Below, one piece after another: positions 1 to 35,741 of a stretch of DNA of 35,741 bases. Under the pieces are notes generated by a model that worked only from the letters and a program-made list of their open reading frames with translations, had not been told where the DNA came from and ran no database searches. The number at the start of each line of letters is the position of its first letter. Position 1 is the stretch's first letter. Position numbers and translations under genes: made by a program. The stretch covers positions 1 through 35,741 of IMG/VR virus record IMGVR_UViG_3300017991_000241; one strand, given 5' to 3'. This stretch comes from a virus.

Positions 1-110
1 CTCGCCTCATCAATCTCCCTGGCGATCTCATCCAGGGGCTTCACAGGAACATACATACCTGCGTATTCGTGTTCCAGGTATTTTGTTAGGATTTCAAGTG
101 TTTTGGTCAT
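1..110 (-). CDS. Partial small phage protein, C-terminus off window
   Basis: An ATG at 110 opens a frame that runs off the left edge after 36 codons. The protein starts MTKTLEILTKYLEHEYAGMY and then reads VPVKPLDEIAREIDEA. It looks helical and charged, and I do not recognise it. It starts 13 nt after the stop of the gene at 124-423 and so continues the minus-strand operon of small genes. No Shine-Dalgarno sequence precedes the start, as elsewhere in the window. Its function is unknown. Confidence 0.55.
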   Translation of the reverse strand, partial: MTKTLEILTKYLEHEYAGMYVPVKPLDEIAREIDEA

Positions 111-123
111 GGCTATTTGGTTT

Positions 124-423
124 TTATTCTGTAGCTTTTTTTATCGCTGCCTCACATTTGCGCCTAATATTCCCGGCAAACATTGACTCCCGTTCTGAAC
201 GCTGAATATAGCCGATAATTTCATATAGCGTTTCCAGCATCTCCGGTGCGGCGGCGATCAACTTTGCGTTGGCAAGATTTTCATAAAGATGTTTTCCATC
301 ATCCATATTAGAAGAATAACCGCCACATGCGGCTACAATCCTTGATTCGTCAGCATTGGACACGGTTGCATTAGCACGTTTCATTTGCTTCCACGGTCCT
401 GGTGTGTGTTTTGTTTTCATCAT
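124..423 (-). CDS. Small phage protein with HTPGPW / NAKLIAAAPEML motifs
   Basis: This is a 99-residue protein. It carries two hallmarks of a very common family of small phage proteins: HTPGPWK near the N-terminus (residues 6-12) and NAKLIAAAPEMLETL in the middle. The family is widespread in tailed phages and, as far as I know, has no established function. The start codon overlaps the stop of the upstream gene as ATGA, which indicates translational coupling in the leftward operon. A second Met follows directly, so the start could be one codon later. The C-terminal third is basic and helical. Confidence 0.75.
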   Translation of the reverse strand: MMKTKHTPGPWKQMKRANATVSNADESRIVAACGGYSSNMDDGKHLYENLANAKLIAAAPEMLETLYEIIGYIQRSERESMFAGNIRRKCEAAIKKATE

Positions 424-644
424 TCATGGTTTTTGGCTCCCCACAGGGAGAGGATTTGGTTAGCCATTGGGGTATTAAGCATCCTATAATTATTTAGTAT
501 TTTCCTTATCTCCTCTTCACTCGGCGGGGTGAAGGGCTTGACGGGAGTCGTTATCTCTACTTCCTCATTATTAACAGAACTTATTCCTTTTTCTGTTAAG
601 AATGTCGTTGATTCATTCCGATCACATTCTACAAAGTATCTCAT
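420..644 (-). CDS. Hypothetical protein, 74 aa
   Basis: A 74-residue frame starts MRYFVECDRNESTTFL. It has a Pro/Glu-rich middle (TPVKPFTPPSEEEIRKIL) and a helical C-terminus. I do not recognise a family. The PPSEEEI stretch followed by a helix resembles a short linear linker before a helical motif, but this is only a description. It lies 10 nt downstream of the 655-870 gene and overlaps the next gene by four bases, so it belongs to the leftward operon. Confidence 0.55.
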   Translation of the reverse strand: MRYFVECDRNESTTFLTEKGISSVNNEEVEITTPVKPFTPPSEEEIRKILNNYRMLNTPMANQILSLWGAKNHE

Positions 645-654
645 GTGGTTTTAT

Positions 655-870
655 TTAAGGGTGAATAACATATAATTTTTCAATATACACTTTATTCAAC
701 TCTAACGGCAAATAACATCTGTCTTGCACGTTTCTTTCTTTACAGGTGTATAAAACAACACCTTGCTTATCACCAGTTTGGATTTGAACTACCACAAGAT
801 GATTCAGGTCAATATTTGCCGGAAATCCATCTGCGTACTTTAGATCACGCATTTTCATTGTTGTTCTCAT
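655..870 (-). CDS. Hypothetical protein, 71 aa
   Basis: A 71-residue protein with alternating short hydrophobic stretches (HLVVVQIQTG, GVVLYTC, YLPLELNKVYIEKLYVI) that suggest a small beta-rich domain. I do not recognise a family. The ATG overlaps the stop of the upstream 177-aa gene as ATGA. Met-1 and the later Met-5 and Met-7 are all possible starts; I keep the first because of the coupling. No membrane segment is visible. Confidence 0.5.
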   Translation of the reverse strand: MRTTMKMRDLKYADGFPANIDLNHLVVVQIQTGDKQGVVLYTCKERNVQDRCYLPLELNKVYIEKLYVIHP

Positions 871-1400
871 TTCTTTTTATTTAAAAGGTTAATAACCCTC
901 TCACTCCCAGCCGCCTCAGCCATGTAACGGCTCAAAACCCTGGCATATTCCGGCATCCCTCGGTAGAACTTCCACTTCCTGACATGGAAGGATAGCTTGA
1001 TGGATAAAACCTCCCAAAACTCATACATCCGCTTTCCCTTGCCGGTGATCAGGTACCTGCGCCAGGACCAGACGGAGGGGCGGTAGAGGTGGAGGGGAAT
1101 CGCCACATATACATCCACCCCTAACCAAACAGCGCAGCAATAGGCCATGATATAGGGATCTCTGCTCATTTGCTTCTGGGTGTGATTGGTGGTTGTAATC
1201 ATGGGAGACATATAATTAGGCCACCTCTTTCTTTTGTCCAAACAATCTATACACTCAATCAATGAACGGTACGCCCAATCGCTATTATCTTTCGTTTCAA
1301 TGATCACCCGGCAGGTGTTGAATAGAAGGTCTCCGTTTCCGCTTGACAGATCAAGGTAGAAATATCCATGCTTCTCGAAATTGCTAACGTCCCAAGGCAT
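867..1400 (-). CDS. Hypothetical protein, 177 aa, Trp/Tyr/Cys-rich
   Basis: A 177-residue protein, basic and rich in Trp and Tyr, with a hydrophobic middle (YCCAVWLGVDVYVAIPLHLY) too interrupted to be a confident membrane helix. The C-terminal part, from KGKRMYEFWEVL on, is helical and basic. I do not recognise a domain. It begins 14 nt after the stop of the 51-aa gene at 1415-1570. The base composition here is visibly richer in G and C than in the late genes on the plus strand, which may mean a different origin for this cassette. Confidence 0.55.
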   Translation of the reverse strand: MPWDVSNFEKHGYFYLDLSSGNGDLLFNTCRVIIETKDNSDWAYRSLIECIDCLDKRKRWPNYMSPMITTTNHTQKQMSRDPYIMAYCCAVWLGVDVYVAIPLHLYRPSVWSWRRYLITGKGKRMYEFWEVLSIKLSFHVRKWKFYRGMPEYARVLSRYMAEAAGSERVINLLNKKK

Positions 1401-1414
1401 TGCTTTCTTCCCAG

Positions 1415-1570
1415 TTAATGGAGATTTCGTTGGGTTTCCATGGCATCGGCAATTTCATAAGCCTTCTTAACAATCTGATCAACATTCTCAGACATGTAGG
1501 GCTGGTAACCATTTGCCAGGATTCCCATAAGGGCTGCTCTAGCAAATTTATCTTTTCTTAGTTTTTTCAT
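1415..1570 (-). CDS. Small phage protein, 51 aa (ILANG / ADAME type)
   Basis: An ATG at 1570 overlaps the stop of the 89-aa gene as ATGA and opens 51 codons that end with TAA at 1415-1417. The protein contains ARAALMGILANG and ends IVKKAYEIADAMETQRNLH. The pattern 'AA.xGILAN ... A..IADA.' matches a widespread family of very short phage proteins of unknown function. The coupled start and the family-like sequence support a real gene despite its small size. Confidence 0.65.
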   Translation of the reverse strand: MKKLRKDKFARAALMGILANGYQPYMSENVDQIVKKAYEIADAMETQRNLH

Positions 1571-1836
1571 GTGTCAAATTTTTCGTTATAATCTCGTGGT
1601 AAATCTGGAATTTTAAAACCATTTTCTTTTTGCCATTCAATCATTCGTCTAGCTTGAAGTCTGGCTAAATCAGCAATATGGGGATCTCCCCCAATAGCTC
1701 TGACTCGATTAGACCAGTCAAGGAGTAAAGTAGGGGCAATGGGATCTTGTCCCCTTAATAAGAATACAGGTTCATCTTCTGGTATTTTATTATCCGGATC
1801 CTGAATACGATTGTAATCTTCTCTAGCGTGAATCAT
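1567..1836 (-). CDS. Conserved phage hypothetical (DEPVFLLRGQDPIAP)
   Basis: An 89-residue protein that contains HAREDYNRIQDP, then IPEDEPVFLLRGQDPIAP, then IGGDPHIADLARLQARRM. I have the impression of a recurring small family in phage and prokaryotic genomes with the phrase DEPVFLLR.QD, but I cannot name a function. The N-terminus is acidic and the C-terminal half is an amphipathic helix. The ATG overlaps the stop of the upstream membrane-protein gene as ATGA, and the stop overlaps the next start in the same way. Confidence 0.65.
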   Translation of the reverse strand: MIHAREDYNRIQDPDNKIPEDEPVFLLRGQDPIAPTLLLDWSNRVRAIGGDPHIADLARLQARRMIEWQKENGFKIPDLPRDYNEKFDT

Positions 1837-2342
1837 TTTTTATTTTTTTTAAATATACCTATTATAATCCCAGCAATAGTATAAATTACTACTAAACCTA
1901 TAGAGATTAAACTAACCCATACTGAAATAAACTTTACTTCAATAATATCAGCCCCAATAATCAAAGACATAAGTTTTGTTAATCCCAAAAAGATACTTGG
2001 ATTAAAATTACTTTTTTGAAGAAGCAATCTTATAAATCTATCGAAATATTTAGATCTTCCTACATAAAATATATCTAATTGTACGTCAGATCTGAATAGG
2101 TTATAGATAATTGAAAAGATAGCATATCGGATTAATAAAAATCCTACAAGTAATCTCCAGAACTCTAAATCTACTTTCCAAGGAAATGTTATATCTATCA
2201 TCCAAGCCATGATAGCTAAAATCATTATAGCTCGGTGAAGGAATTCAAAAATCCCCGAAAGGGATTTTTTACCTGAATCATAAACTGATTCATAAAAAGC
2301 CTCTCCAAATATCAGGACCATAAAAAGCAAAAAAGTTAACAT
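1833..2342 (-). CDS. Polytopic membrane protein, 169 aa
   Basis: A 169-residue protein with four to five hydrophobic segments at about residues 2-20, 37-53, 61-83, 118-136 and 138-164, and a lysine-rich C-terminus (FKKNKK). It is expected to sit in the inner membrane. I do not recognise a family. The gene is the first after the tmRNA terminator. Its leader contains a copy of the recurrent intergenic element, so it probably heads its own leftward operon that continues through the gene cut off at the window edge. A role in superinfection exclusion or lysis control is possible but unsupported. Confidence 0.65.
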   Translation of the reverse strand: MLTFLLFMVLIFGEAFYESVYDSGKKSLSGIFEFLHRAIMILAIMAWMIDITFPWKVDLEFWRLLVGFLLIRYAIFSIIYNLFRSDVQLDIFYVGRSKYFDRFIRLLLQKSNFNPSIFLGLTKLMSLIIGADIIEVKFISVWVSLISIGLVVIYTIAGIIIGIFKKNKK

Positions 2343-2343
2343 G

Positions 2344-2377
2344 GTGGTTTTATTATAAATAGTACTTAGGATACTAG
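2344..2377 (-). promoter_or_regulatory. Recurrent intergenic element, copy A
   Basis: Read on the minus strand, CTAGTATCCTAAGTACTAT followed by TTATAATAAAA stands between the terminator after the tmRNA and the ATG of the membrane-protein gene. The first 19 bases are identical to copy B (3845-3872) and differ from copy C (27690-27720) by one base. The position right after a terminator and before a gene fits a promoter; an mRNA leader or processing signal is the alternative. Confidence 0.5.
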
Positions 2378-2412
2378 AAAAAAGAGGGATTACCTCCTAG
2401 AGGGTCCCTCTT
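2378..2412 (-). terminator. Intrinsic terminator after the tmRNA coding half
   Basis: On the minus strand AAGAGGGA and TCCCTCTT form an 8-bp stem (2405-2412 with 2382-2389), followed by a run of six T (2383-2378). An inner CCTCTAGGAGG palindrome lies in the loop. The hairpin begins about 8 nt after the tag stop codon, so it ends the tmRNA precursor just behind the coding half. This is strong support for the permuted gene order. Confidence 0.75.
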
Positions 2413-2419
2413 CCAGGAA

Positions 2420-2527
2420 TTAAGCCGCAAGCTTAAACTCCCTGTTGATTGACAATGAATTGTCGGTTGTTGTTAAAATCATTCTCGGTATATCATACTC
2501 ATTTGCTGTCAAAACCAAATCAGCCCC
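2420..2527 (-). ncRNA. ssrA: tmRNA coding half with tag frame (I)NREFKLAA
   Basis: This piece starts at the expected RNase P site before GGGGCTG and contains the short tag frame. LAA-stop is the classical degradation signal recognised by ClpXP-type proteases. The resume codon is not certain. AAC (2446-2444) has an A four bases upstream, as in Escherichia coli tmRNA. Starting at ATC would add one Ile. No long pseudoknots fit behind the tag, which matches the reduced form of two-piece tmRNAs. Confidence 0.8.
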
Positions 2528-2793
2528 AAAAAGGTAGTAAGCCCGTTCTGTCCTTAAACTATTAAATGGAATTGAACCATACCGTTAATGGGGATTTACA
2601 CCCCAATTACTTACTACCAAAACTAATTGGCAAAATATCCTATCTCCGGGAACTCTTAGCGACCGGTTCTTCAGACCGGAACGGACAGGAAATGAGCTAT
2701 CCCCAACCCCCCTGACGGGGCAACCCATCGTTTCGCCAGAAGTCAGGTCCTGGTTTATCGATTAGTTATTTTCTTTTCTTTTCAGAGATATTG
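2528..2793 (-). ncRNA. Intervening segment of the permuted tmRNA precursor, structured
   Basis: This is the part of the precursor between the mature 3' and 5' ends, expected to be removed. Several perfect helices are visible: 2742-2747 with 2711-2716 (6 bp); 2675-2679 with 2663-2667 (5 bp); 2610-2618 with 2533-2541 (9 bp, CTTACTACC/GGTAGTAAG), which ends 5 nt before the coding half; and 2590-2593 with 2601-2604. CCAATTA/TAATTGG (2624-2630 with 2603-2609) would form a pseudoknot with the 9-bp helix. I see no open reading frame, tRNA or group I intron core. The length, about 265 nt, seems large for a simple processing spacer. Confidence 0.6.
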
Positions 2794-2880
2794 TGGAGCT
2801 GCGGGGAGTCGAACCCCGGTCCAAACAAACTTTCATAAATACGTCAATGAACGATTTCATTAATAAATAGTAGTCTGGTA

Positions 2881-3141
2881 TTAATTCTTCAATGCTTTAC
2901 TTAGACAAGTTTCTAAGATATCTTCTCCCCAATAAAACTCTATCTGTTCAACTAAAGGACGAGGATCTGGTAATGGTTCAATTATAAAATGCCCTGTGGG
3001 AACAGCTCCAGTCCCTTTACAAGCTAAACAATCACGTTTTACCATTTTAGGTTTACTAACGTTTGTTTCTGGATTTTCCTGGACTTCGATACTCTGGACG
3101 CCCAAGCAAACCGGGCAAATTTTCATTATAGGTCTGATCAT
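2881..3141 (-). CDS. Small zinc-ribbon-like protein, 86 aa
   Basis: An 86-residue protein with CPVC (residues 9-12) and CLACKGTG (about residues 38-45). This spacing and the CxxCxGxG repeat resemble a single DnaJ-type or rubredoxin-like zinc knuckle, so zinc binding is likely. The C-terminus is acidic. The second Met (MKICPVC) is a plausible alternative start and would shorten the overlap with the upstream frame from 86 to 71 nt. It is the last coding gene before the tmRNA, whose acceptor half begins right after the stop. Confidence 0.6.
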   Translation of the reverse strand: MIRPIMKICPVCLGVQSIEVQENPETNVSKPKMVKRDCLACKGTGAVPTGHFIIEPLPDPRPLVEQIEFYWGEDILETCLSKALKN

Positions 3142-3412
3142 GATTATAATCCCTTTTAGTGAAAAATTTTAATAATTCATCATGTACAGTTAATCCCTGG
3201 TGAACATGTTTTATTTTACCATCTATTGCATAAAACAATCTCATTCCAGAATGGCTAGAGATTACATATTTACCATTCACAAAATATATTGTGCTTTTAG
3301 TTAATCCCGAACCTAAAACTTTTTTAAGTTCATATCCCAATTCATTTAAAAATTCCCTGAAAGGGGTAGTTTCTACTACTAATCTTTTATGGATTATCTG
3401 TTCTTCGCTCAT
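3056..3412 (-). CDS. Hypothetical protein, 118 aa, overlaps next gene
   Basis: A 118-residue frame that starts MSEEQIIHKRLVVETTPFRE and continues with a beta-rich core (STIYFVNGKYVISSHSGMRLFYAIDGKI). The last 30 residues (from about RDYNHDQTYN) are polar, Arg- and Pro-rich, and overlap the 86-aa gene for about 86 nt. The core looks like a genuine small domain. The tail could be read-through created by a lost stop or a frameshift. I do not recognise the family. Confidence 0.5.
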   Translation of the reverse strand: MSEEQIIHKRLVVETTPFREFLNELGYELKKVLGSGLTKSTIYFVNGKYVISSHSGMRLFYAIDGKIKHVHQGLTVHDELLKFFTKRDYNHDQTYNENLPGLLGRPEYRSPGKSRNKR

Positions 3413-3626
3413 CTATTATTACTTGAATATTATCAGACCAAAGTTTAATATAAGTTTTCCCTTTTTCAAACGGGGGGTTTAATTTAATATACATGAGCCC
3501 ATCATAAAGGATTACTTTACCATTTTCATCAATAGTAATTTCACAAGTAGAATTAAATCCTTTAAATTCAGCCTTATATTGATTAATGTTTGGTGAACTT
3601 TTAACTATTTTCTTTTTCAGTACCAT
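3387..3626 (-). CDS. Hypothetical protein, 79 aa, beta-rich
   Basis: A 79-residue frame with alternating strands (YKAEFKGFNSTCEITIDENGKVILYDGLMYIKL) that suggest a small beta-barrel or sandwich. It overlaps the gene on either side by about 26 nt. Such tight overlaps are usual for this operon. No family was recognised. The strand pattern and the charged C-terminus (DERRTDNP) suggest a soluble protein. Confidence 0.5.
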   Translation of the reverse strand: MVLKKKIVKSSPNINQYKAEFKGFNSTCEITIDENGKVILYDGLMYIKLNPPFEKGKTYIKLWSDNIQVIIDERRTDNP

Positions 3627-3843
3627 GATCTAAAGATTTTAAGGTTTGTTGTAATTTTTCCAAAGTTTTTTGGTCTTGGGCTTTTATTAAAGTATGTTGT
3701 TGACATTTTTCCCAAACATCATTCAGAGTTAATTGTATCAGTTCAAGATTTTCTTCTTTTGCCTTTAAGTTCATTGCTCCTCTAAGCTGCCCATTTAGAA
3801 AATGGGAAATATTATTCAGATATTCTTGAATTTCTTCGTCCAT
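3601..3843 (-). CDS. Helical hypothetical protein, 80 aa
   Basis: An 80-residue, almost entirely helical protein (MDEEIQEYLNNISHFLNGQL at the start, KTLEKLQQTLKSLDHG near the end). Heptad-like Leu spacing in the C-terminal half suggests a short coiled coil. It is the first gene of the leftward operon that runs from 3843 through the tmRNA. A copy of the recurrent intergenic element lies immediately upstream. No function can be assigned. Confidence 0.6.
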   Translation of the reverse strand: MDEEIQEYLNNISHFLNGQLRGAMNLKAKEENLELIQLTLNDVWEKCQQHTLIKAQDQKTLEKLQQTLKSLDHGTEKENS

Positions 3844-3844
3844 T

Positions 3845-3902
3845 TTATTTCAAATAGTACTTAGGATACTAGCAAGACTATTTTTTCTATCCAAAAAGGA
3901 TT
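3845..3902. promoter_or_regulatory. Divergent control region with intergenic element copy B
   Basis: This 59-bp gap separates the leftward operon from the rightward methyltransferase gene. On the minus strand it contains CTAGTATCCTAAGTACTAT plus TTGAAATAAAA (3872-3845), the same element as copy A. On the plus strand an AT-rich tract (GACTATTTTTTCTATCC) precedes the ATG at 3903. It must hold signals for both directions, though no classical sigma-70 boxes are convincing. Confidence 0.5.
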
Positions 3903-4937
3903 ATGAAGATTTTAGGGGTTAATGGAGGAAATGGAGTTATTTTATATCCTATGAGAAGGTTTCTTATTGGAAATTATGAACCTCGTAGTGTTTTTAAAAC
4001 AAGAGAAAATAAACAATGGAAATTAAATTTCCCAAAAGTACCTCTTCATAACCACCCTTTAGATTTTTATCATAACTATACTGGAAAGCATATAAAATAC
4101 CCAATTCCTGATGTTATAGTAGGAGCCCCCGATTGTGGACATTCATCAGTATTAGCCTATAGTAGAGCTAAGAAACTTTCAAATCCTTTAGATAACCCTA
4201 GTTTAGATTTATATATTAGATCTATACTACTCCTAAATCCCAAAATTTTTATGATGGAGAATTTACCTAAAATGTTAGAATTAGTAGGTAAAGAAGTTAT
4301 AATGGAAACTTTTACTAACTATGAATTAATATTTCATGAAAGGTCTGTAATAGATTGGGGAAATTCTCAAAAGAATAGGAAAAGGTTAGTTTTAATTGGT
4401 TTATCAAAACAGTATTTTAAAGAAAACTTGGCTCTAGTACGAGACTATTTTACCTACATATATAGGATAAATTCTATTAAAAACTGTGAAGAATTACTAA
4501 AGGGAATAGAAGATTTTAATGAAGATCAAGGTCATGTTCGTGAAAGTATTTCAGACATCATCACACTTTATTCAGGGTATAAAATCTCATTGCGTGATAT
4601 TCAGAGATTCTGGAAAAATCACTCTGACCTTAGAAGATGGCCAGTATCCGATCGTAAGTTTTCTACTGCTCCGGGAGTATATCGAAATCTTAAAAGTGAC
4701 TTGCCCGCCACTGCCAGGAAAGCAAATCGGCAATTTAATGATCGAGGTCTACAAATGTCTCCAAGAGAACTCGCCAGAATTCAGGGGGTTCCGGATAAAT
4801 TTCAAATATACATTGATAGGGGCCAATTGACTTACTGGATAAATAAAGGAAGAGCTACTGTAACTAAAACTCCGCCTTACGAAATCGGAAAATGGTTTTA
4901 TAACCAACTCAAACAAATTCCAGAATTATGGAAATAA
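3903..4937 (+). CDS. Divergent DNA C5-cytosine methyltransferase-like protein
   Basis: This 344-residue protein keeps the order of the C5-cytosine methyltransferase motifs. The catalytic-loop region reads GAPDCGHSS (74-82), with Cys78 where the family has GGPPCQGFS. Motif VI reads MMENLPKM (Glu119), motif VIII reads SQKNRKRLVLIG (155-166), and the C-terminal motif IX-X region contains MSPRELARIQGVPDKF and a late RATVTKTPPYEIGKW. Thus the nucleophile and the ENx glutamate survive, while motif IV has Gly in place of Gln after the Cys and motif I is poorly conserved (LGVNGGNG). Phage enzymes of this type modify the phage genome against host restriction. A modified reaction or a role on unusual bases is possible. 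It is the first gene of the rightward block and overlaps the endolysin gene by 10 nt. Confidence 0.75.
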   Translation: MKILGVNGGNGVILYPMRRFLIGNYEPRSVFKTRENKQWKLNFPKVPLHNHPLDFYHNYTGKHIKYPIPDVIVGAPDCGHSSVLAYSRAKKLSNPLDNPSLDLYIRSILLLNPKIFMMENLPKMLELVGKEVIMETFTNYELIFHERSVIDWGNSQKNRKRLVLIGLSKQYFKENLALVRDYFTYIYRINSIKNCEELLKGIEDFNEDQGHVRESISDIITLYSGYKISLRDIQRFWKNHSDLRRWPVSDRKFSTAPGVYRNLKSDLPATARKANRQFNDRGLQMSPRELARIQGVPDKFQIYIDRGQLTYWINKGRATVTKTPPYEIGKWFYNQLKQIPELWK

Positions 4938-5641
4938 TTAAAAAATACCTAACAAACGGGCAATATCTTACCCAAGAGTATGAAAAGAAATCTATCTTTC
5001 TTCATCATACTGTAGGTACAAATGCTATGAGTGCTTGGAGATGGTGGAATTCAACTCCTGAAAGAGTAGGTACTCCTTATATTATTGACCGAGATGGGAG
5101 CATTTTAGAATGCTTTGATCCTAAGATGTGGGCCTTTCATCTCGGTGTAGTAGGAGATGATAATTGGCATGAAAAACATAGTATCAATATAGAGCTGGTT
5201 TCAGCTGGTCCACTAGTTGAAGAAAATAAAGAATATCGTTTTTACCCCCTTTATCCTAATAAGCTTCGTTGGACTACAATCCCTGAATCCGAAGTTATAA
5301 AGAAAAAGTGGAGGGGTTATGAAATATTCCATAATTACTCTGATGCCCAATTAGAATCCTTGTCTTGGCTTATTGGTCGATTATTCCTTGATTTCCCAGG
5401 ACTAAGAGTTGATAATGATTTAGAGAAATTCTTTGAGTACGATAAATCTGTATTAACTGAACATAAAGGGGGCATCTGGTCTCATAGCACTGTAAGGGAG
5501 AATAAATCGGATATTATACCTACAAAAGAGCTGATAAAGGCTCTAATATCCGTTCAAAAAGATCTGATGCCCCCTAAATCTCCTCCTAAGCCTGTTCCTA
5601 AAGCTAGTAATAGGAATAAATCTTCTAAAAAGCAATCCTAA
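4928..5641 (+). CDS. Endolysin, N-acetylmuramoyl-L-alanine amidase (Amidase_2 fold)
   Basis: A 237-residue cytoplasmic-type endolysin without a signal peptide. The Amidase_2/PGRP features are FLHHTVG (His26-His27), WAFHLG (His71), HSINIELV (Glu89) and the C-terminal WSHSTVRENKSDI (His186, Asp195). One of His26 or His27, plus His186 and Asp195, fits the zinc site of T7 lysozyme-like amidases, with Asp in place of the Cys. It would cut the amide bond between MurNAc and L-Ala in peptidoglycan at the end of infection. The tail after residue 215 is Pro- and Lys-rich (MPPKSPPKPVPKAS) and looks disordered. The gene overlaps the methyltransferase by 10 nt and precedes a membrane-anchored protein that may be a spanin. 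Confidence 0.85.
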   Translation: MEIIKKYLTNGQYLTQEYEKKSIFLHHTVGTNAMSAWRWWNSTPERVGTPYIIDRDGSILECFDPKMWAFHLGVVGDDNWHEKHSINIELVSAGPLVEENKEYRFYPLYPNKLRWTTIPESEVIKKKWRGYEIFHNYSDAQLESLSWLIGRLFLDFPGLRVDNDLEKFFEYDKSVLTEHKGGIWSHSTVRENKSDIIPTKELIKALISVQKDLMPPKSPPKPVPKASNRNKSSKKQS

Positions 5642-5678
5642 ATCCTAGTTTTTTATTCTTAACGCCACGGGATAAATT

Positions 5679-5714
5679 ATAGTAGCACCCCCCTTAAAAA
5701 AAGGGGTGCACTAT
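5679..5714. repeat. Strong GC-rich hairpin between lysis genes
   Basis: GCACCCC (5685-5691) and GGGGTGC (5703-5709) pair perfectly around an A-rich 11-nt loop. The flanking ATAGT and ACTAT extend the stem to about 12 bp with one bulged A. No T-run follows on the plus strand, so it is not a standard terminator. It may protect or separate mRNAs between the endolysin gene and the next gene. Confidence 0.55.
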
Positions 5715-5743
5715 ATAATTTAATCCCTCTAGGGCTCCAGTTT

Positions 5744-6442
5744 ATGAAAGAAATTAAAGAAATCTTACAACTACTAATCTTAGCTACTATTCTTAGCCTA
5801 GTTGTATGGCTTATTTTCTTTAAAAAGCCACAAAAGGTTGTAGAATATAAATACAGGACTATCACAACTAGAATTCCATATCCTTATTCAGTTCCTGAAC
5901 CATACCCAGTTCCTACTCCTCCTTCAAAAGTAATAGTTTATGAAATTGATTCTATAGCCTTAGATTCTTTAAAAATTCTTCTTCAAGGTCAGGAATTAAT
6001 TATTGCAGGATTAAGGGATTCTATTAGGATAAATGAAGCCTTTCTTAAACAATTTCCAAGAAATCCAAAACTTCTATCATTAGAGGTAAAGAAAGATTCT
6101 ATAAAAATGGATTTACTTGAAATATCGGGTTACCCTGGAGATTGGTATTTACCCGTAGATTTTAATCACTATTCATATCGTTGGAATCTTTCTTCCGGTT
6201 TTACAAGAAAAAATGTAAAGCCCACTATATTGCCCCCCACGTTGAAAGAGCCTTTTGCAAACTACTTCGTGGGGGGCGGTGTTGATCTTTGGCACAGAAT
6301 GCCATATATATCGGCCCGTGCTGAAAAACAATTTTCTAGTACAAGGCTATATATTGGTACTCAAATTGGACTATTAGAATTAGACAGGAGTAATTTACAT
6401 GTTGGAGTAGAGTATCAATTAAATGGCAAAAACAAGCCTTGA
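5744..6442 (+). CDS. Membrane-anchored envelope protein, possible spanin
   Basis: A 232-residue protein with an N-terminal membrane helix (about residues 11-27, ILATILSLVVWLIFFKK) after a short acidic cytoplasmic tail. A Pro-rich stretch follows (YPYSVPEPYPVPTPPSK, about 46-62), then a helical segment with coiled-coil tendency (about 65-125). The C-terminal third has alternating strands that end in aromatic or hydrophobic residues (YISARAEKQF, RLYIGTQIGLLEL, LHVGVEYQL), as in outer-membrane beta-strands. The location behind an endolysin and the design (inner-membrane anchor, periplasmic spacer, outer-membrane-like end) suggest a role in the last lysis step, in the manner of a unimolecular spanin. 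No lipobox is visible. The function is an inference. It overlaps the terminase start by 20 nt. Confidence 0.55.
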   Translation: MKEIKEILQLLILATILSLVVWLIFFKKPQKVVEYKYRTITTRIPYPYSVPEPYPVPTPPSKVIVYEIDSIALDSLKILLQGQELIIAGLRDSIRINEAFLKQFPRNPKLLSLEVKKDSIKMDLLEISGYPGDWYLPVDFNHYSYRWNLSSGFTRKNVKPTILPPTLKEPFANYFVGGGVDLWHRMPYISARAEKQFSSTRLYIGTQIGLLELDRSNLHVGVEYQLNGKNKP

Positions 6443-7928
6443 CATATCAAAAGGAATTACTGCTAAGGAATTTGAAATTTTAAAGAGGGTCATTGATGAC
6501 CCTTTTTTATTTTCAACCTTTGCCAAAGTTATACATCCAATCAGGGGTCGAGTTAATTTTGATTTATACTCATTTCAAAAATCTGTTCTTTGGGAATTTC
6601 TTGTAAATCGATTTAACATTGTTTTAAAATTTAGGCAAGCAGGTATTACTGAACTAATTTCTTTATATTGCCTTTGGTTGGCAATGTTCCATTATCATAA
6701 AAACATTCAAATTATTTCTATTAAGGATAGGGTTGCTAAAAAGGTACTTCGTCGTATTAAGTACATGTATAGAAACCTTCCACCTTTTCTTCAAATTCCT
6801 ATTGTAAATGGTAGAATCTCAGAACTTGGTACATCAACCGAAATTGAATTTTCAAACGGAAGTATCATCACCAGTATTCCTACTACAGAAGATGCTGGAC
6901 GATCTGAAGCAGTATCCTTGTTGGTTATTGACGAAGCAGCCATCGTGCGTTGGGCGACGCAAATTTGGGCGGCAGCGTTTCCGACTTTATCGACAGGAGG
7001 TTCAGCTATTCTTAACTCTACCCCATACGGAGTGGGAAACTTTTTCCATAAACAATGGGTGGATGCGGTTTCAGGAGGAAATGAATTTATTCCAATTAGA
7101 TTACATTGGAGGATGCACCCCGAAAGAGATGATGAATGGTACAGAGTCATGTCATCTGCTCTTGGGCCCCGTCGGACAGCTCAGGAAATCGATGGAGACT
7201 TTCTTACTTCGGGGTCATCCGTTTTCGATCTTTTGGATATAAAAGCAATTGAAGATGGGTTAAGTGAAATTGAAATTTTTGATTTAGAACAAAATGGGAA
7301 TTTAGTTATTCTTAGATTACCTCAACAAGGAGAACTTTGTTACATGGGGGCTGATGTTGCCACAGGTAGAAGTAGAGATTATTCTGCTTTTTCTATTATG
7401 AATCGGAAAGGAGAAGAATTAGCTTATTATAAAGGTAAAATTGGAGTTCCCCAATTTGCGGACCTTTTGATGAGAAAAGGAAGACAATTTAATAATGCCT
7501 TAATTGCTCCAGAAAGTAATGATATTGGTTTAGCAGTTACAACAAAGATTCAAGAAAGTGGTTATCCAAATCTTTTTTATACTACTAAATTTTTAAAAGA
7601 AAAAGGAGAAGCTAAACCGAAGAAGAGTAAAATACCAGGATGGTATACAGATAGGAAAACAAGGCCGATTATTATTGATGAATTGGAAAACGATATTCGA
7701 AATGATCTGGTTGAAATCTATAATAAATTCTTTATTCAAGAAGCTTATACTTTTATTTATGATGAAAGAAATAGGCCTGTAGCTATGGGTAAAAGTTCAA
7801 GAGGAGATGATGTAGATATTTTAGAAGATGAAGAAAATACCTATACTGATGATAGTATTCTTGGAGAAGCCATTACAAATTTTGTAAGAAAAGGTAAAGC
7901 TACTTCGGTAGTGGTGGCCCCTCGATAA
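6423..7928 (+). CDS. terL: Terminase large subunit
   Basis: The 501-residue DNA-packaging motor and nuclease. The ATPase part has a degenerate Walker A in LKFRQAGITEL (about 69-78), a Walker B SLLVIDEAA (165-173, Asp170 and Glu171) and a coupling motif ILNSTPYG (196-203). The RNase H-like nuclease part has MGADVATG (Asp311), IAPESND (Glu364) and TDDSILGEA (Asp476/477), a normal acidic triad. It acts at the portal vertex of the prohead and cuts concatemeric DNA. Length and motif order match T4-like and other phage terminases. The start overlaps the previous gene by 20 nt. No small terminase gene is recognisable nearby; it may lie outside the window. Confidence 0.93.
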   Translation: MAKTSLDISKGITAKEFEILKRVIDDPFLFSTFAKVIHPIRGRVNFDLYSFQKSVLWEFLVNRFNIVLKFRQAGITELISLYCLWLAMFHYHKNIQIISIKDRVAKKVLRRIKYMYRNLPPFLQIPIVNGRISELGTSTEIEFSNGSIITSIPTTEDAGRSEAVSLLVIDEAAIVRWATQIWAAAFPTLSTGGSAILNSTPYGVGNFFHKQWVDAVSGGNEFIPIRLHWRMHPERDDEWYRVMSSALGPRRTAQEIDGDFLTSGSSVFDLLDIKAIEDGLSEIEIFDLEQNGNLVILRLPQQGELCYMGADVATGRSRDYSAFSIMNRKGEELAYYKGKIGVPQFADLLMRKGRQFNNALIAPESNDIGLAVTTKIQESGYPNLFYTTKFLKEKGEAKPKKSKIPGWYTDRKTRPIIIDELENDIRNDLVEIYNKFFIQEAYTFIYDERNRPVAMGKSSRGDDVDILEDEENTYTDDSILGEAITNFVRKGKATSVVVAPR

Positions 7929-7931
7929 CTT

Positions 7932-7956
7932 CAATACCATTTTATCTAAGTTAAAA
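7932..7956 (+). promoter_or_regulatory. Recurrent intergenic element before portal gene
   Basis: CAATACCATTTTAT (7932-7945) plus A/T-rich DNA lies a few bases behind the terminase stop and before the portal ATG. It is the same pattern as in front of the protease, capsid, sheath and chaperone genes. It could be a late promoter or a translation or processing signal. Confidence 0.4.
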
Positions 7957-7964
7957 ATACATTT

Positions 7965-9488
7965 ATGGCGTGGTATAATCCATTTACTTGGGGAAAACGT
8001 GAGTTACAGTTTAATCAACCGGAACCTCCTGGTAAAATCACTAGTACTACCATTCCTTCTGGTGGACGAGTAAGTAGGCCTACCATTGCTTCTACTTATA
8101 CTGATATTAGAAGAAGTTTAACTTTTGTTAACCCCTCATGGATAGCAGATTTTATTCCGGTTATCAGAAAATTACATTGGATTAATCCTGATATGGGATT
8201 AGCTGTAAACGATATGGTACAGTTAACTAATACGGGACATAGAATTCAATTTGATCCAGAAGTTCCTGCAGATCAGCAAAAAAAGATGCGTCAACATATT
8301 GAGGAAAGGCAAACTCTTTGGGGGGATGGGGTAGATGGAATGAATGGGTTGGTCAATAAAATGGTTGCCCAGATTTGGATTTCTGGGGCTTTATCTAATG
8401 AATGGGTCCCCGCTAGAAATTTAAAAGGTATAAATCATGTGGCTTTAGTTAATCCTGAAACTATTGTCTATAGATGGGATAAAAAGCAATTAAGATTCCA
8501 TCCCTATCAAAAACAAAATTTCAATACTGGAATGTCTGATGGGGAAAAACATGTTAAATTGAACCTTCAGACATATCGTTATTATGCTTTGAATGGGGAT
8601 ACAGAAATTCCCTATGGGATTCCTCCATTTCTCACTGCCCTCAATGCCCTATCTACTCAAGGAGACATGGATCAGAATCTCCGGTATGTTATGAAACAAA
8701 TTGGGTTATTAGGGTTCTTTGAAGCTCTTATGGAAAAACCCACACAAAAAGAAGGGGAAAGTGATACCCAATATACTTCTAGGTTGGAGTCATTATTAGG
8801 TACTGCTAAAACTAATTTATTAGATGGTATTCAGAATGGCCTTGTAGTGGGATTTAAAGAAGATCATGAATTTAATTTTAATTCCACTACAAAAAACCTT
8901 AGTGGTGTTTCTGATCTTTATAACCAAAACGAAGTTCAGGTTGCTAATGGTTTGAAAATTGCCCCCGAATTTATTGGAGCAGGAGGTTTAGGAAGTGAGA
9001 CTGGGATAAATATTATTTTTACAAAAATGTTATCCCAACTTCAAAATGTTCAAAAAATAGTTTCAGCTAACCTTAAATGGGGTTATTCTTTAGAATTAAG
9101 GATGGCTGGATTTGATTTTAAAAGTTTAAGGGTTATATTTAATCCTTCTACTATTACTGATGAACTTAAATTTCAGCAAGCTCAGGAATACAAGGTACGT
9201 AACGTATTTAATAAATACATGGCCGGAATTATTAGTATGCAACAAATGGCAGATGAACTTGGTTATGATAAACCTGATGCTACTGAACCTCGAGGTCCTT
9301 TGGATGGATCTGGACTTAAAGATGATGAACGCCAAGACCAAAACAATAAATCTGATAAAAAAACAAGAGAAAAAGCAAAACCCCAACCAAAGAAGGGGGA
9401 TTCTAAAGCTACGGCAGCCATCAATTTTTTAAATACTTTTGATGAAAACCTTCTCAATGAATTCTTGGATTGGTATAATTCAAGATAA
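7965..9488 (+). CDS. Portal protein
   Basis: A 507-residue portal protein, as judged by position directly after the terminase, length, and features of the family: a disordered basic N-terminus, a helix-rich core (WINPDMGLAVNDMVQL), a middle region LVNPETIVYRWDKK, and a long helical region with ANGLKIAPEFIG and GINIIFTKMLSQLQNVQK typical of portal clip and stem domains. The C-terminal 100 residues are Lys-, Asp- and Gln-rich (PRGPLDGSGLKDDERQDQNN), so likely disordered, ending in a short helix. Twelve copies would form the DNA entry ring that docks the terminase and the neck. It starts at ATG 7965, 36 nt after the terminase, behind one copy of the recurrent element. Confidence 0.85.
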   Translation: MAWYNPFTWGKRELQFNQPEPPGKITSTTIPSGGRVSRPTIASTYTDIRRSLTFVNPSWIADFIPVIRKLHWINPDMGLAVNDMVQLTNTGHRIQFDPEVPADQQKKMRQHIEERQTLWGDGVDGMNGLVNKMVAQIWISGALSNEWVPARNLKGINHVALVNPETIVYRWDKKQLRFHPYQKQNFNTGMSDGEKHVKLNLQTYRYYALNGDTEIPYGIPPFLTALNALSTQGDMDQNLRYVMKQIGLLGFFEALMEKPTQKEGESDTQYTSRLESLLGTAKTNLLDGIQNGLVVGFKEDHEFNFNSTTKNLSGVSDLYNQNEVQVANGLKIAPEFIGAGGLGSETGINIIFTKMLSQLQNVQKIVSANLKWGYSLELRMAGFDFKSLRVIFNPSTITDELKFQQAQEYKVRNVFNKYMAGIISMQQMADELGYDKPDATEPRGPLDGSGLKDDERQDQNNKSDKKTREKAKPQPKKGDSKATAAINFLNTFDENLLNEFLDWYNSR

Positions 9489-9510
9489 CAATACCATTAT
9501 TTATAAATTT
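9489..9510 (+). promoter_or_regulatory. Recurrent intergenic element before protease gene
   Basis: CAATACCATTATTTATAAAT (9489-9508) fills nearly the whole 24-bp gap between portal and protease genes. It is the cleanest match to the consensus on the plus strand, and its size leaves little room for a separate ribosome binding site. Confidence 0.45.
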
Positions 9511-9512
9511 AT

Positions 9513-11111
9513 ATGCCCGTATATAAATGTCCAAATGGGAAATGGAGAATAGGCAGCGGGCCTTGTATGTATAAAACAAAGGAAGCTGCCGAAAAAGCTT
9601 ATCGTGCATATAGAGCTAAAAAGGGTAATTCATCTATGAAAGAGAAAATATTCACAGAAACCGTTACTTTTGGATCTGCCCATTCATTGATCCTGGGTCA
9701 TAAGCCCGAAGGTATTAGCATGGAACAACTCTATCATAAAATGGAAGAGGATGAACATGAGATTCAAAAGTTTGGTTTATTTGAAAGAGCTACTCCCAAT
9801 TATACTACCTATTATCCTGATGTTACTGAGGAAGACCTTGCTCCTAAAGATTCAGAATTTATAGAGCCAGTATTCCGTCTTCTTTCTAATGTAACAGTTC
9901 ATGCAAATTGGAACCCTATTCATTTTCCCGTTGATGTTCTTAAAGCATCGATGTACAAACTTATTGGTAAAACCGTTAACATTGACCATGAGTTTGCAGT
10001 GGGAAATGCCATTGGGGTTATTAAATCTGTGGAATGGCAGAATGGGTATACAACTAATGGAGTAAAAGTTCCAGCGGGTATTAATGGGGTAATGAAAATT
10101 GATGGGAAGGCTAATCCCCGTATTGCTCGAGGTATTATGATGGACCCCCCATCTATTCATTCTGATTCTGTCACTGTTCAATTTGCTTGGAAAAAATCTC
10201 ATCCTAATTTATCAGATGAGGAATTCTTTTCAAAGTTGGGGAGTTTTGATGAGAAAGGTAAACTTATTCAGAAAATAGCTACTGATGTTTTAAATTACCA
10301 TGAAGTTTCTTTGGTAAGTCATGGAGCTGATCCCTTTGCCCAAAGAATTAAGGATGGTAAAATTAATAATGCAAATTATGCCAAAGATAGGTATAGTTTG
10401 AGCGACCAGACTATTGATTCTAATAATGAAAGAAATTCAACAATTTGGGTGGATTTAAAACAGCTTAGTGAAATTCCCCATGAGGAAAATATTAATTTAG
10501 ATGATAATCAAAATCCGGAAATAATGGAAGAATTCTTATCATTTCTTGACGAGTTACTGGGGCTTGAAACTGGAACTCTTACTGAAGAAAATTACCAAGA
10601 AAAAGTAAAAGAATGGAAAAAAGCCCAAGAAACCGCTCTTGTTGAAGCTCAGAAGCCTGTTAAGGTTGAGGATTTGGAAGGGATTGAGGCTATCCAAAAT
10701 GAAATCATAACTCTTAGGGAAAAAGTGAAAGATCTTCCTGATGATGCAAGGGACCAGATTAAATTGGCAAAAACTGGGAAGGTGATTGTTCAGGAGTTAA
10801 GAGAAGATACAAAAAGGCTGTACACCTTAAATGCAGGAGAAGGAAAAACCGATGCTTCTATTTTAGCTGTGATTGAAGCATCTGATTACCAAACTCTAAA
10901 AGCCCTCCATAAACAATATGGGGATGCTGTAGAGAAAACTTTTGAAATGACCTGTGGGGATTGTGGTTCTCATAACATTTCTAGGGCTTCTGCTAATCCA
11001 GCTGAAGAGGGAGAGAAACATATTCCCAAAACTGATGAAGAACTCATCGATCATTTCACTGGGGTTAGTAAAGTAGTTTTACCTAAGCAACTTCAATTCC
11101 TGGAAAAATAA
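9513..11111 (+). CDS. Capsid maturation protease fused to scaffold-like region
   Basis: A 532-residue protein with three parts. Residues 1-41 form a small module (YKCPNGKWRIGSGPCMYKTK plus a basic helix) that I have the impression recurs in phage proteins. Residues about 110-275 look like a prohead serine protease: NIDHEF (His159), SIHSDSVTVQF (Ser217 or Ser219), and HEVSLVSHGADPFA (263-276), a phrase typical of protease families that process capsids. Residues about 340-500 are acidic and helical (LTEENYQEKVKEWKKAQETA onward) and fit an internal scaffold. Near the C-terminus CGDCGSHN could bind zinc. The protease would cut itself and the scaffold inside the prohead. Fusion of protease and scaffold is known in other phages. 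The catalytic serine assignment is tentative. Confidence 0.75.
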   Translation: MPVYKCPNGKWRIGSGPCMYKTKEAAEKAYRAYRAKKGNSSMKEKIFTETVTFGSAHSLILGHKPEGISMEQLYHKMEEDEHEIQKFGLFERATPNYTTYYPDVTEEDLAPKDSEFIEPVFRLLSNVTVHANWNPIHFPVDVLKASMYKLIGKTVNIDHEFAVGNAIGVIKSVEWQNGYTTNGVKVPAGINGVMKIDGKANPRIARGIMMDPPSIHSDSVTVQFAWKKSHPNLSDEEFFSKLGSFDEKGKLIQKIATDVLNYHEVSLVSHGADPFAQRIKDGKINNANYAKDRYSLSDQTIDSNNERNSTIWVDLKQLSEIPHEENINLDDNQNPEIMEEFLSFLDELLGLETGTLTEENYQEKVKEWKKAQETALVEAQKPVKVEDLEGIEAIQNEIITLREKVKDLPDDARDQIKLAKTGKVIVQELREDTKRLYTLNAGEGKTDASILAVIEASDYQTLKALHKQYGDAVEKTFEMTCGDCGSHNISRASANPAEEGEKHIPKTDEELIDHFTGVSKVVLPKQLQFLEK

Positions 11112-11117
11112 AATTAC

Positions 11118-11137
11118 AATACCTGTAATTCTATAAG
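11118..11137 (+). promoter_or_regulatory. Weak copy of the recurrent intergenic element
   Basis: CAATACCTGTAATTCTATAAG lies a few bases behind the protease stop, 37 bp before the decoration-protein start. It matches the CAATACC core but departs from the AT-rich right half. Listed for completeness with low confidence. Confidence 0.3.
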
Positions 11138-11173
11138 CAAAGAAATCAATTTAAAACATAAAATTTTCGAACC

Positions 11174-11605
11174 ATGCCTTATCAATTAGGAGATACCACT
11201 GATAGCACTTTCCTTAAACTGGAAAGTCAGAAGCTATTCCACGAATTTGAAGTGGCAACTGGTCAAACGGTTTATAAGGGGCAACCTCTTTACATTTCTG
11301 ATGATGGGGAAGTGACTCCTTTAGGTACAACTGGGACCACTCAGCAATGTATTGGTATCAGTATGCATGATGGAGAAGCGGGGGAACTTGTAACCGTCAT
11401 GATGAAAGCTTTTGCTATTATTTGGGCTGAATGTGAAACAGATTCCCTGGCAGCAGGACCTGTTCGTATTGGTAGTACGGGAGTATATAATGCTACTACC
11501 GGATATGTGCTCATCGATGATGCTTCGGTTACTCATGCTAACCAAATTGGTTGGGCTATTGAGGGGGGTGATGATGGGGATGTTGTTCGAGTTGCTATTC
11601 TTTAA
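11174..11605 (+). CDS. Capsid decoration protein (DUF2190-like)
   Basis: A 143-residue beta-rich protein with the signature order of the small capsid decoration family: ATGQTVYKGQPLYIS, then QQCIGISMHDGEAGELVTVMM, then GPVRIGSTGVYNATTGYVL and IGWAIEGGDDGDVVRVAIL at the end. Such proteins bind to the outside of HK97-fold capsids as trimers and stabilise them. The position between protease and major capsid genes is the usual one. The ATG at 11174 follows a 62-bp leader that contains a weak copy of the recurrent element. Confidence 0.8.
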   Translation: MPYQLGDTTDSTFLKLESQKLFHEFEVATGQTVYKGQPLYISDDGEVTPLGTTGTTQQCIGISMHDGEAGELVTVMMKAFAIIWAECETDSLAAGPVRIGSTGVYNATTGYVLIDDASVTHANQIGWAIEGGDDGDVVRVAIL

Positions 11606-11614
11606 GCGCTAGAC

Positions 11615-11640
11615 CAGTACCATTTAAAATATAAATAAAA
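11615..11640 (+). promoter_or_regulatory. Recurrent intergenic element before major capsid gene
   Basis: CAGTACCATTTAAAATATAA plus ATAAAA lies between the decoration and major capsid genes. The AT-rich right half extends directly into the A-tract that precedes the capsid start at 11663. It precedes what should be the most highly expressed gene of the window. Confidence 0.45.
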
Positions 11641-11662
11641 TTTGAAAAAAAAACGCTATACC

Positions 11663-12766
11663 ATGGATTTAAAGCGATTTGAAAAAAGCCAATTCAAGGG
11701 AACCCTTAAAGAAACTGTTAAATTGGCAGAAGGGATTCGTATGCATGAGAAAAATCCCAAAGATATTTCTTTTGCTGATCTTTTGAAAGAAAAACATCAG
11801 ATTACCTATGAGGAGTTTTTGGCTGACCTGGGGATTGATCCTTCAATTGACACTGTTCAGAACCTGATCACTACTCCGGATATGGATGTTCGTTGGATTA
11901 TCCCTGAAGTATTTCGGAATGCTTTGCTTCTGGGGTATCGAGCTGCACCCATTTATCCGAATATTATTGCAGGTGAAGAACAGATGAGGGGATTACGTCA
12001 GGTGATGCCTCATATCAATATGTCCGATGCTGCTCCCAGGAGAGTGGGTGAAGGAGAAACCATTCCGTTGGGAACTGTTTCTTATGGGTCAAAAACTTTT
12101 TCCATCTATAAGATTGGAAGGGGTATCAAATTGACTGATGAAGTGGTGGCATATGCTTCTCTCAACCTGGTATCAATTTTTATGCGGGATTTCGGAGTGA
12201 AACTGGGTCATGCTACAGATGTTCTGGCTATTGATTGTATCATTAATGGGGAACAGACTGATGGTTCAGAAGCTGCTCCGGTGGTAGGTACCGTAAATGG
12301 TACTTCACTTACTTATAAAGACCTGTTGGTGATATGGGTAAGGATGGGACGACTGGGACGAATTCCTTCAGTTCTTATCGGGGGTGAAGCCATTGCTATT
12401 GATACCCTCGATCTTACTGAATTTAAAACTCCGGTTATGGGGACTCCCAGAGAAACTCTGGTTTTCAAATCTCCCGTCCCGCAGAGAACAGATTTTTATG
12501 TTCATGGTAATGTTCCGGCAGACCAGGCGATCATCCTTGATCCTAGCGGTTCCGTTATTAAATTTAATGGATGGCCCCTGAAGGTGGAATCTGAAAGGAT
12601 TGTATCTAATCAGACAGAAGCCTTTTACGTGACCCTTCAGACGGGGTTTGCCAAACTCTTTACCGATGCAGCTTTGATTATTGACCGGTCTCAGACTATT
12701 GTTGCTGCTCCGCTACCAGATGCTATGGATGTTGATACTGTACAGAACGTAACAATTGATACCTAA
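11663..12766 (+). CDS. Major capsid protein, HK97 fold
   Basis: The capsid shell subunit, 367 residues from the ATG at 11663; a TTG at 11642 would add seven residues (MKKKRYT). I choose the ATG because it leaves an A-rich leader of the kind seen before the other late genes. HK97-type features include an N-terminal helical arm (residues about 1-80), VMPHINMSDAAPRRVGEGET, SIYKIGRGIKLTDEVVAYAS (a typical 'K.G.....T.E' capsid phrase) and a long A-domain-like stretch, IDCIINGEQTDGSEAAPVVG. The C-terminal region contains ILDPSGSVIKFNGWPLKVES. It assembles around the scaffold and is probably processed by the protease encoded upstream. Confidence 0.85.
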   Translation: MDLKRFEKSQFKGTLKETVKLAEGIRMHEKNPKDISFADLLKEKHQITYEEFLADLGIDPSIDTVQNLITTPDMDVRWIIPEVFRNALLLGYRAAPIYPNIIAGEEQMRGLRQVMPHINMSDAAPRRVGEGETIPLGTVSYGSKTFSIYKIGRGIKLTDEVVAYASLNLVSIFMRDFGVKLGHATDVLAIDCIINGEQTDGSEAAPVVGTVNGTSLTYKDLLVIWVRMGRLGRIPSVLIGGEAIAIDTLDLTEFKTPVMGTPRETLVFKSPVPQRTDFYVHGNVPADQAIILDPSGSVIKFNGWPLKVESERIVSNQTEAFYVTLQTGFAKLFTDAALIIDRSQTIVAAPLPDAMDVDTVQNVTIDT

Positions 12767-12775
12767 ACCAAGAAC

Positions 12776-12806
12776 TAGACTCTAGTTAAGTACTAAATTT
12801 AATACA
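12776..12806 (+). promoter_or_regulatory. Recurrent intergenic element copy D behind capsid gene
   Basis: CTAGACTCTAGTTAAGTACT then AAATTTAATACA. The AAGTACTA core and AT-rich right half match copies A-C, while the left half is rearranged. It lies between the capsid gene and the 153-aa gene. Confidence 0.4.
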
Positions 12807-12834
12807 GAGTTTAGACTATTTTAAAAAAAAGGTT

Positions 12835-13296
12835 ATGGCTAAGAAAGAAACGTATCTGAAACTTGGTGAAAAATCTCCAGCTTTTGCTGATATTAATTCT
12901 GGAGTAATCCTTTCAGGGAAAAAGGTTATAAAAGTAACCAATTTCCAGAAAAATGCTTCTAAAGTAGCTAAAGCCATTCTTGGGGGTCATCTTACTATAG
13001 CAGATGAGGATGAGTATGAAGCTTGGAAAGAATTTGAAGCTGAAAGCAAAACTATACCTCAAGCCGGGAATGTAAGAAATAAATTAGCTGATCTTGAGGC
13101 TGAGAATGAAGAATTAAGGAAAAAATTAGCTGATCTCGATCCTGAAGAGGAAGAGATTACTTTTTCAAAAATGAATTCTAATGCTTTGGTGAAATATTAT
13201 AAAGACGAATTTGAAGTTACTGAAGAAGATGTCGAAAAATTCAAAGCTTTGGGATTAGAAGAAAAAAGGAAGTTTTTAGATGATCTTGAATCTTAA
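12835..13296 (+). CDS. Head-associated hypothetical protein, 153 aa
   Basis: A 153-residue protein with an N-terminal beta-like part (NSGVILSGKKVIKVTNFQKN), a strong short coiled coil at about residues 83-100 (LADLEAENEELRKKLADL) and an acidic helical C-terminus with EEDVEKFKALGLEEKRKFLD. The C-terminal phrase resembles a small helical domain, found at the end of some phage head proteins, that follows a charged linker. Its place directly after the major capsid gene suggests a role in the head, perhaps as a head-neck or fibre component. No defined family. Confidence 0.6.
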   Translation: MAKKETYLKLGEKSPAFADINSGVILSGKKVIKVTNFQKNASKVAKAILGGHLTIADEDEYEAWKEFEAESKTIPQAGNVRNKLADLEAENEELRKKLADLDPEEEEITFSKMNSNALVKYYKDEFEVTEEDVEKFKALGLEEKRKFLDDLES

Positions 13297-13309
13297 ATTT
13301 AATTATACG

Positions 13310-13732
13310 ATGAAAAAGTTTTTGTTCATATTACTGCCTTTGCTGTTTATCGGATTTATGGCCTTTTCCCAGGAAAGGGCATATTATAATTCAACCATTA
13401 CAGCAACTCAGATTGATACCACCGAGGCTGATACTGTTACATTACCCATTTTGATCCTTGAGCCCTGGGATGTTTCAGTACAGTTTAAAGCTACTTCGGT
13501 TTCGGGTGATAGTATAAATGCCGTAATCGATGTTCAGCAATCCAATACCACTACCGGAGATGTATGGGTTGAAACAGTAACTGATAGTGCTGCTAATGGA
13601 ACATGGTTATATGAATGGAGAGATTTTCAAGGTATGCGTTTAAGATTTATTATTACTGGAGCTAATACTGATACTTCCTCTTATGCTGGTTATTACACTA
13701 TTAAGCGGCCTTGGAACGAAGTTAAACAATAA
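13310..13732 (+). CDS. Exported small beta-sandwich protein with signal peptide
   Basis: I start this gene at the ATG at 13310, where a classical Sec signal peptide begins: MKKFLFILLPLLFIGFMAFS with Gln as the next residue. An upstream in-frame ATG (13280) would add ten polar residues inside the previous gene and spoil the signal. Mature length is about 120 residues, Thr/Asp-rich and beta-like (DTVTLPILILEPWDVSVQFK, GMRLRFIITGANTDTSSYAG), perhaps a jelly-roll. The Gln after the cleavage site follows the rule described for Bacteroidetes signal peptidase I substrates. It shares this trait with five other genes of the block. The role is unknown. Confidence 0.65.
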   Translation: MKKFLFILLPLLFIGFMAFSQERAYYNSTITATQIDTTEADTVTLPILILEPWDVSVQFKATSVSGDSINAVIDVQQSNTTTGDVWVETVTDSAANGTWLYEWRDFQGMRLRFIITGANTDTSSYAGYYTIKRPWNEVKQ

Positions 13733-13781
13733 TACCTTTTTATAGTCACCAGCAACCGGGTAGTCGTTAATTCAGGAAGAG

Positions 13782-13812
13782 GGGGTATACTAATTAGTAT
13801 ATCCCCTTTTTG
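13782..13812 (+). terminator. Intrinsic terminator ending the head operon
   Basis: GGGGTATACTAA and TTAGTATATCCCC form a 12-bp stem with one bulged base and almost no loop, followed by TTTTT. It closes the transcription unit that runs from the capsid genes through the 13310 gene. The inner part is a palindrome, so it could also bind a regulator. Confidence 0.75.
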
Positions 13813-13920
13813 TAAGTATAAATGGAATACTATATGGGTATATCTAGAAATTCAAATAGGCATATTCTAGTGCATTATTTAGTATAAAATTATAGTAATT
13901 ATCTTTTAGAACTCTAGTAT
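13813..13920 (+). promoter_or_regulatory. AT-rich leader, probable promoter of the fibre block
   Basis: The 108 bp between the terminator and the ATG at 13921 hold no reading frame. They contain TTCTAGTGCATTATTTAGTA, loosely like the recurrent element (CTAGT then AT-rich), and a second CTAGTATATGG right at the start codon. A promoter is expected here, because the terminator stops upstream transcription. No consensus boxes can be fixed with confidence. Confidence 0.35.
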
Positions 13921-14214
13921 ATGGGAAAGTCAATAAAAGATAACTTAGCTAAGGAGAAAAAATACAAGCCGACAAAGGAAGAGATCGAAGCCGGCGAACT
14001 TGTATTGCCAGAGGGCTATGAACTGAAAAAAGTTAAGACCGTTGTTCAATGGATCGCAGAGATCGAAGCCGAGATTGCCGAGATAGACAGCCTAAAACCA
14101 CCTACTGAAGCTGAACTGATAATTATTGGTAAGGATTATCATTTTTATTATATGGATCAGCGAAGAAAGGAAATGTTGAAAACAGAGGTTGAAGAGTTGA
14201 AAAAATGGCTATAA
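13921..14214 (+). CDS. Small helical protein before fibre gene, 97 aa
   Basis: A 97-residue, highly charged helical protein. Its middle reads KPTKEEIEAGELVLPEGYEL, and it ends with RKEMLKTEVEELKKWL. It overlaps the following fibre gene by 10 nt and so is probably co-translated with it. A fibre-assembly helper or attachment adaptor is conceivable by position. Codon use is richer in G and C than in the tail genes. No family is recognised. Confidence 0.55.
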   Translation: MGKSIKDNLAKEKKYKPTKEEIEAGELVLPEGYELKKVKTVVQWIAEIEAEIAEIDSLKPPTEAELIIIGKDYHFYYMDQRRKEMLKTEVEELKKWL

Positions 14215-15686
14215 CATTAGAAGGGCTAAAAATAACTATATCTGCTGAACCGGGAGGTATCGGGTCGTCGGAAAGTAATCCATATAGGATGTCTGACCTT
14301 GCTGCCTCTGTCCCGAATATAATAGAAATTATTGTTGGCGGTGGTTCTGCAAGAACTTTTTACTACTGTCCGTATGCTTTGCATTTATCGCCGCTTACTC
14401 ACTTTAAGTTTTATATGGAAATGGTTCTTTTTGGAGAAGATGTAAACCATTTAGGGAGTAGATTAAATAGTGGGTCTGCCTCATATTTTTATTTGACTAA
14501 TACACAGATGATGGAAAACGGCACAGAGTTTAGTACGTTATATAATTTTATAGCTACTGATTGTGCATTTTTTCATTTTAGGGGATTTTCCTTTTATACA
14601 GGCGTTAGATTAACGCGCTGTAAATTTGTGTCAGTAGGTAGTACATATTGGAGTAATTCAACAAACATAGAAATATATGATTGCTCTATGTCTGGTACGC
14701 CTTATGGGAACATTCCAAGGAACAATATAGTAGATATTAGAAATAAATTAATGAACTGTACTTATGGTTTATTATTGGGATATAATACAGGTGGAGATGT
14801 TAAATTATATAATACTGAAATTATAGGGTGTACAAATGATTTAGCATACCAACCGTTAACACATTTAAATTATACGACTACACTTGTCGACCCGTTAGTT
14901 GATTTAAATAAACAACTATTGATGGTTACAACGAGTGGAAAAAAAGTAACGTTGGATGTAGCCACATTAATGAGTTTTGTTTTGAATGATGCAGATGGAG
15001 CGTCAATTGTAATATATGATAAAGATGGGAATATTCATTATCAGGGATTATACTCAGAAGGGTTACAGGAAGAAGTTGTATATTATCGGCGGTATGTAAA
15101 GTCACAAGGGATATATGGTGTACCAGAAGAGGACGTTGAAAATACGTATCATCCTTTTGTGATAGAGGTTATAAAATCAGAATATCAGCCGTTGATAATT
15201 CCAAATATATTTGTTGTATCAGGTAAGGCTACAAATATAATAGGTAGAATGGTATTGGTTGCTCTTTCAATCGATTCTGTAAGCATTACAGATGCTACGG
15301 AGATTGGGGGAACGGACGGGAGCTTGGAGATTACGGCGAGTGGTGGAGATGGTAGTTACGAATACTCCATCAACGGCACTGATTATCAGGCCAGCAATAC
15401 GTTCACCGGACTGGCCGCGGGAACTTATACGGTATATGTTCGGGACGGCGAAGGGACCGCGGAAACATTAGAAGATGTTGAAGTGACCGAACCTGAGCTA
15501 AGATATATTCATATACATTCCCAAAGCCCTACTAATGTTGAAATAAAAGAAGAAACTAAAGAAGTGGAATTAAAATCTGATCCTATAGTTCAAGTTAATA
15601 ATAGTGAAATTAATATAATACAAATACCTTCTAATGAAACTCAGGTTAAATTAGATGATAATGAGATTGATATACAAATTGATTAA
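14205..15686 (+). CDS. Fibre or adhesin with beta-helix and SprB-type repeat
   Basis: A 493-residue protein without a signal peptide. Residues about 20-220 contain short, regularly spaced strands with Cys and aromatic residues (ATDCAFFHFRGFSFYTGVRL, TRCKFVSVGS, IEIYDCSMSG, KLYNTEIIGCTNDL), as in a right-handed beta-helix. A second domain follows at about 230-350. Residues about 360-430 match the SprB repeat: GGTDGSLEITASGGDGSYEY, then SINGTDYQASNTFTGLAAGT, then YTVYVRDGEG. SprB repeats are known from cell-surface adhesins of gliding Flavobacteria. The last 60 residues are repetitive, with EIKEETKEVELK and VKLDDNEIDIQID. The SprB-coding segment (about 15290-15490) is GC-rich relative to its flanks, suggesting separate acquisition. 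Likely a virion fibre or host-binding protein. Confidence 0.65.
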   Translation: MAITLEGLKITISAEPGGIGSSESNPYRMSDLAASVPNIIEIIVGGGSARTFYYCPYALHLSPLTHFKFYMEMVLFGEDVNHLGSRLNSGSASYFYLTNTQMMENGTEFSTLYNFIATDCAFFHFRGFSFYTGVRLTRCKFVSVGSTYWSNSTNIEIYDCSMSGTPYGNIPRNNIVDIRNKLMNCTYGLLLGYNTGGDVKLYNTEIIGCTNDLAYQPLTHLNYTTTLVDPLVDLNKQLLMVTTSGKKVTLDVATLMSFVLNDADGASIVIYDKDGNIHYQGLYSEGLQEEVVYYRRYVKSQGIYGVPEEDVENTYHPFVIEVIKSEYQPLIIPNIFVVSGKATNIIGRMVLVALSIDSVSITDATEIGGTDGSLEITASGGDGSYEYSINGTDYQASNTFTGLAAGTYTVYVRDGEGTAETLEDVEVTEPELRYIHIHSQSPTNVEIKEETKEVELKSDPIVQVNNSEINIIQIPSNETQVKLDDNEIDIQID

Positions 15687-15737
15687 AGGTTTTAATTAAG
15701 AACAAGTCTATATTTTATATTACTAAATATAGTAATT

Positions 15738-16583
15738 ATGCTACCCATTTTAGAAATCGATTTTGCTCTCATAAAAGATAAAGCAGAAGATAAAGTATTT
15801 ACTTTTACTAATGCAGATGGGTCAGTTTATGATATGACTGATTCTACTGCTGTTTGTAAATTATATAAGGATCCAGATAATCCTATTAGTATAAATTGTA
15901 CTATTACAGTTCTTACTGGGAAAATAACAATACCTTTTACTACTTCTCATTCAGATACTTTAGGAACCTTTGAATATATTTTAGAAGAGACTCGAACTGG
16001 TGGGGCGGTAATACCTTTATTAAAAGGGAATATTATAGTTGAAAGATATACTCCTTTCTCGGAGTCTATTACAGCTTGGTTAAAATCAGAATTACCTGCT
16101 AATTTAACTCTTACAGTTAATTTCCAAAATCAAAGACTTTTTTATTGGAGAAAAATTCTTCAAAATGCTTTTGAAATTATTGATGCAGATCTTAATAAGG
16201 AATCTGCATGGCCTGATATGGTAAATGCTCTATTTGCAAAACTTATAGTATATGATGCCTTAGAATTGGCTTTAAAAGGATCTTTTGCTGCTTTTTTGGG
16301 GGGAGATTATACTACAACTACCACCATTTCTTTAGGTGATATAAAAAGTGTTGAAACTGGTCCTACTAAGGTAGAATATTTTGGTATGGCCTCTTCTGTT
16401 AAAGAGGCTTTATCAAAAACCCAGGGGGGTTTATCTATGTTTGAACTTATTAAACAATCCCTTTGTGGATTAGCCAGATATTTAGGAGTACAACTCTCTA
16501 TGTGTGATCAATTGAAAACAGTGATTGTTCCTAAATATTATGAAAATCCAAATTGGGTTGGAACTGAAATAACTGATCTTTAA
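15738..16583 (+). CDS. BppU-like domain joined to head-tail connector-like domain
   Basis: A 281-residue protein in two parts. Residues 1-105 (KDKAEDKVFTFTNADGSVYD, MTDSTAVCKLYKD, then a GNIIVERYTPF end) look like the immunoglobulin-type N-terminal domain of baseplate upper proteins such as BppU. Residues about 110-281 are helical, with YWRKILQNAFEIIDADL and AKLIVYDALELALKGSFAAF, and may be a connector or neck domain of the adaptor type. The pairing is unusual. The AT-rich codon use matches the tail genes rather than the neighbouring fibres, so this looks like a core gene. Function by position: neck between head and tail. Confidence 0.45.
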   Translation: MLPILEIDFALIKDKAEDKVFTFTNADGSVYDMTDSTAVCKLYKDPDNPISINCTITVLTGKITIPFTTSHSDTLGTFEYILEETRTGGAVIPLLKGNIIVERYTPFSESITAWLKSELPANLTLTVNFQNQRLFYWRKILQNAFEIIDADLNKESAWPDMVNALFAKLIVYDALELALKGSFAAFLGGDYTTTTTISLGDIKSVETGPTKVEYFGMASSVKEALSKTQGGLSMFELIKQSLCGLARYLGVQLSMCDQLKTVIVPKYYENPNWVGTEITDL

Positions 16584-16587
16584 AAAT

Positions 16588-17010
16588 ATGAAAAAGGTAT
16601 TTATTTTATTGGGCTTTTTATTAGTTTGTAGTTTTGTTAAAGCACAAACAAGTATAATAAAGGATTATGGTATTGGAATAGAATTCTGCCATCAATCTGG
16701 GGATACTACGGGTTTTATAAAAACTAATCTTGTTGGGGGAATAAAAGTAGTAAGAAATGGTGTAAAAATAAATGATAATAAAGAAATGTTTTATGTTAGA
16801 GCAGCTGATTATGGATATGATAATGTAGATAGTCTTAGAAATTATTTATACCCATTAATTTTAGGTAATTATCGGGTTAATATTGCAAATGATGTTTCTG
16901 GGGATTCTGATACACTTTGGTATTCTATTAATGCTAATGGAGTAGTAGATACTACTTGTTATCAATTAAAATCGGGGGAAACTTTTTTTGGTGCGTATAT
17001 ACCTTATTAG
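16588..17010 (+). CDS. Exported small protein with signal peptide, 140 aa
   Basis: A 140-residue protein that begins MKKVFILLGFLLVCSFVKA, with Gln at the expected cleavage site, a clear Sec signal peptide of Bacteroidetes type. The mature part is beta-rich with no recognised family (YGIGIEFCHQSGDTTGF; GGIKVVRNGVKI; RAADYGYDNVDSLRNYL). Starting 4 nt after the neck-like gene and ending 2 nt before the next exported protein, it is co-transcribed with both. The AT-rich codon use agrees with the core genes, so the signal peptide is not merely part of a recent import. Confidence 0.65.
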   Translation: MKKVFILLGFLLVCSFVKAQTSIIKDYGIGIEFCHQSGDTTGFIKTNLVGGIKVVRNGVKINDNKEMFYVRAADYGYDNVDSLRNYLYPLILGNYRVNIANDVSGDSDTLWYSINANGVVDTTCYQLKSGETFFGAYIPY

Positions 17011-17012
17011 TA

Positions 17013-18395
17013 ATGAGAAAGGTTTTTATTATATTTTTAATATCTTTAGCTTATCCTGTTATTTCTCAGGATTTAAAAATAATTAAAAATACTCCTCATA
17101 TATTTATTTTGGGGGATACAATTATTGATATAAGTGATTATTCAAATAGTGGTATTCCCCGGGGTTTTTTGGTGAATGGTCAGACGGTTATCTACCGAGG
17201 CCGTGCGAGCTATGCCGATGTGGTTGCATCCAAGGTGGTGGGGGGAGGGGGTATTACTCTGATTACAGAATATACGGATACGCAGTTAGTAATAAAATTC
17301 GCCGCTCCAAGTACGGATACCGTTATAATTAACTGGGGGAGTGATTCAATAGAGTCAGTGGTAGGTCAGGATGGTACATTGATAACAAAAACTTCACCAT
17401 TCACATCTGCTGGTACATACGTAACGACTCTACAGGGGGATGCTGATTCGATTACTAAATTATATTTAAACGACCAAAATCATGTATCAGGACGTGTGCG
17501 TCCTGAAAAGATGCCCAACTTAAGTGTATTGTATTTAAATACATGCAAGGTATCTTGTAATATTTCCGCAGTTGCTCAGTGTGCTGCTATGGATCTTTTG
17601 CAACTCAAAAATAATGATTATATATATGGAGATATATCCGATTTAAGAGCGTGTTCTAATATGCGTCTTTTCCAGGCTGGAAATTCTTTAATGACTTTTG
17701 ATGATACTATTGCATGGGAAGCTGTAACAAGTCAAATTGTATGGATTATAGATGAAGGATTAACATCTGCAATGGTTGATAAAGTTATTAAAGCGTGGAG
17801 AAACTGTACGGGCGATTTTCATGTTTTAAATTGTGATCCGAGAACCGTTTCCAGTAATGATGATTTATCAACACTGTTGGAGAATGCCAATCTAATATAC
17901 TTGCCTGTAGATACAATTTCTCAGGGATTGGCTTTTGGGCCGGAATTACATATGGATTCAAACGCAGCAAGTGATCCTAATGGTAATGAGTCAGATGCTA
18001 CAACCGGTTGGAGTGAAACCGGATTAACCATAGAGTCAACGTCTGATCAGTCATATTCAGGAACTTATTCTTTAAGGGCTGATGATAATACAAGTCCAAC
18101 AGCTAACTGTAATATTTATCAAACATATACAACGGAAACAGATTCTATCTATTGTTTGACGTTTAATTGGAGACATGTTGAGACCGGATTGGTATGGGGC
18201 CATAGACCAAATAATTTATACGAAAATCTTGTTATAGATTATACTATAGCGGGGTCTAATTGGTTAAATGTTGCGTTTTGGAGAAAAGCGACAGGAACAT
18301 CGTACATTAATAAGTTCCAAGAACAAAACACATCAAATAATGGGGGAATATATGTCGATAATGTTTCCATGAAAAAAGTCACATTTTCAGAATGA
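17013..18395 (+). CDS. Exported leucine-rich-repeat and carbohydrate-binding-like protein
   Basis: I start at the ATG at 17013, where MRKVFIIFLISLAYPVIS plus Gln forms a signal peptide; the longer frame from 16956 overlaps the previous gene. The protein has 460 residues. After a short N-terminal part with VLGD-like strands, residues about 90-150 resemble a PKD-like or other beta domain. Residues about 150-260 show leucine-rich repeats (ITKLYLNDQNHVSGRV, LSVLYLNTCKVSCNIS, MDLLQLKNNDYIYGDIS, MRLFQAGNS) of the kind seen in Bacteroidetes BspA-like and phage proteins. Residues about 310-460 look like a CBM4/9-type jelly-roll (DATTGWSETGLTIES; YSGTYSLRADDN; GGIYVDNVSMKKV). Likely binds proteins or glycans at a cell or virion surface. 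Composition shifts between GC-rich and AT-rich patches. Confidence 0.6.
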   Translation: MRKVFIIFLISLAYPVISQDLKIIKNTPHIFILGDTIIDISDYSNSGIPRGFLVNGQTVIYRGRASYADVVASKVVGGGGITLITEYTDTQLVIKFAAPSTDTVIINWGSDSIESVVGQDGTLITKTSPFTSAGTYVTTLQGDADSITKLYLNDQNHVSGRVRPEKMPNLSVLYLNTCKVSCNISAVAQCAAMDLLQLKNNDYIYGDISDLRACSNMRLFQAGNSLMTFDDTIAWEAVTSQIVWIIDEGLTSAMVDKVIKAWRNCTGDFHVLNCDPRTVSSNDDLSTLLENANLIYLPVDTISQGLAFGPELHMDSNAASDPNGNESDATTGWSETGLTIESTSDQSYSGTYSLRADDNTSPTANCNIYQTYTTETDSIYCLTFNWRHVETGLVWGHRPNNLYENLVIDYTIAGSNWLNVAFWRKATGTSYINKFQEQNTSNNGGIYVDNVSMKKVTFSE

Positions 18396-18523
18396 CCCCC
18401 CTCCTCACCATATCATCCATTGCGTTTGATAGAATGAAAACGCTACTCACCATATCGCTACTGACGATCACCCTTACCCTCTCCGCACTGTTGGATAGCC
18501 TGAACTTTCTAGGAAGTAATTAA
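18392..18523 (+). CDS. Possible 43-aa membrane peptide
   Basis: An ATG at 18392 overlaps the previous stop as ATGA and opens 43 codons up to TAA at 18521-18523. An internal Met (18434) gives MKTLLTISLLTITLTLSALL followed by DSLNFLGSN, a plausible membrane helix or signal anchor. The bases CTCACCATATC occur twice (about 18403 and 18448), so the N-terminus may be a duplication. GC-rich codons set it apart from the next gene. It could be a small membrane protein such as a holin, or a decayed remnant of a signal peptide gene. Confidence 0.35.
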   Translation: MTPLLTISSIAFDRMKTLLTISLLTITLTLSALLDSLNFLGSN

Positions 18524-18536
18524 ATAAAATAACCCC

Positions 18537-18995
18537 ATGTTATCTTCTGCTCAATGGCAAGCCTATAAAAATGTGGTTAATCAGGCTGCTGAATCCTTTA
18601 ACCAAGAAATTGTAACCTGGTATAGGTTTACCAGAGGCTTTCAACGATATGGTGAAGATAATGAAGCTAACGCACACTATGATCAAATATCTCTTAATTG
18701 TTTAATCCATTTTAATATTTTTAGAACTTGGCCTATGACTGAAGAAACTATAGGTGGAGCTATAGACCAAGAAAGTATTGTAATGATGTTAAATAAAAAA
18801 TATCTTGAAGATGATGGGTATTTAAATTCGGCAGGATTTTTTGATATGGATCCTGGAAATGATTATTTTATTCATATGGGGGTTAAATATAGATCGGCAG
18901 GAGAAACCCCGGTATCTCAAGCTGGGGATGAACCCCTTCATTTTTATATCATACTTAAGAGAGAGGAAACTCCAACAGGTACTCAAAAATATTAA
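18537..18995 (+). CDS. Probable neck / head-closure protein, 152 aa
   Basis: A 152-residue protein (MLSSAQWQAYKNVVNQAAES, then NQEIVTWYRFTRGFQRYGED, then GYFMD-like beta region KYRSAGETPVSQAGDEPLHF). The N-terminal helix followed by a beta-barrel-like part with charged loops fits head-completion or stopper proteins, which have this size and lie after the connector gene. I do not recognise a named family. AT-rich codon use as in core genes supports a structural role; it is sandwiched between imported-looking fibre genes. The stop is two bases before the signal peptide of the next gene. Confidence 0.45.
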   Translation: MLSSAQWQAYKNVVNQAAESFNQEIVTWYRFTRGFQRYGEDNEANAHYDQISLNCLIHFNIFRTWPMTEETIGGAIDQESIVMMLNKKYLEDDGYLNSAGFFDMDPGNDYFIHMGVKYRSAGETPVSQAGDEPLHFYIILKREETPTGTQKY

Positions 18996-18996
18996 G

Positions 18997-21438
18997 ATGA
19001 AAAATCTATTTTCAATATTATTATTGCTCCTATTCTCTTTAGGGGTAAGTGCTCAGATAACCCATCATAGTGGTGTTATTTTGGGTACTACGGGGGATCC
19101 AATAGATTCAGCTGTGATAGTTGGGGGTAATTTAGTATTTTATTCTGGGGGAAATTCATATTCTACTGGAACAGGTGGGGAGGGGGATTCTGCTTCATAT
19201 ACTTATAAGATTATTCCCCAAAGTAGTGCCCCAACCCCTGATGAGGGTCTTTTGTGGTATGATATAGATGATCATATTCTTAGAATTTATGATGGAACTC
19301 AATGGGATACTTGTAATGTAGTTGGAACTACAGGAGGTTCTGGAAGCGTCACTTCGGTTGCAGCGGGGGACGGTATGGATTTTACAACCATTACTACTAC
19401 TGGGTCAGTTACTATGGGGACACCAACAGCAGTAACTTCATCTTCAACTAATAATGTCACAACTACTAGTCACACCCATGCTTTGGAGGGGACGGCTTGG
19501 GGGATTCTTTATATGGATGGATCGGGGAGCGCTACGGAATTGGCTCTCGGAACGGATGGACAGGTATTGACATCAACAGGAGCTTCTACCGTACCGGCAT
19601 TTGAGGATGTTCCTGGCGGTAGCTCAGATTCACTGAGATGGTTTAATGTCGTTGATTTCGGCGCAAGTCCAACAGACGGAAGCAGTGACGTTGTGGCTAT
19701 TCAAGCAGCTTTAGACGCGGCTGACGATTATTATTACGGAGGGGTTGTATATATCCCTCCGGGGTATTGGAATATTGACGATTCGATCCAGTTGAGAAGG
19801 AGGGTGCATGTATATGCGGATGAGTTTGCCAATTTTTTAGTGCCATCCGGGTACACAAAGAGTGTATGGTTTAATGGTGATTATGCTTTGGAGTGGAGTT
19901 CGGTAAAAGGAGGATATTATGATGAAAAAACACCTTACGAGTATAACTGGTCTGCTATTAAATTAAAGACGAACAGTTCAAGTTACTATACTGTATTTTC
20001 CAATTTCCGGGACATGACTGTACGACATGCGAAAGCAGCTGTCGAAGTTGTTTTGACTGGGGGTGCTTTCGTAACTTCAAGCTTATTTGAGAGAATCATT
20101 CCTCATCATACAAAGTATGGATTGAAAGTGGTGGCTGACCGCAACACAAATAATTGGTTTGATGACAATAAGATTTTTAATTGGGATATCCAGTATGGGG
20201 ATAGTACTTATTGTGGAATTGATTTAGAGTCTGGTAGAGGAAATAATATTTCAAACAATACATTTTGGGATTGTGCTGATTCGGAGATATCTGGGTATGA
20301 AGTTTTTAATCTAGGTTCGCAATCTCTTTATAACATTATAGCAAACAATACTATATCTCCAGATGATGATAATTGGGATGATAGTGGTACAGATAATCAT
20401 ATCTGGGGTTTAGATGCTATGACAAATATTATTCGAGGAGGGCTATCATTAGATGAAGATAATTCGGCAAGGAGAGATTCTGCAAATAAAATTGTCATAG
20501 CAAATAATAGCAATGGTGGAACTGCTCCAACGGGATCGCATCCAGCATATATCAAATTTAAAACTTATACAGTTGGTGAAGATCCTCCATTCTTGGGAGC
20601 TGATTATGCAGCTCGTATTGGTTCAAAAAACTTTGCAGTAAGTAATTATGGGGCAGATCTGGTGTTTGAAGTATCTAAAATTGGAAGTGATGATGATGAA
20701 GCTACTGGATATTTGCAAGCATTGAGGTTGCTATATACAGGTGATGCTTATTTTTATAGAGGAGTACAAATAGGAAGAGCGTCTTCAGTTCCTGATAGTA
20801 CTGGAATGATATTTTACGATACCGATGATAATCTCTTTAAAGGGCGAGACAACGATAGTTGGGTTGAGTTTGGAACTGGGGGAGGTTCACCAGATTCGGC
20901 ATCAGTCACATATACCTTCACCCCGGCAGCAACAGCATCATTGACCGAGGGCGGTATTCGATACGACAGCGATGACGATAAATGGAAGGGGAATGATGGT
21001 ACTGGGACAGAGTACGTGTTCAACCCCAACCCCGTGGATGCGGATACGGTGTTTCATTTGCTAGCAGACACACTATTTATAGTGGGGAACATCGGGCTGA
21101 ACAACCCGGGGGATACGGCATCCATGCTCACAACGGCGCAATTCGAATGGCCTACTGTACAAGATTCGGTGGTATTTGATTCTGTATATGCCTATTGCTA
21201 CGGCACCAGTGGCAGCGTGGGTGTGAGGGTGTATGAGAAGGACGATCCAACGGATGGCACCCGCACGTATATCCATGCGGAGATCACCCCAACAACAGGC
21301 ACCCCAGCCGGAACGTCAACATTCACACAGGAGGCCAGCGGTCCGGGAAAGATACTCGGCTTTGCCCTAACTACTGTAACCACTGAACCAACACAAGTTG
21401 TCTGTATTATATTTTACCATGAGAAACGTGCTTATTAA
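18997..21438 (+). CDS. Tailspike-like beta-helix protein with Sec signal peptide
   Basis: I start at the ATG at 18997, giving 813 residues; the longer frame overlaps the upstream gene. It begins MKNLFSILLLLLFSLGVSA then Gln, a signal peptide. Then follow fibre-type repeats: PTPDEGLLWYDIDDHILRIY; a phage-fibre stretch VTSVAAGDGMDFTTITTTGS; and LALGTDGQVLTSTGAS. From about residue 225 a pectate-lyase-3/tailspike domain starts (FNVVDFGASPTDGSSDVVAI, QAALDAADD, GGVVYIPPGYWNI), a right-handed beta-helix that runs to about residue 560. Two further fibre repeats follow (DSTGMIFYDTDDNLFKGRD; GGIRYDSDDDKWKGNDGTG). The last 140 residues form a beta domain. As a virion spike it would bind or degrade surface polysaccharide. 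The signal peptide is unexpected for a virion protein. Confidence 0.7.
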   Translation: MKNLFSILLLLLFSLGVSAQITHHSGVILGTTGDPIDSAVIVGGNLVFYSGGNSYSTGTGGEGDSASYTYKIIPQSSAPTPDEGLLWYDIDDHILRIYDGTQWDTCNVVGTTGGSGSVTSVAAGDGMDFTTITTTGSVTMGTPTAVTSSSTNNVTTTSHTHALEGTAWGILYMDGSGSATELALGTDGQVLTSTGASTVPAFEDVPGGSSDSLRWFNVVDFGASPTDGSSDVVAIQAALDAADDYYYGGVVYIPPGYWNIDDSIQLRRRVHVYADEFANFLVPSGYTKSVWFNGDYALEWSSVKGGYYDEKTPYEYNWSAIKLKTNSSSYYTVFSNFRDMTVRHAKAAVEVVLTGGAFVTSSLFERIIPHHTKYGLKVVADRNTNNWFDDNKIFNWDIQYGDSTYCGIDLESGRGNNISNNTFWDCADSEISGYEVFNLGSQSLYNIIANNTISPDDDNWDDSGTDNHIWGLDAMTNIIRGGLSLDEDNSARRDSANKIVIANNSNGGTAPTGSHPAYIKFKTYTVGEDPPFLGADYAARIGSKNFAVSNYGADLVFEVSKIGSDDDEATGYLQALRLLYTGDAYFYRGVQIGRASSVPDSTGMIFYDTDDNLFKGRDNDSWVEFGTGGGSPDSASVTYTFTPAATASLTEGGIRYDSDDDKWKGNDGTGTEYVFNPNPVDADTVFHLLADTLFIVGNIGLNNPGDTASMLTTAQFEWPTVQDSVVFDSVYAYCYGTSGSVGVRVYEKDDPTDGTRTYIHAEITPTTGTPAGTSTFTQEASGPGKILGFALTTVTTEPTQVVCIIFYHEKRAY

Positions 21439-22090
21439 CGTATTGCTTTTGCTGACTGTATCTGTTTCCGGACAGGGGTTGATTGCAACCACGATGGTTA
21501 CCCCCACGCCAGCGGCGTCTGATGAATGGTTATATGAGGATGACTATGATTTATACTCTACTGGCACTTTGGATGGAAAAGGAGATTGGGTTGAAACAGC
21601 AGGTAGTGACTTTACAATAGCAGATGCTGGTGGTGGAGATAATGTTGTTAGTCCTTCAACAGCAACAACAGAAATTTTAGCATATTATAATCAATCTATT
21701 GATGATGATATGTGGGTACAAGTAAGTTATGAAGGAGCACAATCAGGTAGAGGTCTTGGTCCTGCAACAAATATTCAATCTGCCACTGGTTATGGGTATG
21801 GATTTTATTCTACCACTACTGCTACATATTTAATGAGACGATCTTCTGCTGGAGATACTGAATTAGCAAGTGGAACAGCCGTTTCTCCGACAGCAATTCT
21901 TGGATTGAAAAGTCATGGAGATACATTAATTTGTTATGTAGATGGAGCAATTTATACTGGTATTAGTGGTGATGGTAAAGTAACTGACGACGGAATATAT
22001 AAACAAACAGGAGGATATGCTGGTGTGTGGGGATATGGTTCTAGTGTAGATGTTATTATTGATGAATGGAAAGCAAAAAATGTAGAATGA
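21419..22090 (+). CDS. Exported lectin-like beta-sandwich protein, 223 aa
   Basis: I start at the ATG at 21419 (MRNVLINVLLLLTVSVSG, then Gln), which gives a signal peptide. The mature part looks like a concanavalin-type beta-sandwich: DDYDLYSTGTLDGKGDWVET, DMWVQVSYEGAQSGRGLGPA, YGFYSTTTATYLMRRSSAGD, GLKSHGDTLICYVDGAIYTG, and VDVIIDEWKAKN at the end. The pattern 'dtl.cyvdG' is common in LamG-like and related modules that bind glycans. The start lies inside the end of the tailspike-like gene and the stop overlaps the next start as ATGA, so the three genes are translated as a set. Confidence 0.6.
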   Translation: MRNVLINVLLLLTVSVSGQGLIATTMVTPTPAASDEWLYEDDYDLYSTGTLDGKGDWVETAGSDFTIADAGGGDNVVSPSTATTEILAYYNQSIDDDMWVQVSYEGAQSGRGLGPATNIQSATGYGYGFYSTTTATYLMRRSSAGDTELASGTAVSPTAILGLKSHGDTLICYVDGAIYTGISGDGKVTDDGIYKQTGGYAGVWGYGSSVDVIIDEWKAKNVE

Positions 22091-23886
22091 AATATTTATC
22101 CATTATACTGCTTTTTATTGCTCCTGCTCTTTACGGACAGGTCCAATATGAATATCTGACCATGGGGGATGATGTGAGTGGTACGATAACCGATAGCACA
22201 AACCTGCGGGGATTTACTTTTACAGTCGGAACAGTGGGGGCTTCAGAAACTTTCACACTGAGTTCGATCTGGCTGAAAGCCCATAAAACTGGTTCGCCGG
22301 GAACGGTGACGGTTCAAATAAAGGAAGTAGCAGGAAATGGTTATTCTCCTACTGGGCCAGCTCTTTCTACCGGTACATTAGATTTATCTGGTATAGTTGC
22401 TGGCACGGATACATCTTGGGCCGAAGCAGATATGTCTGCTTTCTTATTGGAAGCAAATAAAAAATATGCTGTACAGTTATCAGCTATTGGAGTGACCGGG
22501 GCAAACTATCCGGGATTCAGAGTAACAAGTACTGGAGGATATACCGGAGGAAATGCAATATATTCCAATGATTCGGGGAGTAACTGGTCAAACCTAACCT
22601 CGTATGACTATATGTTTGATATGTATGGGGATACTGAATATGCGCTGATATACAACGGGTACAGGTTAGGTATTAGCAGTACTACTTGGGCAAGAATAGC
22701 AAAAAGTAGATTTGTAGGAGCTACAACAACCGTGACTCCTACACCACCGGATCAAGATACATCTATAGAAATGTTATGGTTTCACGATTTTGAAAATATG
22801 AGTGAGCAAGCATATAGTTCATCAGCGTGGAAAAGTTATTGGATTAGCGAAGGATTTGACGAAGGGGAGTATTATCTCAGTTCATCATCGCCGTGGAATT
22901 ATAGTAGTTCGATATGGCCGAATGGTGTGAGCGATGATGGTAATATGGGGCTTCGGATAGGCCAGCCATATAATGCGAATTATAATGCGTATGCTTTCGA
23001 TACACGATTGACGCTGGGGGAGACACTGGATAGCACAGATACGGATAGGTATTTTCGTTTTTGGGTAAAGTATAGCGGGGGATGGTCGTCAATAGGCAAT
23101 GCGGAATGGAAAATGAACGGATTGATTTCTGGTACATGGTGGGCGTACAATACTGGATATTATTATGAATTGGATTCGACGGTTTATGGAAATAATTATG
23201 ATGAAGGAGGATACGGTTATATCATGGATCAATGGTGTGACTATTATAGCCCGAGAGCGAGGGTGTGGGATTGGACAAAACATAAGGTAATGGGCGATGC
23301 GGCCGGTGGAAACAATTATCATCCTCGAATATATCCGGGATGCGATGCGATAGTTTTTATTTCTAACAAGGCTGATATAATAAGTGATGTAACGAAAACT
23401 TATTCCGATGATTGGCATCCGATTACATTAAGACAATATACAGGTACGAACGGGAATGCTGACGGTTTTTGGGAATATTTTGTTGACGATACGTTGGTTT
23501 ACAGGGCAGATAATGAATGGTATCAAGATAGAATAATAGGTTGGGACCCAGAGATTGAAGGGTGTGAATTTATTGGATATCAAGAAGATTACGACAGCTT
23601 GGTTATGAAAGACCAAGGGATAAGTTTGTCTCAGATTGTTATTGACTTTCATTCAACGTGCAATGCGAGTGAAAGACCGACGTCGGATATATATATTCAT
23701 TATGATAATTTTTTACTATTCCAATATTCATCGGATTACGATAGTGCATACTATAATGAAGCGAGGCCAATGGGATCGGTACTGCGGGGGATACCCACGG
23801 CATATGATATGGAATGGATTGGTTGGTGGTGGTTGTTAGTATTAATTCCTTTAATACGAAAACAATTTAAAAGAAAGCTATGTTGA
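22087..23886 (+). CDS. Exported jelly-roll protein with C-terminal membrane anchor
   Basis: A 599-residue protein from the ATG at 22087. It has an N-terminal signal peptide MKYLSIILLFIAPALYG (then Gln). A first beta domain at about 25-190 reads LRGFTFTVGTVGASETFTLS, then KLKAH-like strands, then ANKKYAVQLSAIGVTG. A larger aromatic-rich domain at about 225-560 reads FHDFENMSEQAYSSSAWKSY, DRYFRFWVKYSGGWSSIGNA and IYIHYDNFLLFQY, a concanavalin-like fold seen in polysaccharide lyases and glycosidases. Catalytic residues cannot be assigned. The C-terminus is WIGWWWLLVLIPLI then RKQFKRKLC, a hydrophobic helix with a basic tail, as in membrane-anchored or sorted surface proteins. Signal peptide plus stop-transfer helix predicts a periplasmic or surface protein of the infected cell. 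Confidence 0.6.
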   Translation: MKYLSIILLFIAPALYGQVQYEYLTMGDDVSGTITDSTNLRGFTFTVGTVGASETFTLSSIWLKAHKTGSPGTVTVQIKEVAGNGYSPTGPALSTGTLDLSGIVAGTDTSWAEADMSAFLLEANKKYAVQLSAIGVTGANYPGFRVTSTGGYTGGNAIYSNDSGSNWSNLTSYDYMFDMYGDTEYALIYNGYRLGISSTTWARIAKSRFVGATTTVTPTPPDQDTSIEMLWFHDFENMSEQAYSSSAWKSYWISEGFDEGEYYLSSSSPWNYSSSIWPNGVSDDGNMGLRIGQPYNANYNAYAFDTRLTLGETLDSTDTDRYFRFWVKYSGGWSSIGNAEWKMNGLISGTWWAYNTGYYYELDSTVYGNNYDEGGYGYIMDQWCDYYSPRARVWDWTKHKVMGDAAGGNNYHPRIYPGCDAIVFISNKADIISDVTKTYSDDWHPITLRQYTGTNGNADGFWEYFVDDTLVYRADNEWYQDRIIGWDPEIEGCEFIGYQEDYDSLVMKDQGISLSQIVIDFHSTCNASERPTSDIYIHYDNFLLFQYSSDYDSAYYNEARPMGSVLRGIPTAYDMEWIGWWWLLVLIPLIRKQFKRKLC

Positions 23887-23908
23887 ATTCTGTAAAATAT
23901 TTATTAAA

Positions 23909-24265
23909 ATGCCGGAGAATGGATATAGTTATTGTAGAAAAGAAAAGGAGATTGCAGAAATGTACATCAACTTTAAAAATATGAAAGAAGATATAAATGA
24001 GCTTAGAAAAGAAGTTATAGGTAATGGTTCTGGTTTAAAAATTACTGTTCCTTTGTTGGAGAAATCTGTAAAAGAGTTAACAGAGATAGTAAAAGAACAT
24101 AAGACTGCTGTTCATGGGATTAATAAATTCCTTCAGGAGGAAACTGGTAAAAAAATTGGGAAAGAAGAAATGAAAAAATCTACTAGATGGTTAATTGGGA
24201 CTCTTATAGGTATAGCTTCAACTCTTGCTGGTTTACTTTTTTATTTAATGGTTGCTAAGATTTAA
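23909..24265 (+). CDS. Coiled-coil protein with C-terminal membrane helix, holin-like
   Basis: A 118-residue protein with a long coiled coil (about residues 12-80, MYINFKNMKEDINELRKEVI) and one C-terminal membrane helix (about 93-116, WLIGTLIGIASTLAGLLFYL). The Met at codon 18 is an alternative start. The layout resembles XhlA-type holin-associated proteins, which also have an N-terminal coiled coil and a C-terminal membrane helix. It could thus help release the endolysin, though the endolysin gene is far away (4928). AT-rich codon use. It ends two bases before the tail-completion gene. Confidence 0.5.
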   Translation: MPENGYSYCRKEKEIAEMYINFKNMKEDINELRKEVIGNGSGLKITVPLLEKSVKELTEIVKEHKTAVHGINKFLQEETGKKIGKEEMKKSTRWLIGTLIGIASTLAGLLFYLMVAKI

Positions 24266-24267
24266 TT

Positions 24268-24852
24268 ATGGCAATTATTGGTGCACAACATGGTGTTAGA
24301 TCTCGTGGTTATTATAATGTAGAGGTTAAACTAGAGGGTCAAATATTTAGGTTTAATTTTCTTACTAATCATATTGATAAATTACTAGTTGGTGCTGCTA
24401 TTGCTGCCCAGAAAGAATTTGCAGAGAAGTACGCGAGAAAAGTAAAAGAAAATATATTAAACGGGGGTAAGAGATTTCATTATCCCCCCCATAGTTCAAA
24501 GTATAGGAAATGGAAAACTAGATCTGGGGGTCCTAGTAGATTACTCTATTGGAGTGGGACTATGGCTAATAGTGTTCGAGTTATACCCTATAATAAAGGA
24601 AAACATTTTTCTGTAGGAATCCCTAGAGGTACTAAAAGACAAGATTATCCGGGTTCAGATAATAATAGGCTTACAGTTAGTGAGTATGCTAATGTACTTG
24701 AACATGGTAGACCCCCATACATGCCGGCTCGTCCCGTTTTTTCTGATACCTTTAGAGAAACTATGGGGGGTATGACTGGGTTAAAGAAAGCTATAGAAGC
24801 TGGGATTATTTTAAGGTTAGGTAGAAATGGTTATCTAGTAAGTAAATTATAA
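24268..24852 (+). CDS. Tail completion / neck protein (HK97 gp10-like)
   Basis: A 194-residue protein with features of the HK97 gp10/virion-morphogenesis group: basic N-terminal helix (AAQKEFAEKYARKVKENIL), a Pro-rich turn around HYPPHSSKYRKWKTRSGGPS, SGTMANSVRVIPYNKG, and the diagnostic end motif SEYANVLEHGRPPYMPARPV, with FSDTFRET following. Such proteins join the tail to the neck or complete the tail tube before docking. Placement between fibre genes and tail terminator agrees. The stop overlaps the next start (ATGT at 24852). Confidence 0.75.
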   Translation: MAIIGAQHGVRSRGYYNVEVKLEGQIFRFNFLTNHIDKLLVGAAIAAQKEFAEKYARKVKENILNGGKRFHYPPHSSKYRKWKTRSGGPSRLLYWSGTMANSVRVIPYNKGKHFSVGIPRGTKRQDYPGSDNNRLTVSEYANVLEHGRPPYMPARPVFSDTFRETMGGMTGLKKAIEAGIILRLGRNGYLVSKL

Positions 24853-25550
24853 TGTCAACAACTCCTTTAACAGATATACAAGAAATTATTGAAAGAACGG
24901 TATTTGAAAATATCCGGGGTGAACTTGTTGATAAAGGATATTTACCTGATATTACTTTATATGATGATGATGCTACAGGATGGGCTCAATGGGAAACCGA
25001 TATTTCTTCAATAGTAACTTCTAAAGGTTTTGCTATAGAGGTTTATAATGTGGGGGCTTCTGAAGCTAAAGGTATTAAAAAATTCCCTCGTATCGTTATT
25101 AATGCAGGTAGCTTTTTACCGGGGGCTTTAGGGGGAGATCCCCAAAGATTTTACAGTGATCAAACAACTTCATATAAATCATTGGTAACTCCCCCACAGA
25201 CTGCTGATTTTTATTTAGATATTCATTTAGCCTCAAAAACTATACAACAAGCTAGAATACTTAATTCTTTATTATCTATAGCTATACCTAGAAGAGCATA
25301 TTTAGCTTATCATAGTGATCCCAATTCTTCATTTTTTATTCGTAATATTGGATATTATGATGCTGATGATATTGATGAGGGATATATGGAAAAAGTATTT
25401 GGGTATGAAATACCCGATTGTTGGGATGCTGGAGATAAAGATTTTGATGCTACTATAGCTAAAATTAATGAAATTACTTTACATCCTAATATTCAAAAAT
25501 ATATGGATAGAACTTGGGGTCATGATGCAGACCCGTTAGTAGTGACTTAA
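24852..25550 (+). CDS. Probable tail terminator protein
   Basis: A 232-residue protein directly before the sheath gene, the usual place of the tail-terminator gene in contractile phages. It has an N-terminal helix (PLTDIQEIIERTVFENI), then mixed alpha/beta with PRIVINAGSFLPGALGGDPQ and ADFYLDIHLASKTIQQARIL. The last segment, 'L.I.L.S.T..QAR.L..LL', is like the beta-alpha core of terminator proteins. It would cap the finished tube and sheath as a hexamer and bind the neck. No exact family can be named, so this is position plus fold impression. Confidence 0.6.
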   Translation: MSTTPLTDIQEIIERTVFENIRGELVDKGYLPDITLYDDDATGWAQWETDISSIVTSKGFAIEVYNVGASEAKGIKKFPRIVINAGSFLPGALGGDPQRFYSDQTTSYKSLVTPPQTADFYLDIHLASKTIQQARILNSLLSIAIPRRAYLAYHSDPNSSFFIRNIGYYDADDIDEGYMEKVFGYEIPDCWDAGDKDFDATIAKINEITLHPNIQKYMDRTWGHDADPLVVT

Positions 25551-25557
25551 TCAAGAA

Positions 25558-25583
25558 CAATACTAACTATTATATACATATAA
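25558..25583 (+). promoter_or_regulatory. Recurrent intergenic element before sheath gene
   Basis: ACAATACTAACTATTATATA plus CATATAAG in the 65-bp gap before the sheath gene. The AATACT core and the AT-rich right part agree with the other copies, though less exactly. The sheath must be made in large amounts, so a promoter or strong translation signal is expected here. Confidence 0.35.
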
Positions 25584-25615
25584 GCATAGATTAAAAACCA
25601 TAAATTTGATACATT

Positions 25616-27142
25616 ATGCCTTCAGCTGCTAAAGTTCAGTTTAACGTAAAGAACTTTACTCCGGGTATTTCTGATCCTAAACCGGCTATTTTTTACGTAC
25701 TTGGTATTACTAAAAGGGGTCCAGTAGAACAACCCGAATTAAATGTATCTTTAATTAACAGTTGGTCTCAGTTTGAAAGGACGTTCGGGGGGTTAATGAG
25801 TACTTCTGATTTCCCCTATCTTTGTAAACGCGCATTAAAAAGAGGTGCTCGTCTTCGTGTATGTCGTGTAGATGCTGCTGCTACTGCTGCAGTAAAAGCC
25901 ACTGCAAAAAATATTGCTAATGGGGATGGGGTTCCAGTAAATCTTTTCGCTATTCAACCTAAATATAAGGGGGCTGATTATAATAATTTCACAGTTGAAA
26001 TTAAAGCTGCTTCTAATGGGGATTCTAATTATTGGAATATGGAATTGGTTCATGGTAATGAATCTGAATTAAATGAGGTTTATGAAAATATCCCTGCTTT
26101 TATTGCAGATATAGCAGATAACCAAACTTGTTTGGATGAAGTAAAACAAGCTTCTCAAAATTTTGATTTTACCTATGCGGATGCTTCTACTGCTACTCTT
26201 CTTATACCTGCTGTTGCTGCTGCTTCTGCTTTTTCGGGGGGAGTAGATCCTACTGGGCATGTTGCTGCGGATTACACCGGAGCTATGGCTGAATTTGATG
26301 ATGTGGATGATGGGGTTGTTATGGCTGTACCAGAACAAGATGATGATGCCATAAATGCAGCAGGTATTACTTATGCCGATGGTAGAGGAGATTTGGTATT
26401 CTTTGCTCATCTCTCTAATTCTATCACTACTGCTGCAGCTCTTGTAACTGAAAGGGAAACTGTTGGAAGTGATTCACAGTATGGGGTTTTCTTTGGGGGT
26501 GGAATAAGAATCCGAGAAGAAGTTACTCTTCAGGAAAAGTCTATGTCTGAGATAGGGGATGTGCTTGGGGTTGCAGCTTATGTATATAATAATTTTGGAT
26601 TATGGTATTCTATTGCGGGCCAAACTAAGGGGGCAGTATCCGATGCTCTTGGGGTTGTAACTAATTTTGGAACTCCAGCTAAGTTTACAGATCTAAATAC
26701 ATTGGCACAGGCCCAGGTCAATATGATGGTGGTGAAAAATAATGTTACCCAGGTATCTGGTAATTTCAGTGCTCAACTTGCTAATAACCAAGAAAAATTC
26801 TTAAATGTGGTAATGTTGATTATTTATCTTAAGAAAACTCTTAAACCAATTTTGGAAAGTTATCTTGAAGAACCTAATGATACAATTACATTTAAGAAAA
26901 TTTATTATCATATAGTTCCGTTTTTGGATAGGCTTACTTCTCCCGCTTATCGTGCCCTTTATAAGTATGAGTATTATGGGGATCAGGAGGCCGATACTCT
27001 AGATGATCTACAGGTTAATGATCCTGTGGATGTACAGAATGGGAAATATAAAATTAACCTTAAAGTATGGCCCATTCCTTCTCTGCAAGAATTAACCTTT
27101 AACCTGATGCTGGTTCAGGGAGAAGGAGTATATATTGAATAA
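25616..27142 (+). CDS. Contractile tail sheath protein
   Basis: A 508-residue sheath subunit. Family marks are the N-terminal ILGITKRGP-like phrase (FYVLGITKRGPVEQPELNVS), NSWSQFERTFGG, YLCKRALKRGARLRVCRVD and a conserved C-terminal core: VPFLDRLTSPAYRALYKYEY, then VNDPVDVQNGKYKINLKVWP and LQELTFNLMLVQGEGVYIE. The C-terminal part forms the handshake mesh between sheath rings and wraps the tube. It contracts on host binding and drives the tube through the envelope. It fixes the phage as a myovirus type. Confidence 0.93.
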   Translation: MPSAAKVQFNVKNFTPGISDPKPAIFYVLGITKRGPVEQPELNVSLINSWSQFERTFGGLMSTSDFPYLCKRALKRGARLRVCRVDAAATAAVKATAKNIANGDGVPVNLFAIQPKYKGADYNNFTVEIKAASNGDSNYWNMELVHGNESELNEVYENIPAFIADIADNQTCLDEVKQASQNFDFTYADASTATLLIPAVAAASAFSGGVDPTGHVAADYTGAMAEFDDVDDGVVMAVPEQDDDAINAAGITYADGRGDLVFFAHLSNSITTAAALVTERETVGSDSQYGVFFGGGIRIREEVTLQEKSMSEIGDVLGVAAYVYNNFGLWYSIAGQTKGAVSDALGVVTNFGTPAKFTDLNTLAQAQVNMMVVKNNVTQVSGNFSAQLANNQEKFLNVVMLIIYLKKTLKPILESYLEEPNDTITFKKIYYHIVPFLDRLTSPAYRALYKYEYYGDQEADTLDDLQVNDPVDVQNGKYKINLKVWPIPSLQELTFNLMLVQGEGVYIE

Positions 27143-27163
27143 CCATTTTTAAAATAATAAAAC

Positions 27164-27625
27164 ATGGCTAAAGTAGCAAATCCGAGGAAGAGGTTTAATT
27201 GGTCTCTCCAGATCAGTCCTGATCCTATTAATCCTTTTCTTTTTCAAAAGGTAACTCTTCCTGATTCTGATATTGAGGAAACAGTTCATGGTGATACTAA
27301 TCATGATATTAAGACTGCTGGTCGAGTTATGATTAGTAAATGTGTATGTGAGAAGCTTATGGTTTCTGATCAATCAGATACATACATTCGCTCATGGCAT
27401 GATACCTGTCAAAGTTCTAGGATTGGGGGTGGAGCTCCTCCAGATATTTATAAAAAGGTTTTATATGTTACGGAGTTTGCTGAGGATGGAGTTACTGTTT
27501 TGAATACTTGGGTTCTTTATGGGGTTTGGCCTTCAACTCTTAGTGGGATGGAATTTGATCGTCAGAGTTCAGATAACACTATTGAGAATGTAGAATTTTC
27601 AGTGGATGAAATGGAGAAGCTGTAG
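27164..27625 (+). CDS. Tail tube protein
   Basis: A 153-residue protein right behind the sheath gene, the usual order in contractile systems. It opens with MAKVANPRKRFNWSLQISPD, then NPFLFQKVTLPDSDIEETVH, a phrase typical of tube proteins ('...Q.V.lPd.e.e...'). The middle contains GRVMISKCVCEKLMVSDQSD and the end IENVEFSVDEMEKL. It polymerises into stacked hexamer rings inside the sheath. A strong terminator follows, so sheath and tube form the end of one transcription unit. Confidence 0.82.
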   Translation: MAKVANPRKRFNWSLQISPDPINPFLFQKVTLPDSDIEETVHGDTNHDIKTAGRVMISKCVCEKLMVSDQSDTYIRSWHDTCQSSRIGGGAPPDIYKKVLYVTEFAEDGVTVLNTWVLYGVWPSTLSGMEFDRQSSDNTIENVEFSVDEMEKL

Positions 27626-27655
27626 TAGTATTTTTTTGTTTCCATGAGTAGTGAG

Positions 27656-27682
27656 AAAGGGGTTCAAAGGAACCCCTTTTTT
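27656..27682 (+). terminator. Intrinsic terminator after sheath-tube genes
   Basis: AAAGGGGTTC and GAACCCCTTT form a perfect 10-bp stem with an AAAG tetraloop, followed by TTT. It is the strongest hairpin in the window and separates abundant tube and sheath mRNA from the low-copy baseplate genes. Confidence 0.9.
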
Positions 27683-27689
27683 CTTATAT

Positions 27690-27720
27690 TCTAGTAACCT
27701 AAGTACTATTAATAATAAAT
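27690..27720 (+). promoter_or_regulatory. Recurrent intergenic element copy C
   Basis: CTAGTAACCTAAGTACTATT then AATAATAAAT lies between the terminator at 27656-27682 and the chaperone start at 27727. Identical over most of its length to copies A and B, which lie on the other strand. Position right after a terminator makes a promoter the simplest reading. Confidence 0.5.
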
Positions 27721-27726
27721 AACATT

Positions 27727-28503
27727 ATGGATTTAAAAAAATTGACTGAACAGTATGGGGATGTAATAGAAGTTGTAACTCCTTCTGGTGATAAAGTTGT
27801 TTTAAGACAACAAACTGGAGAGGATGATGATATTTTATCTAGCCCCACGGGTTCATATCTTGGGGAGAATCTTAACAAGTTTGTTCAGGGTATAGTTGTT
27901 AGGGGGGGTAAAGGCATTAAACCCACTTATGATGATATAGAAAGTATGAAGCTTTGTGATAAGTATTTTATTATTATAGCAAGCCGTATATTTTCTCTTG
28001 GTAATATAGTTAGATTTGAATATGAATGGCCAGATGGGTTAGTAGCAGAATACGAAGAAGATCTCGAACAATTGATATGGGATTATGCTTCTGATGATTT
28101 TCCAGTAAAAGGGGATGTTCTTTATAACAAATTCCGTATCCCCCCTCATCAGGGTGGTAATAAAGGGGGTGAAGAATTCACTACTTCATCTGGTAAACAT
28201 TTCCGGTTTACTTATATGAATGGAGAGGGGGAAAAGTATTTAATGCAATTAAGTATTGAATCTCTTGGAAAAAACACTGAATTGAGGGCTAGGCAACTTG
28301 AACAAAAATTAGGGGATAATTGGGTTAAGGTTGAGAACTTTAAAAATTATAATGCCAAAGAAATGGTGGAGATAAGGAATAAAGTTTTTATGGCTGATCC
28401 TATTATTCAAATCTTTACTGAGATTCCCCATCCTAAAACAAAAGAAAAAATTGAGTTCCCCATATTAAGTTCGTCAGATTTTTTATTTCCTCGGGAGATA
28501 TAG
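27727..28503 (+). CDS. Tail assembly chaperone, 0-frame product
   Basis: A 258-residue protein between tube and tape-measure genes, the position of tail assembly chaperones. The N-terminal part is TPSGDKVVLRQQTGEDDDIL followed by NLNKFVQGIVVRGGKGIKPT and YDDIESMKLCDKYFIIIASR, typical of the 'R..tG.dd..l' tail chaperone N-domain in contractile phages. The C-terminal half is helical (NAKEMVEIRNKVFMADP). It would bind the tape measure and tube subunits during tail assembly. Near the end (28479-28485) a slippery heptamer lets a fraction of ribosomes change frame, giving the longer product listed separately. A copy of the recurrent element precedes the start. Confidence 0.75.
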   Translation: MDLKKLTEQYGDVIEVVTPSGDKVVLRQQTGEDDDILSSPTGSYLGENLNKFVQGIVVRGGKGIKPTYDDIESMKLCDKYFIIIASRIFSLGNIVRFEYEWPDGLVAEYEEDLEQLIWDYASDDFPVKGDVLYNKFRIPPHQGGNKGGEEFTTSSGKHFRFTYMNGEGEKYLMQLSIESLGKNTELRARQLEQKLGDNWVKVENFKNYNAKEMVEIRNKVFMADPIIQIFTEIPHPKTKEKIEFPILSSSDFLFPREI

Positions 28504-28649
28504 AGACTGAATACTTTAGAGTCTCCCAATATAACCTACACTTTTCATTTAAAGAGTATAAAACTTTTTCAGTAAGACGAAGACGAAAATTCTTAGAGCT
28601 TTGTGATAGGTATGATGATGAACAGAAAAAGCTTTTCAAGAAAAGATAA
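27727..28649 (+). CDS. Tail assembly chaperone, -1 frameshift product
   Basis: At TTTTTTA (28479-28485; T of GAT, then TTT, TTA) the ribosome can slip one base back. The new frame continues from ATT at 28485 for 54 codons without a stop: ISSGDIETEYFRVSQYNLHF, then SFKEYKTFSVRRRRKFLELC, then DRYDDEQKKLFKKR, and ends at TAA 28647-28649, six bases before the tape-measure ATG. The fusion product has 307 residues. The extension is basic and helical, as expected for the part that binds the tape measure. Programmed -1 frameshifting at this gene position is well known (lambda G/GT, P2 E/E'), and the heptamer is the classic HIV-type one. Confidence 0.85.
28479..28485 (+). promoter_or_regulatory. -1 ribosomal frameshift site TTTTTTA
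   Basis: A classical X XXY YYZ heptamer in the zero frame GAT TTT TTA. The zero frame ends six codons later at TAG (28501-28503), and the -1 frame stays open to 28647. No clear strong stimulatory hairpin is seen within the next 15 bases. Confidence 0.85.
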
Positions 28650-28655
28650 TCAATC

Positions 28656-30764
28656 ATGGTAGGAGGTGGTGGTTCTAGCCTTGGTATAGGCTTAACAATG
28701 TTTTTGCGTGACCAGTTTACTGGCCCTGCAGCTAAAATTAAATCTTCGTCTAGGGATTTGAATGCCGAGTTACGTAAAATGCAAGAAGATCAACTCCGCT
28801 ATCAAAGGAATCTGAATTTGGGATTAGCTTTTGGTGGGGCTATGATGATAAGGGGTTTGGGGAGGAATATTAAAAGGGCAGCAGATTACAGATATGAGAT
28901 GGAGTTTGTTAAATCTGTGACTGCTGCAAATGTTGCCGAACATAAAGAGTTAATGAATACTGCCGAGCAATTAGCTGGGCAAACTATGTTTTATCCCCAA
29001 GACATTGCCGAAGGTATGAGGTTTATGGCAATGGCCGGTATGGATGCTACTCAAGTACTTCATAATATAACTGGGGCAGTTAATCTTGCTGGTGCTACAA
29101 TGGCTCAATTGGGGGGTAAAGGGGGAGCTGCTGATATTATGACTAACGTAATGAAGCAGTTTAATATCGAATTTAAATATACAAAGGATATAGCAGACCT
29201 ATTATCATATGGGGTTACTCGAGCTAATACTAATTTATTTGACTTAGGAGAAGCTATTAAATATGCTGGAGCAACAGCTATGGATTTAAATGTATCATTA
29301 CCAGAAACTATTGCTATGGTTATGGCTCTTGGTAATGCTGGTATGCAAGGATCTATGGCTGGTGTTGCAATGGAAAATGCTATGAGGTATTTATCTAGAG
29401 CATTTTCTTCATTTGGTAGTGGTCCAAGTAAGAGGGCTCTTGCAGAATTGGGATTGTCAATTCAGGATGTTACCGATGAAGCTGGTAACCTTCTTACAAT
29501 GACTCAGATTATGAAAACTATGGGTCGAGCCATAGAACAGAATTTTGGGCCAGGTATGAATGTTGAGAAACAAGCCATTCTTCAATCAATCTTTGGGGTT
29601 AGGGGTAAAAGGGCCGGTTCTCTGTTCTTACGTAACTTACAAGAATTTGAAAAATTCTCTTCTGAGATTACTCAAAAAGCTCAAGGACATTCAGCTCGTA
29701 TCATGGAGGATATGATGTCTACTCTTAAGGGGGAACTTGATAAATTGATATCTGAATGGCAAGCTACTTGGATTGCTTTTACAACTGCAGCTGAACCTGT
29801 ATTAAAAGCTTTGGTTAAAGTTTTAAGGGGTATTACTAAGGGAGTTACTACTCTTCTTAAAGTCCCCTTCTTAGGTGAATTCCTTTCAGTTGGTATAGCA
29901 GGTTTTCTTGTTCTTAAAACTTTGGGTTTTGCTTATAAAGGTTTAGTAGCTGGATTAAAATTGCTCCATATACAAGCAGGTAGTTCTGCAGTGGCTATGG
30001 GAGCAAAAGGAGCTGCTGCTTGGAATGCCATGGCGGGAGCGGCTTGGAAATATGGAATGGTTACTAGAGCAGCTATGATGGGTATTCCCGGAACTGGAGG
30101 AAAAGGCCAATATGGATATCATCCTACTGGTTTATTTGGGAGACCCGGATATGGGGTAAGAGGTCCTGGGGGAGGATTTATGATGTATGGATCTGCAGCA
30201 GCCGCTGCTGCTGCAGCTAGAAAGCAATATGGGGCTAGAGCTTTAGGAGCTAGAATGATGATGGGATTAGGAAGAACAGCTGCGGGAACTGGTACAACTG
30301 CTGCATTAGCTTCTGGGTTAGGTAGGGTTATTGGGATTTTTGGGGGTCCTCTGGGAATGGCCTTAGCCTTTGTAATACCCGGTTTAATCGCAGTATTGGT
30401 TCGAGCTTTTAAAAATAACACGGGTTCTGTTGAAGGTAATACAAAAGCACTCCAAGAAAAAAAATTACAGGAGGCCTCAGAAAAATTTGGAACTCCCTCG
30501 AGAATGGAACATGCTATCCAATTTCTTGGGATGACTGCCCCTATTACTAAATTAATGGGTATTACTGGTATGGGAGTTCCTGAAGGTGCTACTAGTAGGG
30601 TCGAAGCTTTGACTGAAGAAATCAGGAAGATGATGTCTATGGAAACTCTTCCTCCTCTAGTATTAAATGTTAACTTAGATGGTGAAACTGTATTTAGTGA
30701 ACAGATAAATAAACAACTAAAGAAGCAAAGCGATTACCAAGAACGTAATATAGGACTTTATTAA
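28656..30764 (+). CDS. Tail tape measure protein (TP901-type core)
   Basis: A 702-residue tape measure. Residues about 90-330 form the TP901-type core: AEQLAGQTMFYPQDIAEGMR, FMAMAGMDATQVLHNITGAV, NLFDLGEAIKYAGATAMDLN and SLPETIAMVMALGNAGMQGS. Two hydrophobic regions follow (about 405-440 and 550-590, IFGGPLGMALAFVIPGLIAVL), separated by an Ala/Gly-rich part. The N-terminal helix carries the first scaffold contacts. It sets tail length and is probably ejected ahead of the DNA. At about 1.5 angstrom per residue, 702 residues would fit a tail of roughly 100 nm. The ATG is seven bases behind the frameshift-extension stop and has an AGGAGG just inside the gene rather than upstream. Confidence 0.9.
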   Translation: MVGGGGSSLGIGLTMFLRDQFTGPAAKIKSSSRDLNAELRKMQEDQLRYQRNLNLGLAFGGAMMIRGLGRNIKRAADYRYEMEFVKSVTAANVAEHKELMNTAEQLAGQTMFYPQDIAEGMRFMAMAGMDATQVLHNITGAVNLAGATMAQLGGKGGAADIMTNVMKQFNIEFKYTKDIADLLSYGVTRANTNLFDLGEAIKYAGATAMDLNVSLPETIAMVMALGNAGMQGSMAGVAMENAMRYLSRAFSSFGSGPSKRALAELGLSIQDVTDEAGNLLTMTQIMKTMGRAIEQNFGPGMNVEKQAILQSIFGVRGKRAGSLFLRNLQEFEKFSSEITQKAQGHSARIMEDMMSTLKGELDKLISEWQATWIAFTTAAEPVLKALVKVLRGITKGVTTLLKVPFLGEFLSVGIAGFLVLKTLGFAYKGLVAGLKLLHIQAGSSAVAMGAKGAAAWNAMAGAAWKYGMVTRAAMMGIPGTGGKGQYGYHPTGLFGRPGYGVRGPGGGFMMYGSAAAAAAAARKQYGARALGARMMMGLGRTAAGTGTTAALASGLGRVIGIFGGPLGMALAFVIPGLIAVLVRAFKNNTGSVEGNTKALQEKKLQEASEKFGTPSRMEHAIQFLGMTAPITKLMGITGMGVPEGATSRVEALTEEIRKMMSMETLPPLVLNVNLDGETVFSEQINKQLKKQSDYQERNIGLY

Positions 30765-30765
30765 T

Positions 30766-31563
30766 ATGGCAGTATTAAAAGGACCAATTTGGTCAAATTA
30801 TATGAGGGTGACTTTACCTAAACCCGCTACTCTTGGAGTACAGGGGGGTATAGAAGCAAGAAGAGCTACTATCTTTTTCCGTAGACTAAGGGGTGGGGCT
30901 ATAGGAATTTTAAATGATGATAAAGCCCCTAATGTTAATACTCAACCCGAGATAGAAAATTGGAGAACACAACGGACGGCTAGACCCGAGGTAGTTTCAG
31001 CTCCAAATACAAATACTCATAACTTTACTCCTTATAAGGGGCAAAAAATTCAAGATTATGTTGCTATTATAGATGTTGATAGTCAGGGGCCAAATCAAGG
31101 TTATGAAGTAATAAAACTTCAAACCGTTCCTAAAGAATTAGAATGGGATTCTGAATCTACCTTTGCTGTAATTAAGCCCATGGCTAGGAATACCCCTTTC
31201 TATCATTATACTGGGGGAGAATCAAAATTAAGATTTGATATTGATTGGTATTCCACTAGTTGGGATAGGACTGAAGTAATAAGAAATTGTAGAAGAATAG
31301 AATCTCTTTCAAAGGCTGATGGTTATCAGGGAAATCCTCATAGGGTATTATTGAAATGGGGTGAAGGGGATGTGTTATTTAAGAATATTTATTTTCAAGT
31401 AATCTCGGCTTCTTATAAATTAACTCAATTTAATAAAGCCAATCTTAGGGATGGTGTAATTGAGAGAACTCATATGTTACCTGTTCAAGCTTATCAAACT
31501 GTTATCTTGGCTAGAATTGATGAAAGTAATTTAACCTTAGAACAAATAAAATCTGTAGGATAA
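30766..31563 (+). CDS. Baseplate / tube-initiator-type protein
   Basis: A 265-residue protein between the tape measure and LysM genes. It contains EVIKLQTVPKELEWDSESTF, then a middle with SKLRFDIDWYSTSWDRTEVI and KADGYQGNPHRVLLKWGEGD, and a C-terminal FKNIYFQVISASYKLTQFNK. The later phrases (a long 'w..S..a..i..l.r..p.y.y.GG...l.f.i.w' domain) fit proteins that sit at the start of the tube and join it to the hub in contractile injection systems, comparable in position to gp48/gp54 of T4 or the CIS LysM-adaptor. The name is an inference. One base separates it from the tape-measure stop. Confidence 0.6.
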   Translation: MAVLKGPIWSNYMRVTLPKPATLGVQGGIEARRATIFFRRLRGGAIGILNDDKAPNVNTQPEIENWRTQRTARPEVVSAPNTNTHNFTPYKGQKIQDYVAIIDVDSQGPNQGYEVIKLQTVPKELEWDSESTFAVIKPMARNTPFYHYTGGESKLRFDIDWYSTSWDRTEVIRNCRRIESLSKADGYQGNPHRVLLKWGEGDVLFKNIYFQVISASYKLTQFNKANLRDGVIERTHMLPVQAYQTVILARIDESNLTLEQIKSVG

Positions 31564-31844
31564 TGGCACAGGGTTTATATGATAGGGGTTATATAATTTT
31601 TTATGAAGAGGGAGATAGATCTCTTCAAAGGGATTTTTTATCATTTAGGGGATCGGTTAATAATAGATTTCATGCTATAACTGATAATGATACTTTGTAT
31701 ACTATTGCTAGAGAATATTATAAAGACTCTTCTTATTGGTATATAATTGCTGATGCTAATCCAGAAATTATAACAGATATATTTGATTTACCCGTAGGAG
31801 AAACTATTTTAATTCCTAGTAAAGTTTTAATTAGTTATGCCTAA
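31563..31844 (+). CDS. LysM-domain baseplate protein (gpX/gp53-like)
   Basis: A 93-residue protein. A LysM domain covers about residues 38-89: FHAITDNDTLYTIAREYY, WYIIADANPEI, FDLPVGETILIPSKV. Small LysM proteins next to hub genes are a fixed part of contractile tail baseplates (P2 gpX, T4 gp53), where they clamp hub and wedge. The first 35 residues are an extra beta segment. The start overlaps the previous stop by one base, and the end overlaps the next start by eight bases. Confidence 0.85.
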   Translation: MAQGLYDRGYIIFYEEGDRSLQRDFLSFRGSVNNRFHAITDNDTLYTIAREYYKDSSYWYIIADANPEIITDIFDLPVGETILIPSKVLISYA

Positions 31845-33762
31845 TCTTAAAGGTATAGTTGATACCGTAAGGATTATAGTAGCAGATGATGCTGGTAATA
31901 TATTGGCTACTTCTGATAGAGGTGGTGATGTTAGTGTAATATCTTTTACTTATACTTTTGATGATGAGGATCCAGATGAATGCCAAATTAAACTTCAGAC
32001 TAAAGACCCAGTTGCTTTTGATAGTATTAGTATAGGTAGAAGTTCAAGGCTCCAAGTTTCTTGGGGATATATTGGGGGTCCCATGGTAGCTTCTACAATA
32101 GTAGTAGTTAGGGATTTAGAAAGTAAATATGGGGCTGAAACTATTAATACTACTTTAGTTTGTTCAGATTTGTTATTTTATTTAAATACCACTAGAGCTC
32201 AAGAAGCCGATATGGTTTCTACTATAGATCATATAAAAAATCAATTTTTCGGTAGGTATAAAGTAATAATAAAGGATAGTGGAAAACCTATATGGGTTTT
32301 GGATTTTTATAAGGAAGAAAAAAGAATAGAGTATACTCATTATGATGTTATTCCAACAGATCCCTTTGATGTATATCCTTTCGAGTTAGAAGAAACTACT
32401 GATCCCATAAGTTTGGTTGATCCAGTTCCTTTAAGGTCTCCAGTATATGGTCCTTCTAGGTTAAATTCTTTAGATGTTAAGGTTTCTGGAATGAGGGACG
32501 GATGGTATGTTGGACCAGAAAATGAAATTAGAGCTTGGTTAGAAAAATCTAGGGGGGTATTAGAGGGTAATAGGTCTCAAATGACTGTTATTAGAGATTT
32601 ATTAAAGGAATGTCCTAAAGGCCCATGGTATGTTACTGGAAGGGGACAAACTTTATTAATACATAATCGGGATTTTATAAACGCACCTATAAGAGTATAT
32701 TCTTATCAAAAAGAACCGGGACATCTTATTGATTTTACGGCTAAAACTAAATACGATCAATTCGAAAAGAATAGTGTAAGCCATGAAATGTATGATCCAG
32801 AACATAAAATTTTTTATGAACAGGGTGCTTATTTAGATGAGCTCTTTTCAATGGTTTCTTTTAAAGAGAAATTCGAAGATAGGTCTTTGACCGAAAAAGA
32901 ATTTAAGGCTTGGTTAGAAGAATGGGTTAATCTTTTACAGGCCTATGAAAAGTGGCAAACTACTAGGGTTGGTATTTCTATTTATGGAGATTCTTTGGAA
33001 CTTGATAAAACAGTTTATATAAAAGAAAGTGCGCCTAGCCCTTATCTTACTAGTGTTCAACATCGTAAATTACTTAGAACTTCTGAAGAGCCTCATTTAC
33101 CTCCTGATATATTAAATGATAATACTGCAGTTAAATACCCTTCTCCCTATTTTCATGAAGTAGTATATAGAGGATTTATTTATTCTCGTCCTTTAGAATT
33201 TATTGAAGATAGAGGAAATTTTATAGCCAATCAAAAACGGGAGATGGAGATGGAAAAGGAAGAAGCTAAGATTATTGTAGTGGGAGATCCTTTTTTACAA
33301 AGCCAACTCCGAGTTCAAATAGCGAATGTTCATTATCAACATAAAGGGCTTTATTATATTAAAAAATGTGAACATGAAATAACCCATCAAGGGTATAAAA
33401 CAACTTTATCTTGTGTAAAAGTTTTATCTACTAATCGATTAAGGGTGGGAGATTCTCAAGAATCTATAAAAATTGTTGATGGGGAAGAAAAACCCAAGGT
33501 TGAAATTGAAAAGCAATTTGCTAAAGAGGAAGAACTTTTTGGAAAACCCATTAGGATAGAGGTAGTAGAAGATCCCCAAATTACTACAAATGTTACGGGG
33601 CCAGGCTATGGAGTTTCTATGGACTTTGGACAATCTAAACCTGGTTCAAGAAAAGTTCATACTATACAAGAGGAAATGGCTAAGGAGAATTTTATTCAAA
33701 CCATCACAGAATTAAAATTTGGGGGTAAAGCTAGGATAGCACCTAATGTAGAAGATAACTAA
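31837..33762 (+). CDS. Baseplate hub protein (gp27/gpD-like)
   Basis: A 641-residue protein in the hub position between LysM and spike genes. The N-terminal part has the hub beta-barrel features: ISFTYTFDDEDPDECQIKLQ, SSRLQVSWGYIGG and TINTTLVCSDLLFYLN. The middle contains a domain with WYVTGRGQTLLIHNRDF, typical of gpD-like hubs. Near residue 500, KRVQIANVHYQHKGLYYIKK-like strands occur (LRVQIANVHYQHKGLYYIKK), then HEITHQGYKTTLSCVKVL, the closing strands of the second barrel. The last 90 residues are charged and probably disordered. It forms the trimeric hub that links tube and spike. Confidence 0.8.
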   Translation: MPNLKGIVDTVRIIVADDAGNILATSDRGGDVSVISFTYTFDDEDPDECQIKLQTKDPVAFDSISIGRSSRLQVSWGYIGGPMVASTIVVVRDLESKYGAETINTTLVCSDLLFYLNTTRAQEADMVSTIDHIKNQFFGRYKVIIKDSGKPIWVLDFYKEEKRIEYTHYDVIPTDPFDVYPFELEETTDPISLVDPVPLRSPVYGPSRLNSLDVKVSGMRDGWYVGPENEIRAWLEKSRGVLEGNRSQMTVIRDLLKECPKGPWYVTGRGQTLLIHNRDFINAPIRVYSYQKEPGHLIDFTAKTKYDQFEKNSVSHEMYDPEHKIFYEQGAYLDELFSMVSFKEKFEDRSLTEKEFKAWLEEWVNLLQAYEKWQTTRVGISIYGDSLELDKTVYIKESAPSPYLTSVQHRKLLRTSEEPHLPPDILNDNTAVKYPSPYFHEVVYRGFIYSRPLEFIEDRGNFIANQKREMEMEKEEAKIIVVGDPFLQSQLRVQIANVHYQHKGLYYIKKCEHEITHQGYKTTLSCVKVLSTNRLRVGDSQESIKIVDGEEKPKVEIEKQFAKEEELFGKPIRIEVVEDPQITTNVTGPGYGVSMDFGQSKPGSRKVHTIQEEMAKENFIQTITELKFGGKARIAPNVEDN

Positions 33763-34415
33763 TGTTAGAAAGATTTTTTAAAAATATTATTTATCATGGG
33801 TTAGAGGCAATTGGTAAATACTATTCTGTTTACCGGGGGCATGTTATGGATAATGAAGATTCTTCTGGTCTAGGTAGAATACAAATAGTTGTACCCTCTA
33901 TTTTTGGGGGGGTGGAACATCCCATATGGGCATACCCAAGAAACAATTTTTCTGGGAATGGTTATGGGATGCAAATATTACCGGTTAAAGGGGATTTAGT
34001 TTGGATAGAGTTTGAACATGGTAATCCCAAATTCCCTGTCTGGTCCCATGCTCATTATGCCATTGGAGAAAAGCCTGAAGAATTTGTTAGTCCCCAAGTT
34101 TATGGATTTAAATCCCCTAAAGGACAAATCATAGTAATTGATGACCGGGATGATGTAGAAAAAATAATTATAAATCATGGTGAGAATGAGGGGTTAGTGA
34201 ATGTTATTGAACTAACAGAAATGCTTAATAAAATTGAGGATAAATTAAATGACCATCTTTCTCATTATCGAGGTCATGTTCATATAGATCCCATTTCAGG
34301 ATATACTGGTCAGCCTACTCCCGTAGCTAAACAACCTGATTTGGTTACTACTATTCCTTTGAACGTAGATAAAACAGAACAAAGTTATATTGAAGACGAA
34401 AATGTACATCATTAA
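33762..34415 (+). CDS. Baseplate central spike, OB-fold (gp5/gpV-like)
   Basis: A 217-residue spike protein. The OB-fold reads YSVYRGHVMDNEDSSGLGRI, QIVVPSIFG, NGYGMQILPVKGDLVWIEFE, HGNPKFPVWSHAHY, which is the standard gp5/gpV N-terminal signature. Then come VYGFKSPKGQIIVIDD, typical of the start of a spike beta-helix, and a short coiled stretch (VIELTEMLNKIEDKLNDHL), followed by a His-rich part (SHYRGHVHIDP) common to phage spikes. No lysozyme domain is inserted. It forms the needle under the hub. The first base overlaps the hub stop. Confidence 0.88.
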   Translation: MLERFFKNIIYHGLEAIGKYYSVYRGHVMDNEDSSGLGRIQIVVPSIFGGVEHPIWAYPRNNFSGNGYGMQILPVKGDLVWIEFEHGNPKFPVWSHAHYAIGEKPEEFVSPQVYGFKSPKGQIIVIDDRDDVEKIIINHGENEGLVNVIELTEMLNKIEDKLNDHLSHYRGHVHIDPISGYTGQPTPVAKQPDLVTTIPLNVDKTEQSYIEDENVHH

Positions 34416-35741
34416 TGGCTTGGAATGAATCCCAATTAGTTGATGCTTTAATTGTAGCTTTAGTACAGAATTCCCCTTTTGAATCTCTGGCGGGGGCTCC
34501 TATGCCATCTGAATTAGAGGATCAGATGGAGGAGGCAATGGAGCGTATAGCTGATCCCATTTATAATTTTGTTGAATCATGGGCTATTGAACCAGGTACT
34601 TTAGAATTATCATATCAATTTAAAACAGATCTTAATGATCCCTTACCTGGTTATTTAGAAGATAAAATTGATAATTTGACTCTTCAAATAGACGAAGATA
34701 ATAGAAAGTTATATGTGGCTTCTACTAATATTGCAACAAATGAGATTACTGGGGGTATAAGAATAGGAACTCAACCCTTTCTTTATATGAGTGGGGCTAA
34801 TCTTTTACTTAATGCTGAAGCTAGTCCTTTATTAATTGGTGGAGATAATACAGTTCCTACTTCACGAGCTGTAAAAATTTATGTTGATACTGCTATTCAA
34901 GGATTGGGGGGTAGTGGGGGAATAGGAGATATGCTTAAATCCACTTATGATACTAATAATAATGGGGTTGTAGATGATTCTGAGATGTTAGATACTCAAT
35001 TACCAGCTTATTATCTTAATTGGAATAATTTTACTAATACTCCTACAACTATTGCTGGTTATGGAATTACCGATGTTTATACTGAAACCGAGATTGATGC
35101 TTTTTTTGAGGGGGAATCTTCTGGTAAAAAACAGATTGATTGGTTAAGAGTAATTAATAGAGATTCAGTAGTATCGGTTTCTGGTATTGGGATAGATAAT
35201 CAAATCGCCATATTTCAAAGTGGTAATGTTATAGAAGGTGATCCTAATTTTATGTGGGATGGTGATAGTTTGATTTTAGCTCAGGGGAAGGGTTTGAAAT
35301 GGGGAGATGGTGATACTGGTTTTTGGGAATCTTCTCCTAATATTCTTTATTTGCAGGTAGCAAATAGTAGTAAGTTATATGTAGATGATTCAAAATTTAG
35401 TTTTTTTCAATCTCTAATTCCTGCTTCTAATAAGATATCAGATATAGGAAGTTCAACCTATTTTTGGAGGTATGGTTATTTTGATAGATTATATATAGAT
35501 AGTACTTCTAAATACCTTGATGTTTCTAGTAGTGATTTAACCCTTACTGATAGTGTAGCTGGAACTAAAACCCTATCAGAATTAGCTTCTAATAGTTTAA
35601 GCATTTTATATAAAAGGGGGATAATTCCTTCTGGTCAAACCAATTATTTTTATATTGGTACTACTACAGAAAATACAGGTTTACACGTAAGATATTATTT
35701 AAGGATAGCAGGTAATTATGAATCAGGGATTATATATGTTA
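34415..35741 (+). CDS. Tail fibre or collar fibre protein, C-terminus off window
   Basis: An ATG at 34415 overlaps the spike stop and opens at least 442 codons to the right edge without a stop. The protein starts MAWNESQLVDALIVALVQNS and has no signal peptide. It contains fibre-type phrases: GDNTVPTSRAVKIYVDTAI (a common 'TS.AV..YVD' motif of phage structural proteins), NGVVDDSEMLD, NFTNTPTTIAGYGITDVYTE and ISDIGSSTYFWRYGYFD, a 'diG....W...y' repeat typical of tail fibres. The position behind the spike is the usual place for baseplate wedge and fibre genes. AT-rich codon use matches the core tail genes. Confidence 0.78.
   Translation, partial: MAWNESQLVDALIVALVQNSPFESLAGAPMPSELEDQMEEAMERIADPIYNFVESWAIEPGTLELSYQFKTDLNDPLPGYLEDKIDNLTLQIDEDNRKLYVASTNIATNEITGGIRIGTQPFLYMSGANLLLNAEASPLLIGGDNTVPTSRAVKIYVDTAIQGLGGSGGIGDMLKSTYDTNNNGVVDDSEMLDTQLPAYYLNWNNFTNTPTTIAGYGITDVYTETEIDAFFEGESSGKKQIDWLRVINRDSVVSVSGIGIDNQIAIFQSGNVIEGDPNFMWDGDSLILAQGKGLKWGDGDTGFWESSPNILYLQVANSSKLYVDDSKFSFFQSLIPASNKISDIGSSTYFWRYGYFDRLYIDSTSKYLDVSSSDLTLTDSVAGTKTLSELASNSLSILYKRGIIPSGQTNYFYIGTTTENTGLHVRYYLRIAGNYESGIIYV

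Follow-up and report, generated by a model that had tools for sequence, protein, structure and literature searches.

The window, by which is meant the whole stretch of 35,741 nucleotides analysed here (IMG/VR virus record IMGVR_UViG_3300017991_000241), encodes a terminase, a portal protein, a major head protein and a tail sheath, and therefore belongs to a contractile-tailed phage. Between two small genes lies a gap of 538 nt (2343-2880), the minus strand of which holds what is best read as a circularly permuted, two-piece tmRNA gene carried by the phage, whose processing and function we infer. Along that strand, GGAC, a T-arm and CAGCTCC-A are followed by a spacer, then by GGGGCTG and TTTGGTTTTGACAG, a tag reading frame and a terminator (Table 1). 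This is the reverse of the order in the standard tmRNA family (RF00023), in that the 3' half of the tRNA-like domain stands upstream of the 5' half. A preliminary description of this DNA had proposed the permuted order from the T-arm, the acceptor halves and the D-loop motif, together with seven acceptor pairs, a G-U as the third, and a terminator directly behind a tag ending in LAA-stop. Its coordinates and pairs are right: all seven pairs are present (G-C, G-C, G-U, G-C, C-G, U-A and G-C), the G-U of alanine identity is pair 3, and the hairpin and T run can be read at 2410-2378. CCA is not fully encoded, as CAA follows the discriminator A, and most relatives likewise lack an encoded CCA.

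The whole window was compared with the 4227 families of Rfam release 15. RF04321 (tmRNA_permuted), a merger of the alpha, beta and cyanobacterial two-piece tmRNA families, matched at 2420-2852 on the minus strand with 62.1 bits (E = 7.2e-10, cut-off 47), aligned end to end, and was the sole family above curated thresholds across the entire window. With that family the gene shares the gene order, an acceptor stem with G3-U70, the T-arm, the D-loop motif and a tag with its stop. The preliminary description had looked to covariance models, a search that could have come out empty, and to ARAGORN for support; RF04321 provided it, while the other tools did not. RF00023 covers the 3' half alone with 39.6 bits, under its cut-off of 47. 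The alphaproteobacterial RF01849 gave 17.4 bits on the gene (cut-off 50) and the cyanobacterial RF01851 12.8 bits (cut-off 70, a weak test given that the Synechococcus elongatus control genome also failed to reach it), the betaproteobacterial RF01850 had no match at its gathering threshold (84) in the whole window, and ARAGORN called no tmRNA in the window.

Table 1. Positions of the tmRNA gene features in the window and of related features in other records.
Feature	Record	Position	Strand	Basis
3' (acceptor) piece: P2 strand, GGAC, T-arm, acceptor 3' strand, discriminator	Window	2792..2852	-	RF04321 alignment; 5' end approximate
P2-like helix, 3' piece strand	Window	2824..2860	-	Duplex prediction with 2473-2507; runs a few bases upstream of the RF04321 match
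T-arm CGGGG-TTCGACT-CCCCG	Window	2802..2818	-	Sequence and RF04321 alignment
Acceptor 3' strand CAGCTCC	Window	2795..2801	-	Sequence
Discriminator A	Window	2794	-	Sequence
Gap between acceptor strands (intervening sequence, discriminator and CCA positions), 267 nt, 43% G+C	Window	2528..2794	-	Sequence
T-arm-like element TATGG-TTCAATT-CCAT inside the spacer	Window	2566..2581	-	Sequence; possible tRNA remnant
Acceptor 5' strand GGGGCTG, start of coding piece	Window	2521..2527	-	Seven pairs with 2795-2801
D-loop motif TTTGGTTTTGACAG	Window	2506..2519	-	Sequence; same type in relatives
P2-like helix, 5' piece strand	Window	2473..2507	-	Duplex prediction with 2824-2860
Tag reading frame (T)DNSLSINREFKLAA and stop TAA	Window	2420..2467	-	Translation of sequence
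Intrinsic terminator: hairpin GAGGGA...TCCCTC (2410-2384), then TTTTTT (2383-2378)	Window	2378..2410	-	Sequence; terminator scan found part
Candidate tmRNA promoter ACTACTATTTATTAATG, diverged form of phage motif AGTACTATTTATAATAA	Window	2858..2874	-	Resemblance to AGTACTATTTATAATAA; counterpart in L018
tRNA-Ala(TGC) in tmRNA spacer	L181	3674-3748	-	
tRNA-Ala(TGC) in tmRNA spacer	L189	4786-4860	-	
tRNA-Ala(TGC) in tmRNA spacer	L192	4462-4536	+	
Prophage with permuted tmRNA	G279, contig C1 (L251-L252)	968000-1004000		

Beyond the acceptor stem, a P2-like duplex of -20.6 kcal/mol is predicted between the 43 nt before the T-arm and the first 60 nt after the D-loop, and it beats those with 42 other partners in either direction. 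Among 43 dereplicated relatives, whose relatedness is only partly controlled, native P2 partners surpassed shuffled ones in 2000 of 2000 permutations. By these predictions, a long P2-like helix offers the two pieces a further means of pairing, and the partners are specific. The tag frame ends in TTT AAG CTT GCG GCT TAA, giving a peptide that closes with FKLAA and the stop TAA at 2422-2420. To judge from the tags that ARAGORN called in relatives, such as DNKTIKINNYVGIIAA, the resume codon is probably GAC at 2464-2462, with the tag DNSLSINREFKLAA read from there. A resume codon of either GAC or ACC is not typical, which counts against the best explanation.

The tmRNA gene may have a promoter of its own. 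The 17-mer AGTACTATTTATAATAA occurs exactly at 2350-2366 and with two mismatches at 3845-3861, both on the minus strand, and each copy opens a minus-strand gene block; near-matches, which also lie at 11616, 15886 and 27702, number five in the window against 0.58 expected. The motif is held within a 33-nt repeat (2348-2380 and 3843-3875 on the minus strand, 91% identical) at the starts of the same two blocks, a repeat that is likely, from its sequence and placement, to be a phage promoter. Diverged copies of AGTACTATTTATAATAA precede the tmRNA both in the window and in the related contig L018, where AGTACTATTATAATATG stands immediately upstream, and it is for this reason that a promoter specific to the tmRNA is considered possible.

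Relatives of the gene and the length of its spacer

The terminase relatives found in IMG/VR include L018 and L025. The terminase of L018 is 78% identical over the compared segment, and a permuted tmRNA (52.6 bits with RF04321) lies near its DNA methylase gene. The record of L025, the terminase of which is 35% identical, also holds L032, a permuted tmRNA scoring 62.3 bits. Acceptor pair 5 is C-G in the window, G-C in L018 and A-U in L032; pair 3 is G-U in all three. As a separate observation, the L018 terminase gene (5390-7930) seems to contain an in-frame insert of about 350 residues (846 aa versus 501 aa), which resembles an intein that includes a homing-endonuclease part.

Two pattern scans of IMG/VR for short and medium spacers returned 75 and 15 stretches, which together with L097, described below, make 91 candidates. 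As many as 85 of these virus-contig candidates were validated as Bacteroidota-type permuted tmRNAs by a T-arm of at least 4 pairs, an acceptor stem of at least 6 pairs and the D-loop motif, and every one of the 85 has G-U at pair 3. The pattern scans demanded a TTTGAC D-loop, and D-loop frequencies are not readable from their counts. The RF04321 cut-off was passed by 25 of 27 related contigs checked, and ARAGORN called a permuted tmRNA in 35 of 44. By plain DNA similarity search, phage and plasmid matches were confined to the T-arm region. The permuted tmRNA is common in this kind of phage, and the window case is mostly ordinary save for its long spacer.

The 267-nt spacer is exceptional and constitutes the main unusual trait of the gene. 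The corresponding gap measures 51 nt in L018, 21 nt in L032 and 7-105 nt in other phage copies; it is 19-23 nt in most pattern-found copies, the scans being limited to certain spacer lengths. In base composition the spacer lies above the window (43% versus 37% G+C). A conserved structure was rejected, as the fold energy is at shuffle level (z = -0.33). Known RNAs were likewise set aside, no Rfam family appearing at E <= 10 beyond chance-level matches to AdoCbl-II (15.3 bits) and mir-1490, and no group I intron was found. An RNase-P-like stretch, GACAGAACGGGCTTAC, had four matches in IMG/VR, and the two of these inspected are unrelated sequence. Inside the spacer, neither ARAGORN nor Rfam gave a tRNA model match. 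Even so, a decayed tRNA is conceivable there, since the spacer contains a T-arm-like element and an intact tRNA-Ala(TGC) approximately fills the permuted-tmRNA spacer in three IMG/VR virus contigs (Table 1). The authors of the tmRNA database described one tRNA-in-spacer case, from a nominally archaeal genome (a MAG), and termed it unique (PMC11915505); that case may be a misbinned phage contig.

The same spacer raises the prospect that the gene is decaying, its length blocking or slowing processing so that the phage makes no working tmRNA. Because the spacer is much longer than that of most relatives and folds no better than shuffled sequence, its correct processing is not assured; the D-loop spacing moreover exceeds that of most relatives by one base, and ARAGORN misses the gene. 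Decay is nevertheless improbable, given that the acceptor stem, the T-arm, P2, the tag frame and the terminator have each been kept intact. An IMG/VR scan for spacers of 245-275 nt also bears on the matter: among its 11 stretches, ten are unrelated and mostly coding by eye, and the sole tmRNA, L097, combines an intact gene with a spacer that is likewise 267 nt long and unrelated in sequence to that of the window.

Host, known systems and origin

The host of the phage is likely, though not proven, to be a member of the Bacteroidota. A Shine-Dalgarno core lies upstream of only one of the 37 window genes, and near-absence of such cores is a trait pointing to this phylum. Several of the window's proteins carry a Bacteroidota-style leader peptide that ends in Q, and a phage protein encoded among the structural genes (14205-15686) has an SprB-like repeat (PF13573) at 25.5 bits, under the cut-off of 28. 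The assignment falls short of proof because terminase relatives in bacterial contigs are mixed, the nearest being on MAG contigs labelled Spirochaetaceae and Bacillota.

The expectation that Bacteroidota carry one-piece tmRNA was borne out, as 96 of 99 sampled Bacteroidota genomes passed the RF00023 cut-off. RF04321 was passed by a single genome, G279, among 296 (the phylum being that of a Flavobacteriales MAG), and there the permuted copy, L086, resides in a prophage while a standard tmRNA is also present (160.3 bits with RF00023). The prophage is recognized from the neighbours of L086, which comprise tRNA genes, a phage DNA polymerase, a DnaB-like helicase, a primase, rII-like genes (rIIA/rIIB-like) and an integrase.

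The preliminary description had further known of no permuted tmRNA in a Bacteroidota phage, and this claim of novelty is not borne out. The literature already contains phage two-piece tmRNA: methylophage Melnitz has one, and 53 among 133 unique structures of phage tmRNA were called two-piece (PMC9004378). Like the window gene, the tmRNAs of Melnitz and related marine phages are permuted and phage-borne; unlike it, they are of the alphaproteobacterial type, adjoin a glutamine riboswitch and belong to phages of marine Pseudomonadota hosts (PMC9004378). The tmRNAs annotated in GenBank/RefSeq for the crAss-like phages cr7_1 and cr124_1 (Burzaovirus) and cr10_1 (Canhaevirus) are permuted like that of the window and score 66.4, 63.3 and 49.6 bits, respectively, with RF04321. 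Their D-loops, UUUUGAC or AUUUGAC, are similar to that of the window, but their spacers are about 71-100 nt and they come from another phage group. A literature search found no paper discussing the permuted tmRNA of these three phages. Given the published phage tmRNAs and the annotated crAss-like copies, the window gene is not a new kind, and the G279 prophage and the 85 further contigs add to the known cases.

How the permuted form arose in these phages invites a tentative suggestion. The permuted tmRNAs of Bacteroidota phages could represent a separate, fourth permutation, this time of the Bacteroidota-type one-piece tmRNA, with the spacer then serving as a slot for tRNA genes or other sequence, although we regard this origin as possible rather than probable. 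It is favoured by the D-loop UUUGAC and the canonical T-loop UUCGACU, which match part of the standard Bacteroidota tmRNAs and differ from the UCGAC and GGCRGUA-like motifs of sampled Pseudomonadota permuted genes, as well as by the failure of the alphaproteobacterial and cyanobacterial models and by the three contigs whose spacer holds a tRNA-Ala. Standard Bacteroidota tmRNA (RF00023) shares with the window gene the acceptor and the canonical T-loop, and TTGGAC and GGTTTTGACAG motifs occur in part of the phylum; it differs in being one molecule with its halves in the opposite order and a pseudoknot region between them. Identity across the tRNA-like domain places all phage copies nearer the standard genes of Bacteroidota, but two controls, from a cyanophage and a Ruegeria phage, look equally Bacteroidota-like, and the comparison therefore does not discriminate.

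Proposed action and significance

From the observed gene order, sequence elements, pairing potential and conservation, we infer a course of transcription, cutting, charging and tagging. In known two-piece tmRNA, tRNA-processing enzymes cut the transcript into pieces that remain paired (PMC11915505, PMC9004378). By analogy, a single transcript of the window gene, probably starting near 2850, would be cut by host tRNA-processing enzymes, with RNase P cutting before G2527 and the 3' tRNase after A2794, and the 267-nt spacer would be discarded. Since CCA is not encoded (A-CAA), it would be added to the acceptor end after cutting. The acceptor and coding pieces would then be held together by the seven-pair acceptor stem and the P2-like helix, and host alanyl-tRNA synthetase would charge the molecule by way of G3-U70. 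An smpB gene was not seen in the window, a result of little weight given that the window is a genome fragment, and host SmpB would serve. Together, SmpB and the tmRNA would free stalled ribosomes and tag the unfinished protein with a peptide ending in FKLAA. The benefit to the phage would most simply be a supply of ribosome rescue during infection; the preliminary description had suggested that a phage copy could sustain such rescue late in infection or steer tagged proteins. Taken as a whole, a circularly permuted tmRNA (ssrA) of a contractile-tailed phage, most likely of Bacteroidota, that is cut, charged and used for tagging as proposed is very probably the correct reading.

With respect to phage benefit, the main rival is a decoy, in which the tRNA-like part would bind host SmpB or ribosomes and dampen host trans-translation. 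Such a role has been proposed for phage DS6A, the tmRNA of which consists of the tRNA-like domain only (PMC4131195). A similar molecule, also restricted to the tRNA-like domain, is described as a strong inhibitor of tmRNA that perhaps acts through titration of SmpB (Mao 2009, cited in PMC4131195), and the likely host already has a tmRNA of its own. A decoy, however, needs no tag, and a complete frame with its stop and LAA end is kept both in this gene and in relatives whose tags differ but are alike in style, leaving this role little probability. Finally, the notion that a standard tmRNA gene was misassembled into the permuted order, which arises with any metagenomic virus contig such as this one, is excluded for practical purposes, because L018, L032 and many other distinct contigs share the order in different sequence with compensatory acceptor changes, and because the terminator directly follows the tag as the permuted form predicts.

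A phage-borne tmRNA gene in permuted form thus remains the preferred reading. For annotators, it is relevant that copies with long spacers are missed by ARAGORN and sometimes by the Rfam cut-off. In terms of phage biology, the phages of Pseudomonadota and cyanobacteria are not the only ones with permuted tmRNA: it is also carried by a large phage group, of which at least one member is integrated in a Bacteroidota genome and whose hosts have a one-piece tmRNA of their own. A clean test is therefore possible, since the host RNase P, 3' tRNase, CCA-adding enzyme, alanyl-tRNA synthetase and SmpB deal normally with the one-piece form only, and since phage and host tags differ and are hence distinguishable.
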